Shown: positions 1 to 64,000 of the stretch, piece by piece
Layout: each line of letters opens with the position of its first letter
Position numbering within the stretch: the stretch's first letter is position 1
DNA from: an uncultured Prevotellaceae bacterium
GTDB lineage: Bacteria > Bacteroidota > Bacteroidia > Bacteroidales > Bacteroidaceae
Reading direction: 5' to 3'
NCBI GenBank assembly: GCA_947165505.1
Contig: CAMVAT010000015.1
Span: 1 to 64,000, forward strand
DNA length: 64,000 bases
Made by a program: the position numbers and the translations under genes
Notes under the pieces: generated by a model
Told to the model about the DNA's origin: nothing
Databases searched by the model: none
The model's input: only the letters and a program-made list of their open reading frames with translations

Positions 1-2
1 CG

Positions 3-1499
3 CACCTCGAGAACGGCCGCATGATCTATGCCTCTAAGACTTACGAGAACCTCGACGCCACCCGCAAGGCTGGTCTGTGGGGTGTCTCGATGCCTCGCCG
101 CTACGGCGGTCTGAACCTGCCCAACGCTGTGTTCTCCATGCTTTCTGAAGTGATCTCGGCTGCCGATGCCGGTTTCCAGAACATCTGGTCGCTCCAGAGC
201 TGCATCGACACGCTCTATGAGTTCGGCTCTGAGGAGCAGCGTCAGAAGTACATCCCCCGCGTCTGTGCAGGCGAGGGCATGTCGATGGACCTGACTGAGC
301 CCGATGCCGGCTCAGACCTGCAGCGCGTCATGCTGAAAGCTACCTACGACGAGAAGGAGCAGTGCTGGCGCCTGAACGGCGTGAAGCGATTCATCACCAA
401 CGGCGACTCTGACATCCACCTGGTGCTCGCCCGTTCCGAAGAGGGCACGAAAGACGGCCGCGGCCTGTCGATGTTCATCTACGACAAGCGTCAGGGCGGT
501 GTCAACGTGCGCCACATCGAGCACAAGCTCGGCATCCACGGTTCGCCCACCTGCGAGCTGACCTACAAGAACGCCAAGGCCGAGCTCTGCGGCAGCACCC
601 GTCTGGGACTGATCAAATATGTGATGGCCCTGATGAACGGCGCCCGCCTGGGCATTGCCGCACAGAGCGTGGGTCTCTCTCAGGAGGCTTACAACGAAGG
701 TCTGGCCTACGCCAAGGAGCGTGCCCAGTTTGGCGAGAAGATCATCAACTTCCCCGCCGTATATGACATGCTCAGCCGAATGAAAGCCAAGCTCGACGCC
801 GGCCGTTCGCTGCTCTACCAGACAGCCTGCTACGTGGATATCTACAAGTGTCTCGAAGACATCGCACGCGACCGCTCGCTCACACCCGACGAGCGTCAGG
901 AGCTGAAGAAATACCAACGTCTGGCCGACGCTTTCACCCCGATGGCCAAAGGCATGAACTCAGAGTACGCCAACCAGAACGCCTACGATGCCATCTCGAT
1001 CCACGGCGGTTCTGGCTTCATCATGGAGTATAAGAGCCAGCGTCTGTATCGCGACGCCCGCATCTTCTCTATCTATGAGGGAACGACCCAGCTGCAGGTG
1101 GTGGCTGCCATCCGCTACATCACCAATGGCACCATGCTGGCCAACATTAAGGACATGCTGGCCGCACTGCCCGAGAACGCCGACGCCACGCTCAAGGCAC
1201 GTGTGGAGAAGCTCATGCCCGTATATGAGGAAGCTCTCGCTTACGTGAAGAGCCTGGGCAACCAGCCGGCACAGGACTTCCTGGCCCGCCGCCTGTATGA
1301 CATGACCTGCGAACTGGTGATGTCGCTGCTCATCATCGGCGATGCCTCGAGAGCACCTGAGCTCTTCGCCAAGTCGGCACAAGTATATGTGCGCATGACT
1401 GAAGAAGATGTGCTGGGCAAGTCGGCCTACATCAAGGCCTTCCACGTCGAGGACCTCGACTACTTCAAGGCAATGGAAGAGAAGGCTGAAGAAGCATAA
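3..1499 (+). CDS. Acyl-CoA dehydrogenase, 5' end outside window
   Basis: FAD-dependent acyl-CoA dehydrogenase that would oxidise an acyl-CoA to the 2-enoyl-CoA and pass electrons to an electron-transfer flavoprotein in the cytoplasm. The frame is open to the window edge before the first ATG at 21, so the N-terminus is missing. Visible family motifs are the flavin/substrate segment LTEPDAGSDLQ and, late in the protein, the IYEGTTQLQ stretch that carries the catalytic glutamate in this family. About 120 residues follow that motif, matching the longer acyl-CoA dehydrogenases (near 570 residues) common in Bacteroidales. The physiological substrate cannot be read from sequence. A strong hairpin terminator follows. 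The family call is firm; chain-length specificity is unknown. Confidence 0.93.
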   Translation, partial: HLENGRMIYASKTYENLDATRKAGLWGVSMPRRYGGLNLPNAVFSMLSEVISAADAGFQNIWSLQSCIDTLYEFGSEEQRQKYIPRVCAGEGMSMDLTEPDAGSDLQRVMLKATYDEKEQCWRLNGVKRFITNGDSDIHLVLARSEEGTKDGRGLSMFIYDKRQGGVNVRHIEHKLGIHGSPTCELTYKNAKAELCGSTRLGLIKYVMALMNGARLGIAAQSVGLSQEAYNEGLAYAKERAQFGEKIINFPAVYDMLSRMKAKLDAGRSLLYQTACYVDIYKCLEDIARDRSLTPDERQELKKYQRLADAFTPMAKGMNSEYANQNAYDAISIHGGSGFIMEYKSQRLYRDARIFSIYEGTTQLQVVAAIRYITNGTMLANIKDMLAALPENADATLKARVEKLMPVYEEALAYVKSLGNQPAQDFLARRLYDMTCELVMSLLIIGDASRAPELFAKSAQVYVRMTEEDVLGKSAYIKAFHVEDLDYFKAMEEKAEEA

Positions 1500-1536
1500 A
1501 CAGCAGGATGGAACAACATCCATCCTCATATAAACC

Positions 1537-1576
1537 AAGAAAGCCGAAAGACGATCACCTGTCTTTCGGCTTTCTT
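1537..1576 (+). terminator. Hairpin terminator after the acyl-CoA dehydrogenase
   Basis: AAGAAAGCCGAAAGAC pairs perfectly with GTCTTTCGGCTTTCTT across an 8-nt loop (16-bp stem). It lies between converging genes (acyl-CoA dehydrogenase and tamL), so it may serve both strands. Confidence 0.85.
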
Positions 1577-1620
1577 TGTTGACAGCCATGTCCCAAGAAA
1601 AAATGCACAATGACCAACCG

Positions 1621-4020
1621 TCAGAACGGGTATCCGATGGCGAGGTGGACGCTCTGGCCGTCGCTGAATTTGGGGATGTTGAAATAGCCGCTCTTGCCGG
1701 TGTCGTAGGGCAGGTGGAGGCCTATGCCCCAGTCGAGGCGGATGACGAAGAAGTCGAGGTCGTAGCGCAGTCCGATGCCTGTGCCGAGGGCCATGTCATC
1801 GAAGAAGTTTTTGAGCCTGAACTTCGACCCGCCGAGGACATCCTCATCCTCCTCACCCTGCATATACCACACATTGCCCGTATCAAGAAACAACGCCCAA
1901 TGGAGGTTGCCGAACAGGCGTGCGCGCAACTCCAGATTGCCCAGCAGCTTCATCGAGCCCATGCACATGATGAATCCCCAGTCTTTCAGTCCTGCCGGGT
2001 CGTACGACCCCGGTCCATACGACCTCAGGGTGAATGCCCTCACGTTGTTGGCTCCTCCGGCATAAAACGCCTCGGTGTAAGGCAAGTCGCTGGAGTTGCC
2101 ATAAAACCATGCCGCCCCCACATTGGCATGCCCCACGAGCGAAGCGTTTTCCGACAGGCGCCATGTCTTGGTGAAGTCGGTCTCGAGTTTGACGAACTGC
2201 GCATAGGGATTGCTAAACATCTCCTTGTCTTTCTCATTCCACTTGCGCCCGAAGGCCATATACCCGAGCGAGAGCAGGTTGCCCGCCTCGCTGATGGTGG
2301 TCTCCCAGAAGATGGGGTTGCGGTAGCTTCGCGGACTGGTGTATGTAACCGTATATCGCATCTTAGGCACGAAGAGATCGGCCATGGTGAAGAGCAGGTT
2401 GGGATTGTTGTACAGCATGTCAGCGTAATCGTCCGACACCTTGCGCATATAGTTGAACTCCAGGATGAGCGGCGAGAACTTATGCCTGAGTGTCTCCGAC
2501 GACTGTATATTGTATGTGATCTCTCCCGACACGATATGGCGTGTGAAGTAGCCCGAGCGGCGTACGATGTCGCTACTCACCTTGATGAGCGTAGAGGGTG
2601 TGGTATAGAAGCGCGGGCGCCGGGGGCCGGTGCCTCTGCGCCTTGTGGGCAGGATAAACGAGGGCATGAGCAGCCGTGGCAGTTCGAGCGACACGTCAAA
2701 TCCGTAGGCATACGAGTCGATACGTCCGTTGTTGCGGTCGTTGCGGTTGAGCTGCCACTCGTAGCTTCCGTGCAGGTTGAGGTCCAGGTTCTCGCCGCCG
2801 TGGAAGGCATTGCGCTTGGTGAGTCCGAGCACGAGCTGCGGTCCGAGGAATCCCGTCGTCTTGCCGGCCAGGTTGGTCTCTACGTAGAAGTCGTAGGGCT
2901 TATCGAAGATGCAGTTCACCTCAAGGTCGAGCGTATCGCACTGCTCGGTGCTGTCGCGCGGTGTGAATTTGAAATCGACCATGCTGAAGATGTTGTTGCC
3001 GGTGATTTTGCTCACCGACTCCTCGTAGTCGTCGTAGCAGAAAGCATTGCCATGGCGCACCTTGAGTCCGCTGAGCAGCGTGCCCACCCTCATGGGTGGT
3101 TTCTTGCCGCTGTAGTGTATGGTGGTGGCCGACCGCCGCATGACCCTGCTGCTGTCGGTCTGCTCCATGAAGTTGCGCTTCAGATAGATGTCGCGCTTAC
3201 CGATATACCACTTGCGCAGCGCCTCGGGCGGTATGCTGTCGGCCATTTGCAGTTTCAGCTGCACCTGTCCCGGCACGGCGATGGTGTCGGCGAGATACGA
3301 TGAGTATCCTGTCTGGAAATAGTAGTATCCGTTGTTGCGGAAGAGGTTGGTGAGCCGTTGTCGCTCGCCGTTGAGTGTCTCCACATCGAAGGGCACGCCT
3401 CGCCTGACGAGCCGTTCGCTATAGGTGCTGTCGATGATTTGCTGTGCCTGAGCGGGGAAATTGATATATTCGAGCGTATCGACGGTGAAAAGATGACCCA
3501 TATCCACTTTGTAGCTCACCTTTTGCTTTTTTGGGTTTTTGCGCTGTATGATGTCATAATCCACGGTGCCGCGCATGTAGCCGTGCGACTTCAACGTCGA
3601 TTTCGCCACCGCGCTTCTCAGTTCGGGGTTCACGGTTGACATGAGCACGGGCTCTTTACCAAACGAGCTGACCATCCACTTGCCGAAGCCTGTCTGCGAC
3701 TTATAGAACGCGTTGTATATCCAGAGTGCGTAGGGGAAGGGCGTGCGGTGATACGAACTGCCGAAGAGGGCGCCGTTGGGTGCGCAGTCGAGCGCGGCGC
3801 TCACCTCGCTCTGCGCATATTCGGCGTGTGTGCCCGGCTCGTAGTTGGCATACGACACTTTGTCGATGCCCACGTATAGGTATTCGCCCTCGGGCACGCT
3901 GCTGGTGATGGAACAGGCCGCCACGAGCAGCGCCGCCGCTAACAGTGCCGCCGCGTGCCGCCAGGCCCGCGTGGCGCCTGCGGTCAGGATATGGCGTATA
4001 GGGTCATTCATGATTCTCAT
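1621..4020 (-). CDS. tamL: TamL-like outer-membrane lipoprotein of the BamA/TamA (Omp85) superfamily
   Basis: Predicted Omp85-type outer-membrane beta-barrel that works with TamB in envelope assembly or lipid transport. Bacteroidota carry a lipidated TamA relative called TamL. The N-terminus has a hydrophobic stretch ending in the lipobox LLVAAC near residue 35, followed by POTRA-like sequence and a C-terminal barrel of about 400 residues that ends in the aromatic strand LAIGYPF. The gene overlaps the end of tamB by 17 bp, so the two are translationally linked. Two in-frame ATGs (4020 and 4011) could start it; 4020 is taken here. Assignment rests on architecture and the neighbouring tamB. Confidence 0.85.
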   Translation of the reverse strand: MRIMNDPIRHILTAGATRAWRHAAALLAAALLVAACSITSSVPEGEYLYVGIDKVSYANYEPGTHAEYAQSEVSAALDCAPNGALFGSSYHRTPFPYALWIYNAFYKSQTGFGKWMVSSFGKEPVLMSTVNPELRSAVAKSTLKSHGYMRGTVDYDIIQRKNPKKQKVSYKVDMGHLFTVDTLEYINFPAQAQQIIDSTYSERLVRRGVPFDVETLNGERQRLTNLFRNNGYYYFQTGYSSYLADTIAVPGQVQLKLQMADSIPPEALRKWYIGKRDIYLKRNFMEQTDSSRVMRRSATTIHYSGKKPPMRVGTLLSGLKVRHGNAFCYDDYEESVSKITGNNIFSMVDFKFTPRDSTEQCDTLDLEVNCIFDKPYDFYVETNLAGKTTGFLGPQLVLGLTKRNAFHGGENLDLNLHGSYEWQLNRNDRNNGRIDSYAYGFDVSLELPRLLMPSFILPTRRRGTGPRRPRFYTTPSTLIKVSSDIVRRSGYFTRHIVSGEITYNIQSSETLRHKFSPLILEFNYMRKVSDDYADMLYNNPNLLFTMADLFVPKMRYTVTYTSPRSYRNPIFWETTISEAGNLLSLGYMAFGRKWNEKDKEMFSNPYAQFVKLETDFTKTWRLSENASLVGHANVGAAWFYGNSSDLPYTEAFYAGGANNVRAFTLRSYGPGSYDPAGLKDWGFIMCMGSMKLLGNLELRARLFGNLHWALFLDTGNVWYMQGEEDEDVLGGSKFRLKNFFDDMALGTGIGLRYDLDFFVIRLDWGIGLHLPYDTGKSGYFNIPKFSDGQSVHLAIGYPF

Positions 4021-7000
4021 GGGTCAGAGTCGTTTGATGAGGGGTGTTGCCGGCCGGCTGTGGAGTGCCCGTGTCGTCGCGGCGTGGTGCGCCCGAGAGC
4101 GAGTCGCTCTGCTCGGGCCGTGGCATGGGCCGTTGCGGCATCCTCGCGTTGTTGTCGCTCTTGAAGTTGAAGATGTCGATAAGCCGGTCGAGCTTCCTCC
4201 GCCAGAGGAATCCGGCACCGAACTCGCCCACCTCTCCTTCGAGCCAGTCGTACGTGTTTCGGTCGTAAAACACCTTGATATATTTGTTGCTGGTGTCGCT
4301 GAGCCGGTATTCGAAGGTGACATTGTTGAAGAACGACTGGTTACGGTTCTGCACGTCATTGCCTGTGGATACCTTGCCACCGATTTCCACCCGCAGCCGG
4401 TTGTTCCAGAATCGCTTAGAGAATTTAAAGGAGTAGTCGGTGTGCATGGCTCCGGTGGCGTCGGTGGCATTATCCACGCCGATGCTGATATCGAGCGAGC
4501 GCAGGGCGTTGCCCGTGATGTTGTTGATCTCGCTTTGCAGATACGAACTGAGCGCGCTGTTCATCAGTCCGGCGGTGTTGCCGTCCACGAGATACATGCC
4601 CGTGGTGAGCATGGTGACGGCCAGTTTGCCGCGCTCCTCTTCCGACATGCCACCCAGTTGGTTGGTCACAGTCAGGTCGTCGGGGGCGTCGATGATGAAT
4701 TGCAGTCCCATGTCTTGCAGTGTCTTGGTGATGACCACGCCACAGTCGAAATCCACGCTTCTCCCTGTTCCGTTCTCGCCCGTCACTGAGGCCTTGACGC
4801 GCTCGGTGGCCGTGATGTTGAGTTTCGGGTTGCCGGGGTTGCCCATAAACTCGATGTAACTGCCGTCTTGTATGGTGAAGGTCTTGAGGGGTATGACGGG
4901 CAGCGAGTATTTCATCTCGCCGTTGGCCAGCGTATATCGTCCGGTGAGCCTCAGGTCGTCGGTGGGGGTGTAGCGCATGCGCAGTTCGCCGCCGCCGGTC
5001 AGGTCGATATAGTTGTGCTTGTCGTTATTGAGGTCGCACACGAAGTGTGCCTGCTCGTCGATGTTGATGGTCAGGTCCATATTCAGTCCGTTGACGGGCG
5101 GCCGCTGCACCACGAGCTGCGTAGAGTCGGTGAAGTCAACGAACTTCACCAGTTCATCCATTCTGGTGTCGGCCGTCAGTGGCGAGTCGCGCAGCACATA
5201 GGTCATGTCGGTCTTGCCGAGCACATCCACCCGGCCCCTCATCTGGAAGGCGTCGAGCGGTCCTTGTATGCGTCCGAAGAAATTGATGAATGCCTTGCCG
5301 AAGGCCTCCGAGCGCGGGTTCTTCTTCGCGTTGATGACCATGAAGTTGCGTGCCTGCATCCGCATGTCGATGGTCATCCTGCTGAGGTTGGAGAAGTCGA
5401 AGGCGCCGTTGAGTTCCAGCGGTGTGTCGTTTTGGTCGAAGAGCTGGAAGTTTTCGAAGAGCAGCCGGCTGTGCTTGATGGTGACGGGGTCGTCGGCGAT
5501 GCGCATCTCAATGCCGTAGGGCAGGCTCATCACGTGGCACGAGTCGAGATACAGTTCGCCGTTGATATCGGGTCTGCCCAGCGGTCCGTTGATTTTCAGT
5601 GTTCCCTCGGCATATCCATTGAATCCGAGCAGACGGTCGGGCATGAATCCGTTGAGCAGTTCGAGCGGCATGCGTGCCAGTTCAAAGTCGGCATTGAGCG
5701 TCCCCTCGCCCACGGGCGAGTAGGTGCCCACCACTTTGCCCACCTCCAGTCCGTTGCTGTGTATCACGGCATCCACATAGTGCGACCCGTCCTCGTTGGG
5801 CATATATACGAACTCGGTGCCGAGGTCGCCCAGGGCGTTTTTCTCAAACATCATCTGTTTGACCGTCATGTCGCTCGACACAGTGAGTTGCTGGTCGGTC
5901 TTCACCAGGTGGTAGTCGCCGTTGAGTGTCCCTGCGATATTGGGCAGGAAGGGCATGGCCGCCACGATCTCGGCCAGGTTGAGTTGGTGTATGCTCACGG
6001 TCAGGTCTTGCTGCGCCTCTTCGTTGTCGTCGTTGGTGTAGAGCTGCACGGCGGTGCCGTCGGCGGCCTTGAGCGTCAGGTCGGCCGATAGCCTGTTGCC
6101 CTTTTGCAGCCTTAGGTAGTTGTCGTTATTGGCCGTAAATGTCTTATATCCTATCACGGGCTTGGTGTCGGCCAGCCGCACCACGAGCATACTGTCTTGG
6201 ATGGTGGCGTTGAGTCCGAGTTTCACGCCCAGCGAGTCTTTGGCATCGTACAGGCGGGTGTTGATGGCCACGGCATTGTCGTTGATAGAACCGTCGATCA
6301 CCGACCGCAGTTGATAGAAGGGGTTGTCGGGTCCGTTCACCACCTCGGCATTGTATTTGAATCCCCCCTCGTCGGTATCGAAGTGCAACTTCACCTGGTC
6401 TAATTGCAGGTTGTCGTTGCGCAGCGTGTCGGCCAGAATGTCGCCGTTGATACCGCTGTCGGGCGACGTGGTCATGTCGATGGCCAGATGGTGGAACGTG
6501 ATGCCTTCGCGCTTGAGGTATTGCGAGAGGATATTGTCGTGTCCGCTGTCGAGATAGATGCGGGTTTCGGGCAGTTTCATGCGCAGCGCATCATCATCGA
6601 TATGCAAGTTTTTCAGTTGCGTCACCATCTCCTCGGCGAAATGCCCCAGCTGGTTGATGATGGTCTCATAGCCCGCCTCGCCATAGAGGTTGAGTGCCAG
6701 GTCGCCGCTCTCAATCATCGCGCTTGTGGCCTGCTCATCGAGTTCCACGTCGAGCGCCAGTTCTTTCAATTGGATGTCTTCGCCCTGATAGTGCATCCGC
6801 ATATCGCTCACGTTGCCATGAATGCCATACCGTTTTTTCATGTCGGTGGCGATGTCGATATTAGCGCACCCCGACACTTCGCAGGGTTCGCTCATGATTT
6901 TCATGCGGTAGAGGTCGGCATGGTTGAGGTCGCAGACCACTGTGGCCTGCAGGTCGTCGGTATGTGTGAGCGCATCCACCCGGATGACGCCGCTGAGCAT

Positions 7001-8704
7001 TTGGTTGTGGCAGTCGATATCGGCGATGGCATGCCCGTCGTGGATATCGGCGGTAGCCTTCATGCCGCTCAGGTCGAAGTCGCCATAACTCAGGCTGGCG
7101 ATGTCGGCATCAGCCTGCAGCCGTGTCTTGGGCGATGTGGGGTCTGTGCCCTCGCCCTTGGCGGTGATGGTGCCCGTGAGCGGTGTCAGGGGCAGGCCGG
7201 GCAGGAAGTGTTGCAGGGGGAAGGTCTTTGCCTGGATGTCGGCTGTATATTGCATCCGCCGCGCATCGAAGTCGATGTCGGCATCGAGCGTGCCGCCGCC
7301 GTGTGCGATGAGCATGTCGGCAGCATAGCGGTCGGCGGCGATGTTGACCGTGCCGTCGAGTGCGATGCCCTGCGGTATGCGTACGGTGTTATTGAGATCG
7401 GGAAGTGCCGAGGTGACGAAGGCGAGATCATCAGTGCGCCCTTTCAGTCTGAGGTTGGCTTCGAGTTGCGCGGGGTTGTCCAGATGGTCGATGGTGCCCG
7501 AGGCATTCAACTGAAATGCTCCCGGCATCGACACCGTGAGGTTGCGCACAGAGGCATGCTGCATATTGCCCCTAATCTGCCCGTTGAGTGCGAGCGGGTG
7601 CTCCGGCCACTGCCTTGCCATGCCGGCGGGCAGCGCCGCCACGCGCATCAGGTCGGCCTTGCCCACGTATCCGTCGATGGTGGCATAGAGTGCGCCTGGC
7701 GTTTGTTTGTCAAACGCGTTGAGGTCCATCTCAAAGTGCGCGTTGAGATGCGAGTGTGGTGTCTTCATCTCAAAGGCAGGCACAGAGAGCTGGGTATCGT
7801 TGAGGGCGACAGCCCCGGAGAGATGGTCGAGTGTGAGTCCGCTCTTCTCTTTCAACGACAGTTCGCGCAGCGCCATATACATCTCGGGCGCGCAGAAATA
7901 GAGCGAGTCGGCCTGCAGTTGTATTTCCGAGAGGGCCAGGTGGTTGACGTCGAGTCCCGGCGCATGGGGCTGATACGGATAGTCCATGCCAAAGGTAGCG
8001 TCGCTCAGACTGGCGCTACCCACCTTAAACTCACCTTTCCACAGGTCGAAATGTCCGTCGCTGAATTGCGACTCGCCCAGATAGGCCGCTATCTGCATGG
8101 TGTCGCCCGGCGTATGCAGCGCCACGCGGCTGTCGTCTATCTTCAGGTCTTGCAATAAGATGCGCCACCGGTTGGTGCTGGGTGTCGTGTCGGGGGGCAG
8201 CGTGTCTTTTTGCAATGCGATGTCGATATCGGCCTTTTCCAGTTGCACGGTATTGAGCACCACCTGCTCGTCGTTCAGGTTCACGCCATGGCTCTGCACA
8301 TAGAGTCGGTCGAAGTGCCCATCGACGCGCACGGTGCGGATGAGTCCGTTGGTGAACACCTTCACGCGGTTCAGCTCGAGCGCGTCCACCTCTACCTGCC
8401 CTTTGAAGAGCGGCATCAGTTGCACGCTGGCCACCAACTGCCCCACGTCGGCGATGGTGTCGCGCTGGTGGGTGAGCGAATCGGTCTTGATGACCCTGAA
8501 GTCATCTACGGTCAGGTCGAGGGGGAATTTGAGGCTGACATGACCTACACTGATGTCCATGCCGGTCTGCTCAGAAGCGTAGGCCGTCACCTGCTGCGCC
8601 ACCCAATTCTGTATGGGCGGTACATAGAGTAGTATCACCAGTATGATGAACAGCAGAATCGGTGTGAGCACGATTCTGGCCACCCACTTCAGCAGCCTTT
8701 TCAT
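4004..8704 (-). CDS. tamB: Translocation/assembly module TamB (AsmA-like bridge protein)
   Basis: A 1566-residue protein with one N-terminal membrane anchor (ARIVLTPILLFIILVILLY) and a very long repetitive beta-strand body typical of AsmA/TamB bridge proteins that span the periplasm. The C-terminal third has the TamB (DUF490) region ending in barrel-like strands (YLQSEINNITGNALRSLDI, then NNVTFEYRLSD). It is predicted to sit in the inner membrane and reach its outer-membrane partner TamL, encoded immediately downstream with a 17-bp overlap. The last 40 residues are low-complexity and charged. The stop of rluA lies 6 bp upstream, so the gene is part of the leftward fabG-rluA-tamB-tamL cluster. 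Family assignment is secure; the cargo is not known. Confidence 0.9.
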   Translation of the reverse strand: MKRLLKWVARIVLTPILLFIILVILLYVPPIQNWVAQQVTAYASEQTGMDISVGHVSLKFPLDLTVDDFRVIKTDSLTHQRDTIADVGQLVASVQLMPLFKGQVEVDALELNRVKVFTNGLIRTVRVDGHFDRLYVQSHGVNLNDEQVVLNTVQLEKADIDIALQKDTLPPDTTPSTNRWRILLQDLKIDDSRVALHTPGDTMQIAAYLGESQFSDGHFDLWKGEFKVGSASLSDATFGMDYPYQPHAPGLDVNHLALSEIQLQADSLYFCAPEMYMALRELSLKEKSGLTLDHLSGAVALNDTQLSVPAFEMKTPHSHLNAHFEMDLNAFDKQTPGALYATIDGYVGKADLMRVAALPAGMARQWPEHPLALNGQIRGNMQHASVRNLTVSMPGAFQLNASGTIDHLDNPAQLEANLRLKGRTDDLAFVTSALPDLNNTVRIPQGIALDGTVNIAADRYAADMLIAHGGGTLDADIDFDARRMQYTADIQAKTFPLQHFLPGLPLTPLTGTITAKGEGTDPTSPKTRLQADADIASLSYGDFDLSGMKATADIHDGHAIADIDCHNQMLSGVIRVDALTHTDDLQATVVCDLNHADLYRMKIMSEPCEVSGCANIDIATDMKKRYGIHGNVSDMRMHYQGEDIQLKELALDVELDEQATSAMIESGDLALNLYGEAGYETIINQLGHFAEEMVTQLKNLHIDDDALRMKLPETRIYLDSGHDNILSQYLKREGITFHHLAIDMTTSPDSGINGDILADTLRNDNLQLDQVKLHFDTDEGGFKYNAEVVNGPDNPFYQLRSVIDGSINDNAVAINTRLYDAKDSLGVKLGLNATIQDSMLVVRLADTKPVIGYKTFTANNDNYLRLQKGNRLSADLTLKAADGTAVQLYTNDDNEEAQQDLTVSIHQLNLAEIVAAMPFLPNIAGTLNGDYHLVKTDQQLTVSSDMTVKQMMFEKNALGDLGTEFVYMPNEDGSHYVDAVIHSNGLEVGKVVGTYSPVGEGTLNADFELARMPLELLNGFMPDRLLGFNGYAEGTLKINGPLGRPDINGELYLDSCHVMSLPYGIEMRIADDPVTIKHSRLLFENFQLFDQNDTPLELNGAFDFSNLSRMTIDMRMQARNFMVINAKKNPRSEAFGKAFINFFGRIQGPLDAFQMRGRVDVLGKTDMTYVLRDSPLTADTRMDELVKFVDFTDSTQLVVQRPPVNGLNMDLTINIDEQAHFVCDLNNDKHNYIDLTGGGELRMRYTPTDDLRLTGRYTLANGEMKYSLPVIPLKTFTIQDGSYIEFMGNPGNPKLNITATERVKASVTGENGTGRSVDFDCGVVITKTLQDMGLQFIIDAPDDLTVTNQLGGMSEEERGKLAVTMLTTGMYLVDGNTAGLMNSALSSYLQSEINNITGNALRSLDISIGVDNATDATGAMHTDYSFKFSKRFWNNRLRVEIGGKVSTGNDVQNRNQSFFNNVTFEYRLSDTSNKYIKVFYDRNTYDWLEGEVGEFGAGFLWRRKLDRLIDIFNFKSDNNARMPQRPMPRPEQSDSLSGAPRRDDTGTPQPAGNTPHQTTLTHENHE

Positions 8705-8710
8705 AATCGT

Positions 8711-9379
8711 TTAGGTTGTCATTTCATGCCACAGCCTCTCGTCGGGCAGTGGGGCTTCGACGGTGATTTCTTTTTTCGATACGGGGTGCACGAAGTTCAC
8801 CCTCCGGCTCAGCAGCGAGATGCTTCCGTCGGGGTTCGACCGTGGTGCCCCGTATTTGAGGTCGCCCCTGATGGGGCATCCGATATGGGCCAACTGGCAC
8901 CTGATCTGGTGGTGCCGCCCGGTGTACAGGTTCACTTCGAGCAGGTGATAGCGCTCGGAATGCGCGATGACGCGGTAGTGCAGCCGCGCCTGTTTGGCGC
9001 CCGGCACCTCGCGGTCGTAGGCATAACTTTTGTTTTGCCGTTCGTTGCGCACCATCCAGCTCTCGATGTCGGCCTCGGGCCGTGCCGGTGCCTTCACGGT
9101 GATGGCCCAATAGGTCTTTCTCACCTCGCCGCGCCTGAACATCTCGTTGAGTCGTGTGAGCGCCTTCGACGTGCGTGCGAACACGACCAGTCCGGCCACA
9201 GGCCGGTCTAGGCGATGCACAACACCGAGAAACACGCTCCCCGGTTTGTTGTACTTCGCCTTGATATACTCCTTCACCGTCTCCGAGAGAGGGGTGTCGC
9301 CGGTTTTGTCGCCCTGCACGATTTCCCCGCTCTCTTTATAGACGATGATGATATGGTTGTCTTCGTAAACGACGCGCAT
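8711..9379 (-). CDS. RluA-family 23S rRNA/tRNA pseudouridine synthase
   Basis: Isomerises specific uridines in structured RNA to pseudouridine. The protein carries the RluA signature HRLDRPVAGLVVFARTSKAL, whose aspartate is the catalytic residue of the family. At 222 residues it is a short form without an N-terminal S4 RNA-binding domain, so the exact RNA target cannot be assigned. Its start codon abuts the fabG stop codon with no spacing and tamB starts 6 bp after its end, so it is cotranscribed with both. Confidence 0.92.
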   Translation of the reverse strand: MRVVYEDNHIIIVYKESGEIVQGDKTGDTPLSETVKEYIKAKYNKPGSVFLGVVHRLDRPVAGLVVFARTSKALTRLNEMFRRGEVRKTYWAITVKAPARPEADIESWMVRNERQNKSYAYDREVPGAKQARLHYRVIAHSERYHLLEVNLYTGRHHQIRCQLAHIGCPIRGDLKYGAPRSNPDGSISLLSRRVNFVHPVSKKEITVEAPLPDERLWHEMTT

Positions 9380-10126
9380 TTACATATTCATTCCGCCATC
9401 TACCTGTATCACCTGACCGGTGACATACGATGACATATCGGATGCGAGGAATGTAGCCACATTGGCGATGTCCTCTACGGTGCCGCCGCGGCGCAGGGGT
9501 ATCTTCTGTATCCACTCCTGCCGCACGTTGTCGGGCAGCGCCTGCGTCATGGCCGTGTCGATGAATCCCGGAGCGATGGCGTTGGCGCGTATGCCACGGC
9601 TGCCCACCTCCTGTCCGATGCTCTTGGCCAGTGCGATGAGTCCGGCCTTCGAGGCGGCATAGTTGCTCTGTCCGGCATTGCCGTGCACGCCTACCACCGA
9701 CGCCATATTGATGATCGAGCCGCTGCGCTGGCGCATCATGATGGGTGTGCAGGCATGTATGAAGTTAAAGGCCGACTTCAGGTTGACGGCGATGACGGCA
9801 TCCCACTGTGCCTCGGTCATGCGCAACATCAGTCCGTCTTTGGTGATGCCTGCGTTGTTGACCAGGATATCGATGCTGCCGAAATCTTCTTTGATTTGCT
9901 TGACCACTTCTTCGGTCTGTGCGAAGTCAGCGGCATTGCTGGCATACCCTTTGGCCTTCACGCCCTTGGCGGCGATCTCGGCCTCTGTAGCCTGTCCGTT
10001 TTCATCTATGACCAGATCGGTGAAAGCCACGTTGGCGCCCTCTTCGGCGAATTTCAAGGCGATGGCCTTACCAATACCACGGGCCGCGCCCGTCACAAGT
10101 GCTGTTTTACCAGTTAATAATCCCAT
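9380..10126 (-). CDS. fabG: 3-oxoacyl-[acyl-carrier-protein] reductase
   Basis: NADPH-dependent short-chain dehydrogenase that reduces 3-oxoacyl-ACP in fatty-acid elongation. The Rossmann glycine motif TGAARGIG lies near residue 12, NNAGITKDG near 90, the catalytic Ser and the Y-x3-K of SNYAASKAG near 140-160, and the C-terminus VTGQVIQVDGGMNM is typical of FabG. Length (248) is normal. It is the first gene of the fabG-rluA-tamB-tamL cluster; the TetR gene upstream lies on the same strand 223 bp away. AT-rich tracts (repeated TTAAAAA) directly upstream may hold its own promoter, but no clean -7 box was seen. Confidence 0.95.
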   Translation of the reverse strand: MGLLTGKTALVTGAARGIGKAIALKFAEEGANVAFTDLVIDENGQATEAEIAAKGVKAKGYASNAADFAQTEEVVKQIKEDFGSIDILVNNAGITKDGLMLRMTEAQWDAVIAVNLKSAFNFIHACTPIMMRQRSGSIINMASVVGVHGNAGQSNYAASKAGLIALAKSIGQEVGSRGIRANAIAPGFIDTAMTQALPDNVRQEWIQKIPLRRGGTVEDIANVATFLASDMSSYVTGQVIQVDGGMNM

Positions 10127-10182
10127 GTTTGAAAATTAAAATATTTGATAATTAAAAGATTAAAAAATTAAAAAATTAAAAA

Positions 10183-10340
10183 GAGATGAGAGGTGAGAGG
10201 TTATCTTAGAGGTGAGAGGTGAGAGGTTATCTTAGAGGTGAGAGGCAAGAGATATGCTCCGTGCACCTCGTTCCGTTTACTGCAGTGTCACAGCAGTACA
10301 AGAACCCTAAACCCTAAACCCTCAACCCTCAACCCTCAAC
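10183..10340 (+). repeat. Composite 7-bp-period repeat element (GAGGTGA array, core, CCCTAAA array)
   Basis: Between tetR and fabG. The left part is a GAGGTGA array with two GAGGTTATCTTA interruptions. The middle holds the core GAGATATGCTCCGTGCAC. The right part is a CCCTAAA then CCCTCAA array. Each array has a 7-bp period. The same order of modules recurs at 23687-23852 and, in part, at 26772, 43735, 45980 (inverted) and 53255 (inverted). No coding potential is evident. Confidence 0.85.
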
Positions 10341-10349
10341 AAAAAAGTA

Positions 10350-10943
10350 CTACTTGACGTATCTTTTCCCGAGTGCTCCATACACCACCTTGGCCACGAG
10401 CGGACGGCTGGTCTCTTCGGTGAGTCCGTGCCCCAGGCGGCCGTAGATGTAGGGCACCTCCAGGCCTTTGATGCAATAGTGCGTAATATCCGCCACGAGG
10501 TTGACGTCGTCGATGTCGAACTCGCCTTCCTCCTTGCCGTCGGTATATACTTTTCTGAAGAGGGCTATCTCCTCCTCATCAAAATGCTTGCGCACCTTCT
10601 CTACCATCCAAATGTTGCGGAAGAACTCGGCGCGCAGGTTACCGTTTCTGCACACCGTCTCCTTGATCATGCTCAGATGGGTGTAAATCAATTCGATGAT
10701 TTTGTCTTGCGGAGTGATTTTCTTGGCGGCCACCTCGTCTAATTTGTCAGACAGCCGCTCCAATTCCGACTCGATGACGGCATAATACACCTCGTCTTTA
10801 TTTTTAAAATAGGTGTATAGCGTACGCCGTCCCTTGCCCGACATCATGGCGATGTCGTTCATGGATGTTTTCTCTATACCGTTTTTGGCAAATAGCTGCC
10901 GGGCCACATCTACTAGTTTTTGCCTCGTCTTGGATATTGACAT
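10350..10943 (-). CDS. TetR/AcrR-family transcriptional regulator
   Basis: A 197-residue DNA-binding repressor type. The N-terminal helix-turn-helix is clear (TRQKLVDVARQLFAKNGIEK, TSMNDIAMMSGKGRRTLYTY, FKNKDEVYYAVI) and is followed by an all-helical ligand-binding domain of normal length. Its promoter and a perfect 10-bp inverted repeat over the start-site region lie directly upstream, which suggests autorepression. The next gene downstream on the same strand is fabG, so a role in fatty-acid or envelope control is plausible, but this is inferred from position only. Confidence 0.92.
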   Translation of the reverse strand: MSISKTRQKLVDVARQLFAKNGIEKTSMNDIAMMSGKGRRTLYTYFKNKDEVYYAVIESELERLSDKLDEVAAKKITPQDKIIELIYTHLSMIKETVCRNGNLRAEFFRNIWMVEKVRKHFDEEEIALFRKVYTDGKEEGEFDIDDVNLVADITHYCIKGLEVPYIYGRLGHGLTEETSRPLVAKVVYGALGKRYVK

Positions 10944-10960
10944 GTTCTATCCTCCCTAAA

Positions 10961-10989
10961 TTTTGCACATCATATTAACATGTGCAAAA
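10961..10989 (-). promoter_or_regulatory. Candidate TetR operator: perfect inverted repeat
   Basis: TTTTGCACAT and ATGTGCAAAA form perfect 10-bp arms separated by 9 bp. The repeat lies 18 bp upstream of the tetR start codon and overlaps the -7 box (10985-10992) and the expected transcription start, the usual place for a TetR operator. Confidence 0.7.
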
Positions 10990-11016
10990 ATAGGGCATTT
11001 CTTTCAAACGCACAAA
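10985..11016 (-). promoter_or_regulatory. Promoter of the tetR gene
   Basis: On the minus strand TTTG (11013-11016) and TATTTTTG (10985-10992) are 20 bp apart, an exact match to the Bacteroidota housekeeping promoter. The expected start is near 10979. Confidence 0.75.
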
Positions 11017-11093
11017 ATATTTTCTGAAAATTTGCGTATTTAGGGCTAAAAAATGACATTTTGGGGTATTTTTTGAAAAATATGCGGAAAAAA

Positions 11094-11125
11094 TTTGTTT
11101 TACGGCAGAAAAAGTCGTACCTTTG
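11094..11125 (+). promoter_or_regulatory. Promoter of the initiator tRNA gene
   Basis: TTTG (11094-11097) and TACCTTTG (11118-11125) with 20-bp spacing, about 33 bp upstream of the mature tRNA. An exact match to the Bacteroidota consensus. Confidence 0.8.
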
Positions 11126-11158
11126 CACTCGCATTTGAAAAGGATGCCATATTTACAT

Positions 11159-11231
11159 CGCGGAGTGGAGCAGTTGGTAGCTCGCCAGGCTCATAACCTG
11201 GAGGTCGCATGTTCGAGTCCTGCCTCCGCAA
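11159..11231 (+). tRNA. Initiator tRNA-fMet (anticodon CAU)
   Basis: A complete cloverleaf can be drawn: acceptor CGCGGAG with CUCCGCA, D arm AGCAGUUGGUAGCU, anticodon stem-loop CCAGG-CUCAUAA-CCUGG and T arm with GUUCGAGUC. The anticodon is CAU. Position 1 (C) and position 72 (A) do not pair, which is the hallmark of bacterial initiator tRNA. The 3' CCA is not encoded and must be added after transcription. It has its own promoter and terminator. Confidence 0.95.
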
Positions 11232-11234
11232 CTC

Positions 11235-11264
11235 AAAAGCCAGTCCCTTCGGACTGGCTTTTTT
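11235..11264 (+). terminator. Rho-independent terminator of the tRNA
   Basis: AAAAGCCAGTCC-CTTC-GGACTGGCTTTT forms a 12-bp stem and ends in TTTTTT, four bases after the tRNA. Confidence 0.92.
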
Positions 11265-11286
11265 CATGCGGGCAGGCCCCTCACTT

Positions 11287-11414
11287 CAAAACACTTGGAT
11301 TTCTCCTCAACAACGGATTTCGCGGATTTCACGGATTTACAAATTGCTGATTATCAGCAATAACAAGCATCTGTGAAATCCGCAAAATCCGTTGTCTATT
11401 TAATATGACACACC
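11287..11414 (+). repeat. Dispersed hairpin repeat (family P), copy 1
   Basis: A non-coding repeat seen three times in the window (also 12541-12679 and 54552-54696). The outer arms begin with ACAACGGATTTCGCGGAT on the left and end with AATCCGTTGT on the right and can form a stem of about 27 bp; the centre TTGCTGA-TTA-TCAGCAA forms a second hairpin. This copy lacks the left terminal GGGTGTGTC found in the others but keeps GACACACC on the right. With copy 2 it brackets the gene at 11425-12321. Confidence 0.88.
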
Positions 11415-11424
11415 TTCTTTTCAG

Positions 11425-12321
11425 TTAGAAATGCTCTTTGAAGATGTGTTTCAGTATCTGGCAATTGCCGATGGTGCGCAGATATATCTCGCATGTCGTC
11501 CCCTCCTTCACCAGTCCGAACAGGTGCGTGTCATAATCACTGCCATAAATGGTGATTTTTTCGTCGTCGGCCCCCACCTTCTGTATGTCGCCTTCGCGGA
11601 AGGCCATCTTGCCCACGATGAGGTTTTTGCCCTGCAGCCTGACATAGTTCTCACGACACTCGCCGCCAAAATATTCATGGAAAGCCACCTCCTCGCCCCC
11701 ATCATATTTAGCCTGCACCTTTGGCCATATATACTCCATCCACTGCTCTTCCACCGCTTTCCAGAATCGCACCTCATAATTGTAAATTGATTTGAGCTTG
11801 CCATCCTGATAATCATCCTCAAAGCGAGCCAACTCACATCGTCCTTGTCCGGCGTCTTTTTTGTGCCCGTTCACTCTGATGAAATAAACCAGTTTTTCTT
11901 CCCTCTTTTCAACCCTTACCCACTCCGTGGCAATCACATCCTCCACTTCGTCCCATCTCACCACCTTCTTGCTGACCACGTCACTGCGACTTTTCTTAAA
12001 CTCGGCGATGGCGAACCCCTCCGTTCCCACGAAATAGTCGGTACCTTTGTAAAAGAGGGCTATCTCGATGCCCACACACGCGGCGAAAAGACACACGATG
12101 TCCAACAAGATCACATCATAGAAAAGATAGATAAGCAGTCCCGGCACCAGTATAGACAAGACCAGGAGTATGAATCGATTCCGTTTGCTCATGGGCTTCG
12201 CCGATTGAGTAGTGGTGGTACAGAAAAGAATCTCTCCGATATCATCGGGGATATAGCTGAAATAGCTCTCGCCGCTCTTCACGTCTTGCAGCAGTTGTTT
12301 CTCGTCGTCGTTAAATATCAT
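11425..12321 (-). CDS. Unrecognised membrane protein with two adjacent transmembrane segments
   Basis: I do not recognise the family. The 298-residue protein has a short acidic N-terminal region, then two close hydrophobic helices near residues 49-90 (FILLVLSILVPGLLIYLFY and VILLDIVCLFAACVGIEIAL), then a soluble region of about 200 residues rich in W, Y and charged residues. The arrangement recalls small membrane proteins with a PH-like cytoplasmic domain, but no diagnostic motif supports that. The gene stands alone, lies between two direct copies of the family-P repeat, and has a -7 box 87 bp upstream. It is likely a real gene: a long ORF with good codon structure and no better frame on either strand. 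Confidence 0.7.
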   Translation of the reverse strand: MIFNDDEKQLLQDVKSGESYFSYIPDDIGEILFCTTTTQSAKPMSKRNRFILLVLSILVPGLLIYLFYDVILLDIVCLFAACVGIEIALFYKGTDYFVGTEGFAIAEFKKSRSDVVSKKVVRWDEVEDVIATEWVRVEKREEKLVYFIRVNGHKKDAGQGRCELARFEDDYQDGKLKSIYNYEVRFWKAVEEQWMEYIWPKVQAKYDGGEEVAFHEYFGGECRENYVRLQGKNLIVGKMAFREGDIQKVGADDEKITIYGSDYDTHLFGLVKEGTTCEIYLRTIGNCQILKHIFKEHF

Positions 12322-12407
12322 CGTGTTTGTGGTTTATGGGGTTCTTTGTTGGGGGGCTTTGTTGGGGGTTTGCGGGCGACACGGAATTACCGTGTTGCCG
12401 TCGGGTG

Positions 12408-12415
12408 CAAAGATA
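12408..12415 (-). promoter_or_regulatory. Candidate -7 box for the 298-residue membrane protein
   Basis: TATCTTTG on the minus strand (CAAAGATA on plus). No clear TTTG at the usual distance, so this is a partial promoter match. Confidence 0.45.
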
Positions 12416-12495
12416 CGGATATTATTTACATTTCCTTATCACGATTGATGTTTTTTTGCCTTATCTCTCACCTCTTTTATATGTCAGCCACGCAA

Positions 12496-12521
12496 GTAGG
12501 GACAGGGCGTGCCCTGTCCGC
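12496..12521 (+). repeat. REP-1 palindrome, single copy
   Basis: GTA then the perfect palindrome GGACAGGGCGTGCCCTGTCC then GC. The same unit occurs at 25216, 25415, 52815, 52865 (inverted) and in the pair at 62923-62993. Confidence 0.85.
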
Positions 12522-12540
12522 ATGGGGGCCTCCCCCTCTG

Positions 12541-12679
12541 AGGGTGTGTCAAAACACTTGGATTTCTCCTCAACAACGGATTTCGCGGATTTCACGGATT
12601 TACAAATTGCTGATTATCAGCAATAACAAGCATCTGTGAAATCGGCAAAATCCGTTGTCTATTTAATATGACACACCCT
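12541..12679 (+). repeat. Dispersed hairpin repeat (family P), copy 2, full length
   Basis: Full-length copy whose ends AGGGTGTGTC and GACACACCCT are perfect 10-bp terminal inverted repeats. Same orientation as copy 1. No ORF of note inside. Structure is like a miniature inverted-repeat element, but no target-site duplication could be recognised. Confidence 0.88.
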
Positions 12680-12682
12680 CCT

Positions 12683-12950
12683 GGGGAGGGGGCTGTAGGG
12701 GCGGGTCACCGTGCCCGCCCGCACGAGCGCCAGCGAGTTCAAAAATTCCTTTATTCCTCTATTCCGTAGAATCATTCATCTCTACGGAGATAAGGAGGAT
12801 GGGGAGACATCGGTCGGCACGACCGATTCAAGCGTGCTATAGACAAAAATCTTTTGCCGTCGGCAACACGAATTGCCATCAATTACCCACGAATTGCCAT
12901 CAATTACCACGTTCGGGTGGAACCAACTGTCGGCGGCCGAGGTGGACGGT
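12683..12950 (+). repeat. Long direct repeat, left copy, flanking the DUF4143 ATPase gene
   Basis: Begins with a G-rich tract and the REP-2 palindrome (GGGCGGGTCACCGTGCCCGC), continues through TTCATCTCTACGGAGATAAG and GGCACGACCGATTCAAGC, and ends with GTTCGGGTGGAACCA. A nearly identical but internally expanded copy lies at 14371-14960. The remaining sequence to 13019 shows nothing recognisable. Confidence 0.85.
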
Positions 12951-13019
12951 CAGGTGGTGAACCATCACATAAGAAAGGAGAAAAAAGAAATAAAAACGCC
13001 TACGACATGAGGGAAAAGG

Positions 13020-14207
13020 CTACCAAGTGAGATGGCGGAAGTTGATGATGCCGTTGTCTTTCTGAGGGTTCTCCTGCAGGCCGTCGTAGATAACAGAGGT
13101 CTTCAACAAGCGCTCCTTCAGCAGAGGACGCAGATAGTTCAGGTTGGCGAAGAAATCGCTGTTCCATGTCTGGGCCGACTTGATCTCATAGGCCTCTACA
13201 AGGTTGGGCGGCAGAATACGCAGCACGTCAACCTCTCGCTGGCTCTTGTCACGATAGAAGAACAGTTGCTGCATGTTGTTGCCCCGATTCAGGTCGAGCT
13301 TCAACATATCGTTGATGACCATGTTCTCAAACAGCGGGCCGCGCAACGGATGGACATCCATCTGCTGCTCAGAGGTGATGCCTAAGAGGAAGGCTGCTAT
13401 CCCCGTATCATAAAAGTATAGTTTGGGGGTCTTCGTCAGCCGCTTGCCGATATTGGTATAGTACGGGTGCAGCAGATAGACCACGTACGAGGCAGCGAGA
13501 ATGCTGAGCCAGTGCCTGATTGTGTTTACAGCTACGCCGACCTCGTTAGACACAGCCGAAGCGTTGAACTCCTGCCCCACGCGACTGGCACATATCCGAA
13601 TGAAGGTCTGGAATGCCTGCAGGTCTTTCACGTTGATGAGAGTTCGCACATCGCGCTCAATATAGGTTGTGTAATAGTTGCTCAGCAATTGTTGGCGCGA
13701 CATCTCGTTGTCAGCCACCCACACAGCAGGGAAGCCGCCATAAAGTAGCATCTTCGACGTGCTGGCATCCGGCTGATGCGACATCACCTCGGCTGTGCTG
13801 AGGGGAAGCAGCGAATAGACGGCAGTGCGCCCTGCCATCGACTGCGTAATCCGCGCCATCATGGCAAAATTACTGCTGCCCGTTACAATAAAGTGGTGTT
13901 GGTCTGTACCGTGAAAGCGATCCTCATCGACAATAACCTGAATGTAAGAGAAAACATTCGGAAAATGATGTGCCTCGTCGATAATCACACCTTTAGGATG
14001 GCGATTGAAGAATGCTTTGGGATCGGCCTGCACCTCAGCCAGTGTGTCGGCATCTTCCAAACTGACGTATGGCAAATCAGGGAATAGCTCGCGGCACAGC
14101 GTGGTCTTACCCGACTGACGCGGTCCGGTGAGCGTAATGACAGGGAGAACGCGAAACACATCAGAAATGTACGCTGCTAACGTCCTGTTTATTAATTGTT
14201 TGCTCAT
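13020..14207 (-). CDS. DUF4143-type ATP-binding protein (AAA+ ATPase with C-terminal DUF4143)
   Basis: A 395-residue ATPase of a family widespread in accessory regions of bacteria and archaea; its cellular role is not established. Walker A is GPRQSGKTT near residue 28, the Walker B-like GVIIDEAHHFPN near 77-88, and IVTGSSNFAMM matches the sensor region. The second half matches the DUF4143 arrangement (winged helix, then ENMVINDMLKL and the nuclease-like FYRDKSQREVDVLRI). The ORF track begins at 14267, but a perfect promoter at 14245-14276 puts the transcript start inside that extension, so the ATG at 14207 (MSKQLINRTL) is preferred. The gene is alone between two long direct repeats. Confidence 0.88.
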   Translation of the reverse strand: MSKQLINRTLAAYISDVFRVLPVITLTGPRQSGKTTLCRELFPDLPYVSLEDADTLAEVQADPKAFFNRHPKGVIIDEAHHFPNVFSYIQVIVDEDRFHGTDQHHFIVTGSSNFAMMARITQSMAGRTAVYSLLPLSTAEVMSHQPDASTSKMLLYGGFPAVWVADNEMSRQQLLSNYYTTYIERDVRTLINVKDLQAFQTFIRICASRVGQEFNASAVSNEVGVAVNTIRHWLSILAASYVVYLLHPYYTNIGKRLTKTPKLYFYDTGIAAFLLGITSEQQMDVHPLRGPLFENMVINDMLKLDLNRGNNMQQLFFYRDKSQREVDVLRILPPNLVEAYEIKSAQTWNSDFFANLNYLRPLLKERLLKTSVIYDGLQENPQKDNGIINFRHLTW

Positions 14208-14244
14208 AAGTTGGACAAATTTGCAATTGAACTGAAAATTTGGC

Positions 14245-14276
14245 CAAAGATACGGATTATCTTTCAAACTTCCAAA
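14245..14276 (-). promoter_or_regulatory. Promoter of the DUF4143 ATPase gene
   Basis: TTTG (14273-14276) and TATCTTTG (14245-14252) on the minus strand, 20 bp apart. Its position decides the start codon of the gene downstream. Confidence 0.75.
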
Positions 14277-14370
14277 TATTTTGGGCGTAACCTATCATTT
14301 TTATATAGATTTTGCACATTACTTCACCCTGTCAGCCATTTGTCGCAATCGTCGTGCTAATCACTTCCTC

Positions 14371-14960
14371 CCCTCGGGGAGGGCTGGGGAGGGGGCCTCT
14401 GTAGGGGCGGGTCACCGTGCCCGCCCGCACGAGCGCCAGCGAGTTCAAAAATACCTTTATTCCTCTATTCCGTAGAATCATTCATCTCTACGGAGATAAG
14501 GAGGATGGGGAGACATCGGTCGGCACGACCGATTCAAGCGTGCTATAGACAAAAATCTTTTGCCGTAGGCAACACGAATTGCCATCAATTACCCATGAAT
14601 TGCCATTAATGTTCATCGCCGCTTACGGCGATAAAAAATAATTCATGGGAAATTACTTTCCGCTTCGCACAGTGACCGTTGGTTCGTGGATAATTACTTT
14701 CCGCTTCGCACAGTGACCTTCGGTTCATGGGAATTACATGTTAAAAACCCTTTGCCGTAGGCAACACGAATTGCCATTAATTACCCATGAATTGCCATTA
14801 ATGCTCATCGCCGCTTGCGGCGATAAAAAATAATTCATGGATAATTCGTGGATAATTCATGGGCATTCATGTTTAAAACCCTTTTGCCGTAGGCAAAGAA
14901 AAACCGCTGGTGCATGTTAAAAAACACGTTCGGGTGGAACCAGCGGTCGGCGGCCGAAGG
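14371..14960 (+). repeat. Long direct repeat, right copy, with internal duplications
   Basis: Matches 12683-12950 at both ends but contains extra material. A unit of about 100 bp with GCCGTAGGCAACACGAATTG, then CATCGCCGCTTACGGCGATA, occurs twice (about 14551-14648 and 14743-14840). A 47-bp unit with ACTTTCCGCTTCGCACAGTG is also doubled (about 14653-14730). Many small hairpins are present and no convincing ORF. The stretch from 14208 to 15415 has no gene. Confidence 0.8.
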
Positions 14961-15101
14961 GAAAGCCAATTGCAATCCGCCAAAGTCATTTTTTCGCATT
15001 GCAAATGCTGATACTCCATGCGTCGGGATTGCAAATCCCGACGAACGAGGCGGCCGAGGCGAACGAGGCATTTATCGTGATTGGCGTGGTAATCACTCCC
15101 T

Positions 15102-15180
15102 CCCCTCGGGGAGGGCTGGGGAGGGGGCTTCTGTAGGGGCGGGTCACCGTGCCCGCCCGCACGAGCGCCAGCGAGTTCAG
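15102..15180 (+). repeat. REP-2 palindrome with G-rich leader, third local copy
   Basis: CTCGGGGAGGGCTGGGGAG then GTAGGGGCGGG-TCACCGT-GCCCGCCCGCAC and AGCGCCAGCGAGTTC. Same unit as at 12695 and 14401; inverted relatives at 50179 and 53189. The G-rich leader could form a G-quadruplex. Confidence 0.82.
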
Positions 15181-15336
15181 AAACGACGCGAAGCGTTCTG
15201 AATATTTTAAGTCCGATTTGACCCATTTCCACGCGAAGCGTGTAAACCCCGTCGTCCATAAAGCGCATTTTTGCTTTTGTCATCAAAAACTTCAAAAAAA
15301 ACGATTAAAACCAACCCCATTCTCGTTTTTTCTCCT

Positions 15337-15344
15337 TAACTTTG
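15337..15344 (+). promoter_or_regulatory. Candidate -7 box for the four-gene operon
   Basis: TAACTTTG, 72 bp before the first start codon. No clear TTTG at the proper distance upstream. Confidence 0.5.
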
Positions 15345-15415
15345 CAGATGCTATGACTTGTCACTAAAAGCTCAAAACACTAACTTCCCTAATCTGATAA
15401 CATAGAATAAGCACT

Positions 15416-18400
15416 ATGGAAATAGTTCCCGGCGTATATGAAACATTGATCAGTCAGGCCATTGAAGAGAAACTAAATGGTCTTTCCGACGAACTATATT
15501 ACATCAAGAAAGAAGACATCGACAGTGCCGACTCCTACAGATGGTTTTCATCTTATTTAGGAGACGTGGTTGCTGGTATCTTAAAATCATATTTCACCGA
15601 TAAAGACAGAAACGCGACCATCAGCAGTCAGGTGGAAGTGATTAACAAAATACTGAAATACATTGAAGATGAATGGGAGCCGAAGCACGTGCAGACCTAT
15701 CCCGATAAGTTGAGTGAAGATTCGCAAATGCAGCTTCTGCGCGGCATCTATTCAAAAATAGGCTACACCCAGGCACAAGTAGAAGAGCGGTCAAAGCACC
15801 ATCCCCTGTCTGGCTATCGTGTCAGCAACCTGTTCACAGGAGGCAATGACATCTCGATGGACGACGAGGTACGTCGTGACATACAGACTGCCGACCAAAT
15901 AGATCTGCTTGTCTCATTCATTAAGTTTGAAGGTCTCCGCCTTATCATGGACGACCTGCGCAAGTTTGTCAAACGTGAGGGTAGCCGGTTACGCATCATA
16001 ACCACTACCTATATGGGGGCCACCGACCCTAAGGCCATACGAATGCTTTACAACCTGAAAGCCATCGGAAATGTAGAAATCAGAGCATCATACAACACAA
16101 AACAGGAGCGGCTTCACGCAAAAGCATATATATTCTACAGGAACAATGGTTACCACACAGCCTATATCGGTTCGAGCAATCTGTCGCGTACAGCCTTAAC
16201 CAAGGGATTGGAATGGAATCTTCGCGTCACCACGTTAGAGAATCCCCATATCATCAACAAGACCCAAGCCACATTTGAAAACTACTGGAACAGTGATGAT
16301 TTTGAAATCATTGGCACAGAGGATGATTTGAAACGTTTTCAGGATGCCATCTGGAATGAAAACAATAAAAGCGGCATAGACAGTCAGGAATCTGAATACA
16401 TCACACGCTTTGAGAGAAAGACGCATCAAATCAAAGTATTGGAAAAACTGCAATATGAGCGTGAGATTATCCATAGCTACAAAAACCTGATTGTCGCCGC
16501 CACTGGTACGGGGAAAACGGCCATTTCGGCTTTTGACTTCAAGGACTACAACAAACGCTGCATACAAGAAAAGAAACGCAGTGCAAGGTTGCTTTTCATC
16601 GTTCACCGCGAAAAGATTCTGAAACAAGCCCGCTATACTTTCCGCTCTGTGATGGTGGATGCCAACTTCGGCGAGATATGGACCGGTCAGATACAGCCCA
16701 GTACGGAGTCCGATTTAGAGCACCTTTTCATCACCATTCAGACGCTCAACAACAACTGGGACACCATTAGGAAAATGGGCTCCGACTACTATGACTATGT
16801 GGTCATCGACGAAGCACACCACAGCAAGGCCGGCAGTTATGCGTCTATTTTCAACAACCTCACTCCCGAGATATTCATTGGTTTGACCGCTACGCCCGAG
16901 CGAATGGATATGAAGGAAATCAAAGTGGATTTCAACAATCGCTTTGCCGCCGAGATACGCTTGCAAGAAGCCTTAGACCAACAACTGCTATCGCCCTTTG
17001 ACTATTTCTGTGTAACAGACGACAGTGTGGACTTAAGTAAAATAGCCTGTAGGGGCGATGTATATGACAGGAATGAGCTCTCACGTTTGTATGACAATAA
17101 CAAACAGCGATTCGGACTGATACAGAGTGCTTTGGAACGATATGTGAACGACCCGCACGACTGCAAAGCTGTCTGTTTCTGTTGCAGTATCAAGCATGCG
17201 GAGTTTATGGCCGATATGTTTAACCAGACAGGATATAAAGCCTTATCCGTCACTTCACGCAACAGTTCAGAGCTTGACAACTATTCCAATAAGTTGGCAC
17301 GCGGCGACATCAATTACCTTTGCGTGGCGGATATTCTGAATGAGGGTATCGACATACCTGAGATTGACACCGTTCTGTTTTTGAGGCCGACGGAATCACT
17401 GACCATCTACTTGCAGCAGTTGGGCCGCGGATTGCGTCTGGCTGACGGTAAGACCTGCCTGACAGTCTTAGACTTTGTGGCCCAAGCCAACAGTAGTTAT
17501 AATTACGAAAGTCGTTTCCGTGCTCTTGTGGGGCGCGGAAAGAAAAGTATCGAAAAGGAAATTAAAGACGGCTTCACTTTTTTGCCTCGCGGGTGCTCTA
17601 TCACGATGGAGAAGGAGGCACAGGATTATATCTTGAAAAACATCAAGGAAGCCATCTTTGACGTGCGAAGACTCCGCAAAGAAACACGTTTCTTCACCCA
17701 GAATACAGGAAGAGAGCTGACGCTTGATAATTTCATCGAAAACTTCGGACTTGACTGGCGGCATATCTATAAGACACCAGGCTCATGGGCAAGGCTGAAA
17801 GTACAGGCGGGGATCCCTGTAGAGGGATTCGATGAGCAGTCATCTTATACCAAATTACTTGAAGGCGGACTGGCCAGACTGTACCACACCAACAGCTATG
17901 ACTACCTCAATTATCTGAAAAGACTGATTGGCAACGGTATGTGTCAAATCAACTATCCAACCCGGCGCGAAAAAAAGTTCTTACAACTGTTTTACTATAC
18001 CATCTGGATGGATGACATTGCAAAAGTGAACAAGAAATATGGAATGGATTTTCCCGACATGGAGTATGCCGTTGTATCGCTTTCCGACCAGAAATGGATG
18101 ATGGAAGAACTGGCCTGCCTTGTCAGGACACGTCTGGCAAGTCTGAGCAAGACAACCAACTGGTTAAAAATCGATGACGATGCTGAGATAGAATTATACG
18201 GCTGTTACTCGGCCGATGAGATACACCTCATGCTGGAAAACAAACCGGGTCGTTGGCAGGTTTTAGGCACACAATACATCTCAGAGCGCAAATTGGCTAT
18301 GGTGTTTGTCACGCTCAATAAGTCAGACAAAGAATATTCACCCTCCACCCGCTATGAAGACTACGCCATCTCAGCCCACCAATTCCATTGGCAATCGATG

Positions 18401-18640
18401 AACAGTGTTCGCATTGAAAGCAACGAAGGACAGCGTATCATCGAACAAAGGACCAACGGCTGGAAATATATACTTTTTGTACGTGACACGAAAAAAGACG
18501 AGTATAGCAATACGAATGCCTATTACTGCCTTGGACTCATCGACTATCATGAAAGTCATGGAGAGCGCCCGATGAACGTAGTATGGGACATGAGAAATCC
18601 TATCCCTGGATTTATGCTTGAGGCTGCAAAAGCAGTATAA
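15416..18640 (+). CDS. PLD-nuclease-like / superfamily 2 helicase / DUF3427 fusion protein
   Basis: A 1074-residue protein in a typical defence-type architecture. Residues about 130-300 form a phospholipase D-like domain with H234-x-K236 (RLHAKAYIFY) and G252-S-S-N, a single HKD-type site. Residues about 340-720 are an SF2 helicase: Walker A AATGTGKT near 361-368, DEAH at 465-468, LTATPER, and motif VI QQLGRGLRLADGKT. The C-terminus (about 960-1074) matches DUF3427. Proteins of this shape are expected to couple ATP-driven DNA tracking to cleavage, but a specific activity is inference. Its codons are clearly more AT-rich than those of housekeeping neighbours, a sign of horizontal transfer. The next gene starts 33 bp later. 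Confidence 0.88.
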   Translation: MEIVPGVYETLISQAIEEKLNGLSDELYYIKKEDIDSADSYRWFSSYLGDVVAGILKSYFTDKDRNATISSQVEVINKILKYIEDEWEPKHVQTYPDKLSEDSQMQLLRGIYSKIGYTQAQVEERSKHHPLSGYRVSNLFTGGNDISMDDEVRRDIQTADQIDLLVSFIKFEGLRLIMDDLRKFVKREGSRLRIITTTYMGATDPKAIRMLYNLKAIGNVEIRASYNTKQERLHAKAYIFYRNNGYHTAYIGSSNLSRTALTKGLEWNLRVTTLENPHIINKTQATFENYWNSDDFEIIGTEDDLKRFQDAIWNENNKSGIDSQESEYITRFERKTHQIKVLEKLQYEREIIHSYKNLIVAATGTGKTAISAFDFKDYNKRCIQEKKRSARLLFIVHREKILKQARYTFRSVMVDANFGEIWTGQIQPSTESDLEHLFITIQTLNNNWDTIRKMGSDYYDYVVIDEAHHSKAGSYASIFNNLTPEIFIGLTATPERMDMKEIKVDFNNRFAAEIRLQEALDQQLLSPFDYFCVTDDSVDLSKIACRGDVYDRNELSRLYDNNKQRFGLIQSALERYVNDPHDCKAVCFCCSIKHAEFMADMFNQTGYKALSVTSRNSSELDNYSNKLARGDINYLCVADILNEGIDIPEIDTVLFLRPTESLTIYLQQLGRGLRLADGKTCLTVLDFVAQANSSYNYESRFRALVGRGKKSIEKEIKDGFTFLPRGCSITMEKEAQDYILKNIKEAIFDVRRLRKETRFFTQNTGRELTLDNFIENFGLDWRHIYKTPGSWARLKVQAGIPVEGFDEQSSYTKLLEGGLARLYHTNSYDYLNYLKRLIGNGMCQINYPTRREKKFLQLFYYTIWMDDIAKVNKKYGMDFPDMEYAVVSLSDQKWMMEELACLVRTRLASLSKTTNWLKIDDDAEIELYGCYSADEIHLMLENKPGRWQVLGTQYISERKLAMVFVTLNKSDKEYSPSTRYEDYAISAHQFHWQSMNSVRIESNEGQRIIEQRTNGWKYILFVRDTKKDEYSNTNAYYCLGLIDYHESHGERPMNVVWDMRNPIPGFMLEAAKAV

Positions 18641-18673
18641 AACACAGGTAACATAACCATAACAATCAATATA

Positions 18674-20410
18674 ATGGAATATATTTTTAATCTTAACATA
18701 GGCGATGCTTCACCCAACGGACAGGTGACAATTGTAGATGAAGACAGACTATGCTATATAGTACGATCAGAAAGTAAAGGGGCTATCGGCTTAAGGACCA
18801 TATCAAAAGCCTTGTTGCAAGAATTTGTAGCATATAAAATCAACCATCCTTCTGCCACATCAAACGAAGCAAGAAACGAACTGAAAGACAAGAGTGAGAT
18901 TGACAATTTTGAATTTGGCTACGCTTCCACATTATGTATTATGGCCGACATGGCCATACAAAGAGGAGCGCATGCCGAGTCTCTGCCCACAGACGACACC
19001 ACGAGCCATGCGCTTCAAGTAATCTTCTACGGTGCCCCCGGCACGGGCAAGTCAAATACCATCAAGCGTGAGGTGGACGATAAGAAAAAGCCGAATGTGC
19101 GCACGACGTTCCACCCCGACAGCGACTACTCTACCTTTGTGGGTGCCTATAAACCGACAAGCATAGAAGTGCCCGTGACAACGATGATAGGCACAAAGGC
19201 GGTGCCCGTAGAGAATGCCGACGGCACACCGAGAATGGAGAAAAAGATTGTCTATGAGTTTGTGCCACAGGCTTTCCTGAAGGCTTATACAGGGGCGTGG
19301 AAGAATCCAAGTGAGCCCTTCTACTTGATTATTGAGGAAATCAACCGAGGCAACTGCGCCCAGATATTCGGCGACCTGTTTCAACTGCTTGACCGCAACG
19401 ACACGACGGGTCTGTCGGAATACCCCATATCACCCGATGAAGACATACAGAAATTCCTATTGACGGACAGGAAGTTCGGCTTCGCAACACTGACCGACGA
19501 ACAGAAAGCCCATATACCTGAAGAGGTGCTAAACGGCGAACTGATGATACTGCCGCCCAACTTGCACATCTGGGCCACAATGAACACCTCCGACCAAAGC
19601 CTGTTCCCCATCGACTCAGCCTTTAAGCGCCGTTGGGACTGGCAGTATATGCCCATCTCTAACGCCAACAAAGGGTGGAAGATAGAAGTGAAGGGACGGC
19701 AGTACGACTGGTGGCAGTTCCTTGAAAAAATCAACGACGCTATAGGGCAGGCCACCAGCTCTGAAGACAAGAAACTGGGTTATTTCTTCTGCAAGGCGAA
19801 AGACGGCATCATCAGCGCCGACACGTTCGTGGGGAAGGTGATTTTCTATATCTGGAACGATGTGTTCAAAGACTTCGCCGACGAAACCGGCGACCTGTTC
19901 AAAGACGATGAAGGCTCTCTGTCGTTCAACAAATTCTATACCGCCACACCCGACGGAAAGGCTACGGTGGCTGAAGAGAAAGTAGAAAGGCTCTTGCGAA
20001 ACCTTGGTGTGGTACCTTTCATTGATGATGAGGACTACGAAAATGAAGCGAATGGACGTGTTAGATACATTATAGACGGTGAGATATTCAAGCGAAAGTC
20101 ATACGCCGGTAAAGAAATAATGACCAGATACCTGAAGGAGCATCCTAACTTGACCTTCCAAGAAATCAAAGAAACATTCCCAGACAGCATGTTGGTACAC
20201 TCTGGTCATAGAGGGTTAATTGCATCAACAGACACTCAATTAGATAGTTATGGAAGATACTATTCTCAAGAACAATTCACCTCGTCTGATGGTGTAACAT
20301 TCAAAATATATAAACAATGGACAAGTGTTAACATCAACAATATCATCAACTTTGCGAAGAGTCAAGGATGGAATATTAAAGTAGAAGAATCAGATGGACA
20401 AGGAGAATAA
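18674..20410 (+). CDS. McrB-like AAA+ NTPase (restriction-system motor subunit)
   Basis: A 578-residue AAA+ protein of the McrB/LlaJI-R1 type. Walker A GAPGTGKS is at residues 120-127, Walker B with the family-typical EEINRGNCAQIFGDLFQLLD near 221-240, and the sensor/arginine region ATMNTSDQS followed by DSAFKRRWDW near 301-325. In McrBC-type systems this subunit binds modified or specific DNA through its N-terminus and drives translocation by a GTP- or ATP-fuelled ring. Residues 1-110 are the likely specificity domain and look unlike E. coli McrB. A winged-helix-like C-terminal segment follows the AAA+ core. Overlaps the next gene by 17 bp. No modification methylase is nearby, which favours a modification-dependent (type IV-like) activity. 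Confidence 0.88.
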   Translation: MEYIFNLNIGDASPNGQVTIVDEDRLCYIVRSESKGAIGLRTISKALLQEFVAYKINHPSATSNEARNELKDKSEIDNFEFGYASTLCIMADMAIQRGAHAESLPTDDTTSHALQVIFYGAPGTGKSNTIKREVDDKKKPNVRTTFHPDSDYSTFVGAYKPTSIEVPVTTMIGTKAVPVENADGTPRMEKKIVYEFVPQAFLKAYTGAWKNPSEPFYLIIEEINRGNCAQIFGDLFQLLDRNDTTGLSEYPISPDEDIQKFLLTDRKFGFATLTDEQKAHIPEEVLNGELMILPPNLHIWATMNTSDQSLFPIDSAFKRRWDWQYMPISNANKGWKIEVKGRQYDWWQFLEKINDAIGQATSSEDKKLGYFFCKAKDGIISADTFVGKVIFYIWNDVFKDFADETGDLFKDDEGSLSFNKFYTATPDGKATVAEEKVERLLRNLGVVPFIDDEDYENEANGRVRYIIDGEIFKRKSYAGKEIMTRYLKEHPNLTFQEIKETFPDSMLVHSGHRGLIASTDTQLDSYGRYYSQEQFTSSDGVTFKIYKQWTSVNINNIINFAKSQGWNIKVEESDGQGE

Positions 20411-21413
20411 GCTGATACTCTATAAGGACAATGATGGCAAGGTGAGCGTAAACGTGCGCTTTGCCGATGAGGATGTGTGGCTGACGCAGGCACAACTCAT
20501 GGAGATTTATCAGACGAGTAAGTCTAATATCAGTGAGCACCTAACTAACATCTTCAACGACCAAGAGTTGGAGAGGGATGCAGTTGTTCGGAAATTCCGA
20601 ACAACTGCCGCTGATGGTAAGAACTATCATGTTTTGCACTACAACCTTGATGTCATTATCGCACTTGGCTACCGCGTTCAGTCGTCCATTGCCGTACGCT
20701 TCCGCCGTTGGGCTACACAGCGATTGCATGAATATATCCAAAAGGGCTTCACGATGGACGACGAGCGGCTGAAACAAGGCGGCAACCGATACTTCAAAGA
20801 ACTCTTGCAGCGCATCCGCGACATTCGCAGCAGCGAGCGTAACTTCTATCAGCAAGTGACAGACATCTACGCTACATCCACTGACTATGACCCTCGCGCT
20901 AAAATAACCAAGCTCTTCTTTGCTACCGTGCAAAACAAGATGCACTATGCTGTGCACGAACATACGGCAGCGGAACTTATCTACGAACGTGTGGATAATG
21001 AAAAACCTTTTGTGGGTATGACCAACTTCAAGGGCAACTACGTGACTCGCGATGATGTGAAGATAGCCAAGAACTACCTGTCGGAACTGGAATTGAAGAG
21101 ACTGAATCTGCTTACATCACAGTTCCTCGACTATGCTGAATTTCAAGCACTGGAGCAGAATCCCATGACAATGGCCGACTGGATTGCCGCTCTTGACGAC
21201 CAGATACTCCGACTTCGGAAGAACATCTTGGAGGGCAACGGGACTGTTTCACACCAAGAAGCCATTGAAAAGGCTGAGCGAGAATTTGAAATCTACCGCG
21301 AGCGGGAAATGCGGATGTTGGAGAGCGACTTCGACAAGGCTGTCAAGCGATTGAGAAACAAAAAGGACGAAGACGACGGTGAGCACCAGTCGTCTGACAA
21401 CGAAGAAGCATGA
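20394..21413 (+). CDS. RhuM-family protein
   Basis: A 339-residue member of the RhuM family, named after a Salmonella pathogenicity-island protein of unknown biochemical function. The N-terminal half has the family signature VWLTQAQLMEIYQTSKSNIS (helix-turn-helix-like) followed by NIFNDQELERDAVVRKFRTT and LDVIIALGYRVQSSIAVRFR. The C-terminal half has a Fic/Doc-like residue context without a recognisable HPFxxGNGR motif and ends in a charged coiled coil. It overlaps the McrB-like gene by 17 bp and shares ATGA with the nuclease gene, so it is an integral part of the operon. RhuM genes are often found inside restriction loci; whether it regulates, modulates or acts as a toxin is unknown. Confidence 0.9.
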   Translation: MDKENKLILYKDNDGKVSVNVRFADEDVWLTQAQLMEIYQTSKSNISEHLTNIFNDQELERDAVVRKFRTTAADGKNYHVLHYNLDVIIALGYRVQSSIAVRFRRWATQRLHEYIQKGFTMDDERLKQGGNRYFKELLQRIRDIRSSERNFYQQVTDIYATSTDYDPRAKITKLFFATVQNKMHYAVHEHTAAELIYERVDNEKPFVGMTNFKGNYVTRDDVKIAKNYLSELELKRLNLLTSQFLDYAEFQALEQNPMTMADWIAALDDQILRLRKNILEGNGTVSHQEAIEKAEREFEIYREREMRMLESDFDKAVKRLRNKKDEDDGEHQSSDNEEA

Positions 21414-23671
21414 GAATCCTCATCGAAGAATACCAATACGAGGCCGACAAGGTGAAGGACATCCTGCACGGCATCGATGCCATGCAGAACGTGGAGGGTC
21501 GGGTGTCTATCCACTACGTGGGGTATTACTACAATACCCTGCTGAAGGACTGCGTGTTTATTCTTCCGAAGGTGCTGCTCAAAGGCGACGAAGGACTGGA
21601 GCGGGTGTTCGGCAAATACAAGCCCGAAGACATCGCACATATCGACAACGAATGCGCTCTGACATCTGAAGAGAAAGACTTCATCTATAAGTTTGCCGTG
21701 TGGATATACCGCGCCATCGTAGTATATAAGAACGACAGACGAAGCGACACAAGCATCGTATATCACTCGAAAATAGCACAGATAGGCAAAGGCAGCCGAA
21801 GAATGAGCAACACCTACCTCGACATCCTGCTCGAACTGTTGCAGTTTAACAAAGACAATCAGAGCTTTTTCTTCTTCGTATTGAAAAACCTGCATGCAGG
21901 ATTCAATAAAATCAACTGGACACGCACCATCAGCCGCGAGACAGCCATCGTGCAGGGCGGACAGCCCATCTACCTGCGACCCGTGAACAAACGTCGGCAG
22001 GTGAATTTCGACGAGGAGCTGCTCGTCATCTTCTTCTCTATAATCAACTATATCTGCAAGGCCTTCGGCTTCACAGCCGATATCAATTTCCAATACGAAC
22101 TGATACACGGCAGGCAGTTTAAGCGCTATCTCGACGGATACGGATGCACACGGCTGCGACAAATCAAATACAAGTATTTCTCTGACAAGGCGCTGCAACT
22201 GTGGCACTTGTGCTATGCTTTCTTCGACGAGGCACGGCAAGTGAGCGTAAGCACAGACAGAAAGGAATACTTGCTGGTGAAGAATTTCTACATCGTGTTT
22301 GAAGCCATCATCGACGAACTGATAGGCGACACCCCACTGCCCGACGGCATGGACAAGAAACAAGACGACGGGAAGATAGTAGATCACCTGTACACCGCCA
22401 AGAGTCTGATAGAGAGCGATACCAACCGCACCTACTACATCGGCGACTCGAAATACTACAAGATGGGGCACCCTCTGGGCCGAGAGGCTGTGTTTAAACA
22501 ATATACCTACGCCCGCAACGTGATACAATGGAACATCGACATCTTCAACGACGGGAAAACAACGCAGTCGGGCGTGAAACTGCGCGACGATGTGACCGAA
22601 GGGTATAATATCATCCCTAACTTCTTCATCTCGGCCAAGATGGACGAGGGATTTGACTATGGCAAGGAAGGCATCGAAAAGACCGACAGACGCATGCAGC
22701 GATACCGGAATGAACACTTCAAGAACAGGCTCTTCGACCGCGACACGCTGCTGCTGTTCCACTACGACGTCAACTTCTTGTTTGTGCTCGCTCTCTACGC
22801 TCGCGACAATGCCTCGCAGAAGGCGGGATGGAAGGAGAAAATACGGCACCGATTCCGCGAGGAGATACAAGACTGGCTGCAAGAGGAATATGACTTCTAT
22901 GCCCTGAAGAGCAACGGCAACCCTATGGCGGGCGAGGAGTTCATACACGAACACTTCAAAGAACTGCAAGGCAAGCTTTACAGACCCTACGGCGACTCAT
23001 TCCTCTATGCCATGGCGCTGGAGAAGCCCAAGGAGCAAGGTCTGAGAAACGAGGAGTCGGAACTGTACAGGATGCTGGAGGAGTATTTTGTGATAGACAA
23101 GGTGAAGCTTGGCGAAGACCCGAAAGAGCGGGTGGACGAGATGGTAACGGTCTATCAGCAGCAACACCCCTACAAACAAGTGCCCGAACAGTGGTTGCCG
23201 CAATACCATGTGGAGCGATACTTGGACCGTTATTTCGTCGTGGGACTGTATCATGACCAACCACACTGGGATTGGATCACGGGCAAGAACGACCGCGGGG
23301 CGATGATATACAACGTCAGACTGTCGAGAGAGCCTGAGGGGGCCATGAGCGAACATGCCATCCGAGCCAAACGCCCGCTGTTTGCCATCCTCTACGAGGA
23401 GAACCACGAGCGTGAGAATCAATACCATGTGTTTCGCATACATGACTTCGCCAAAATGACGGAAGCGAAGATGCGGCAGGCGCAATACCCCGAAAACCAC
23501 GGCGGACCGAAAGGCGACTACTTTATCTTCCGATTCGACGAGGAGGTGAGCATCGGGGCATTCGACATCGGCCGACTGATAGCATGGCACCGGCTCGACA
23601 AAGAACATGTGGAGGGAAGACCCCTCTTCGTGAAAGGGGAAGAACTATTGAGGTTCAGGGGACCTCTTTGA
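21410..23671 (+). CDS. LlaJI/McrC-like restriction endonuclease subunit
   Basis: A 753-residue protein predicted to be the nuclease partner of the McrB-like ATPase. A PD-(D/E)xK active-site pattern is visible as D325 (KIVDHLYTAKSL) and D346-S-K348 (TYYIGDSKYYK), as in the LlaJI-type family. It starts inside the stop codon of rhuM (ATGA). The C-terminal 300 residues (from about 440) have no recognised motif; they include the conserved-looking YFVVGLYHDQPHWDWITG and could be a second specificity or effector domain. Standard McrC proteins are much shorter (about 350 residues), so the extension is notable. Composition is closer to the host than that of the helicase gene. Confidence 0.78.
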   Translation: MRILIEEYQYEADKVKDILHGIDAMQNVEGRVSIHYVGYYYNTLLKDCVFILPKVLLKGDEGLERVFGKYKPEDIAHIDNECALTSEEKDFIYKFAVWIYRAIVVYKNDRRSDTSIVYHSKIAQIGKGSRRMSNTYLDILLELLQFNKDNQSFFFFVLKNLHAGFNKINWTRTISRETAIVQGGQPIYLRPVNKRRQVNFDEELLVIFFSIINYICKAFGFTADINFQYELIHGRQFKRYLDGYGCTRLRQIKYKYFSDKALQLWHLCYAFFDEARQVSVSTDRKEYLLVKNFYIVFEAIIDELIGDTPLPDGMDKKQDDGKIVDHLYTAKSLIESDTNRTYYIGDSKYYKMGHPLGREAVFKQYTYARNVIQWNIDIFNDGKTTQSGVKLRDDVTEGYNIIPNFFISAKMDEGFDYGKEGIEKTDRRMQRYRNEHFKNRLFDRDTLLLFHYDVNFLFVLALYARDNASQKAGWKEKIRHRFREEIQDWLQEEYDFYALKSNGNPMAGEEFIHEHFKELQGKLYRPYGDSFLYAMALEKPKEQGLRNEESELYRMLEEYFVIDKVKLGEDPKERVDEMVTVYQQQHPYKQVPEQWLPQYHVERYLDRYFVVGLYHDQPHWDWITGKNDRGAMIYNVRLSREPEGAMSEHAIRAKRPLFAILYEENHERENQYHVFRIHDFAKMTEAKMRQAQYPENHGGPKGDYFIFRFDEEVSIGAFDIGRLIAWHRLDKEHVEGRPLFVKGEELLRFRGPL

Positions 23672-23686
23672 ACATTGAACTTTTTT

Positions 23687-23852
23687 TAGAGGTAAGAGGT
23701 AAGAGGTGAGAGGTAAGAGATATGTTTCGGGGCAGGGGGCAGGGGGCAGGAGATATGCTACGTGCACAAAACCGTGCAAGAACCCTAAACCCTAAACCGT
23801 ATAAAAACCCTAAACACTCAACACTAAACCGTATAAGAACACTCAACACTCA
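23687..23852 (+). repeat. Composite 7-bp-period repeat element, complete form
   Basis: The modules run in order: a GAGGTAA array, a GGGGCAG array (three units), the core GAGATATGCTACGTGCAC, the link CCGTGCAAGAA, then a CCCTAAA/CACTCAA array. It fills the gap between the nuclease gene and the phosphatase gene, ending 8 bp before the latter's start codon. Confidence 0.85.
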
Positions 23853-23860
23853 TCAACAAC

Positions 23861-25117
23861 ATGAAAATATTCATTACTTCATTGTGCATGATGCTCATGG
23901 CGATGACCATGACGGCACAGACTGACTCGATTGCGAAACTGCTGAAGGATGACCCCCGCAGGGCCTACGGCACCGACTACCCCTACCCCATGGAGACCGC
24001 ACGCATGACGAAAGCACCGCGCGGCTACAAGGCGTTCTACATCAGCCACTACGGCCGACACGGGTCGCGCTACTACTGGACCGACCGACTCTACAAAGAC
24101 CTCGACACGCTGCTGAAGGTGGCTCACCGACGCGGACAACTGACAACGGCGGGCGAACGCTTCTATACGCGGTACATGGCTGCCAAAGACGAGCTGATGA
24201 CGGGCGTGACCGAACTGACCGACCTGGGGTGGCAACAGCACCAGCGCATCGCACGGACGATGTACAACCGATTCCCGGAGGTGTTTAAACGGGGCGGCAA
24301 CGTGTATGCCATCTCGTCGCTCGTGGGGCGATGCGTCATCAGCATGGCGTCATTCTGCCTGGAACTGAAGCAGTGCAACCCGAAGATAGAGGTGCGCGAA
24401 CAGTCGTCGCGCTTCACACTCGACGCGGTGGCTCCCTCCGACCGACAAAACCCGGCACGGCGCACCTACCCGAAAATGAAACCACGATACGAACAGCGAC
24501 GCGATGAGCTGAAGGGTGACCCGACGCTGCCGCTGCGCGTGGCGCAACGGGCATTTACCAGCACCGACAGTCTGCCGAGCAACGCCAACCGCATCGGGGC
24601 TAACCTGATAGACCTCTACACCACGCTGCCCAGCATCGGACACGAGGGGATGCTGGAGGGCATCGTGAGCGACGCCGACATCGTGGAGCGATGGGAACAG
24701 GCCAACCTGGGGTCGTACTCATGGGTGTTCGGTCCGCAGCTCGAGACGATTCCCATCCTGAAGGATATCCTGACCAAGGCTGAGGCGGCCATCAACGGCA
24801 CGAGCGACCACATCGCCGACCTGCGCTTCGGACATGACTCGTATCTGGGGCCGCTCACAGTGCTCATGGGCATCAACGGTGCCGACCAAGACCCCGAAGA
24901 CCCCTATCAGGTAAAATACTGCTACCAGAACTGGGAGACGTGCAAGGCGTCTAACATACAACTGATCTTCTACCGTGGCAAGGGCGGCCGCGACGATATC
25001 CTGGTGAAATGCCTGCTCAACGGCGAGGAGGCACGCCTGCCACTGCCCTCGTCGCTCTATCCTTATTATAAATGGGCAGACTTCAAACGGTATTACGAGA
25101 AGAAGACTCAGCAGTAA
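23861..25117 (+). CDS. Secreted histidine acid phosphatase (phytase/MINPP-like)
   Basis: A clade-2 histidine phosphatase that would hydrolyse phosphomonoesters, possibly inositol phosphates, in the periplasm or at the surface. The N-terminus is a signal peptide (MKIFITSLCMMLMAMTMTAQ). The phosphohistidine motif is HYGRHGSRY near residue 63 and the proton-donor HD lies in RFGHDSYLG near residue 326. Length (418) fits gut Bacteroidota members. The RHGxR motif lacks the usual proline, which is also true of MINPP-like relatives. Substrate preference is not decidable. A G/C-rich palindrome directly after the stop codon could end transcription. Confidence 0.85.
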   Translation: MKIFITSLCMMLMAMTMTAQTDSIAKLLKDDPRRAYGTDYPYPMETARMTKAPRGYKAFYISHYGRHGSRYYWTDRLYKDLDTLLKVAHRRGQLTTAGERFYTRYMAAKDELMTGVTELTDLGWQQHQRIARTMYNRFPEVFKRGGNVYAISSLVGRCVISMASFCLELKQCNPKIEVREQSSRFTLDAVAPSDRQNPARRTYPKMKPRYEQRRDELKGDPTLPLRVAQRAFTSTDSLPSNANRIGANLIDLYTTLPSIGHEGMLEGIVSDADIVERWEQANLGSYSWVFGPQLETIPILKDILTKAEAAINGTSDHIADLRFGHDSYLGPLTVLMGINGADQDPEDPYQVKYCYQNWETCKASNIQLIFYRGKGGRDDILVKCLLNGEEARLPLPSSLYPYYKWADFKRYYEKKTQQ

Positions 25118-25133
25118 GCAGACCCTCCCCCGG

Positions 25134-25468
25134 CCCCTCCCTTTTAGGGAGGGGAGTGGATAGCTTCGGAGCAGGGGGCAGGGTGCAAGGGGCAGGAGAT
25201 TACTTCGTCACGCATATAGGGACAGGGCGTGCCCTATCCGCCGCACGGTGAGCGCAGCGAACACAAAAATCGCAACTCTGTTGCGTAAAATAATACTGCG
25301 ACCGGCAGAAAGAAAGAAGACCCACACCCTGCCCCCTCCCTTTTAGGGAGGGGAGTGGATAGCTTCGGAGCAGGGAGCAGGGGGCAAGGGGCAGGAGATT
25401 ACTTCGTCACGCATGTAGGGACAGGGCGTGCCCTATCCGCCGCACGGTGAGCGCAGCGAACATAAAAA
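25134..25468 (+). repeat. Tandem duplication of a repeat cluster (palindrome + GGGGCAR array + REP-1)
   Basis: Two copies of about 135 bp, 199 bp apart (25134-25268 and 25333-25466). Each contains CCCCTCCC-TTTTA-GGGAGGGG, a GGAGCAG/GGGGCAG array, GATTACTTCGTCACGCAT, a REP-1-like palindrome and CGCACGGTGAGCGCAGCGAA. In both copies the palindrome carries the same change (CCCTATCC for CCCTGTCC), so they arose by local duplication. Confidence 0.85.
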
Positions 25469-25624
25469 GCACCCCGGACCTTTGATGGTCCGAGGGTACC
25501 ATAATGTAAGAGCGACGGGAAGGAGCGGTTAAGTCCCTTCCCAAGGATTGGGAAGGGATTTAGGGATGGGTTGGAAGCCCTCCCATGGGAGGGTTGGGTG
25601 GGGAAAATAGAATTGTGAATTGTG
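25448..25624 (+). repeat. Repeat module R, copy 1
   Basis: Contains the palindromes GGACCTTTGATGGTCC, CCCTTCCCAAGGATTGGGAAGG and CCCTCCCATGGGAGGG, and ends in GAATTGTGAATTGTG. The reverse complement lies at 45721-45970, there split by 82 bp. No gene in this gap. Confidence 0.85.
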
Positions 25625-26545
25625 TACTTTATGAATAGTTTATTTTCACCCTTTCATCGTAATTGTCGTACTATCTACTCCCCTCACTACAAGGGAGGGG
25701 CAGGGGGTGGGTCTGATTACAAGATCATCGAACAAACCATTATAGGCAAAGCAGGGCCACTGCGGTGTGAAGACGGCGCAGTGGCTACCGATGACTTCGT
25801 AGCGGTGGTGGATGGCAGCACCAACAAGAGCAGCATACGCATGCACCCCGACATGAGCAACGGACAATACTGCATGACACTGGTGAAAGAACACATCAGC
25901 CGGGTGCCGGCCGACACCGACTGCGCCACGTTCTGCCAAAGCGTCACACGCGTGGTGAGGGCGGTATATGAGAGGGCCGGCACAGACATGAACCTGCTGA
26001 CGGCGACCCCCACGGAGCGCATGGCGGCCAGCACGGCTGTCTATAGCCGGGCACGACAGGAGGTGTGGCTCGTGGGCGACTGCCAGTGTATGATAGACGG
26101 TGTGCTGTACGACAACCCGAAGCCATACGAGGAGATGATTGCCGAGATGCGGAGCGCGTATATCCGTCTGCAACTGAGTCAAGGGCGACGTGTGGAGGAC
26201 TTCCAAGAGCACGACGCCGGGCGCGACTTCATCCTGCCCGTGCTCATAGACAGTTGCCGATGGCAGAACCAGACGTTTGCCGTGATCGACGGCTTCGACA
26301 TCCCCTTAGACAGGGTACGTGTCATTGATGTGAGCGGCGCACGCCAACTGGTGCTCGCCACCGACGGCTACCCCGAACTGCTGCCCACCCTGGCCGACAG
26401 CGAGGCAGCCCTGGCACGGCAGTTGGCCGACGACCCCCTCTGCATCTACCGCCACAAGGCCACCAAGGGGATGATGCGCGGCCGACTGTCGTTCGACGAC
26501 AGATGTTACATCCGCATGGTGGCTGAAGGCGCTTCACAGCTCTGA
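25622..26545 (+). CDS. PP2C-like (PPM-family) phosphatase-related protein
   Basis: A 307-residue protein with weak but consistent signs of the metal-dependent PP2C fold: DDFVAVVDGSTN near residue 57-68, EVWLVGDCQC near 145, LVLATDGYPELLP near 245 and SFDDRCYIRM near 292, the last matching the final metal-binding DD. It could remove phosphate from serine or threonine, but substrate and partners are unknown. The N-terminal 30 residues are translated from an intergenic palindromic repeat (SPHYKGGAGGGSDY), so the original start was probably replaced when the repeat arrived; the conserved part begins about KIIEQTIIGKAG. The start at 25622 is only formal; ATG at 25631 is equally possible. Confidence 0.62.
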   Translation: MYFMNSLFSPFHRNCRTIYSPHYKGGAGGGSDYKIIEQTIIGKAGPLRCEDGAVATDDFVAVVDGSTNKSSIRMHPDMSNGQYCMTLVKEHISRVPADTDCATFCQSVTRVVRAVYERAGTDMNLLTATPTERMAASTAVYSRARQEVWLVGDCQCMIDGVLYDNPKPYEEMIAEMRSAYIRLQLSQGRRVEDFQEHDAGRDFILPVLIDSCRWQNQTFAVIDGFDIPLDRVRVIDVSGARQLVLATDGYPELLPTLADSEAALARQLADDPLCIYRHKATKGMMRGRLSFDDRCYIRMVAEGASQL

Positions 26546-26726
26546 AAAAGTGTAAGCAGCACACTCTTTTTTGCCCGTTTTCACCCCTTTTTCGCCCTGT
26601 TTTCGCCCTGTAAACGTTTACATCGAGTCCACTTCTTTACAATTTTTAAAAACCGCCATCTCACTGATTCACAGCGGATTGAATTGAACACAACGGACAA
26701 TTCAATCCACTTTTTTGTTATATCAG

Positions 26727-26758
26727 GTTGAAATGCGTACTTTTATTACTTATTTTTG
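26727..26758 (+). promoter_or_regulatory. Candidate promoter of the beta-glucan PUL
   Basis: GTTG (26727-26730) and TATTTTTG (26751-26758) with 20-bp spacing. If used, it gives the susC transcript a leader of about 245 nt made largely of 7-bp-period repeats. Confidence 0.6.
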
Positions 26759-26771
26759 CAACGAGCTTTTC

Positions 26772-26968
26772 AGGAGCAAGGGGCAAGGAGCAAGGGGCAA
26801 GGAGCAAGGGGCAGGGGGCAGGAGATATGCTCCGAGCACGAAACAGTGTAAGAACACTCAACACTCAACACTCCGAGCACGAAACAGTGTAAGAACACTA
26901 AACCCTAAACACTAAACCCTAAACACTAAACAGTGTAAGAACACTCAACACTAAACACTCAACACTAA
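26772..26968 (+). repeat. Composite 7-bp-period repeat element in the susC leader
   Basis: GGAGCAA/GGGGCAA units, core GAGATATGCTCCGAGCACGA, then long CACTCAA, CACTAAA and CCCTAAA arrays with repeated AACAGTGTAAGAA links. The segment CTCCGAGCACGAAACAGTG occurs twice. The 26546-27009 gap holds no gene. Confidence 0.85.
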
Positions 26969-27009
26969 ACAATACAATAAAACACCTAATATATTAAAAA
27001 CTGTAATCT

Positions 27010-30000
27010 ATGAAAAAAGGAAGTTTCCTAATTGCATTATTGACATTTCTGATGATGTCAGTAAGCACCTTCGCCCAGCAGATAGCATCGGGCACGGTGT
27101 ACGACAGCAGCGGCGAGCCGGTCATCGGCGCTTCCGTGATTGAGAAAGGTACCTCTAACGGAGCCGTGAGCGACATCGACGGACAGTTCTCACTCACGGT
27201 GAAGCGCGGAGCCACCCTGGCCATCTCCTACATCGGGTATAAGACGGTAGAAGTAGCCGCGAGAGAGAACCTAAGCATCACCCTCGAGGAAGATGCACAG
27301 ACACTCAACGACGTGGTGGTGATAGGCTACGGCGTGCAGAAGAAGAGCGTGGTGACCGCCGCCATCGCCAAGGTGAGCAGCGACGACCTGGACGGCAAGA
27401 CACGTCTGCGCGCCGAGGATGCGCTCAAGGGCATGGCTGCTGGTGTGAACGTGACATCGGCCTCGGGACAGCCCGGGTCGAAGTCGTTGATACGCATCCG
27501 CGGTATCGGCACCATCAACGACTCCAACCCCCTCTACATCATCGACGGCATGCCCACCGACCAAGACGGCATGGAGTCGGTGAACCCCAACGACATCGAG
27601 AGCATCGAGGTGCTGAAAGACGCTGCCTCGGGTGCCATCTACGGTGCACGTGCCGCCAACGGCGTGATATTGGTGACCACCAAGAAAGGCAAGATGGGCA
27701 AGGCACAGATCAACTACAACTTCTCGTACGGTTGGCAGAACGCATGGCGCAAACGCGACGTGACGGGCGCCACCGACTATGCCATCCTGCAAAACGAGCG
27801 CCACGTGCAGACGGGACAGGCTCCCCTCTATGCCGACCCCTACCACCTGATCGACGCCAATGGCAATGCGGTGGTCGGCTTCGGCACCGACTGGCAGGAG
27901 CTGCTCTTCAACGACAATGCGCCCATCGTGCAGCACGACGTGTCTATCAGCGGTGCCAGCGAGAAGGTCAATTACTACCTGTCGCTGGGTTACTTCACAC
28001 AGGATGGTATCGTGGGCGGCAACTACGGACACTCTAACTACGACCGTCTGACCATCCGCTCGAACAACCAGATCAACCTGTTTGACGACTCCAAGGAGCG
28101 CACATTCCTCAACAAGCTCGACCTGGGTGCCAACCTGTCGTACATGCGCGTGCACAGCACGGGCATCGACGCCAACTCTACCTGGGGCTCGCCCCTGGGT
28201 TCGGCCCTCTATCTGGCCCCCACCCTGCCCCTGACGCTCAATGCCGGCTACGATGCCGAGGGCAACCCGCTCATCGGCGAACAGATGATCAACCAATATC
28301 CGAAATACGAACTCTATCGCGACGCCAACGGCAATCCCTACACCATACCGGGATTCATCGGGTCGTACAACGAGCAGAACAACCCCATCGCCATCATGCA
28401 GGGCAACCCCACACGCGGATGGTCGCACAAATTCATGCCCAAATTCAACCTCGACCTGCAACTCTGGGACGAGATCAAATACCACTTCACTTGGAGCGCT
28501 GAGATGTCGTTCTGGGGCAATGAGAGTGCCACGCTGCAGAAATACTACCTCTCGGGCAACAACAACGCCGACCACACACAGGCCAGCATGTATAAGGGCA
28601 ACAACACCACATGGCAGGTGGAGAACACCCTGACCTACGACAAAACCTTCGGCAAGCACACCATCGGCGTGGTGCTCGGACAGTCGGCCATGAAGTTCAA
28701 GGGCGACGATCTGAGCGCATACCGCTGGAATCTGGTCAATACCAACAAGCCCTACCTGAACTACGCCACGAACGTGGACTACGAGACCACCGTGGATAAG
28801 GACGGCAATATCACCGGCGTGAAGAACCTGACCGGCAACGGCGGCGGCCCCTATGTAGAGCACCGCGTGTCCTCGCTCTTCGCCCGACTGAGCTACAACT
28901 ACGACGAGCGCTACATGGTGCAAGCCACCATCCGCCGCGACGGCAGCTCGCGCTTCGGCACGAACAACAAATACGGCACCTTCCCCTCATTCTCTTTGGG
29001 ATGGAACGTGATGAACGAAGCCTTCATGGAGCAGACACGCAGTTGGCTGTCGAACATGAAGCTGCGCATGAGCTGGGGTAAGAACGGTAACGACAACATC
29101 GGCGACTTCGCCTACACCACCCTCACGTCGATGGGTGCCAGCAGCAACTACTACTTCGGCCGCACCGCCACAATGCTGGTCGGCTCGAAAGCCAACCGAC
29201 TGGCCAACGAAGACCTGAAATGGGAAGAGAGCGAGCAGACCGACATCGGCATCGACCTCGGGTTCTTCAACGGCGCCCTCACATTCTCGGCCGACTACTT
29301 CATCAAGAAGACCAACGGCATGATCATCGACATGCCCATCCCCAGCTATGTGGGCGAGGCCCGTCCGCTGGGCAACGTGGGCGACATGGAGAACTCGGGC
29401 GTGGAGTTTGAGCTCGGCTACAAATGGCACATCGCCGACACACATTTCGCCGTCAAGGGCAACGCCTCGTATCTGCACAACAAACTAAAGAACCTGGGCA
29501 ATGAGAGCGGATTCCTCAACTACGGCATCAATATGTTCAACGACGGTAGCACACGCGCCGAGAACGGTCAGCCCTTCCCCTTCTTCTACGGCTATAAGAC
29601 CGACGGCGTGTTCCAAAACATGGCCGAGGTGCAAGCCTACGCCAACGCACAGGGCACACCCATCATGCCCAATGCCAAACCCGGCGACATGCGCTTCGTG
29701 GACGTGAACGGCGACGGACAGATCACCGACGACGACCGCACCAACATCGGCAACGGCACACCCGACTGGACCTTCGGCCTGACACTCAACGCCGAGTGGA
29801 AAGGCATCGACCTGAGCCTCTTCTTCCAGGGAGTGAGCGGCGTGGATGTGTTCGACGCCACCTACCGCCAAGACGTGTCATCGGGCAACTACCCCACCTG
29901 GGTATTGGACCGCTGGACCGGCGAAGGCACCTCCAACCGCGTACCCACCCTGGGCGACAGCAAAAACTGGGTGGTGAGCGACCTCTACATACAAGACGGC

Positions 30001-30234
30001 TCGTATCTGCGCCTGAAGAACATCACACTGGGCTACACCCTGCCCCGACAGCTCACACAAAAGATACGCATCGACCGCCTGCGCTTCTACGTGCGCGCCG
30101 AGAACCTGTTCACGTGGACCAAATACTGGGGCTTCGACCCCGAGATAGGCACGAGCAGCACCTCGCTGGGCGTTGACTATGGTGTCTATCCGCAGGCCCG
30201 CACATGGACCATAGGATGCAATGTATCTCTGTAA
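27010..30234 (+). CDS. SusC/RagA-family TonB-dependent glycan transporter
   Basis: Outer-membrane channel that imports oligosaccharides with its SusD partner using TonB energy. A signal peptide (MKKGSFLIALLTFLMMSVST) is followed by a carboxypeptidase-regulatory-like domain (residues about 27-105), a plug starting at LNDVVVIGYGVQKKSVVTAA, and a large barrel ending in TWTIGCNVSL. Length (1074) is normal. It is the first gene of the PUL; susD starts 108 bp downstream. The substrate is inferred from the GH16 and GH3 genes as beta-1,3-glucan or mixed-linkage beta-glucan. Confidence 0.95.
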   Translation: MKKGSFLIALLTFLMMSVSTFAQQIASGTVYDSSGEPVIGASVIEKGTSNGAVSDIDGQFSLTVKRGATLAISYIGYKTVEVAARENLSITLEEDAQTLNDVVVIGYGVQKKSVVTAAIAKVSSDDLDGKTRLRAEDALKGMAAGVNVTSASGQPGSKSLIRIRGIGTINDSNPLYIIDGMPTDQDGMESVNPNDIESIEVLKDAASGAIYGARAANGVILVTTKKGKMGKAQINYNFSYGWQNAWRKRDVTGATDYAILQNERHVQTGQAPLYADPYHLIDANGNAVVGFGTDWQELLFNDNAPIVQHDVSISGASEKVNYYLSLGYFTQDGIVGGNYGHSNYDRLTIRSNNQINLFDDSKERTFLNKLDLGANLSYMRVHSTGIDANSTWGSPLGSALYLAPTLPLTLNAGYDAEGNPLIGEQMINQYPKYELYRDANGNPYTIPGFIGSYNEQNNPIAIMQGNPTRGWSHKFMPKFNLDLQLWDEIKYHFTWSAEMSFWGNESATLQKYYLSGNNNADHTQASMYKGNNTTWQVENTLTYDKTFGKHTIGVVLGQSAMKFKGDDLSAYRWNLVNTNKPYLNYATNVDYETTVDKDGNITGVKNLTGNGGGPYVEHRVSSLFARLSYNYDERYMVQATIRRDGSSRFGTNNKYGTFPSFSLGWNVMNEAFMEQTRSWLSNMKLRMSWGKNGNDNIGDFAYTTLTSMGASSNYYFGRTATMLVGSKANRLANEDLKWEESEQTDIGIDLGFFNGALTFSADYFIKKTNGMIIDMPIPSYVGEARPLGNVGDMENSGVEFELGYKWHIADTHFAVKGNASYLHNKLKNLGNESGFLNYGINMFNDGSTRAENGQPFPFFYGYKTDGVFQNMAEVQAYANAQGTPIMPNAKPGDMRFVDVNGDGQITDDDRTNIGNGTPDWTFGLTLNAEWKGIDLSLFFQGVSGVDVFDATYRQDVSSGNYPTWVLDRWTGEGTSNRVPTLGDSKNWVVSDLYIQDGSYLRLKNITLGYTLPRQLTQKIRIDRLRFYVRAENLFTWTKYWGFDPEIGTSSTSLGVDYGVYPQARTWTIGCNVSL

Positions 30235-30342
30235 GATATAAGGAGCAAGGGGCAAGAGAAATGCCAATTAGCTCCATAAGTCCAATAAGCCCAATAAGCC
30301 TAATAAGCCTAAATAAGAATCAATAAAATCAACCAAATAGTT

Positions 30343-31860
30343 ATGAAACAACATATTTCCATCATAGCACTGTTAGCAGCCGGAGCCTTCACCCTGGCCT
30401 CGTGCAGCGACGACTTCCTCGAGGTGAAGAAGCCCGACGGCGAGCCTCTGGAGGAATACTACACCACCGACGACCGGCTGAACGAAGCACTCACCTCGGC
30501 CTACGCTCCCCTGCACTGGCCCGACTGGGACGGTACGGCCTACAACGACCTGACTGTCGATGCCGAGATTATGGGCGACGACTTCTGGGTGGGCGGCGAG
30601 ACAGCCACCGACAACCTGCACTGGCACAAACTGTTTAATTTCGAGGGCAGCGGCAACAACACGCTGGCCACCCTGTGGACCGACTTCTACAGCGGCATCA
30701 AGCGCTGCAACGACGCCATCCACTACTGCTCGTGGGGCGGAGGCACCGCCGACAACCGCCGCTCGACAGAGATGCAGGCACGGTTGCTGCGCGTGTATTA
30801 CTACAATATTCTGTGGCACTACTACGGCAATGTGCCCTTCTATCTGGAGAACCTGACCACACCCTACACCGCGCCGCAATTGAAAGCCGACGAGATCTAC
30901 GCGCAGCTACTGCCCGAGCTGGAGGCTATCATCGCCTCGAAGGTGCTGCCCCTAAGGTGGGATGCCGCCAACGCCGGACGCGTGTCGCAAGCCATGGCCT
31001 ACATGCTCTATGCCGAGATGGTGATGTATCAGAACGACACACAACGCTACGCCCAGGCTCTGGCCTACATGAAAGAGCTCATCGCATCGAGCGACTATCA
31101 GCTCAACCCCGACTACGCTGCCCTGTGGAAAGAGAGCGGTGAGTGGTGCCAGGAGAGCATCTTCGAGATCAACTACAACGACGACCAGGCGCAGCGCGAC
31201 TGGACCGGAGCGGCCGCACTGAATGCCGGCGGCACCGTGCTGCCCACCCTCATCGCCCCGAACAAATGGCCTGGCGGCGACGGATGGAACACCGGCGAGG
31301 ACGGCTGGGGATTCCTGCCCATGCGCGTAGAGACGTATAATATGTTTGCCGAGGGCGACCTGCGGCGCGATGCCACCTGCTGGGACGTGCGCGGAATAGA
31401 TTATACCATGCGCTACCAAGACACCCACATCTGGCTGGCCAAGTATCGTCCGTACTCAGACAACAACAAGGACTGTCCCACATCGAAGAACTGTAACTTC
31501 AACAACAACAAGCGCATCTACCGCTATGCCGAGACGCTGCTCAACGCAGCCGAACTGCTGTTGGCCACGGGCGGCAGCAACAGCGAGGCCACGGGCTATC
31601 TGAACCAAGTGCGACAGCGCGCCGGTCTGGAGGCTCTGGGCAGCATCACCGACGATGATATCATCAACGAGCGCCATCTGGAGTTTGTGGGCGAGGGCAA
31701 GCGCTACTTCGACCTGGTGCGCACCGGACGGGCCGCCACCGTGCTCGTGCCCGACAACTACGGCTACCGCACCAACTCGTGGACACCCAACAAGAAGCAC
31801 ATCCCACTGGCACAGTCGGAACTCGACGCCGACCCCTCGCTGGTACAGAATGAGTATTAG
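30343..31860 (+). CDS. SusD/RagB-family surface glycan-binding lipoprotein
   Basis: Lid protein of the SusCD transporter, anchored to the outer face of the outer membrane. The lipobox lies at FTLASC near residue 20, followed by acidic residues (SDDFLE) typical of the Bacteroidota lipoprotein export signal. TPR-like helices fill the middle, and the C-terminal SusD domain has YAETLLNAAELLL and NERHLEFVGEGKRYFDLVR. Length (505) is normal. Its stop codon TAG is the first part of a TTAGAGGTAAGAGG repeat unit. Short AATAAGCC repeats lie between susC and susD. Confidence 0.95.
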   Translation: MKQHISIIALLAAGAFTLASCSDDFLEVKKPDGEPLEEYYTTDDRLNEALTSAYAPLHWPDWDGTAYNDLTVDAEIMGDDFWVGGETATDNLHWHKLFNFEGSGNNTLATLWTDFYSGIKRCNDAIHYCSWGGGTADNRRSTEMQARLLRVYYYNILWHYYGNVPFYLENLTTPYTAPQLKADEIYAQLLPELEAIIASKVLPLRWDAANAGRVSQAMAYMLYAEMVMYQNDTQRYAQALAYMKELIASSDYQLNPDYAALWKESGEWCQESIFEINYNDDQAQRDWTGAAALNAGGTVLPTLIAPNKWPGGDGWNTGEDGWGFLPMRVETYNMFAEGDLRRDATCWDVRGIDYTMRYQDTHIWLAKYRPYSDNNKDCPTSKNCNFNNNKRIYRYAETLLNAAELLLATGGSNSEATGYLNQVRQRAGLEALGSITDDDIINERHLEFVGEGKRYFDLVRTGRAATVLVPDNYGYRTNSWTPNKKHIPLAQSELDADPSLVQNEY

Positions 31861-31964
31861 AGGTAAGAGGTGAGAGAATAGTCCTCCAATCCTGATTATC
31901 ACATCAACTCTTATGAGCCCTATTAGCCCAATAAGCCAAAATAACAAAAAAAACAACAACGACA

Positions 31965-34415
31965 ATGAAAGCAAACATATATCAAAAGGTCAGGACGATG
32001 GCCAAGGCCGCACTGCCGGTGGCAGTGGCAGCGCTGGCGCCATTACTCAACGCCTGTTCGCCCGACTCGTTCGACGGTGCCGATGAAAACGGCATACCCA
32101 CGATGGAGGGCATAGATTTCAACATGACGGTTGACCAAGAGGTGAACCAAGTGCTGCTGAGCGTGCCGCAGAAACAAGGCATGTACCCCGTGTGGACCAT
32201 CAACGGAGCCACCTACTCCACCCTTCAAGAAGTGGGATGGTCTAACACCGAGCGAGGCACCTACAGCGTGGAACTGCGCATGGCCAACCGCAACGGATTC
32301 AGCCAGGGCAGCATCACCAAGTACTTCACCTTCAATGAGACGAAGATCAACTACACCGCTATGTTCAACCGCATCAAAGACAAGGAGTGGCGCATCGACA
32401 ACGCCGAACCCGCACACATGGCCTGCGGACCCAACGGCGGCGACGGCACCGGCTGGTGGAGCGCGGCACCCGACGACAAGAAAGACTTCGGCGTCTATGA
32501 CGACCGCATCACCTTCACCGTAGAGAGCAACAAGGGCGGCACCTACACCTACAACCCCGGAGCCGACGGCAAGACATACGTCAACTACGGCACCACCATC
32601 TGGGGTTCGCAGCCCGAGCCCGACTACGACGTGGCCACCGAGGCGCAGACCAGCAGCTGGTATTTCCAGCGCGGCACCTGGACCGACGCTGAGGGTCAGG
32701 AGATAGACGTCGATTACCTGGTACTGGCCGACAACACCCTGTTCCCCTACATCAGCGCCGATGCCCAATACCAGCATCCCCGCTTCCGCATCGAGTCGCT
32801 CACCGCATCGAAGATGGTGCTCATCTACGAGGGCGACGGTATCTCGTGGCGATACATCCTGACGAGCAAGGCTGCCGAGAAGGTCTTTGAGGGCTTCGAC
32901 GCCAACAGCGACTTCAACCTCTGGAAGGGCATCACACCGACAATGTCGTTCCACTTCCAACCCGGATGGGGCGACGTGCGCACACCGGAGATGGAAGCGA
33001 CCTTCGAGAGCGGCGACAACGACTACAGCGTGACCGTGCCCGACGCCTGCGCCGACCGCTGGCAGGCACAGATGCACTTCCACACCAACCTGACGACCTC
33101 GGCAGCCAACCACTACGACTTCTCGGTCATCCTCAATGCCGAACGCGACATCAACGGCGTGACGCTGAAACTGACACAGGAAGACGATGCCGCCGCGATG
33201 ATCGACGTGGCCGACATCAGTCTGAAGGCCGGCGAAGACTTCATCTTCTGGCGCAGCGACCTCGAGGGCGTTGACCTGAGCAACGTGAAACTCGTGTTCG
33301 ACTTCGGCTATGCCTCTGAACCCACCACCGTCAATGTGCGCAACATCGTGCTGAAAGACCACGCCAACGACGACGGCACCGTGCTGCCCGAGCAGGGCGG
33401 CGAAGGCGGCGGCGAACAGCAGGGCGGCACCATGGACTGGGACTACGACTCGGCCGGCAACCTGTGGAAAGCCGTAGATGACGGTTCGATGCTTGATGCC
33501 CTCGGCTACTATTTCGCCACAGGCAGCGACTGGTCGCCCATCCCCTACACCGAGGCCACCCACAGCGGTGATGTGTATGAGATAGACCTGCCCGCAAACC
33601 TGGGCGGCTCACAATGGCAGGGACAGTTCCACATCGACACTAAACTGACCGCCTCGGCCTCGAAGAAATACAACTTCTACTTGGTGATGGAGGCCGACAA
33701 CGACCTGCCACAGGTGACTTTCAAGCTGACCGACTCGGGCGACACCAACTCCTTCTTTGAGGAGCGCGTGGATGTGCCCGCCGGAGGGTTCGTCTATAAG
33801 AAAGAGGGCGTGAGCCTGAAGGAAGGCAAGGATGCCACTGCCGTGCGTATGTTCTTCGACTTCGGAGGCTCGCCCGCAGGCACCCACGTGAAGATCAGCA
33901 AGATCTACTTCGAGGAGGTCGTCAGCATGGACTACGCCGATGCCGACAACCTGTGGAAAGCCGTAGATGACGGTTCGATGTTTGATGCCTTCGGCTACTA
34001 CTTCGCCACAGGCAGTGACTGGTCGCCCATCGCCTATACAGAGGCCACCCACAGCGGCGACGCGTATGAGATAGACCTGCCCGCGAACCTGGGCGGCATG
34101 CAGTGGCAGGGACAGTTCCACATCGACACCAAACTGACCGCCTCGGCCTCGAAACAGTACGCCTTCCAGCTGGTGATGGAGGCCGACAACGACCTGCCGC
34201 AGGTGACCTTCAAACTGACCGACTCGGGCGACACCAACTACTTCTTCGAGGAGCGCATCGACGTGCCGGGAGGCGAGCCCTTCACCCTGACCCGCAAGGG
34301 CATCACCCTGAAAGAGGGTAAGGACGCCACCGCCATCCGCATGTTCTTCGACTTCGGCGGCTCGCCCGCAGGCACTCACGTGAAAATCAGTAAAATCATA
34401 TTCAAGGAGATCTAA
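31965..34415 (+). CDS. Surface glycan-binding lipoprotein with three CBM4-like modules
   Basis: An 816-residue lipoprotein in the SusE/SGBP position. The lipobox is PLLNAC near residue 31. A PKD-like or Ig-like N-terminal domain is followed by a region with conserved aromatic residues, then three beta-sandwich modules of about 155 residues: one divergent (residues about 310-470), a Gly/Glu linker (GGEGGGEQQGG), and two nearly identical ones (about 499-652 and 662-816) that begin NLWKAVDDGSM and end AGTHVKISKI. Repeated W, Y and E residues suit carbohydrate binding. It probably captures beta-glucan at the cell surface. GH16 starts 3 bp after its stop, so the two are cotranslated or at least cotranscribed. 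Confidence 0.82.
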   Translation: MKANIYQKVRTMAKAALPVAVAALAPLLNACSPDSFDGADENGIPTMEGIDFNMTVDQEVNQVLLSVPQKQGMYPVWTINGATYSTLQEVGWSNTERGTYSVELRMANRNGFSQGSITKYFTFNETKINYTAMFNRIKDKEWRIDNAEPAHMACGPNGGDGTGWWSAAPDDKKDFGVYDDRITFTVESNKGGTYTYNPGADGKTYVNYGTTIWGSQPEPDYDVATEAQTSSWYFQRGTWTDAEGQEIDVDYLVLADNTLFPYISADAQYQHPRFRIESLTASKMVLIYEGDGISWRYILTSKAAEKVFEGFDANSDFNLWKGITPTMSFHFQPGWGDVRTPEMEATFESGDNDYSVTVPDACADRWQAQMHFHTNLTTSAANHYDFSVILNAERDINGVTLKLTQEDDAAAMIDVADISLKAGEDFIFWRSDLEGVDLSNVKLVFDFGYASEPTTVNVRNIVLKDHANDDGTVLPEQGGEGGGEQQGGTMDWDYDSAGNLWKAVDDGSMLDALGYYFATGSDWSPIPYTEATHSGDVYEIDLPANLGGSQWQGQFHIDTKLTASASKKYNFYLVMEADNDLPQVTFKLTDSGDTNSFFEERVDVPAGGFVYKKEGVSLKEGKDATAVRMFFDFGGSPAGTHVKISKIYFEEVVSMDYADADNLWKAVDDGSMFDAFGYYFATGSDWSPIAYTEATHSGDAYEIDLPANLGGMQWQGQFHIDTKLTASASKQYAFQLVMEADNDLPQVTFKLTDSGDTNYFFEERIDVPGGEPFTLTRKGITLKEGKDATAIRMFFDFGGSPAGTHVKISKIIFKEI
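33459..34412 (+). repeat. Intragenic tandem duplication, 489-bp period
   Basis: DNA encoding the last two carbohydrate-binding modules is duplicated (33459-33920 and 33948-34412) with long stretches of identity such as CTGTGGAAAGCCGTAGATGA. A recent duplication or gene conversion is likely. Confidence 0.9.
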
Positions 34416-34418
34416 ACA

Positions 34419-35525
34419 ATGAAACGATACATGTTTAACACCATCATAGCCATCGCGGCAGCCCTCATCGTGGGCTGCGGCAGCGATGACGACGACAACA
34501 GCAGCGTGGCTCCCAACGCCACCATCACCCTGAGTCAGGAAAGCATCAGCGTGCCGGCCGACGGCGGCACCTACACCCTCAACGTGAGCACCACGGGCCG
34601 CGAGTGGGGCGCCTACAGCACCGCCAGTTGGATACAGGTGCAGACCACAGGCAGCACCGCACAGCAGGGCACCCTGACCGTGACCATCGACGCCAACCCG
34701 CTGACCACCGCACGCAAGGCCGACGTGACCGTGATGTCGGGCACCGCCCGCAAGACCATCGCACTGACGCAGGCCGCCTCGGAGACGGCCGCCTACGATG
34801 CCCCTGAGGGCTACTCGCTGGTGTGGCAGGATGAGTTTAACAGCGGCAGCACGCTCAACGCCGACGACTGGACCCACGAGGTGCAAAGTGCCGGATGGGT
34901 GAACAACGAACTGCAGAACTACGTGAACCACACCACGCCCGGCGGCGAGGTGGTGACCGAGGTGAAGGGCGGCAAACTGCTCATCCACTGCGTGAAGGAA
35001 GACGGCAAGATCTACTCCGGACGCGTATATGCTAAGAAGAGTGAAGGATGGACCTACGGCTATATCGAGGCCCGCATCAAACTGCCCAAGGGCAAAGGCA
35101 CCTGGCCTGCCTTCTGGATGATGCCCGTCAACTTCAAGTCGTGGCCCGCCGACGGCGAGATAGACATCATGGAAGAGGTGGGCGGACACCCCAACTACGT
35201 GTCGTCGAGCCTGCACGCCAACGCCCATGTGCACAGCAACAACACGCAGGTGACGCACGAGATGCTGTGCGACGGAGCCGAAGACACGTTCCACACCTAC
35301 GCCATCAAGTGGACCGCCGACAACATCACCACATACGTGGACGGACAGGTGCAGCTGAGCTATGACAACCGCGGTCTGGGCCGCGACGACTGGCCCTACG
35401 ACGACCCGTTCTACGTCATCTTCAACCTGGCGTGGGGCGGCACATGGGGCGGCACCTACGGCATCGACGAGAGCGCACTGCCCGCCACGATGGAAATAGA
35501 CTATGTAAGAGTGTTTCAGAAATAA
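34419..35525 (+). CDS. GH16 endo-beta-1,3-glucanase (laminarinase-type) lipoprotein with BACON domain
   Basis: A surface endo-glucanase expected to cut internal beta-1,3 (or beta-1,3-1,4) links. After a lipoprotein signal (ALIVGCGSDDDD) comes a BACON domain (residues about 35-125, with LSQESISVPADGGTYTLNV) and then a GH16 catalytic domain. The active-site motif ExDxxE is GEIDIMEEVG with E247 as nucleophile, D249, and E252 as acid/base. The flanking residues (WPAFWMMP, FHTYAIKWT, FNLAWGGTWGG) fit the laminarinase branch rather than agarase or carrageenase. It follows the binding lipoprotein by 3 bp. Confidence 0.92.
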   Translation: MKRYMFNTIIAIAAALIVGCGSDDDDNSSVAPNATITLSQESISVPADGGTYTLNVSTTGREWGAYSTASWIQVQTTGSTAQQGTLTVTIDANPLTTARKADVTVMSGTARKTIALTQAASETAAYDAPEGYSLVWQDEFNSGSTLNADDWTHEVQSAGWVNNELQNYVNHTTPGGEVVTEVKGGKLLIHCVKEDGKIYSGRVYAKKSEGWTYGYIEARIKLPKGKGTWPAFWMMPVNFKSWPADGEIDIMEEVGGHPNYVSSSLHANAHVHSNNTQVTHEMLCDGAEDTFHTYAIKWTADNITTYVDGQVQLSYDNRGLGRDDWPYDDPFYVIFNLAWGGTWGGTYGIDESALPATMEIDYVRVFQK

Positions 35526-35762
35526 TCACTACTTATTGTCTCTCTTTCTACGGAGTTGCGGAGAGTAGGAGAATCGTCGGCACACGCCCCCTGACACCCC
35601 CTCCGGCTCCCCTGTTTAGCGGGGGAGAGCAACCTCTTAACTTAGAGCCTCCTATCCTCCCTTCCTCCGTAGAATATGTCCAAACTCATCAACTCCCAAA
35701 ACGATCCCAAACTCGTGTCCCCTTCCTTCGGTGGGGGTACGGGGGAGGCCAATAACTAAGAA

Positions 35763-37997
35763 ATGAAGAAACAACTGATATTTGCGGCAGCGATGTCCAT
35801 GGTGGCCATCACTGCCCCGGCTCAGAATACGCCCATATACCTGGACGAGAGCCAGCCCATTGAACAGCGGGTGGAGGATGCCCTGCAGCGCATGACGCTC
35901 GATGAGAAGATCGCCGTCGTCCACGCACAGAGCAAATTCTCGTCGGCCGGCATCATGCGACTGGGCTTCCCCGACTTCTGGACCGACGACGGACCGCACG
36001 GCGTGCGCCCCGACGTGCTGTGGGACGAGTGGGTGCAGGCCGGCCACACCAACGACTCGTGCGTGGCCTTCCCCGCCCTCACCTGTCTGGCAGCCACCTT
36101 CAACCTCGACATGGCACGCCTCTATGGCGAGAGTCTGGGCGAGGAGGCCCTCTACCGCGACAAAGACATGATACTGGGCCCGGGCGTGAACATCAACCGC
36201 ACGCCGCTCAACGGCCGCAACTTCGAATACATGGGCGAAGACCCCTATCTGGCCAGCCGCATGGTGGTGCCCTACATACAGGGCTTGCAGTCGAAGGGCG
36301 TGGCCGCCTGTGTGAAACACTATGCGCTGAACAACGATGAGGAAAACCGCCACCAAGTGAACGTGGTGGTGAGCGACCGCGCCCTGCACGAGATCTACCT
36401 GCCCGCCTTCCGCGCCGCGGTGGTCGAGGGCGGCACCTGGGGCATCATGGGATCGTACAACCTGTATCAGGGCCAGCACTGCTGCCACAACCAGACGCTG
36501 CTCAACCAGATACTCAAGGGCGACTGGGGATACGACGGTGTGGTGGTGAGCGACTGGGGCGGCGCGCACGACACCGACGAGGCCATCCGCAACGGACTGG
36601 ACATGGAGTTTGGCACGTGGACCGACGGTCTGACCATGGGTGCCACCAACGCCTACGACATGTATCACCTGGCCAAGGCTTACAAAGACGACATACGCGA
36701 GGGGAAATATACCGAGCGCGAACTCAACGACAAGGTGCGCCGTGTGCTGCGCCTCTTCTTCCGCACCACGATGAACCGCCAGCGCGGCTACGGATTCCTG
36801 TGCAGCGACGCCCACTATGCGGCGGCACGCCAGATAGCCGGCGAGGGCATCGTGCTCTTGCAGAACAAGGGGGGCGTGCTGCCCCTGCGCCTGGAGGGTA
36901 AGCGCCGCATACTGGTGGTGGGCGAGAACGCCATCAAGATGATGACCGTGGGCGGCGGCAGTTCGTCGCTCAAGGCACAGCACGAGGTGCTGCCCCTCGA
37001 CGCCCTGACAGCCGAGTGTGCGCGCCACGGTGTGGTGTGCGACTACGCCCGCGGCTATGTGGGCGACACGGTGCAGAGCTACAACAACGTGACAGTGGGG
37101 CGCAGCATCGCCGAGAGCCGTCCGGCCGGGGTGCTGCTGGCCGAGGCTGTGGAGAAAGCCAAGGACGCTGACTACGTGGTCGTGTTCGGCGGTCTGAACA
37201 AGAGCGCGCACCAAGACAGCGAGGGCCACGACCGCCAAGACTATGCCCTGCCCTACGGTCAGGACGCGCTGGTGGAGGCGCTGGCACGTGTGAACCCGAA
37301 CATCGTGTTCGTCAACATCTCGGGCAATGCCGTGGCCATGCCGTGGCGCGACCGGGTGAGCGCCATCGTGCAGGGATGGTTCATCGGCAGCGAGAGCGGC
37401 ACCGCCCTGACCGACATGCTCACGGGCCGCACCAACCCCTCGGGCAAGTTGCCCTTCACGTGGTTTGCCGCGCTCAACGATGTGCCGGCCCACCGTCTGG
37501 GCACTTATCCCGGCACGTGGCGCCCCGCGCACGACATCATCGACGAGACGTATGCCGACGACCTCTATGTGGGCTACCGCGGTGCCGACCGCTACCGCGT
37601 GCGACCGCTGTTCGCCTTCGGCCACGGTCTGAGTTACACCACGTTTGAGATAGGCAAGGCCGCCGCCGACAAGAACACGCTGACAGCGGCAGAGACCGTC
37701 ACCCTGACCATCCCCGTGAAGAACACGGGCAGCGTGGCTGGCGCCGAGGTGGTGCAGGTGTATATACGCGATGTGAAATCGTCGCTGCCGCGCCCGCAGA
37801 AAGAGCTGAAGGCTTTTCAGAAAGTATATCTGCAACCGGGTGAGCAGTGCACCGTCAGCATCACGCTCGACCGCCAGGCCCTGAGCTACTACGACGACCG
37901 CCAGGGGGCATGGGTGGCAGAGCCGGGCGACTTCGAGGCCCTGATCGGCACCTCGTCTGACCGTCTGACACAGAAAGTGAAGTTTGCGCTGAAATAA
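35763..37997 (+). CDS. GH3 beta-glucosidase
   Basis: Exo-acting beta-glucosidase expected to release glucose from the imported oligosaccharides in the periplasm. A signal peptide (MKKQLIFAAAMSMVAITAPA) precedes the (alpha/beta)8 domain; the nucleophile is D264 in GVVVSDWGGAHD. The second domain (GEGIVLLQNKGGVLPLR) and a C-terminal fibronectin III-like domain (LTIPVKNTGSVAGAEVVQVY) complete the usual three-domain GH3 layout in 744 residues. The 237-bp gap from GH16 contains G/C-rich palindromic repeat fragments. Confidence 0.93.
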   Translation: MKKQLIFAAAMSMVAITAPAQNTPIYLDESQPIEQRVEDALQRMTLDEKIAVVHAQSKFSSAGIMRLGFPDFWTDDGPHGVRPDVLWDEWVQAGHTNDSCVAFPALTCLAATFNLDMARLYGESLGEEALYRDKDMILGPGVNINRTPLNGRNFEYMGEDPYLASRMVVPYIQGLQSKGVAACVKHYALNNDEENRHQVNVVVSDRALHEIYLPAFRAAVVEGGTWGIMGSYNLYQGQHCCHNQTLLNQILKGDWGYDGVVVSDWGGAHDTDEAIRNGLDMEFGTWTDGLTMGATNAYDMYHLAKAYKDDIREGKYTERELNDKVRRVLRLFFRTTMNRQRGYGFLCSDAHYAAARQIAGEGIVLLQNKGGVLPLRLEGKRRILVVGENAIKMMTVGGGSSSLKAQHEVLPLDALTAECARHGVVCDYARGYVGDTVQSYNNVTVGRSIAESRPAGVLLAEAVEKAKDADYVVVFGGLNKSAHQDSEGHDRQDYALPYGQDALVEALARVNPNIVFVNISGNAVAMPWRDRVSAIVQGWFIGSESGTALTDMLTGRTNPSGKLPFTWFAALNDVPAHRLGTYPGTWRPAHDIIDETYADDLYVGYRGADRYRVRPLFAFGHGLSYTTFEIGKAAADKNTLTAAETVTLTIPVKNTGSVAGAEVVQVYIRDVKSSLPRPQKELKAFQKVYLQPGEQCTVSITLDRQALSYYDDRQGAWVAEPGDFEALIGTSSDRLTQKVKFALK

Positions 37998-38038
37998 AAA
38001 AAATATTCAATAGAATTCTGAGATTCAAATAATTTGAC

Positions 38039-38089
38039 TATTTTTGCAGTCGAGATGCCGTGGAGATGTGCTTCATGGTGTCTCGACTG
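38039..38089 (+). promoter_or_regulatory. -7 box and leader hairpin of the PUL regulator gene
   Basis: TATTTTTG (38039-38046) is followed at once by CAGTCGAGA paired with TCTCGACTG (38047-38055 and 38081-38089; 9-bp stem). The hairpin would form at the very 5' end of the transcript. No good -33 element is seen. Confidence 0.5.
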
Positions 38090-38101
38090 TCAAAAATAGC
38101 C

Positions 38102-39784
38102 ATGAAGAAACTCTTTTCAACCCGTTATATCACCATCGTATTGCTCACCTTGACCACCCTTGCGGTCAGGGCGCAGCACAATCTGGACTCGCTCTACCGC
38201 TGCCTGGACAGCGAGATAGAGCGATTTGCCGATTATGTGGCCGTTCACGACCGTGAGGTGAGCCTGTTGACGCAGGAACTGTCGCAGGCCGACAACGATG
38301 CCTTGCGCTACGACCTCAACTACCGTCTCTACGACAAATACCGTGCCTTCATCAACGACTCGGCCGTCTATTACCTGCGCAACTGCATCGACCTGGCCGG
38401 GCGTCTGCACCAGCCGTCGAAAGTGAACGAGTGCCGTTCGCTGCTGGCGCTGCGCTGCTCGAACACGGGCATGTACGACGAGGCACTCAAGATACTTGAC
38501 ACCGTGCGCCCCGAGGAGATGGACACCACCGCACTGGGCATCTACTACGAGGCGCGCAACCATGTGTATAACGAGCTGGCCTACTACACTCACATGGCCG
38601 ACATGAAAGAGCGCTACCTGGCCGAGGCGGGCAAATACGAGGGACTGATGCTCAGCCTGCTGCCCGACACGGCCGACGCGGCACTGCTGCGGCGCGAGAT
38701 GATAGCACTCAATGCCGGACGGCTGGAAGAGTCGAAGGCCATCAACGACGCATGGCTGCGACGTGTGACGCCGGGCAGTCACCGCTATGCCCTGGTGGCG
38801 CTCTACCGCTATCTGGAATACAAGGCGGCGGGCAACGACGATGAGATGATGTACTGGCTGGCCGAGTCGGCGCTGGCCGACGTGCGCAACGCGGTGATGG
38901 ACCAGGGGTCGCTGTGGGAGTTGGCCAACCAGTTGATGCTGGAGGGCGACGTGGACCGCAGCTACCGTTACATCAGTTTCACGAGCGAGTGCGCGGGCCG
39001 CTACGGGTCGCGTCAGCGCAATTGGCAGATAGCCCCGCTGCTGTCGGCCATCGCCAACAACTACAAGGCACAGAGCGAGCGCAGCAGTCAGCGCCTGCGC
39101 CTCACCATCATCGGCATCAGCGTGCTCGCCATGCTGCTCTTAGCTTTGCTCTTCTATGTGAACCGCCAGCGCAAGCGGCTGGCAGCGGCGCAGCAACAGT
39201 TGCAACAGAGCAATGAGAAGCTGGCCTCGGCCAACGGGTTGCTGTCGGAGAAAAACAATGAGCTGTCGGAAGTGAACGACCAGTTGCACGCGCTCAACGC
39301 GCAGTTGGCCGAGTCGAACCGTGTGAAGGAGGAGTATGTGGGTCGGTTCATGCGTCTGTGCTCCGTGTATATCGACAAGATGGACCAGTTTCGCAAGCGC
39401 GTGAACAAGATGATGAAAAACCGCGAATACGAGGAGCTGTACAACACCACGCGCAGTCAGGAGTCGAAGACACAGCAGCTGGAGGAGCTCTTCGGCAGTT
39501 TCGACGCCGCCTTCCTGCATCTGTTTCCCAATTTCGTGAGCGAGGTGAACAAGCTGCTGAAGCCCGAGGAGCGGATGGAACTGGAGAAGGACAAGCGCAT
39601 GAACACCGACCTGCGCATTTTGGCACTCATCCGTCTGGGCATCGACGACAGTTCGAAGATAGCAGAATTTCTGAACTACAGCGTCAATACCATCTATAAC
39701 TATCGTGCCCGCCTGAAGACCAACGCCATCGTAGAGCGCGACGACTTTGAGCGCCTGGTGAAAGAGATCGGGATGCCGAAATAG
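38102..39784 (+). CDS. Membrane-anchored regulator: TPR-like sensor, transmembrane helix, coiled coil, C-terminal HTH (DUF6377-like)
   Basis: Predicted local regulator of the PUL. A signal peptide (MKKLFSTRYITIVLLTLTTL, cut after VRAQ) leads into a helical TPR-like periplasmic region of about 290 residues, one membrane helix (LTIIGISVLAMLLLALLFYV), a long coiled coil (AAAQQQLQQSNEKLASANGL) and a C-terminal helix-turn-helix (DDSSKIAEFLNYSVNTIYNY). The ATG at 38102 is chosen over 38060 because it starts the signal peptide. Proteins of this type occur next to Bacteroidota PULs and are thought to transduce signals across the membrane straight to DNA, but this is not proven here. Confidence 0.75.
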   Translation: MKKLFSTRYITIVLLTLTTLAVRAQHNLDSLYRCLDSEIERFADYVAVHDREVSLLTQELSQADNDALRYDLNYRLYDKYRAFINDSAVYYLRNCIDLAGRLHQPSKVNECRSLLALRCSNTGMYDEALKILDTVRPEEMDTTALGIYYEARNHVYNELAYYTHMADMKERYLAEAGKYEGLMLSLLPDTADAALLRREMIALNAGRLEESKAINDAWLRRVTPGSHRYALVALYRYLEYKAAGNDDEMMYWLAESALADVRNAVMDQGSLWELANQLMLEGDVDRSYRYISFTSECAGRYGSRQRNWQIAPLLSAIANNYKAQSERSSQRLRLTIIGISVLAMLLLALLFYVNRQRKRLAAAQQQLQQSNEKLASANGLLSEKNNELSEVNDQLHALNAQLAESNRVKEEYVGRFMRLCSVYIDKMDQFRKRVNKMMKNREYEELYNTTRSQESKTQQLEELFGSFDAAFLHLFPNFVSEVNKLLKPEERMELEKDKRMNTDLRILALIRLGIDDSSKIAEFLNYSVNTIYNYRARLKTNAIVERDDFERLVKEIGMPK

Positions 39785-39794
39785 GAGGTCGTTT

Positions 39795-40586
39795 TTACTT
39801 TACTTCCGCTGCCACGAGGTTGGTCAGCAGCACAAACTCGGGGATGGAGAGTTGCTCGGGTCGGCGTGTCATCATATCGTGCTGGTAGAAGGCGGGCGAG
39901 GCGGGACGCTCGGTGAAGAGCGGCCGCAGACTGACTCGGAGCATCTTGCGCCGCTGGTTGAACGCTGTCTTGACCACACGGCGGAAGAGCGTCTCGTCGC
40001 AGCCCAACTCGCGCACATCGTTGCGTGTCATGCGGATGACGGCGCTCTTGACCTTGGGAGGCGGGTTAAACACGTTTTCATCTACGGTGAAGAGGTATTC
40101 CACATCGTACCATGCCTGTATGAGCACGCTGAGGATGCCGTAGGCCTTGGTGCCCGGAGCGGAGGCGATGCGCTGCGCCACCTCGCGCTGTATCATGCCC
40201 GTGCAACAGGGGATGAGGTGGCGGTTGTCGATCATCTTGAAGAAGATCTGCGTGGAGATATCGTAGGGGTAGTTGCCGGTGAGCACAAACTGCCGCCCGC
40301 CGAAGAGGCCGTCGAGATCCATGCGCAGGAAGTCCTCGCCGATGATATGGTCGCGCAGGCGCGGGAAATGCTCGTTGAGGTAGGCCACCGACTCGCGGTC
40401 TATCTCCACCACTTTCAGTTCGCGGGGCTTGGGTGCCAGATACTGCGTGAGCACGCCCATGCCGGGCCCTACTTCCAAGACGGGAATATCAGGGCAGGCA
40501 TCGACGGTGTCGGCGATGCGCCGGGCGATGTCGAGGTCGGTCAGGAAATGCTGTCCGAGATTTTTCTTTGGTCTTACTTGTCGCAT
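39795..40586 (-). CDS. rsmA: 16S rRNA (adenine1518-N6/adenine1519-N6)-dimethyltransferase
   Basis: SAM-dependent enzyme (KsgA) that dimethylates two adjacent adenines in helix 45 of 16S rRNA during small-subunit maturation. The start KKNLGQHFLTDLDIARRI, SAM motif I VLEVGPGMGVLTQYL and the catalytic NYPY (LTGNYPYDIST) are all present; 263 residues is normal. It converges on the PUL regulator with 10 bp between the stop codons. Confidence 0.96.
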   Translation of the reverse strand: MRQVRPKKNLGQHFLTDLDIARRIADTVDACPDIPVLEVGPGMGVLTQYLAPKPRELKVVEIDRESVAYLNEHFPRLRDHIIGEDFLRMDLDGLFGGRQFVLTGNYPYDISTQIFFKMIDNRHLIPCCTGMIQREVAQRIASAPGTKAYGILSVLIQAWYDVEYLFTVDENVFNPPPKVKSAVIRMTRNDVRELGCDETLFRRVVKTAFNQRRKMLRVSLRPLFTERPASPAFYQHDMMTRRPEQLSIPEFVLLTNLVAAEVK

Positions 40587-40590
40587 GATG

Positions 40591-40672
40591 ATTAGAGGTG
40601 AGAGGTGAGAGGTGAGAGGTTTGAGATTTGAGATGTGAGGTTTGAGATTTGAGATGTGAGATGTGAGGTGAG
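40591..40672 (+). repeat. 7-bp-period array (GAGGTGA, then GAGATTT/GAGATGT)
   Basis: About eleven heptamers beginning with GAG upstream of rsmA. The first units match the GAGGTGA arrays elsewhere; later units drift to GAGATTT, GAGATGT and GAGGTTT but keep the period. It lies in the rsmA 5' untranslated region. Confidence 0.85.
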
Positions 40673-40674
40673 TG

Positions 40675-40707
40675 CAAAATTACAACTTTTTTTTGGGTTC
40701 TACAAGA
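40675..40707 (-). promoter_or_regulatory. Candidate rsmA promoter
   Basis: TAATTTTG (40675-40682) with CTTG (40704-40707) 21 bp upstream on the minus strand. Confidence 0.55.
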
Positions 40708-40749
40708 TTTCGAGCGGGTTTCACATCAGCGAAGTGGTGACAGGGTGTC

Positions 40750-40785
40750 AAAAAAAAGAGACGGCCGATATTCACCGGCCGCCTC
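40750..40785 (-). terminator. Rho-independent terminator after the 29-residue small ORF
   Basis: On the minus strand GAGGCGGCCG-GTGAATAT-CGGCCGTCTC (one G-U pair) is followed by eight T. Together with the promoter at 40974-41005 it defines a short transcription unit. Confidence 0.88.
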
Positions 40786-40841
40786 ATTGCGATATATCAT
40801 GTTCTCTCTCAAATGAATTCTCTCAAAAAAAGCACGTGGCT

Positions 40842-40931
40842 TCAACGAAGCGAGACATGAATCTCTTTAAACTCCACTGCCATTACTACTGCTTTCACGA
40901 CCGCTAAAGCGACCAAACCAAATGTCAACAT
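40842..40931 (-). CDS. Small hydrophobic protein, 29 residues (candidate, not in ORF track)
   Basis: ATG to TGA gives a 29-residue peptide starting MLTFGLVALAVVKAVVMAVE and ending in a short basic tail (KEIHVSLR). The first 20 residues could form one membrane helix. The reading frame sits in a transcription unit with an exact consensus promoter 43-74 bp upstream and a strong terminator 57 bp downstream, which is why it is called. It is not assigned to a family. Alternatives are a non-coding sRNA with a chance ORF, or a type I toxin-like peptide; no antisense partner was found. Confidence 0.5.
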   Translation of the reverse strand: MLTFGLVALAVVKAVVMAVEFKEIHVSLR

Positions 40932-40973
40932 AATCGTTTGTTTTTTTAAAATTGTTATCTCTGAATTGCGATG

Positions 40974-41005
40974 CAAAGATACGGCAAAAAAGACAACCCG
41001 TCAAA
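40974..41005 (-). promoter_or_regulatory. Promoter of the 29-residue small ORF
   Basis: TTTG (41002-41005), 20 bp, TATCTTTG (40974-40981) on the minus strand; exact consensus. Confidence 0.75.
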
Positions 41006-41168
41006 CATTTTGCGGGCAATCGCATGAAAAGCCCCGCTTTATTGACGCAGGTCAACAGCCCCCCTGAGCACCCCTGTCCCACGGCTTTCAGCAGTATTGT
41101 CCTTTCACTTCCTTCACTTCTCCTTTCTACGAAATATGAATAACAATAATCAAGTTTAGCATGCTTAA

Positions 41169-41284
41169 GGAGTTTAGGAGTTTAGGAGTTTTCGCGGCTT
41201 TCAGCCGCTGGAGTTTAGACGTTAGTTGGGTGCAATAACTGGTGCGCTACGACTATTGTCTAAACTCCTAAACTCCCAAACTCC
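41169..41284. repeat. Long imperfect hairpin from GGAGTTTA repeats
   Basis: GGAGTTTAGGAGTTTAGGAG on the left pairs with the inverted series AAACTCCTAAACTCCCAAAC on the right around a 70-nt centre containing GCGGCTTTCAGCCGC. The 41006-41419 stretch has no gene; apart from this hairpin nothing was recognised. Confidence 0.7.
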
Positions 41285-41419
41285 AAAGAGCAAGCGGAGC
41301 TTGCGAAAGTTGAATAACTATATGACAGTGTTTTGCATATTTTTCCAATAAAATGCAAGTAATTGTTTAATTATTCTTAAATAATCACACAGAAGAGAAC
41401 AATTTCCTCTTTTTTTCAC

Positions 41420-41427
41420 TATATTTG
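41420..41427 (+). promoter_or_regulatory. Candidate -7 box of the 37-residue small ORF
   Basis: TATATTTG, 40 bp before the start codon; the -33 element is not evident. Confidence 0.45.
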
Positions 41428-41467
41428 CCATACACTACTAACACTATTATCATCGGGAGGAAAAGCT

Positions 41468-41581
41468 ATGAATACGAAACAACAAAAGTACGAAGAAGAG
41501 TACGAATTAGACAACATCTACAACTGTGATGCCGACGAACGTTACGCCTATGGTGCCGAACCTTCAATCTGGTATAATTAA
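41468..41581 (+). CDS. Small acidic, tyrosine-rich protein, 37 residues (candidate, not in ORF track)
   Basis: ATG at 41468, preceded by GGAGGAAAAGCT (an unusually good Shine-Dalgarno for this phylum), opens a 37-codon frame that starts MNTKQQKYEEEYELDNIYNC and ends EPSIWYN. It contains eleven acidic or amide residues and seven tyrosines. A -7 box precedes it and a 14-bp perfect hairpin follows its stop codon by 53 bp. I do not recognise the family. The clean RBS, promoter and terminator favour a real small protein. Confidence 0.55.
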   Translation: MNTKQQKYEEEYELDNIYNCDADERYAYGAEPSIWYN

Positions 41582-41634
41582 ATAATCTGTTTTCACGAGT
41601 CGTTGATTACTCGCGCAAAAATAAATAATACAGT

Positions 41635-41667
41635 CAGGCGGCAGTCGGAATGACCGACTGCCGCCTG
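41635..41667 (+). terminator. Terminator-like hairpin after the 37-residue small ORF
   Basis: CAGGCGGCAGTCGG-AATGA-CCGACTGCCGCCTG, a perfect 14-bp stem. It is followed by TCTGTTGTCTGTT rather than a pure T run. Confidence 0.75.
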
Positions 41668-41748
41668 TCTGTTGTCTGTTCACCCTTGTTTCGCATGGCC
41701 CGCAGCATTTTTCTTTACCAACAGGCCGATCATTCCGATTTTTTCTTC

Positions 41749-41756
41749 TATCTTTG
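41749..41756 (+). promoter_or_regulatory. slyD -7 box
   Basis: TATCTTTG. The ORF-track start for slyD (TTG at 41754) is inside this box, so it cannot be the real start codon. Confidence 0.65.
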
Positions 41757-41798
41757 CACACAAATTACGCAATAATCATATCATCATTATACAAAGAA

Positions 41799-42377
41799 AT
41801 GGAAGAGCAACAAAACAAGTACATCGCTTTGGCATACAAGCTGTATAGCGTGGAAGACGGAGAAACAGAGTTATTAGAAGAGGCCACCACCGACCGGCCA
41901 TTTATATTCATCAGCCACATGGGCGCTACGCTGCCTGTGTTCGAGGAGAAGATCGTGGCGCTGCAGACAGGTGACGCATTCGACTTCACCATCGGCAAGA
42001 ACGACGCTTACGGCGACTACGACGACGAGGGTGTGCTGGAGCTGGACAAGGAGATGTTTTGCATTGACGGGAAATTCGACAAGGAGCGTATCTTTGAGGA
42101 TGCCATCATCCCCCTGCAGAACCAGGAGGGCCAGCGCTTCCAGGCACAAGTGGTGAGCGTGGGAGCCGACAAGGTGACCGTAGATCTGAACCACCCGTTG
42201 GCGGGCTGCGACCTGCACTTCGTGGGCACGGTGCTCGTCTCGCGCGAGGCCACCAACCAAGAGTTGGAGCAGATGGCCAAGTTGCTGAGCGGCGAGGGCT
42301 GTGGCGGCTGCGGCGGTTGCGGTGGCGAAGGCTGCGGTGAAGGCTGCGGCGAAGGTGGCTGCGGCGGATGCCATTGA
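41799..42377 (+). CDS. slyD: SlyD-type FKBP peptidyl-prolyl isomerase with Cys-rich metal-binding tail
   Basis: Cytoplasmic folding catalyst and chaperone that isomerises X-Pro bonds and, in SlyD proteins, delivers or stores metal such as nickel. FKBP/IF features are PFIFISHMGATLPVFEEKIVAL and GKNDAYGDYDDEGV. The C-terminus is a Gly/Cys-rich tail (CGGCGGCGGEGCGEGCGEGG, then CGGCH) with seven Cys and a His, suited to metal binding. The ATG at 41799 (MEEQQNKY) gives 192 residues. aroC starts 39 bp after its stop and may be cotranscribed. Confidence 0.9.
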   Translation: MEEQQNKYIALAYKLYSVEDGETELLEEATTDRPFIFISHMGATLPVFEEKIVALQTGDAFDFTIGKNDAYGDYDDEGVLELDKEMFCIDGKFDKERIFEDAIIPLQNQEGQRFQAQVVSVGADKVTVDLNHPLAGCDLHFVGTVLVSREATNQELEQMAKLLSGEGCGGCGGCGGEGCGEGCGEGGCGGCH

Positions 42378-42416
42378 CACCTACAACAGAAAAGCTATTC
42401 TCTTACCTCTAAAGAA

Positions 42417-43493
42417 ATGAACACTTTCGGACATCAATTTACGCTGACCACCTTCGGCGAGAGCCATGGAGCCGCCATCGGCGGCGTGGTGGACGGCATG
42501 CCTGCGGGCATAGACATCGACCTCGACTTCATACAGTCGGAGCTGAACCGCCGCCGGCCCGGACAGAGCGCCATCACCACCGCACGCGACGAGGCCGACC
42601 GTGTGGAGCTGCTCAGCGGCGTATTTGAGGGCCAATCGACGGGCTGCCCCATCGGCTTCATCGTGCGCAACACCAACCAGCACTCGCAAGACTACGAGAA
42701 TATGCGCTGCCTGTTTCGCCCGTCGCATGCCGACTACACCTACCAAGCCAAGTATGGCGTGCGCGACCACCGCGGCGGCGGGCGCTCGTCGGCACGCATC
42801 ACCATCAGCCGCTGCGTGGGTGGCGCGCTGGCCAAACTGGCCCTGCGCCCCTACGGCATCAGCGTGCAAGCCTACACATCGCAGGTGGGAGATATCGCCC
42901 TGGACCGCGACTACCGCCGCTACGACCTCACGAAGAGTGAAGAGAACGCCGTCCGCTGTCCCGACCCGGAGAAAGCCGCCGAGATGGAGCGCCTGATACT
43001 GCAAGTGAAGAGCGAGGGCGACACCATTGGCGGCGTCATCACCTGCGTGATACGAGGCTGTCCGCCGGGATTAGGCGAACCGGAGTTTGGCAAGCTGCAC
43101 GCGCATCTGGGTGCCGCCATACTCAGCATCAATGCGGTGAAGGGATTTGAATACGGCGAGGGGTTTGAGGGCGTGCGCTTTCGCGGCAGCGAGCAAAACG
43201 ATGTGTTCGTGAACGACAACGGGCGCATCACCACGCTCACAAACCACAGCGGCGGCATACAAGGCGGCATCAGCAACGGACAAGACATCTACTTCCGGGT
43301 AGCCTTCAAGCCCGTAGCGACGATATTACAACAGCAACAGACGGTGGACCTGGAGGGCAACGCCACCACACTCAAGGCCCGCGGACGGCACGACCCGTGT
43401 GTACTGCCACGTGCAGTGCCCGTGGTAGAAGCGATGGCTGCGATGACCATTTTAGACTTTATTCTGTCTATAAAGGGCAGAAAATCCTTGTAA
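42417..43493 (+). CDS. aroC: Chorismate synthase
   Basis: Last step of the shikimate pathway: converts 5-enolpyruvylshikimate 3-phosphate to chorismate with reduced FMN. The start [20 protein letters not shown], the [20 protein letters not shown] segment, [15 protein letters not shown] and [19 protein letters not shown] are all signature regions. Length (358) is normal. Confidence 0.97.
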
Positions 43494-43560
43494 TTTGTTA
43501 ATAATTGTCATTTCGACAACAATTTACCACCGAAAACTTTTTTATTCCAAAAATTACCAC

Positions 43561-43568
43561 TATATTTG
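43561..43568 (+). promoter_or_regulatory. -7 box of candidate sRNA
   Basis: TATATTTG, 68 bp after the aroC stop codon; -33 element not clear. Confidence 0.5.
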
Positions 43569-43574
43569 CACTCG

Positions 43575-43670
43575 GTTATGAGCTATTTGTGAAAATTGCC
43601 ATAACTTAGTTAAGTCTAGTTTAGTTTTTGTGTTGGTTGAGAGCTGCCTTGGGGCAGCTCTCAAATTTTT
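43575..43670 (+). ncRNA. Candidate small RNA, about 95 nt
   Basis: A short unit between aroC and a repeat block: -7 box TATATTTG, about 60 nt of AT-rich sequence with the small inverted motif TTATG...CATAA, then the hairpin GAGAGCTGCC-TTGG-GGCAGCTCTC followed by AAATTTTTT. There is no sensible ORF. The family is not recognised. It could instead be the 3' end of the aroC transcript, in which case the promoter match is chance. Confidence 0.5.
43639..43670 (+). terminator. Rho-independent terminator
   Basis: Perfect 10-bp stem GAGAGCTGCC/GGCAGCTCTC with TTGG loop and a T run. Ends the candidate sRNA or the slyD-aroC transcript. Confidence 0.88.
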
Positions 43671-43734
43671 TAAGCCTCCCCCGTACCCCCTCCAAAGGAG
43701 GGGGGCACCAGCTGAGAAGAATGATAAAGCCTCG

Positions 43735-43886
43735 GAGCAAGAAACCGTGCAAAAACCCTCAACCCTCAACCGTACAAGAACACTCAACCCTAAACCATCA
43801 ACCCTCAACCGTACAAGAAAGAACCCTCAACCCTAAACCCTAAACCCTAAACCCTCAACCGTACAAGAAAGAACCCTCAACCCTAA
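43735..43886 (+). repeat. 7-bp-period arrays between aroC and pyrD
   Basis: A reduced composite element: GGAGCAAGAAACCGTGCAAA then CCCTCAA, CCCTAAA and CACTCAA units, with three CCGTACAAGAA links. The last CCCTAAA unit contains the pyrD stop codon on the other strand. Just before it, at about 43685-43704, is a CCCCCTCC-AAA-GGAGGGGG palindrome. Confidence 0.85.
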
Positions 43887-44788
43887 ACTGCTCCGATGAT
43901 CTCCTGCACCGACCGGCAACCGTGGCGGTCGAGCCATTGGCTGATGCCGTCGCGCACCCGGATGGTGACAGCCGGGTCGATGAAGTTGGCCGTGCCTATC
44001 TCGATGGCCGTAGCCCCCGCCATGAGAAACTCGATGGCATCCTCGGCTGTCATAATGCCGCCCAGACCGATGACAGGTATCTTGACGGCATGAGCCACCT
44101 GCCACACCATGCGCACAGCCACAGGCTTCACGGCAGGGCCGCTGAGTCCGCCCGTGGCGATGCTAAGCACCGGCCGGCGCCGCTCGATGTCGATGGCCAT
44201 GCCCATGAGCGTATTGATGAGCGAGACGCTATCGGCGCCCTCGTCTTCGCAGGCACGCGCGATGTCAACGATGTTGGTCACGTTGGGCGACAGTTTCACG
44301 ATGAGCGTCTTGTGATAGCGCTCCCTGACGGCCCTGACCACGCTGGCAGCCCCCGCGGTGGTGACGCCGAAAGCCATGCCTCCCTGCTTGACATTAGGAC
44401 AAGAGATATTCAATTCGATGGCAGGGATCTTTTCCAAGGCATCGATGCGCGCGGCACACTCCGCATAGTCGTCCGGGGCCGACCCGCTCACGTTGACGAT
44501 GACGTTCGTGTCGATGTCTTTCACCTGCGGGTAGATATGCTGGCAGAAATAATCCACGCCTTTGTTTTGAAGCCCCACACAGTTGAGCATGCCCTGAGCC
44601 GTCTCCACCATGCGCGGGTAATCATTTCCCTGCCGGGGATGCAGCGTCGTGCCCTTGACGATGATGCCCCCTATCTGGTCGAGGGCGACGAAGTCGGCAA
44701 ACTCCAATCCATACCCAAACGTCCCCGAAGCGGTCATCACGGGGTTCTTCAGTTTTAATGACTTTATATTTACATTTAGAGTGGCCAT
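43883..44788 (-). CDS. pyrD: Dihydroorotate dehydrogenase B, catalytic subunit
   Basis: FMN enzyme that oxidises dihydroorotate to orotate in pyrimidine synthesis. Class 1B features are the cysteine active site in [13 protein letters not shown] and the FMN phosphate loop [20 protein letters not shown]. Length 301 is normal. It overlaps the end of pyrK by 13 bp; together they form the NAD-linked heterotetramer. The stop codon TAG comes from a TTTAGGG repeat unit. Confidence 0.96.
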
Positions 44789-45552
44789 AACAGTTTCTTA
44801 ATATTTAACACTGGTCCTTCTTTACACACACAAATATTGCCCTCGGTGGTATTCTCCACGCAACAGAGGCAGGCGCCCAGTCCGCACGCCATCATGTTCT
44901 CAAGCGACACCTCGCAGTCGGTGTCGGTATGGCGTGCATAATGTGCCACCGCCATCATCATCGGCTTGGGACCGCAGGTATAGATGCGGTCGAAGCGCTC
45001 CGCCCCGAGCACGCTATGGTTGGTGACGAAGCCCCGCTCGCCCAAGCTGCCGTCTTCGGTCGTGACGAGCACGCGCCCCAGCGGTCTGAAGTGATCGATC
45101 ATCAACAGGTCTTGCGCCGACCGTGCCCCCAGAAGGAAGGTGGGCTTGACGCCCATCTCACGCATTCGGTGGCCGAGGTAGAGCAGTGGCGCCACGCCCA
45201 CGCCGCCGCCGACGAGCAGGTAGTGCCCGCCGGGCTGTTCGGGCAGTGTGAACCCACGTCCGAGAGGCAGCACGCAGTTGAGCCTGTCGCCAGGCTGCGA
45301 AGCGGCTATCCACCGTGTGCCATCGCCCACGGCAGCCACCAGGAGCCACAACTCATTGTCGGGCACCGACACCTGATTGATAGATATAGGGCGGCGGAGG
45401 AAGGTGCCGGGCGAACCATCCACGCGCACCTCCACGAACTGTCCGGGCATCATCTCGGGCAGTGGTTTGTCGTCGGTCAGCCTAAGCAGGGCATATCTGC
45501 CGCCGATGGCTTCAACCGATTTGACGGTCAGGTCGAGTATGTATTTTTTCAT
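44776..45552 (-). CDS. pyrK: Dihydroorotate dehydrogenase electron-transfer subunit
   Basis: FAD and [2Fe-2S] protein that passes electrons from PyrD to NAD. The ferredoxin-reductase-like fold has the FAD motif RRPISINQV and [20 protein letters not shown]; the C-terminal cluster ligands are in [10 protein letters not shown] and [13 protein letters not shown]. Length 258 is normal. First gene of the leftward pyrK-pyrD pair. Confidence 0.95.
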
Positions 45553-45637
45553 GATTGATTGGCATCATTACACATTATATATAATAGTATATGTATATGT
45601 ATATGTACATGTATCATGTATTATGTATAGGATGCTG

Positions 45638-45645
45638 CAAAGATA
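45638..45645 (-). promoter_or_regulatory. -7 box upstream of pyrK
   Basis: TATCTTTG on the minus strand, giving a leader of about 80 nt with GTATATGTATATGTACATG alternation. -33 element unclear. Confidence 0.5.
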
Positions 45646-45675
45646 ATATAAAAAATTCAGAATTCACTGCTGTGG

Positions 45676-45730
45676 ATTCAGAATTAACAATTCACAATTC
45701 AGAATTCACAATTCACAATTCACAATTCAA
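45676..45730 (+). repeat. 7-bp-period array TTCACAA
   Basis: Units TTCAGAA, TTAACAA, TTCACAA repeated about seven times. Continues directly into module R. Same period but different sequence from the other arrays. Confidence 0.8.
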
Positions 45731-45970
45731 TTTTCCCCACCCAACCCTCCCATGGGAGGGCTTCCAACCCATCCCTAAATCCCTTCCCAATCCTTGGGAA
45801 GGGACTTAACCGCTGCCTTCGGCGATTTTTTCTCGCCATGGCAAAGTCGAAACAAGTTCCACTTTGCTCATTTGGCTTATCGAAAAAATTGTCTACCCGT
45901 CGCTCTTACATTATGGTACCCTCGGACCATCAAAGGTCCGGGGTGCTTTTTGTGTTCGCTCCGCTCACCA
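45721..45970 (-). repeat. Repeat module R, copy 2, split by 82 bp
   Basis: Reverse complement of 25448-25624. The match is broken between TTAACCGCT (ends 45814) and CCCGTCGCTC (begins 45897); the 82-bp extra piece contains GCAAAGT...ACTTTGC (7-bp stem) and no ORF. The rest of the 45553-46057 gap holds only repeats. Confidence 0.82.
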
Positions 45971-45979
45971 TGCCAAGTT

Positions 45980-46046
45980 TTGTTTAGTGTACAGTGCTTA
46001 GTGTTCGTGGCATATCTCTTGCCCCTTGCTCCCTGCCCCTTGCCCC
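45980..46046 (-). repeat. Composite 7-bp-period element, inverted
   Basis: On the minus strand: GGGGCAAGGGGCAGGGAGCA, then AGAGATATGCCACGAACACT, then CACTAAA-like units. Same module order as on the plus strand elsewhere. It lies 11 bp beyond the stop codon of the XRE regulator. Confidence 0.8.
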
Positions 46047-46057
46047 AAGAAAAGACT

Positions 46058-46516
46058 TCATTTTGGTGTGAACGACTCGTAGGTCTGGTCGTCGTAGAAG
46101 ACGCGGATCTCGGTGATGCGTCGGTGCGTTTTGTTAAATATTTTGACATCATTTTTAGCCGATTTTTTGGGTGTACGTTCTACACTCTTTAAAATAGGCT
46201 CCTCATTCGCCCCATCGGGTAGGGCAGTGGCGTCGAGTTCAAAGTCGAGTGTCGGCTCCACATCGGTATTAGCAGCCTTAGCAGCAACACTTTGCGTGTC
46301 AGCGTTGTGCATGAGCATATCGCCGGTGCCAAACACGAGCCACTCCAGACTGATGTCAGGCAGTTTACTACGGATGGCCTCCACCGTATTAAGTGTAGGT
46401 TTTGTTCTGCCATTGAAGATGCTGCTGAGTGCAGCGGTCGAGACACCGATGAACTGTGCGAAGTTGTGCTGGCTCATGTGTTGCGACTCCATGATTTTTC
46501 TGATTCTGTCTTTCAT
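46058..46516 (-). CDS. XRE-type helix-turn-helix regulator
   Basis: A 152-residue protein with an N-terminal HTH (MSQHNFAQFIGVSTAALSSI, then NGRTKPTLNTVEAIRSKLPD) and a flexible C-terminal half ending in a lysine-rich stretch and ITEIRVFYDDQTYESFTPK, a conserved-looking tail. It probably binds DNA as a dimer. A perfect promoter and an inverted repeat over the -33 element upstream suggest that it regulates itself. The target regulon is unknown. Confidence 0.88.
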   Translation of the reverse strand: MKDRIRKIMESQHMSQHNFAQFIGVSTAALSSIFNGRTKPTLNTVEAIRSKLPDISLEWLVFGTGDMLMHNADTQSVAAKAANTDVEPTLDFELDATALPDGANEEPILKSVERTPKKSAKNDVKIFNKTHRRITEIRVFYDDQTYESFTPK

Positions 46517-46565
46517 AACGATTTTACTGATCAGTCACTTTTTTAGCCTCTTTCGTTTAGGTTTA

Positions 46566-46604
46566 CAAAGATAAAGTGAAAAATTTATATACGCAAATTT
46601 TTCA
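46566..46604 (-). promoter_or_regulatory. Promoter and candidate operator of the XRE gene
   Basis: TTTG (46594-46597), 20 bp, TATCTTTG (46566-46573) on the minus strand. TGAAAAATTT and AAATTTTTCA (46577-46604) form perfect 10-bp arms 8 bp apart, covering the spacer and the -33 element. Confidence 0.7.
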
Positions 46605-47228
46605 AGTGTAAATTTTCAATTTTATAAATTTTAATTAGATTGCCAAATTTACATATACAAACATAAATAACATAAATAATACTGACATATCTGAACACTT
46701 CACTACACCTGTAACCAACTAATTAAAAGTATTTATCAAGTGTTTTTTGTTATTTCTTTGATACACAATTATTTACATTATCACAACGACCCAAAAACGG
46801 CAGAGTTTGTCAATTATTTTGATTTTTCAGGTACAACCACGTCAAGCAAGTATCTAATATCATGCGGTAAACCATTGGTTTTATGTCATTTGCAAACAAT
46901 AACGCGTTTTGTATAAATATTCATACACATTTTAAGATGTAACGCCTGCGCTCTACATTTACAAATATCAATCTTGTAAACCTTGCTTTCTTTTACGTTT
47001 GAATATTTACATTTTCACAACATTTGTGAATGATTATTTTTGTTTTGAAAGCGAAATTTGGAATTATAAATGCAAAAAATCCTTAATCGGCTTTTTCAAA
47101 AAAGGAGAAAAACCCGATTTTTTGGCATTTCGGCTGTTTTTCCTACGAGGGTGCGCGACGGCCTCAAAAATCGAAGTTTTGAGCGGTCGGAAATGGGCCG
47201 AACGATTTAGAAATGAAACAATTAGACT
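46605..47228. other. AT-rich intergenic region without a gene
   Basis: More than 600 bp, much poorer in GC than the rest of the window. The motif ATTTACA or its complement TGTAAAT recurs (about 46607, 46647, 46772, 46957, 47005). An 88-codon ORF (46999-47265) has no signs of being real. No terminator or consensus promoter pair was found apart from the XRE promoter. Confidence 0.6.
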
Positions 47229-47229
47229 C

Positions 47230-47253
47230 AAAAAAGGCATCCTTTCGGATGCC
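47230..47253 (-). terminator. Rho-independent terminator of holA
   Basis: On the minus strand GGCATCC-GAAA-GGATGCC is followed by six T. It lies about 40 bp beyond the holA stop codon. Confidence 0.9.
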
Positions 47254-47291
47254 ATTTTAGGGTGAAACCAGAGTCGGAAAAAGTGCTTTTT

Positions 47292-48317
47292 TCAGTGCAA
47301 AATGAAGAAAATTAGCTCTTTCATCAGCTCTCCCATGCTTGTATTGACGTTGTCAAGGCCCTTACTTTTGGCGTCAACCTCTCTAATTTTGGAAATAATC
47401 TGTAGAGTTTTCATTCCAGAGTAATTTCTCATGCCTGCGATATAATCGCGCGCGGCCCACCCCGATCGCAAATCCAGGAATTTTGCGACGTCGTCTTCCG
47501 TGCGATTTCCCGGGGCGTAATAGGCGAGCATCAGATTTTGAAAATAAATGAAGAGATTTGGGAGAAGACCATAGAGAGAGCCCGTCTTTGGGTTGCTGTC
47601 AAAATATTTTACTATCCTATTTGCCTTCAACACATCTCTGGCGATGAGTGCGTTTTTCAGTTCAAAGATGTTATAGTCTTTGCTCACCCCTATTTTCTCC
47701 TCTACCAGTTCGGGGGTCACGCGCCGGTTGTTTTCCGGCAGCGAGATGAGCACCTTGTCGAGCTCTGAGGTCAGGCGCGACAGGTCGGCTCCCACGTGGT
47801 CGGCCACCATCTGCACCGACTTGCGGTCGGCGGTGGCTCCCTTGGAGCGCAGATAGCCCTCGATGAACGCCGGCAGTTCATATTCTTTTTTCTTGTTGCT
47901 CTCGAACACCACCCCAACCTTGGCCGCTTTCTGGGCGAACTTCTTCCTCTTATCCACGGTGCCGTTTTTGTAGCATATCACCAGCACGGTGGTGGGCATG
48001 GGCTTCTCCAGGTAGTTCTCCAGCGCGTCCCACGACCGTATGTTCTGCGCCTCTTTCACCACCACCACCTGCCGTTCGGCCATCATGGGATAGCTCTTGG
48101 CCATGTCGGCGATCTTGGGACAGCTGGTATCCACTCCATACACGACAGTCAGGTTGAAGTCGCGCTCGTCGGGCGAGAGTGCGTGTTCGATGATATAGTC
48201 GCTGATGAGGTCTATATAATAAGGTTCCTCGCCCATGAGCAGATAGAAAGGCCTGTAATGCCCGCCCTTCAGTTCGGCCATGATGCTGTCGAAAGTATTA
48301 GACTGCTTTTCTGCCAT
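47292..48317 (-). CDS. holA: DNA polymerase III delta subunit
   Basis: Clamp-loader subunit that opens the beta sliding clamp. The N-terminal part has FYLLMGEEPYYIDLISDYII and the Rossmann-like AAA+ fold without a functional Walker A, as usual for delta. Middle and C-terminal sequences (LTSELDKVLISLPENNRRVT, VSKDYNIFELKNALIARDVL) match the family; 341 residues is normal. The promoter faces that of the next gene on the other strand. Confidence 0.93.
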   Translation of the reverse strand: MAEKQSNTFDSIMAELKGGHYRPFYLLMGEEPYYIDLISDYIIEHALSPDERDFNLTVVYGVDTSCPKIADMAKSYPMMAERQVVVVKEAQNIRSWDALENYLEKPMPTTVLVICYKNGTVDKRKKFAQKAAKVGVVFESNKKKEYELPAFIEGYLRSKGATADRKSVQMVADHVGADLSRLTSELDKVLISLPENNRRVTPELVEEKIGVSKDYNIFELKNALIARDVLKANRIVKYFDSNPKTGSLYGLLPNLFIYFQNLMLAYYAPGNRTEDDVAKFLDLRSGWAARDYIAGMRNYSGMKTLQIISKIREVDAKSKGLDNVNTSMGELMKELIFFILH

Positions 48318-48341
48318 CGCCAGTGTTATTTATATGATATG

Positions 48342-48373
48342 TTTGTTTTCTCGAAAAAATAATCGTACCTTTG
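48342..48373 (+). promoter_or_regulatory. Rightward promoter of the HsdR_N-like gene
   Basis: TTTG (48342-48345), 20 bp, TACCTTTG (48366-48373). Exact consensus. Confidence 0.8.
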
Positions 48374-48389
48374 CCGTAGATTATCACGG

Positions 48390-48421
48390 CAAAGGTACGG
48401 ATAATAATCCATATATGCAAC
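48390..48421 (-). promoter_or_regulatory. Leftward promoter of holA
   Basis: GTTG (48418-48421), 20 bp, TACCTTTG (48390-48397) on the minus strand. The two -7 boxes face each other inside one inverted repeat, CGTACCTTTGCCGT...ACGGCAAAGGTACG. Confidence 0.75.
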
Positions 48422-48422
48422 T

Positions 48423-48872
48423 ATGAGCGAATTGAACTTACCCCCCTTTGAGCAAAAAATACAGATGCGCGACGGCCACCCCGCCATCTTCGACATCCTG
48501 CGCCGCAAATACGTGGCGCTGACGCCCGAGGAGTGGGTGCGCCAGCATTTCGTGCATTACCTGACGGAGCACAAGGGCTACCCCCCTACCCTGTTGGCCA
48601 ACGAGGTGGAGCTGCGTATCGGCGAGAAACGCCTGCGCTGCGACACGGTGCTTTACACGAGGGAACTTCAGCCTCGCATGATTATCGAATACAAGGCTTC
48701 TACGGTGACGATCACGCAGCGTGTGTTTGACCAGATAGCCTCTTACAATCTGATGTTGCAAGCCGACTATCTGGTGGTGAGCAACGGCTTGCAGCACTAC
48801 TGCTGCAAGCTTGATAAAGAACATCAAAAATTTTTATTTTTAGAGCAGATTCCGAACTACGAAAATCTTTGA
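48423..48872 (+). CDS. Stand-alone HsdR N-terminal-like (PD-(D/E)xK) protein
   Basis: A 149-residue protein resembling the N-terminal nuclease part of type I restriction subunits. The PD-(D/E)xK elements are D74 (RCDTVLYT) and E89-Y-K91 (MIIEYKAST), with a following Q-rich helix (DQIASYNLMLQADYLVVSNG). Such stand-alone proteins are conserved beside holA in many Bacteroidota, which points to a housekeeping DNA-related role rather than restriction; that is inference. Confidence 0.85.
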   Translation: MSELNLPPFEQKIQMRDGHPAIFDILRRKYVALTPEEWVRQHFVHYLTEHKGYPPTLLANEVELRIGEKRLRCDTVLYTRELQPRMIIEYKASTVTITQRVFDQIASYNLMLQADYLVVSNGLQHYCCKLDKEHQKFLFLEQIPNYENL

Positions 48873-48893
48873 CAAAACAAACATAAGGAATAC

Positions 48894-48920
48894 ACAACGA
48901 ATTTCACGGATGATACGGAT
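48894..48920 (+). repeat. 27-bp inverted repeat, left of the fic gene
   Basis: Starts ACAACGAATTTCACGGATGA and ends TACGGAT. Its inverse lies at 50133-50159 with one mismatch. Related to the arms of the family-P hairpin repeat. Confidence 0.88.
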
Positions 48921-48963
48921 TTTTGTCATTCCAATCCATCTGCACTTTTTTAATTGGGCATAG

Positions 48964-49995
48964 TCATAATATCACCCATTTACCGCCTTTATCAGGACCT
49001 TCACGTTGGATGATACCGTCCTCCTGCATTTTCTTCAGGTGCTTGGAAACGGCACTCCGGTTGATGCCGAGGGATTCGGCCATTTGGGTGGAGGTGACTT
49101 TAGCATTCTTGGCTATCATGTCGAAGATAGCTTCGCGGGTTTTCTGTCCACCTTTTCTGCCCACCTTTTCTGTTTTCTGTCCACCTTTTGTGTCCACTTC
49201 GTTGACAGACTCCTGATAAGTCGCGATTTCTTGCTGCAGGTTCTTGATGTGTTCCTGAAGCATAAACTCACGGAAGGGTTCAGTAGTATTCTGATCACGG
49301 GAATCAATCAAAGCCTGTATGTATTCGGCTTTGTCATCCTTGTTGACCTTGGTTGGCACGAGGCCATACTCGAACTGAAGGTGGTTCATGATCAAGCGAG
49401 ACATCCTGCCGTTGCCATCTACCCACGGATGGATTGTCACCAATCCGTAGTGGGCATCAAAGCTCAGCAGGTATTGCTCAATGATTTTATGTGATTCGTG
49501 TAGCGACATTCTGCGTTCATTCATTTCGGAGCAGAAATCTGCCAAACGAGTGGGTACTTTCTGAAAGTTCATGTAAGAACGGCCTCCGGCACCTGCCGTT
49601 ACATTTACCAGGCGCAAATCTCCTTTTGACGCATCAAAAGAGCCTTGCAGAGTGTTGTAGGTGCCGCCTGTGTTTTTCATGACGATGGCTGCCAACCCCT
49701 TTAGCATGACGATGGAAAAATCAGTATGACCCTTTGCCAGGCGAATGCTTTCTTCATAAGCTTTCTTCAAGTCGAGGTTCATCAGTTGCTCCTGCATGGT
49801 GCGGCCTTTGGCGGATATGCCTTCATCAAACAGCAGTTGGTTTTCTATTTCTGTCACCGTCGAACCTTCAATGGCTGTTGAGTGGGTAATGAGGGAGTAG
49901 AGATAGAATTTGTCGTAGTCTATCTGTTCCGCTATTCCGAGTCTTTTATACTCGTCAAGTACCTTTATCAGTTGCTCTTTTGTACTCATACTCAT
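48964..49995 (-). CDS. Fic-domain protein with C-terminal winged helix
   Basis: A 343-residue Fic protein expected to transfer AMP (or another nucleotide) to a target hydroxyl. The active-site loop HPWVDGNGRMSR begins at H189. An N-terminal inhibitory motif (S/T)xxxE(G/N) is present as STAIEGS, which marks a class II, self-inhibited Fic protein. The last 80 residues hold a winged helix-turn-helix (VTSTQMAESLGINRSAVSKH) after two copies of the phrase KGGQKT. Toxin, regulator or housekeeping modifier are all possible. The gene stands alone between 27-bp inverted repeats. Confidence 0.92.
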   Translation of the reverse strand: MSMSTKEQLIKVLDEYKRLGIAEQIDYDKFYLYSLITHSTAIEGSTVTEIENQLLFDEGISAKGRTMQEQLMNLDLKKAYEESIRLAKGHTDFSIVMLKGLAAIVMKNTGGTYNTLQGSFDASKGDLRLVNVTAGAGGRSYMNFQKVPTRLADFCSEMNERRMSLHESHKIIEQYLLSFDAHYGLVTIHPWVDGNGRMSRLIMNHLQFEYGLVPTKVNKDDKAEYIQALIDSRDQNTTEPFREFMLQEHIKNLQQEIATYQESVNEVDTKGGQKTEKVGRKGGQKTREAIFDMIAKNAKVTSTQMAESLGINRSAVSKHLKKMQEDGIIQREGPDKGGKWVIL

Positions 49996-50132
49996 GTCCT
50001 CTTACTTTACTGATGTTTCACATCTTTTTGATCATGATTACCTTCCTTCGGTCAGCGGGGCTACGACAAGTCTCTCAAATTCTTCGCAAACAATTTGCGT
50101 AAACCGTTTAAGGGAGGAAAACGTCTGTTATT

Positions 50133-50159
50133 CATCCGTATCATCCGTGAAATCCGTTG
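50133..50159 (-). repeat. 27-bp inverted repeat, right of the fic gene
   Basis: Reverse complement begins ACAACGGATTTCACGGATGA and ends TACGGAT; 26 of 27 positions match the left copy at 48894. Confidence 0.88.
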
Positions 50160-50178
50160 TAGAAAAAAGGAATCATTT

Positions 50179-50220
50179 AACTCGCTGTCGCTCTTGCGGG
50201 CGGGCACGGTGACCCGCCCC
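50179..50220 (-). repeat. REP-2 palindrome, inverted
   Basis: AACTCGCTGTCGCTC then GCGGGCGGGCACGGTGACCC; reverse complement of the unit at 12695, 14401 and 15133. Confidence 0.82.
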
Positions 50221-50235
50221 AACGGCGGTGTTGTA

Positions 50236-51375
50236 TCACTTCACGAACTTCACCTTTTCGGCGTCGCGGGGTTTGGCCTCGGGCTGTTCGTCGGGATAAC
50301 CGACGGCGAGGATGTAGCACAGTTGGTATCCTTGGGGGATGTCGAGACGGTCGAGGAAGAACTTAGCCTGCGGATTGCCGGTGATGAAGCGCACGGGACC
50401 GCCCAGGCAGCAGGTGCCCAGCCCCATCGCCTGCGCCGCCAGCATCATGTTCTCGCCCAGCAGTCCGGCGTCTAACTGTCCGCTGCCGTCGGTCGGGGTG
50501 CACACGCAGATGATGTTGGGTGCATTGCGAAACATGTTTTTGAATCCCTGGTCGCGCTTCACCTGCTCGGCGTTCGCCTGCCGATACACCTCGGTGACGT
50601 CGGCGATGAGCCGTTGGTCTTCCACCACGCGCACCACCCACGGCTGGCGGTTCATGCCGCTCGGGGCGTTGATGCCGCATCGTGCGATGATCGCCAGTTT
50701 GTCATGCTCCACTGGTTTGTCGAGGTATTTGCGCACCGAGCGCCGCGCCATCATATTGCTGAGCACGGGGTTCAGTTCCATCTGTATGTCTTGCTCGATG
50801 CCGGCCACGGGCTCTGTGGGTTCGTAGCGGCGTATGACGCGTCCGTCGCGCGACACGAGAAACTTAGTGAAGTTCCACTTGATGTCGGCATTCTTATCGT
50901 AGTCGGCATCGCGCTTGCGCATCATGTCGTCCATCATCTTGCCGCGCTGGTCGGTGGTGTCGAAACCGCCGAAGCCCCGTTTCTCCTTCAGGAACGTATA
51001 GAGCGGCGCCGCCTGCGGTCCGTTGACGTCTATCTTGTCCATCTGGGCGAACTGCGTGCCGTAGTTGGCCGTGCAGAACTGCCGTATCTCTTGTATGGAG
51101 CCCGGCGCCTGCTGTCCGAACTGATTGCAGGGGAAGTCGAGTATCTCCAGTCCCTCGGCATGATACCGTTCGTAGAGTTCTTCCAGTTCTTTATACTGTG
51201 GCGTAAACCCGCACTTAGTGGCGGTATTGACGATGAGCAGCACCCGTCCGCGGTAGTCGGCCATCGACACCGTCTGTCCGTCGGCGTTCTTCACTTGGTA
51301 GTCGTAAATGCTTTGCGCCGCCGCCGACAGCACCGCCGTCAGAGTCAGCACGAGAAAGAATGTTTTTTTCATCAT
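50236..51375 (-). CDS. Secreted glutathione peroxidase-nitroreductase fusion
   Basis: A 379-residue two-domain protein. After a signal peptide (MKKTFFLVLTLTAVLSAAAQ) residues about 22-190 form a glutathione peroxidase-like thiol peroxidase with peroxidatic Cys in NTATKCGFTPQY, plus LDFPCNQFGQQAPG and IKWNFTKFLV. Residues about 203-379 form an FMN nitroreductase (MMARRSVRKYLDKPVEHDKL, INAPSGMNRQPWVV, GLGTCCLGGPVRFITG). One enzyme could remove peroxides and the other reduce quinones or nitro compounds. The fusion is unusual; codons run through the junction without interruption. It lies 41 bp after queE and may belong to the same transcript. Confidence 0.88.
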   Translation of the reverse strand: MMKKTFFLVLTLTAVLSAAAQSIYDYQVKNADGQTVSMADYRGRVLLIVNTATKCGFTPQYKELEELYERYHAEGLEILDFPCNQFGQQAPGSIQEIRQFCTANYGTQFAQMDKIDVNGPQAAPLYTFLKEKRGFGGFDTTDQRGKMMDDMMRKRDADYDKNADIKWNFTKFLVSRDGRVIRRYEPTEPVAGIEQDIQMELNPVLSNMMARRSVRKYLDKPVEHDKLAIIARCGINAPSGMNRQPWVVRVVEDQRLIADVTEVYRQANAEQVKRDQGFKNMFRNAPNIICVCTPTDGSGQLDAGLLGENMMLAAQAMGLGTCCLGGPVRFITGNPQAKFFLDRLDIPQGYQLCYILAVGYPDEQPEAKPRDAEKVKFVK

Positions 51376-51416
51376 AACGTTTGAAATGTAATTTTTGGAA
51401 ACACATTCATTTCAGT

Positions 51417-52001
51417 TCACCTGATTCCCACCATTTTGTGCATTTGCAGCGAGAGCCTCCACTGCGGATGCTGCTTGATGTATTCGATGCAGCGTGCGGT
51501 GATGTCTTGGTTGCGCCGGGCATCGCCCGTGTCGCAGGGTTGCAGGAAATAATGGTCGGCAGTGATGCCGCAGGCGGGGTCGCCGGCGGGCGGCTGTTCG
51601 CCGAACACCGTCTTCACCTCGTTGGCACGCGTCAGCACGGGGATGCCCGCCCGTCCCACGAAGTCAGACTTGGGACTCACCGTCACCCAGTCCACCGTAT
51701 CGGGCAGAGGCAGCGTGCCGTTGGTCTCCACCGCCACCTCCTTGCCTGCTTGGTGCAGCAGCGACACGAGCGTGGGGGTGAGTTGCAGGGCTGGTTCGCC
51801 GCCGGTCACCACCACCCATGTGGCGGGAAAGGCCGCGACGGCCTGCGCCACCTGCTCCTCGCTCATCTCGGTGAAGGGCTGGTGGTCGGTGTCGCAAAAC
51901 GGGCACGCCAGATTGCACCCCGACAGGCGCACGAAGACCGCCGCCCGTCCGGTGTGGAAGCCTTCGCCCTGTAGCGAGTAGAAAATCTCGTTGACCCTCA
52001 T
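51417..52001 (-). CDS. queE: 7-carboxy-7-deazaguanine synthase
   Basis: Radical-SAM enzyme that converts 6-carboxytetrahydropterin to 7-carboxy-7-deazaguanine in queuosine/preQ0 synthesis. The cluster motif CX3CX2C is CNLACPFC, followed by VVVTGGEPALQL. The ATG at 52001 (MRVNEIFYSLQGEG) is used; the ORF track extends further into queD. It overlaps the queD stop (ATGA), so translation is coupled. At 194 residues it is a normal QueE. Confidence 0.93.
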   Translation of the reverse strand: MRVNEIFYSLQGEGFHTGRAAVFVRLSGCNLACPFCDTDHQPFTEMSEEQVAQAVAAFPATWVVVTGGEPALQLTPTLVSLLHQAGKEVAVETNGTLPLPDTVDWVTVSPKSDFVGRAGIPVLTRANEVKTVFGEQPPAGDPACGITADHYFLQPCDTGDARRNQDITARCIEYIKQHPQWRLSLQMHKMVGIR

Positions 52002-52339
52002 TCGTCGTCGTCTTTTTCGTAGATGGCGATATTGCCGGCGCTCTCCTCCACCACTACCTTCCAGCAGGTGTCTATCTGGTCGCACACCCACTTGGCCAGG
52101 TTCTCGGCTGTGGGGTTGAAGGGCAGCAGTTCGTTGAGGTTGCCATGGTCCAGATAGCCATGCACCCGCCGTTTGATGTCAGAGAAATCGACCACCATGC
52201 CATCAGCATTCAACTGCTTGGCCTTGCAATACACGGTGATGGTCCAGTTATGGCCGTGCGGCCGAGAACATTTGCTGGGATACGACAGCGTGAGGTTGTG
52301 GCACCCGGCAATCTCCATTTTTTTGATTACGTGGTACAT
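51998..52339 (-). CDS. queD: 6-carboxytetrahydropterin synthase
   Basis: Zinc enzyme of the PTPS/QueD family that makes the QueE substrate. Zn ligands and the catalytic cysteine are in AGCHNLTLSYPSKCSRPHGHNW. The ATG at 52339 (MYHVIKKMEI) gives 113 residues, the usual size; the longer ORF-track start would lie upstream of the promoter. Confidence 0.92.
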   Translation of the reverse strand: MYHVIKKMEIAGCHNLTLSYPSKCSRPHGHNWTITVYCKAKQLNADGMVVDFSDIKRRVHGYLDHGNLNELLPFNPTAENLAKWVCDQIDTCWKVVVEESAGNIAIYEKDDDE

Positions 52340-52365
52340 CGTATTTTTATATCTTGTTTCAGCTG

Positions 52366-52373
52366 CAAAATTA
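52366..52373 (-). promoter_or_regulatory. -7 box of queD-queE
   Basis: TAATTTTG on the minus strand, 27 bp before the queD start codon; -33 element weak. Confidence 0.5.
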
Positions 52374-52464
52374 GTGAAAAAAGCCCATATTGCCACAGAA
52401 AAGGGTGACAATATGCCTTTTTTGCATTTTTTTTGCAGAAAGAGCGAAAATTTCCGCGAAAAAA

Positions 52465-52495
52465 TTTGGAAGTTAAAAAAAATGACGTACCTTTG
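52465..52495 (+). promoter_or_regulatory. Orphan rightward promoter
   Basis: TTTG (52465-52468), 19 bp, TACCTTTG (52488-52495), a good consensus match, but no rightward gene follows; the next gene on this side (mutY) is on the other strand. Confidence 0.6.
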
Positions 52496-52499
52496 CAAC

Positions 52500-53285
52500 A
52501 GAATTTAATTCTACTACAAAATTTGAACCCTCCAGGGGAGGTCCCCCTCCCCAACCTCAATCCCCAGGGGCGGCTTCGGCCGCCCCTCCCTCTTTTTATA
52601 TGGGCCAATAGACCCAGCCCCCCCCGACCAGCAGACCAACCCAGCAGACCCACCCCTACCCCTTGACCAGCAGATCCACCCCCTGCCCCTCCCTTGTAGG
52701 GAGGGGAGTAGTTAGTTTGGGGGCAGGGGGCTGGAGAATAGTTTTGGGGCAGAGAACAAGGGACTTTTACTTTGAACATTGAACGCTGGGGTTGGTTATT
52801 ACCTCACCGCGCATGTAGGGACAGGGCGTGCCCTGTCCGCTATTAGGTTGTGTAATCCTTGATGGCGGACAGGGCACGCCCTGTCCCTACTTCCTATCAC
52901 AATAACTATAGTCCAAACTCCCCAATAGACCCCTCAACCCTCAACCATGGAAGAGCACTAAACACTGTACACTAAACACTGTACACTAAACACTAAACAC
53001 TGTACACTAAACACTGTACACTAAACACTAAACAAACAGGTGGTGCACGGTCATGTACCACGCTGTAGGGGCGGGTCACCGTGCCCGCCCGCACGGCCCG
53101 GCGGGCCGTTCATTTGTAAAAATTGAAAGCGATTTGTAAGATTTCCCGCAGCAGGCGGCGATGATGTTCGCCCGCTTCATATCATGTTTTAACTCGCTGA
53201 CGCTCGTGCGGGCGGGCACAGTGACCCGCCCCTACGAAAGCGGATCCACCCCCGGACCCTTGCCTCAAAGCATATCTCTAACCTC
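52500..53285. repeat. Repeat-filled gap between queD and mutY
   Basis: Contains, in order: G/C-rich fragments with the palindrome CCCCTCCCTTGTAGGGAGGG (about 52686); a head-to-head REP-1 pair at 52815-52890; a 7-bp-period array of CACTAAA and CACTGTA units at about 52955-53036; a REP-2 unit at 53065 and its inverse at 53189-53240; and an inverted composite element (core AGCATATCTCTAACC, then TACCTCT units) from 53262 running into the mutY gene. No gene is evident. Confidence 0.82.
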
Positions 53286-54317
53286 TCACCTCTTACCTCT
53301 TACCTCTAAGAAAACCATCTCTACCAACCGCGGCACGGCATAGCTGTCGAGTTCCTCCTCGGCTATCCAGACATAACCGGCGGGCAACGCGGGCCGGCTG
53401 TCGGGCTCCCACAGGTAGAAATCAGCCATCAGGATACGGTGCGTGAGCACATGCTTCACATCTTTCTTTATCAGGCGTGGTGGAGCCGTTAATTGCAGGA
53501 GTGCAGACAACTCTCTTGCCGCCTGCTCCCCGACCCCGGTCTCATAGCAAACAGGTTCCCACAGTCCCTGCCAGATGTCGCCCGGTCCTCGCCGGCGGAG
53601 GGCGGTCATGCCGTGGCAGCGTACATAGATGTAAGTGATATGCCGCGTCTGCATCTTCACCTTGCGTTCCTTCACGGGCAACAGCCCCACCCTGCCCTCT
53701 CGCCACGCCACACAGGCCTCGGCCAGCGGACAGTCGGCACAACGTGGCGACTGCGGTGTGCACCATGTGGCACCGAAGTCCATCACCGCTTGGTTGTAGT
53801 CGGCGGCGCGGTCGCGCGGCAGCAGTTGTGCCGCAAGGGCAGCAAACACCTTCTTCCCCTCGGTAGAGTTGATGGGCGTCTCGATGCCGAAATAACGTGC
53901 CATCACGCGGTAGGCATTGCCATCGACGGCAGCCGCGGGCTGTCCGAAGGCAAACGAGGCGACGGCAGCTGCCGTGTAGTCGCCCACGCCCTTGAGCGAG
54001 CGTATGCCCTCGAGCGTGGTTGGAAAACCGCCTCGTTCCACAATCTGCCGCGCCGCCGCATGCAGGTGCCGTGCCCGGCTGTAGTAACCCAGGCCCTGCC
54101 ACAAGCGCAGCACCTCGTCTTCGCTGGCAGCAGCCAGCGCCTCGACTGTAGGAAAGCGCTGCATGAAACGCTCCCAGTAGGCCATGCCCTGCTGTATGCG
54201 TGTCTGTTGCAGGATCACCTCGCTCAACCAGATGGGATAAGGGTCGCGCGTCTCCCGCCACGGCAGTGTCCGGCCATGGTGTTCATACCATTTTAATAAT
54301 TCGACGGTAAAGTCCAT
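53286..54317 (-). CDS. mutY: A/G-specific adenine glycosylase
   Basis: Removes adenine mispaired with 8-oxoguanine. The helix-hairpin-helix LKGVGDYTAAAVASFAFG with the catalytic Asp downstream (AAVDGNAYRVMARYF) and the [4Fe-4S] ligands C-x6-C-x2-C-x5-C (CTPQSPRCADCPLAEAC) are complete. The C-terminal NUDIX-like domain (KKDVKHVLTHRILMADFYLW) recognises 8-oxoG. The last seven residues (LEVRGKR) and the stop codon are encoded by a GAGGTAA repeat array, so the natural end was replaced or extended. Confidence 0.95.
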   Translation of the reverse strand: MDFTVELLKWYEHHGRTLPWRETRDPYPIWLSEVILQQTRIQQGMAYWERFMQRFPTVEALAAASEDEVLRLWQGLGYYSRARHLHAAARQIVERGGFPTTLEGIRSLKGVGDYTAAAVASFAFGQPAAAVDGNAYRVMARYFGIETPINSTEGKKVFAALAAQLLPRDRAADYNQAVMDFGATWCTPQSPRCADCPLAEACVAWREGRVGLLPVKERKVKMQTRHITYIYVRCHGMTALRRRGPGDIWQGLWEPVCYETGVGEQAARELSALLQLTAPPRLIKKDVKHVLTHRILMADFYLWEPDSRPALPAGYVWIAEEELDSYAVPRLVEMVFLEVRGKR

Positions 54318-54361
54318 TTTCAGCCTATAGGTTCTGGTGCTCTAAACTTCAAAACAGTCCA

Positions 54362-54393
54362 CAAAATTACGCAAAAGCGACCACAGATGCAAA
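54362..54393 (-). promoter_or_regulatory. mutY promoter
   Basis: TTTG (54390-54393), 20 bp, TAATTTTG (54362-54369) on the minus strand. Confidence 0.7.
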
Positions 54394-54551
54394 TAAAACC
54401 TGGTTTTATTTGCCTAACCGAGTGAAAACATCACCGAATACCCGTCAGGCCATCCACTGATACAGCTGCCTGGCACACAAACGTGCAGATTTACACAGAT
54501 TTAGCCGCCACAAGCTCGGAATAGCCATATCCGAATCCCCCTCATCATCAT

Positions 54552-54696
54552 GGGAGGGTGTGTCAAGACACTTGGATTTCTCCTCGACAACGGATTTCGC
54601 GGATTTCACGGATTTACAACTTGCTGATTATCAGCAACAACTAACATCTGTGAAATCCGCGAAATCCGTTGTTTATTTAACATGATACACCCTCCC
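54552..54696 (+). repeat. Dispersed hairpin repeat (family P), copy 3, full length
   Basis: Ends GGGAGGGTGTGTC and GATACACCCTCCC; same internal plan and orientation as copies 1 and 2, with arms matching at about 26 of 27 positions. It fills most of the 54394-54725 gap, which has no gene. Confidence 0.88.
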
Positions 54697-54725
54697 TTTA
54701 TGACAGACGGAGACTCATCAAATAA

Positions 54726-55802
54726 TCAAAACGAACCAATCATCCGTACCACCGTCTGTCTGATATTGCGCTGTGCCACCTCGGGGCGCATGGCCTCGGC
54801 CAGCGAGATGCCGGGAGGATTGATGCACTCAGCCCGGGCGAAACCGGCACTGAGCAATGCGTCGCGGTCGCTGATGCGGCCTGCAATCAAGGCTACGGGC
54901 GCACCATTAGCGTGATTCAGAATACCCATCGGCAACTTACCCATCATCGTCTGGCGGTCGGCAGAGCCCTCGCCGGTGATGATCAGGTCGGCACCTTCGG
55001 CCAATACGCTGAAACGGACGGTGTCGAGCAACAGCTGTATGCCCGACATGCACGTCGCATCAAGGTATTGCAAGAAAGCATAGCCAAGACCGCCGGCGGC
55101 TCCGGCACCCGCCATCGCAGAGCGGTCGAAACCGAAATGACGGGCTGAGATGTCGGCGAACCTCCGTGCCCGCTCGTCGAGCCTGACGACCATTTCGGGG
55201 GTTGCCCCCTTCTGCGGCGCGAACACGCATGCGGCCCCGTCGTCACCATACAAGGGGTTGCGAACATCCGAGGCGATGGTGACACTGACAGACCGCAACT
55301 CCCCGATATCATCCCAAATGCCATCCGGGGCGAAAGCGTCTTTCAGGGCGCGCAGCATCCCCATGCCCGCATCGCTGGTGGCACTGCCGCCAAGACCCAC
55401 GATGAGATGCCTTGCCCCCCGCCTCACGGCATCGGCCACCAGCTGCCCCGTGCCGTAGCTCGTGGCCACCAGCGGATTGCGCTCGCCGTCGGCCAGTAAG
55501 GTCAGTCCGCTGGCACGTGCCGTCTCTATCACCGCCGTAGAGCCCTGCAGCAGGTATGCCGCCGTGACGGGCCGCATCAGCGGGTCGCGCACCACCACCT
55601 CGACGGTCTCGCCGCCGATGGCTGCACGGTAAGCCTCGAGAAAGCCCTCACCGCCGTCGCTCACCGGCACCTGCACCACCTCAGCGCCAGGGCAAACGCT
55701 CCTGACGCCCTCGGCCGCCGCCATGTTGGCCTCCACCGAACTCAGACAGCCCTTCAGCGAATCTATCGCTATGACAATTTTCCTATAAACACGATTATCC
55801 AT
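54726..55802 (-). CDS. Glycerate kinase (GlxK/GarK type)
   Basis: Phosphorylates D-glycerate, linking glyoxylate or serine-related carbon to glycolysis. Motifs are IAIDSLKGCLSSVEANMAAA, VPVSDGGEGFLEAY, VGLGGSATSDAGMGMLRAL and ITGEGSADRQTMMGKLPMGI. The ATG at 55802 (MDNRVYRKIV) is preferred, as the ORF-track start at 55829 overlaps the -7 box. Length 358 is normal. Whether it makes 2- or 3-phosphoglycerate is not decided by these motifs, though most of this family make the 2-phosphate. Confidence 0.92.
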   Translation of the reverse strand: MDNRVYRKIVIAIDSLKGCLSSVEANMAAAEGVRSVCPGAEVVQVPVSDGGEGFLEAYRAAIGGETVEVVVRDPLMRPVTAAYLLQGSTAVIETARASGLTLLADGERNPLVATSYGTGQLVADAVRRGARHLIVGLGGSATSDAGMGMLRALKDAFAPDGIWDDIGELRSVSVTIASDVRNPLYGDDGAACVFAPQKGATPEMVVRLDERARRFADISARHFGFDRSAMAGAGAAGGLGYAFLQYLDATCMSGIQLLLDTVRFSVLAEGADLIITGEGSADRQTMMGKLPMGILNHANGAPVALIAGRISDRDALLSAGFARAECINPPGISLAEAMRPEVAQRNIRQTVVRMIGSF

Positions 55803-55826
55803 CAGCCTTCTATTTTTTTCTTTGTG

Positions 55827-55834
55827 CAAAGATA
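55827..55834 (-). promoter_or_regulatory. -7 box of the glycerate kinase gene
   Basis: TATCTTTG on the minus strand; a CTTG lies 16 bp further upstream. Confidence 0.6.
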
Positions 55835-55902
55835 GTCATTTTTCTGCAAATCAAGCTCTTTTTTCAAAAACAAGCTTTCTACAACTTTTCCTTATAAATA
55901 AG

Positions 55903-55932
55903 TGTGGAATAAAAATAAAATGCGTACCTTTG
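55903..55932 (+). promoter_or_regulatory. Promoter of the phenylacetate-CoA ligase gene
   Basis: TGTG (55903-55906) and TACCTTTG (55925-55932), 18 bp apart; -7 box exact, -33 weak. Divergent from the glycerate kinase promoter. Confidence 0.65.
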
Positions 55933-55995
55933 CCGCCGGAAAATTACACTTTGGCATTTAATCTTACACAATTATCACAAAACGTAACCAAAACT

Positions 55996-57297
55996 ATGAT
56001 TTGGAATGAGAACATAGAATGTATGGACCGCGAGCAACTGCGCGAAATACAAAGCAGCCGACTGGTCAAGATGGCCGAGTATGTGTATCACAACACCCCC
56101 TTCTACAGGAAGAAATTCCACGAGATGGGGCTGGAGCCGGGCGACATCCGCAGCATCGACGACATCGTGAAACTGCCCTTCACCGACAAACTCGACCTGC
56201 GCGACAACTACCCCTTCGGTCTGGCCGCCGTGCCCATGAGTCAGATTGTGCGCATACACGCCTCGTCGGGCACCACCGGCAAACCCGTCGTGGTGCTGTA
56301 CACCCGCAAAGACCTGGCCATGTGGGCCGAGGCTATCTCACGCGCCTTCACCGCCTACGGGGCTACCAAAGATGATATTTTCCAAGTGTCTTACGGCTAC
56401 GGACTGTTCACTGGCGGTCTGGGCGCACACGACGGTGCCACCAACATCGGCGCCAGCGTCATCCCCATGTCGTCGGGCAACACACAGAAGCAGATCACGC
56501 TGATGCACGACTTCGGAGCCACCGTGCTCTGCTGCACACCCTCGTATGCCATGTTTCTGGGCGAAGCCATGCGCGAGTGCGAATGGCCGCGGCGCGACTT
56601 CAAGTTGCGCGTGGGTGCCTTCGGCGCCGAGCCCTGGACCGAGGAGATGCGCGGCAAACTGGAGTCGCTCATGGGCATCAAGGCCTACGACATCTACGGA
56701 CTGAGCGAGGTGGCCGGACCGGGTGTGGGCTACGAATGCGAATGCCAGAACGGCACCCACCTCAACGAAGACTATTTCTATCCCGAAATCGTCGATCCGA
56801 AGACGGGGCAACCACTGCCCGAAGGCACGCTCGGCGAACTCACCTTCACACACCTCACCAAAGAGGGCATGCCCCTGCTGCGCTACCGCACACACGACCT
56901 GACAGCCCTGCACTACGAGAAATGCGAGTGCGGACGCACGCTGGTGCGCATGGACCGCATCCTGGGCCGCTGCGACGATATGCTCATCATCCGCGGCGTC
57001 AATGTGTTCCCGTCGCAGATCGAGGCTGTCATCCTCAGTCTGCCTGAGTTCGAGCCACACTTCATGTTGACCGTGGACCGCGTAAACAACACCGACACCA
57101 GCGAATTGAGAGTGGAGGTGAAAGAAGAATACTTCACCGATGCCATGTCAGAGATGGTGGGCTTGCAGAAGAAACTGGAAGGCGAACTGCGCAGCGTTAT
57201 CGGTCTCGGCTTCAAGGTCCGTCTGGTAGAGCCGAAAGGCATCGAGCGCTCCACCGGCAAAGCCCGCCGCGTGATTGACAAGCGAGTGCTGAAATAA
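55996..57297 (+). CDS. paaK: Phenylacetate-CoA ligase family adenylate-forming enzyme
   Basis: Activates phenylacetate or a related aryl acid to the CoA thioester with ATP. Motifs are the P-loop-like HASSGTTGKPVVVLYTRKDL, AYDIYGLSEVAGPG and the C-terminal lid RCDDMLIIRGVNVFPSQIE with conserved Lys near the end (STGKARRVIDKR). The ATG at 55996 (MIWNENIECMDREQ) gives 433 residues, the usual size; the ORF-track start lies upstream of the promoter. Close relatives in gut Bacteroidota stand alone, so the true acid substrate may be an amino-acid-derived aryl acid. Confidence 0.92.
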   Translation: MIWNENIECMDREQLREIQSSRLVKMAEYVYHNTPFYRKKFHEMGLEPGDIRSIDDIVKLPFTDKLDLRDNYPFGLAAVPMSQIVRIHASSGTTGKPVVVLYTRKDLAMWAEAISRAFTAYGATKDDIFQVSYGYGLFTGGLGAHDGATNIGASVIPMSSGNTQKQITLMHDFGATVLCCTPSYAMFLGEAMRECEWPRRDFKLRVGAFGAEPWTEEMRGKLESLMGIKAYDIYGLSEVAGPGVGYECECQNGTHLNEDYFYPEIVDPKTGQPLPEGTLGELTFTHLTKEGMPLLRYRTHDLTALHYEKCECGRTLVRMDRILGRCDDMLIIRGVNVFPSQIEAVILSLPEFEPHFMLTVDRVNNTDTSELRVEVKEEYFTDAMSEMVGLQKKLEGELRSVIGLGFKVRLVEPKGIERSTGKARRVIDKRVLK

Positions 57298-57355
57298 TCC
57301 ACAATTGACTATTCACATCAACTATAACATGAGAGCGATGAATAACACGAGAGCG

Positions 57356-58450
57356 ATGAAACTATGGCTGCTGGCCGCCCTGCTTTTTTTCACGGGCATG
57401 GCAAACGCGCAAAAGATTACGGTGACAGACACTGACGGCAATCCCGTGCCTTACGCTTCTGTCATGACTCAAGATGCCAAGTTCGTGGGTATCACCGACC
57501 TCAATGGTGTGTTGGCCGATGCGAAAGGCAACAAGCAATTAAGCATCACCCATGTGGCCTATAAGACCAAAGAGGTGGATGTGACCACCCTCGCCGACGG
57601 CCGTGTCACCCTCGAGGACTCCGACTTCGGACTGGAAGAGATTACTGTCTCTCCCAAACCGTTCGTCTATGTTCAGACCTACTACCGTTGTATCTTCTAT
57701 GATGAGACGGACGGGGTGAAGTACTACCGTGCCGGACTGACCGACAATGTGATTGACCGGCAGAAGAAAGAAAACAAAGCCAAGACCCGGCACATCTCAA
57801 AAGCCTTCATCGGTATCGTTAAAACCCTGTTGAATATGTTGGCAGGAAGTGCGATTGACAATCAAAGCCAAATAAGGACAAATAGGTTTGAGAAATCGCT
57901 CATCAGACACGGAAAAGAGGTGGGTCTGACCATCACGGAAGAATCACCGAACAAGAAAATCATACGTGACACCTTTGGTATCGTCGGTCAAATCATAGAT
58001 GACAAGGAGGCCGGACAGCGTCACTTCGCCTACGACAGCCACTTAATACACAAGCACAAAGTGCAGGCAGGAGGCAACGAAAAGAAGATTAAGAAGTTAG
58101 AGGCACGCGACGAGAAAAAGAAGAACCGCAAGGATGCCGACTTCACCATCTACCAGATTGACGAGGACGGCAACTACCTGCCTGAAGATTTCGTCATGCA
58201 GCAATATCTGAGCGATTACGACGAAGTGGAAAAGGACGGTTCGCTGACACACAACTTCATGCTTGTGCAGGTGTTTTCCATCGAGCGCGCTTATGCGACC
58301 AAAGACGAGGTCAAACAGATTAAGAAAGACAACAAGTTGGAAAAATCGTACGAGGCCATCCAACAATTTGAGCGTCAAAACAAGATCCCCGACCTGCCCG
58401 AGGCTGTTCAGCAAAAGCTCAACGAGCTGTGGAAAATTGATAAAGACTGA
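57356..58450 (+). CDS. Exported protein with N-terminal CarboxypepD_reg-like domain, function unknown
   Basis: A 364-residue protein not assigned to a known function. A signal peptide (MKLWLLAALLFFTGMANAQK) is followed by a carboxypeptidase-regulatory-like domain (residues about 20-95: VTDTDGNPVPYASVMTQD, ITDLNGVLADAKGNKQLSI). The remaining 250 residues are highly charged with Lys/Glu-rich segments (KKIKKLEARDEKKKNRK) and no motif I recognise. The ATG at 57356 is chosen because it opens the signal peptide; two other in-frame ATGs (57329, 57338) sit in a small duplicated GAGAGCGATGAA sequence. It may be cotranscribed with paaK, 58 bp upstream. Confidence 0.75.
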   Translation: MKLWLLAALLFFTGMANAQKITVTDTDGNPVPYASVMTQDAKFVGITDLNGVLADAKGNKQLSITHVAYKTKEVDVTTLADGRVTLEDSDFGLEEITVSPKPFVYVQTYYRCIFYDETDGVKYYRAGLTDNVIDRQKKENKAKTRHISKAFIGIVKTLLNMLAGSAIDNQSQIRTNRFEKSLIRHGKEVGLTITEESPNKKIIRDTFGIVGQIIDDKEAGQRHFAYDSHLIHKHKVQAGGNEKKIKKLEARDEKKKNRKDADFTIYQIDEDGNYLPEDFVMQQYLSDYDEVEKDGSLTHNFMLVQVFSIERAYATKDEVKQIKKDNKLEKSYEAIQQFERQNKIPDLPEAVQQKLNELWKIDKD

Positions 58451-58462
58451 CGCCAATCTTAT

Positions 58463-58609
58463 TTAGACATAGGAACATAGGGACATATTTCTGCCCCTAT
58501 GTTTTTTTGTCCCTATTTTTTGTCCCTATTTTTTGTCCCTATGTTCCTTTGTCTAAAAAAACTATGTCCCTATGTTCCTATGTCTAAAAGCCCCATGTCC
58601 CTATGTGAC
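58463..58609 (+). repeat. Low-complexity GTCCCTATTTTTT repeats
   Basis: GTCCCTATTTTTT is repeated in tandem with a 13-bp period, then GTCCCTATGTTCCT variants; inverted ATAGGAACATAGGGACAT units lie at the left. It fills the gap between the exported protein and the beta-barrel gene; otherwise the gap holds only the promoter at 58668. Confidence 0.8.
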
Positions 58610-58667
58610 AAAAACGTTCCAAAATACTATACTTGTCGAAACATTCGCGGCATTTCGTCGAAAAACA

Positions 58668-58699
58668 CTTGCAAGAACGTGTTTATCGAACTACCTTTG
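58668..58699 (+). promoter_or_regulatory. Promoter of the outer-membrane beta-barrel gene
   Basis: CTTG (58668-58671), 20 bp, TACCTTTG (58692-58699). Confidence 0.7.
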
Positions 58700-58730
58700 C
58701 ACCAGAAAATCAATTAAAAGGTAAAAAGAC

Positions 58731-61262
58731 ATGAAAAGATTTCTAACTATTCTCTCATTCATGCTGACCATCGCGACGATGGCAACAGCACAAACCAACA
58801 CCATCAAGGGCGTGCTCACCGACTCCATCAGCGGCGAGACTGAACCCTACGCCACCGTGCGCGTGTTTCAGGACAACAAGACAGACAAGCCCGTGGCCAT
58901 GTCGGTGACCGATGCCGACGGGCGCATCAACCAGCAGGTGGAGGGCACCGGGCGCTTCACCGTCATCTTCTCGGCCACAGGCAAGAACAGCGTGACCCGC
59001 CACATCACACTCAGCGGCTCGGACATAGACCTGGGCACCGTGTATGTCACCGACGACGCCAAGATGCTCGAAGGCGTGGAGGTGGTGGCCCACAAGACGC
59101 TGGTGAAGATGGAGACCGACAAGATGAGCTACAGCGTGGCCGACGACAACGAGTCGAAATCGGCTACCGTGCTCGACATGTTGCGCAAGGTGCCCATGGT
59201 GACCGTCGATGGACAGGACAACATCACCGTGAACGGCGCGTCGAGCTTTAAGGTATATGTAGATGGCAAGCCCAACGTGATGATGTCGTCGAACCCCTCG
59301 CAGGTGTTCAAGTCGATGCCCGCATCGGTGGTGAAAAGCATCGAGGTGGTGACCAACCCGGGAGCCAAATACGACGCCGAGGGCGCCGGCGGCGTGCTCA
59401 ACATCGTGATGAACAACCAAGGCCCCATGGCACAGCAGTCGCTCAACGGATATACCGCCACCGCACAGGCGTCGGCGAGCACCCGGGGCGTGGGGGCAGG
59501 CCTGTTTGCCAACGCGCAGCAAGGCAAGCTATCCATCGGCGTGAACGCGTTCTACAACTACATGAACAACAAAGGCACCGAGGTGGAGATGACCCGCGAG
59601 CAATACAGCGACCTGGGCACCATGACCACCCGCTACTACCAGAAAGGCGACACGAAGATACCGTTCATGATGGGAAGCCTGACCTTGGGATACGACATCG
59701 ACCCGATGAGCAGTCTCAACGCCACGTTCAGCTTCAACCAGTTTAACATGAAGAACACCGGCCATCCCACCACTACGATGAGCGGCGGCCTCTACGGCGA
59801 CGGTTTCACCTACGGCAATGAGATGACATCGAAAAACCGGCGCACTTCGTTCACCGCTACCACCGACTACTCACGTTTCTTCAATGCTGATCACACCCGC
59901 CTGCTCACACTGACTTACCAGTTCTCGTACAGTCCCATCAAGGGCGAGAGCGAGACCATCTTCGACCCCATAGAGACAGGCGAGGGCACACCCGCCTTCG
60001 ACATCAATACTGACCGTCTGACCGACAACCGCGAGAAATCGACCGAGCACACCGTGCAGGCAGACTATACCACCCCGCTCTCGGCCAGCCAGACATTCAA
60101 CACCGGCCTGAAATACCTCAACCGCCGCAACTCGTCTGACTCGAAATACTACCTCAACAACATCTACAACGATGCTGCCAGCACCGACTACCTCTACATG
60201 AACAACATCCTGGCAGGGTATGCCGAACTGGAATCGAAATGGACACCCAAATGGAGCACGAAGGCAGGGCTGCGCTACGAGCATACCTGGCAGAAGGTGG
60301 AATACAACAAAGGGGCCGGCGAGGACTTCTCGAAAGACTACGGAAGCCTTGTGCCATCGGCCAGCCTCTCCTACTCTATCGCGCCCACGCAAAACATCGG
60401 ACTCACCTACAACATGCGCATCTCCCGCCCGGGCATCACCTACCTGAACCCCTACAGAGACAACAGCAGTCCCACCATGGTCTCATACGGTAACCCCGAC
60501 CTCGACGTGGAGAAGACACACAACGTGCAGATGGTGTTCAACTCCTTCTCGCAGAAATTCATGATGAATGCCACGCTGCGCTACAGCTTCTGCGACAACG
60601 CCATCGAGCAATACAGCTTCTACGACGATAAGAACCTGCTCAACACCACCTACGGCAACATGATGAAACGCCACTCGGCAGGGCTCAACCTCTATGCCAA
60701 CTACTCCATCACCAAAGACACGCGACTCATGGTCAACGGCGGTCTCACCTACGTCGATATGACCAGCAAGGCGCTCGACACGAGCAACAACGGATGGCAG
60801 GGCAACATCATGGTGGGCCTGCAGCAGAAACTGCCTTGGGACATGAACCTCTCTATGAACTGGATAGGCAACACCAAGAGTTATACGCTGCAAGGATGGA
60901 CGTCGGGATTCAACATGCTCATCGGCACACTCTCGAAGTCGTTCCTCAAAGACAAGGTGACCGTCAGCCTCTCGGGTGTCACCGGACTGAGCAAGGGCGG
61001 CAAACTGCATCTCGACTCCTACTCCGAGGGCAAAGACTTCATCAGCAACCAAGCCATCGGCGTGAACGTCAGCCAGGTGCAGCTCAGTGTCAGGGTCACC
61101 CTGGGCAATAACAAGATGCAGATGAAACGCCCGCGCCAGTCGAAGATTACCGACGACTACATCGAGCACCAGAATGCTGAAGAGCAGCTCAACGGCCAAG
61201 GCGGCATGGGCGGCGGCATGCAGGGCGGCGGTGCCCAAGGCGGAATGGGAGGAGGATTCTAA
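58731..61262 (+). CDS. Outer-membrane beta-barrel protein (TonB-dependent receptor-like, OMP_b-brl_3 type)
   Basis: An 843-residue outer-membrane protein. After a signal peptide (MKRFLTILSFMLTIATMATA) come a carboxypeptidase-regulatory-like domain (residues about 25-105), a plug-like region (ETDKMSYSVADDNESKSATV, TVLDMLRKVPMVTVDG, IEVVTNPGAKYDAEGAGGVL) and a long barrel. It lacks a recognisable TonB box and a SusD partner, as is common for this family. The C-terminus is a Gly/Met/Gln-rich tail (GGMGGGMQGGGAQGGMGGGF) after the last strand, probably exposed. Transport substrate unknown. Confidence 0.88.
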   Translation: MKRFLTILSFMLTIATMATAQTNTIKGVLTDSISGETEPYATVRVFQDNKTDKPVAMSVTDADGRINQQVEGTGRFTVIFSATGKNSVTRHITLSGSDIDLGTVYVTDDAKMLEGVEVVAHKTLVKMETDKMSYSVADDNESKSATVLDMLRKVPMVTVDGQDNITVNGASSFKVYVDGKPNVMMSSNPSQVFKSMPASVVKSIEVVTNPGAKYDAEGAGGVLNIVMNNQGPMAQQSLNGYTATAQASASTRGVGAGLFANAQQGKLSIGVNAFYNYMNNKGTEVEMTREQYSDLGTMTTRYYQKGDTKIPFMMGSLTLGYDIDPMSSLNATFSFNQFNMKNTGHPTTTMSGGLYGDGFTYGNEMTSKNRRTSFTATTDYSRFFNADHTRLLTLTYQFSYSPIKGESETIFDPIETGEGTPAFDINTDRLTDNREKSTEHTVQADYTTPLSASQTFNTGLKYLNRRNSSDSKYYLNNIYNDAASTDYLYMNNILAGYAELESKWTPKWSTKAGLRYEHTWQKVEYNKGAGEDFSKDYGSLVPSASLSYSIAPTQNIGLTYNMRISRPGITYLNPYRDNSSPTMVSYGNPDLDVEKTHNVQMVFNSFSQKFMMNATLRYSFCDNAIEQYSFYDDKNLLNTTYGNMMKRHSAGLNLYANYSITKDTRLMVNGGLTYVDMTSKALDTSNNGWQGNIMVGLQQKLPWDMNLSMNWIGNTKSYTLQGWTSGFNMLIGTLSKSFLKDKVTVSLSGVTGLSKGGKLHLDSYSEGKDFISNQAIGVNVSQVQLSVRVTLGNNKMQMKRPRQSKITDDYIEHQNAEEQLNGQGGMGGGMQGGGAQGGMGGGF

Positions 61263-61287
61263 TCCGCATACATCTTAGCAAAACAGT

Positions 61288-61325
61288 TCCCCCCCGAAAG
61301 CACGGATGCTTTCGGGGGGATTGTT
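61288..61325 (+). terminator. Terminator after the beta-barrel gene
   Basis: CCCCCCGAAAGCA-CGGA-TGCTTTCGGGGGG, a 13-bp stem, followed by ATTGTTTGT. Confidence 0.88.
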
Positions 61326-61429
61326 TGTAATTGTTGAAACGGTTACATCGTCTGCACGACATGATAGTATTACTGTGGGCACAAAGATACACGTTTTTTT
61401 TACCACACGCCATTTGTCCCTGAAAAAAT

Positions 61430-61460
61430 TTTGCAGTTAGCAGAAAAAGCCCTACCTTTG
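61430..61460 (+). promoter_or_regulatory. Promoter of the candidate structured RNA
   Basis: TTTG (61430-61433), 19 bp, TACCTTTG (61453-61460). A strong consensus match with no ORF directly downstream. Confidence 0.75.
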
Positions 61461-61465
61461 CCCCG

Positions 61466-61792
61466 TTCTATGGCCGAAGCCTGCCTGACGGTGGGACAAG
61501 GGTGTAGGACCTATATATAGGAAAGGCGTTTACTAAAACGCTTTGTTCTTGACTTCCGGGAATCTGGCAGTTCCAAAAAGTCAGTCGAGACACAAAGCAA
61601 CGGTAGATGCCCATGGGTATGTTATATCCTCATGCGCACGACTCTATGCAGGCACCCAGGTGCATGCTTGGGTCTGTGCAGGTATATACATATCGGCGTG
61701 GGCTTCGGCGTTGCTCGTTCTGACTGACTGGGCATGCCAGAGCCTCCGGAAGCGGAACGGGTGACAAAGTAAGACTCCCACGCTTCTTTTTT
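61466..61792 (+). ncRNA. Candidate structured non-coding RNA, about 325 nt, family not recognised
   Basis: A transcript from the promoter at 61430-61460 to the T run at 61787-61792 would have its two ends paired: GAAGC (61476-61480) and GTGGGA (61491-61496) with TCCCACGCTTC (61776-61786). Internal hairpins include AGGCGTTT-ACTA-AAACGCTT, a stem closed by GACTT...AAGTC, TGCAGGCACCCAGG with CTTGGGTCTGTGCA, and GGCATGCC. There is no credible ORF. I looked for tmRNA, RNase P, SRP and 6S signatures and did not find the conserved cores I know, though Bacteroidales versions can be divergent. The next gene starts about 70 bp after the end. Confidence 0.6.
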
Positions 61793-61860
61793 ATATCATA
61801 GCATCATACTTTTTCAACCAATAGAGAGTGCGGGAGCCACCTTTATATAATGGTTCCCCT

Positions 61861-62679
61861 ATGAGTAGAAAATCAACAAAGGCTTTTAAACGAATTGTCA
61901 ACGGTTACATTCCCTATTTCCTTGCCAAAATTTTCTGTCCGAATTCAGAAAAAATGATTTTCTATAGATACATCGTCCAGCACGGCGATGCGCATCACCT
62001 ATTCCTTTTCAGCCATGAATATGACGGATTTGAAGTCGAAACGTACTATGACGAGGCATGTGGACTGCCATACGTCGTTTTACCAGAAACAGAAAAGCGT
62101 CTTTATTTCAAGCGTGAAATGAAAAAGGAGAAGATAAACGGCCTGTTCAAAGCCTTGCTCATGGAGCAAGACCCTCGGTCGCCACACAGGTATTTTGACG
62201 ACCTCAAAGAGTTTAAAGACAGAATCCTACTTGACGTCGGTGCTGCTGAGGGCATCCTGTCGCTCATGGCCATCGAGCAAGTGCGACACGTGTACCTCTT
62301 TGAATGCGAAGCGGAGTGGGCGGAAGCCTTACGAAAGACCTTCGAGCCGTGGCAGGAAAAAGTGACCATCGTGCCGAAATACGTGAGCGACCACAACGAC
62401 GGCTCGACAACCACACTTGACGCTTTTTTTCATGACACTCCACACCCTGACCTGTTCATCAAAATGGACATCGAGGGGATGGAAAGAAGAGCCCTCGACG
62501 GCGCCCGGAAGTTATTTTCTGAAAAAGGGAATGTCGCCTTTTCCATCTGCACGTACCACGAGAAAGATGACTACCACGTGATATCCTCGTTTCTCAACGA
62601 ACATGGCTGTACATATAGCAACGCCACCGGCTATTGGTCGCACAGAATCAAGAGCATCATGCTCAGAGGGCACAATTAA
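61861..62679 (+). CDS. FkbM-family SAM-dependent methyltransferase
   Basis: A 272-residue methyltransferase probably acting on a sugar hydroxyl of a polysaccharide or small molecule. The SAM motif is ILLDVGAAEGILSL and the family motif IKMDIEGMERRALDGARKL follows. The ATG at 61861 (MSRKSTKAFKR) is preferred to the ORF-track start. Codon use is more AT-rich than in the flanking genes, and no other polysaccharide genes are nearby, which suggests that it was acquired alone. Confidence 0.85.
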   Translation: MSRKSTKAFKRIVNGYIPYFLAKIFCPNSEKMIFYRYIVQHGDAHHLFLFSHEYDGFEVETYYDEACGLPYVVLPETEKRLYFKREMKKEKINGLFKALLMEQDPRSPHRYFDDLKEFKDRILLDVGAAEGILSLMAIEQVRHVYLFECEAEWAEALRKTFEPWQEKVTIVPKYVSDHNDGSTTTLDAFFHDTPHPDLFIKMDIEGMERRALDGARKLFSEKGNVAFSICTYHEKDDYHVISSFLNEHGCTYSNATGYWSHRIKSIMLRGHN

Positions 62680-62814
62680 CAGAATTAACGTGTGCAGGCA
62701 GATAACAAACTACACATGCAGAAAGGAAATTACGATGCCATAAAAGACAAAGCTGTCTTCTGAACATATCACTTAAATGTTTGATTGACAGTCACAAAGA
62801 TAATCAATTATTTT

Positions 62815-62905
62815 CATTCCGCAAGATATTTTTGCAAAAAACTGCATCATTCCGCAAGATACTTTTGCAAAAAACTGCATCATTCCGCAAGATACTTTTG
62901 CAAAA
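62815..62905 (+). repeat. 33-bp tandem repeat, 2.8 copies
   Basis: Unit CATTCCGCAAGATACTTTTG followed by CAAAAAACTGCAT, at 62815, 62848 and 62881 (partial). Each unit contains a TAnnTTTG -7-like box. No spacers, so not a CRISPR array. Confidence 0.9.
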
Positions 62906-62922
62906 GACATCCACAATAACTT

Positions 62923-62993
62923 GTAGGGACAGGGCGTGCCCTGTCCGAAAGCAAACAGTGATAAATAGCGGACAGGGCGTGCCCTGTCCCTAC
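62923..62993. repeat. REP-1 palindromes in a head-to-head pair
   Basis: Two copies of the palindrome GGACAGGGCGTGCCCTGTCC, the first preceded by GTA and the second followed by CTAC-type ends, 26 bp apart, so the whole can fold as one long hairpin. The same arrangement is at 52815-52890. The 62680-63263 gap has no gene; beyond 63000 nothing was recognised. Confidence 0.88.
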
Positions 62994-63263
62994 TTCGCCG
63001 ATGTGTGACCCACATGAAAATAGGGTAAAAATCCGACAGACGGCAAGGTCAGTTGATGGTAGTGCTGTTGTTTGCTCCGTGCGGACAGGCCGGCAAACAA
63101 GTGCCAGACTGCCCTTTGCGAGATGCGGCTGTGCGAGGCCTGCCACATGCGAAAAAACTATCTTGCCCCGAAAGATTCTAAAGTTTGCTTATCCAAGCAG
63201 GTTCAACTCGCCCCGTGCCATTCTGCCGGAAAAGGGGGTTACATCCTTGCGGATGTTATGTTT

Positions 63264-63716
63264 TCACACCAACTCAGTGGTGAAGTTGAGCGTCTGTATC
63301 CTCAGGTCGAGCAGCCGCAACTGCTCCGACAGTTTGTCAATCTGTTTGCGCAGGGGTTTCACGTCCATGGTGGCCACGGTCTTGATTTCGGTGCGCGAGT
63401 AGCGGTTGTTCAACTGCGAGGCGCTGTTGGTGAGGCTTCTCAGGAAGTCGGTGCGCATGCGCAGCACATCACGCTCGGCATTGAGCTGCGTGATGGTCTT
63501 TCCCTCGTGCACGGTCTGCATGTTAGTGGCATTGATGCGGAACATGAGTGTCTCCAACTGCTTGAGGCATCCGTCGAGCTCGCCCATCAGATCGTTGGGG
63601 TCTTCGGTCGGTTTCTCACCTTCCTGCACCTTGATATTATTGAGCAGACGTGTCTTGAGTTGTTCTATCCTGGCCTGCAGGTCTTTGCGCAGGCTCAATG
63701 CTTCAGCCAGTTTCAT
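63264..63716 (-). CDS. DIP1984-family (septicolysin-like) protein
   Basis: A 150-residue, all-helical, coiled-coil protein. The sequence runs MKLAEALSLRKDLQARIEQL, LNNIKVQEGEKPTEDPNDLM, and INATNMQTVHEGKTITQLNA, matching the DIP1984 family, which was named after a Corynebacterium protein and has also been linked with the name septicolysin; its real function is unknown. Length is normal. It lies 21 bp after the gene at the window edge and is probably in the same operon. Confidence 0.8.
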   Translation of the reverse strand: MKLAEALSLRKDLQARIEQLKTRLLNNIKVQEGEKPTEDPNDLMGELDGCLKQLETLMFRINATNMQTVHEGKTITQLNAERDVLRMRTDFLRSLTNSASQLNNRYSRTEIKTVATMDVKPLRKQIDKLSEQLRLLDLRIQTLNFTTELV

Positions 63717-63737
63717 AGTTATAGGGTGTTTGGTTCT

Positions 63738-64000
63738 TTACTTGTTCTCCTCCTCGCTCTCCTCCTCATCATCCTCATTCTCGTCCTCTTCCACCTGCCA
63801 CTCGCTGTCGCGGTTGTCGCGCCAGGCGCCCTGTCCGGGTTTCAGGTCGGGCAGCGAGGCCAACGTGGGGTCAATCTGCAGGGCCTCTTCTACCGAGATG
63901 CAGTCGAGGTTGTCGTCAGTCACTCGTTCGTCGCCATATCCCTGCCAGTCGCCGTCGCCGTCGAGGGCCACGGAGAGGATCACCGACTCGCCGTTGATGA
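63738..64000 (-). CDS. Unknown protein with acidic C-terminal tail, 5' end outside window
   Basis: The frame is open to the window edge, so the N-terminus is missing; the ORF-track start at 63983 is a GTG inside the frame. About 87 residues are visible: ESVILSVALDGDGDWQGYGD, then IDPTLASLPDLKPGQGAW, then a Glu/Asp-rich tail (EEDENEDDEEESEEENK). I do not recognise the family. Confidence 0.6.
   Translation of the reverse strand, partial: INGESVILSVALDGDGDWQGYGDERVTDDNLDCISVEEALQIDPTLASLPDLKPGQGAWRDNRDSEWQVEEDENEDDEEESEEENK

Follow-up and report, generated by a model that had tools for sequence, protein, structure and literature searches.

The 64,000-nt stretch of Prevotellaceae DNA analysed here (the window) carries, at 61430-61792, a segment that the initial annotation had put forward as perhaps a new structured RNA, about 325 nt long and equipped with a promoter and a terminator of its own. 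This raises two questions: whether the RNA is a new one, and whether it would act as a free-standing molecule or as the leader of the gene that follows it. The parts of the element described below, and the gene that follows it, lie on the + strand.

Identity, boundaries and distribution of the element

The Rfam search that had been recommended (Rfam 15, 4227 models) gave no clear match that would make the RNA a known one: none reached the gathering threshold in 61430-61792, none appeared there at E values up to 5, and no family matched 20 relatives from loci in other genera. A match to tmRNA was sought with ARAGORN and Rfam, and one to RNase P, SRP or 6S RNA with Rfam covariance models, in all cases with a negative result, in agreement with the earlier failure to recognise the cores of these four RNAs. 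A known Rfam RNA was rejected as an identity, the only candidates being sub-threshold matches to mir-30 and to the trypanosome snoRNA TB11Cs3H1 on a neighbouring GC-rich hairpin (61273-61337). These matches are due to a strong symmetrical hairpin at 61289-61320 (CCCCCCGAAAGCA...TGCTTTCGGGGGG), which probably serves as terminator for the gene upstream, that of an outer-membrane protein. The family was not described by name in the literature searched, and the papers that contain its motif strings do not concern Bacteroidales. The RNA would be of a known kind, a structured leader, and belongs to a family for which no description was found in Rfam or in the literature searched.

The promoter that had been claimed is present: TTTTG (61429-61433), a 19-nt spacer and TACCTTTG (61453-61460) form a promoter of the Bacteroidetes sigma-ABfr type at 61429-61460, matching the published consensus (PMC7366714). 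The pattern TTTG-N19-TAnnTTTG is conserved across the 188 unique copies of the element; of 180 family members, 138 have TAnnTTTG where it is expected, as compared with 17 of 508 control windows (Fisher p = 5e-86). Transcription would start at about 61461-61467, and the structured leader RNA, which is supported by its fold, its 188 unique relatives and its covariation, would span 61461-61792, ending at the T-run. At that end GAAGCG (61749-61754) can pair with CGCUUC (61781-61786), and UUUUUU follows (61787-61792), giving a terminator-like structure at 61749-61792. The stem found family-wide is GUGGGA/UCCCAC (61752-61757/61776-61781; columns 275-280/299-304 of the alignment), which is imperfect in the window copy; it covaries, with a z of 12.1 in the swap test described below. 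The terminal T-run likewise stood up: a run of at least five T closes 130 of the 152 non-redundant members and appears in 2-3% of control windows. A covarying stem followed by a conserved U-run resembles an intrinsic terminator or attenuator, at which transcription may stop.

The ORF check, which covered ∼330 nt of 61430-61792, found no long ORF within the element, as the initial annotation had stated. A leader peptide was rejected too: the AUG triplets near 61610-61622 are not kept as a frame, and ATG is changed to ACG in many of the aligned copies.

Conservation of the element, far from ending with this strain, extends across the order. A blastn search of 150 genomes of the same genus detected relatives in 64, the longer matches being ∼68-80% identical. 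The last 101 nt of the element were also built into a model (R1) that scores sequence alone and so undercounts distant members. With this model, four copies were recovered from the genome to which the window belongs, and 58 of 100 sampled genomes of the genus proved to carry copies, up to 10 each. In a sample drawn from the order Bacteroidales, copies turned up in 63 of 393 genomes, and in 32 of 204 genera. Among 393 genomes of the phylum none was found outside the order, the only two matches both being members of it. An exact 23-base motif occurs in records named Prevotella, Bacteroides, Phocaeicola, Paraprevotella and Hallella, and also in records named Parabacteroides, Muribaculaceae and Paludibacteraceae. 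Culturable carriers of named copies include Paraprevotella clara YIT 11840, Paraprevotella xylaniphila YIT 11841, Xylanibacter rodentium and Phocaeicola oris. Two copies (L093 and L148) lie in metagenome-assembled genomes named Pseudoflavonifractor and Clostridiales, and are probably Bacteroidales contamination of those assemblies. One viral contig (IMGVR_UViG_3300021319_000137, L203:200-900) carries a complete copy before a reading frame for an EF-Tu-like GTP-binding protein.

Covarying helices and overlapping pairings

The several internal hairpins that had been noticed belong to a strong internal structure: the 332-nt + strand has a minimum free energy of −144.9 kcal/mol, 7.2 standard deviations below that of dinucleotide shuffles (z = −7.2). 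The helices were examined in an alignment of the 188 unique copies (Neff about 166 of 188), and by a swap test in which the pairing inside one copy is compared with that obtained when partner strands are swapped between copies. The covariance analysis that the initial annotation had called for revealed a very strong covarying structure. APC-corrected covariation reached 354, and all four Watson-Crick pair types were seen at the single column pairs 101:274, 102:273 and 105:270. In 12 of 14 helices the swap test gave z values from 4 to 36, the other two helices being nearly invariant and hence uninformative. These swap tests include no model of the phylogeny, and the swap and covariation controls leave some sequence relatedness; slid pairings scored far lower than the real ones. 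A separate RNAalifold run on 23 copies yielded 48 pairs, 17 of them with double changes. Over ten helices G-U cells outnumbered A-C cells by ∼9:1 (1965 vs 211), which identifies the transcribed + strand as the one that folds. Together with the lack of an Rfam match and the distribution across the order, this covariation upholds the proposal of a structured RNA that is new, measures about 325 nt and has a promoter and a terminator-like end.

The strongest helices of the element form a rod joining its 5′ arm with its 3′ arm. The core of this rod (61552-61753) is made of three helices, namely ACUUCCGGG (61552-61560) with UCCGGAAGC (61745-61753; columns 99-107/268-276; swap test z = 35.6), UCUGGCA (61563-61569) with UGCCAGA (61735-61741; columns 110-116/258-264; z = 18.3), and AAGUCA (61578-61583) with CUGACU (61724-61729; columns 125-130/246-251; z = 15.6). 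The rod surrounds an apical region (61623-61693) that is variable, being absent or very short in some copies, and that is closed family-wide by a conserved stem, UAUGU/ACAUA (z = 9.1). An inverted duplication at the DNA level was considered, as one half of the element resembles the reverse complement of the other, and was rejected: the resemblance reflects nothing more than the complementarity of the rod's two arms.

The pairing of the two RNA ends (GAAGC/GTGGGA with TCCCACGCTTC), from which an abundant housekeeping or catalytic RNA had been suspected, did not survive. Among 126 members the 5′ segment paired with the 3′ arm no better than swapped partners did (z = −0.8), and GAAGC and GCTTC occurred together in only seven of the 126. 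The 5′ end folds on itself instead, into a hairpin, P1 (61465-61510; GUUCUAUG 61465-61472 with UGUAGGAC 61503-61510; cognate vs swapped z = +13.4 in 126 members), and the 3′ end has its own terminator-like stem. A free-standing housekeeping RNA with paired ends was rejected on this ground.

Each arm of the rod also takes part in local stems, which, like the terminal stem, pair better within than between copies (z = 4 to 12). In the 5′ domain these are AAGGCGUU (61523-61530) with AACGCUUU (61537-61544; z = 4.8), GGCGUUUACU (61525-61534) with GGUAGAUGCC (61602-61611; z = 9.6), and UUGAC (61549-61553) with GUCGA (61584-61588; z = 8.0); the local stem columns of this domain are 73-82/148-157, 71-78/84-91, 96-100/131-135 and 107-109/119-121, and the stems (61523-61611) partly overlap, that is, they are alternative pairings. 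In the 3′ domain (61695-61784; columns 232-242/278-288, 217-224/300-307 and 252-255/265-268) they are GGCGUGGG (61695-61702) with CCCACGCU (61777-61784; z = 4.0), GUUGCUCGUUC (61710-61720) with GAACGGGUGAC (61755-61765; z = 8.6), and GGGC (61730-61733) with GCCU (61742-61745; z = 6.3). Several columns, for example 99-100, 275-276, 278-280 and 300-304, have two supported partners, and the column triple 99/276/303 changes jointly, reading ATA in 115 copies and GCG in 24. The overlapping helices thus each have covariation support of their own. Furthermore, the loops of two of the local hairpins, UCUGGCA and UGCCAGA, are perfect complements. These observations suggest two competing states, the rod and a pair of kissing hairpins, between which the RNA would switch.

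Pairing of the element with the region before the start codon

The initial annotation ended with the T-run; the conserved feature extends beyond it into the leader of the next gene, whose start codon is at 61861. An ORF in the same direction lies no more than 400 nt downstream of 180 of the 188 copies, the commonest distance past the T-run being 60-80 nt, and contig ends cut short most of the remaining eight copies; these ORFs were called in the relatives by simple rules, and many of the relatives are metagenome assemblies. The leader strand AGACUCCC (61772-61779) pairs, in the family, with the loop of a hairpin that precedes the start codon. In 144 non-redundant copies the pairing of AGACUCCC with GGGAGUCU scored 16.4 for cognate and 13.5 for swapped partners (z = 14.3), a difference equalled in none of 2000 permutations. 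The GGGAGUCU partner is located ∼37 nt past the end of the element and ∼24 nt before the AUG, and its flanks pair better than shuffled ones, which places the motif in a hairpin loop. In the window copy the partner at the family position is GGGAGCC (61832-61838, within the region 61832-61858), and the helix is reduced to 5 bp, CUCCC (61775-61779) with GGGAG (61832-61836); here GGGAGCC can alternatively pair locally, with GGUUCCC (61852-61858), in a hairpin that immediately precedes the AUG.

An abundant housekeeping or catalytic RNA fits poorly with this arrangement. The end pairing is not conserved, several divergent copies occur per genome, nearly all of them stand just upstream of a codirectional gene, and a helix reaches the region before the start codon; these properties point to cis-regulatory leaders. 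A stand-alone multicopy small RNA that acts in trans on other messages and merely happens to lie upstream of genes would account for the promoter and T-run and for the several copies per genome, and such multicopy families are known in Bacteroides (e.g. FopS; PMC11697453). Nevertheless, an independent small RNA needs neither the tight spacing to a codirectional start codon (mode 60-80 nt) nor a covarying helix that crosses the T-run to reach ∼24 nt before the AUG, and we regard this explanation as improbable. The chief reason for taking a cis-regulatory leader as the best explanation is the covarying helix that reaches the start-codon region; the position of the element, its promoter and its terminator-like end are further reasons. 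We therefore consider it probable that the element is a bistable, cis-acting leader or attenuator RNA of an undescribed family that controls the following gene. The window copy itself, with its helix of 5 bp and its imperfect version of the family's terminal stem, counts against this reading.

In the mechanism proposed, the leader would be transcribed from its own promoter and would control the next gene, in the window that for an FkbM-type methyltransferase. After the 5′ hairpin, the 5′ and 3′ domains would adopt either one long rod or two hairpins with the complementary loops UCUGGCA and UGCCAGA, and the 3′ strand of the terminator-like stem (AGACUCCC) could alternatively pair with the hairpin loop GGGAGUCU ∼24 nt before the start codon. 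The choice of fold would be set by a signal, which may be a metabolite, a protein or the pace of transcription, and would most likely determine whether the polymerase stops at the U-run or reads through it, whether the start-codon region is accessible, or both. Since GGGAGUCU is transcribed after the U-run, it comes too late to prevent termination by the same polymerase, so a termination switch would need the upstream pairings. A variant of the leader reading dispenses with termination altogether: the fold over the hairpin before the AUG would control ribosome access in a full-length message. The helix joining the leader to that hairpin speaks for this variant, and Bacteroidetes are described in PMC3155529 as generally lacking Shine-Dalgarno sequences; the stem and U-run, however, are strongly conserved, as expected of intrinsic termination, and are needless for translation control alone. 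Control of translation only is thus possible, if rather doubtful.

Downstream genes and comparison with known systems

The gene under the window copy (61861-62679) encodes a 272-aa FkbM-type methyltransferase (PF05050). Further downstream in the window lie three tandem 33-nt direct repeats (TCATTCCGCAAGATACTTTTGCAAAAAACTGCA) at 62814-62912 and an inverted repeat at 62923-62993, made of two copies of the palindrome GGACAGGGCGTGCCCTGTCC, which resembles a dispersed intergenic repeat. Across the family, 135 downstream proteins fell into 93 Pfam families in all. The commonest was the BspA-type LRR_5 (15 proteins), followed by BACON_2, PEGA and DUF2971 (four each) and AbiH (three); LRR_5 is not among the listed Pfam families of 135 upstream neighbours, used as a control. 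By a crude signal-peptide/membrane test, 72 of 146 downstream proteins were exported-like, as compared with 29 of 161 upstream neighbours (Fisher p = 7e-9). The genes under the leader family thus appear, from their predicted products, to be diverse and enriched in exported and BspA-like LRR proteins; Pfam and PADLOC scans for a common function gave no single theme. Such a diverse set would be unusual for a single-ligand riboswitch and points to no clear ligand. Some copies stand before apparent multi-gene operons. Genes for small secreted proteins that resemble one another follow the element in more than one genome (L069, L070 (G365), L018 and L165), which suggests that a portion of the gene set is conserved. 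In the genome of the window, a second copy (L065; G000:C10, 7725-8010, minus strand) stands before the gene of a von Willebrand-type protein; phosphatase-like and kinase-like proteins are encoded next, in what was judged by eye to be a TerY-P-like arrangement; a third, weaker copy lies ∼13 kb from it.

Large hairpin-like elements that adjoin unrelated genes in many copies and with a patchy distribution could also be recombination sites or fixed parts of a mobile gene cassette (an attC-like single-strand hairpin, or a MITE). The excess of G-U over A-C (1965:211) argues against this, as it indicates selection of the transcribed strand as RNA rather than of the non-transcribed strand, and so do the conserved promoter and T-run and the helix tied to the start codon. 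In addition, no array of regularly spaced elements was found in 12-17 kb contexts, in which few neighbouring genes were identified. We deem a cassette origin highly improbable.

Among known systems, riboswitch and attenuator leaders are of the general kind closest to the element. They, too, have a long 5′ leader that is structured and starts from a promoter of its own, a terminator-like stem and U-run, overlapping covarying helices, and a place just before the controlled gene; the element differs from them in its size (∼325 nt), in having no Rfam match, in its helix past the U-run and in the great diversity of the genes downstream. Two general marks of leader RNAs were found in it, namely a location on the same strand near a start codon in most copies and compensatory changes in the structure. 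Leaders controlled by the NusG paralogues UpxY and LoaP are known mainly from long polysaccharide or biosynthetic operons; like the element they stand before accessory or surface gene clusters, whereas the operons that it precedes are short and unrelated. FopS and GibS are multicopy sRNAs of Bacteroides thetaiotaomicron, and so resemble the element in being a multicopy RNA family with a terminator in Bacteroidales (PMC11697453). FopS, however, consists of a single-stranded 5′ seed and a terminator hairpin and acts in trans, while the element is large, has many helices and is linked to the gene after it; identity with FopS was rejected by comparing this architecture with the published FopS consensus (PMC11697453). 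The main text of Fremin and Bhatt (2021; PMC8040213) presents unnamed candidates for structured RNAs in Bacteroidetes, among them palindromes of 80-132 bp and candidates that neighbour TPR or TonB genes. Those described there are much shorter than the element; it is by these main-text descriptions that they are set apart, and a fragment of the element may already figure, without a name, in the candidate lists of that study.

It is rare to find a new structured RNA that exceeds 300 nt and has several helices with strong covariation, and the present one would belong to a class of leader now missed by annotation pipelines. The element is common in Prevotella and its relatives, where the products of the genes behind it include BspA-like surface proteins and secreted lipoproteins, together with some proteins that look defence-related (AbiH, DUF2971). 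We tentatively propose that it represents an order-wide class of large bistable RNA switch, alternating between a rod and two kissing hairpins plus a helix to the start codon, through which one common signal might act on heterogeneous accessory, largely cell-surface genes of Bacteroidales. The structure model of the leader opens the way to direct tests, and the signal, once found, would reveal a regulatory circuit shared across the order.
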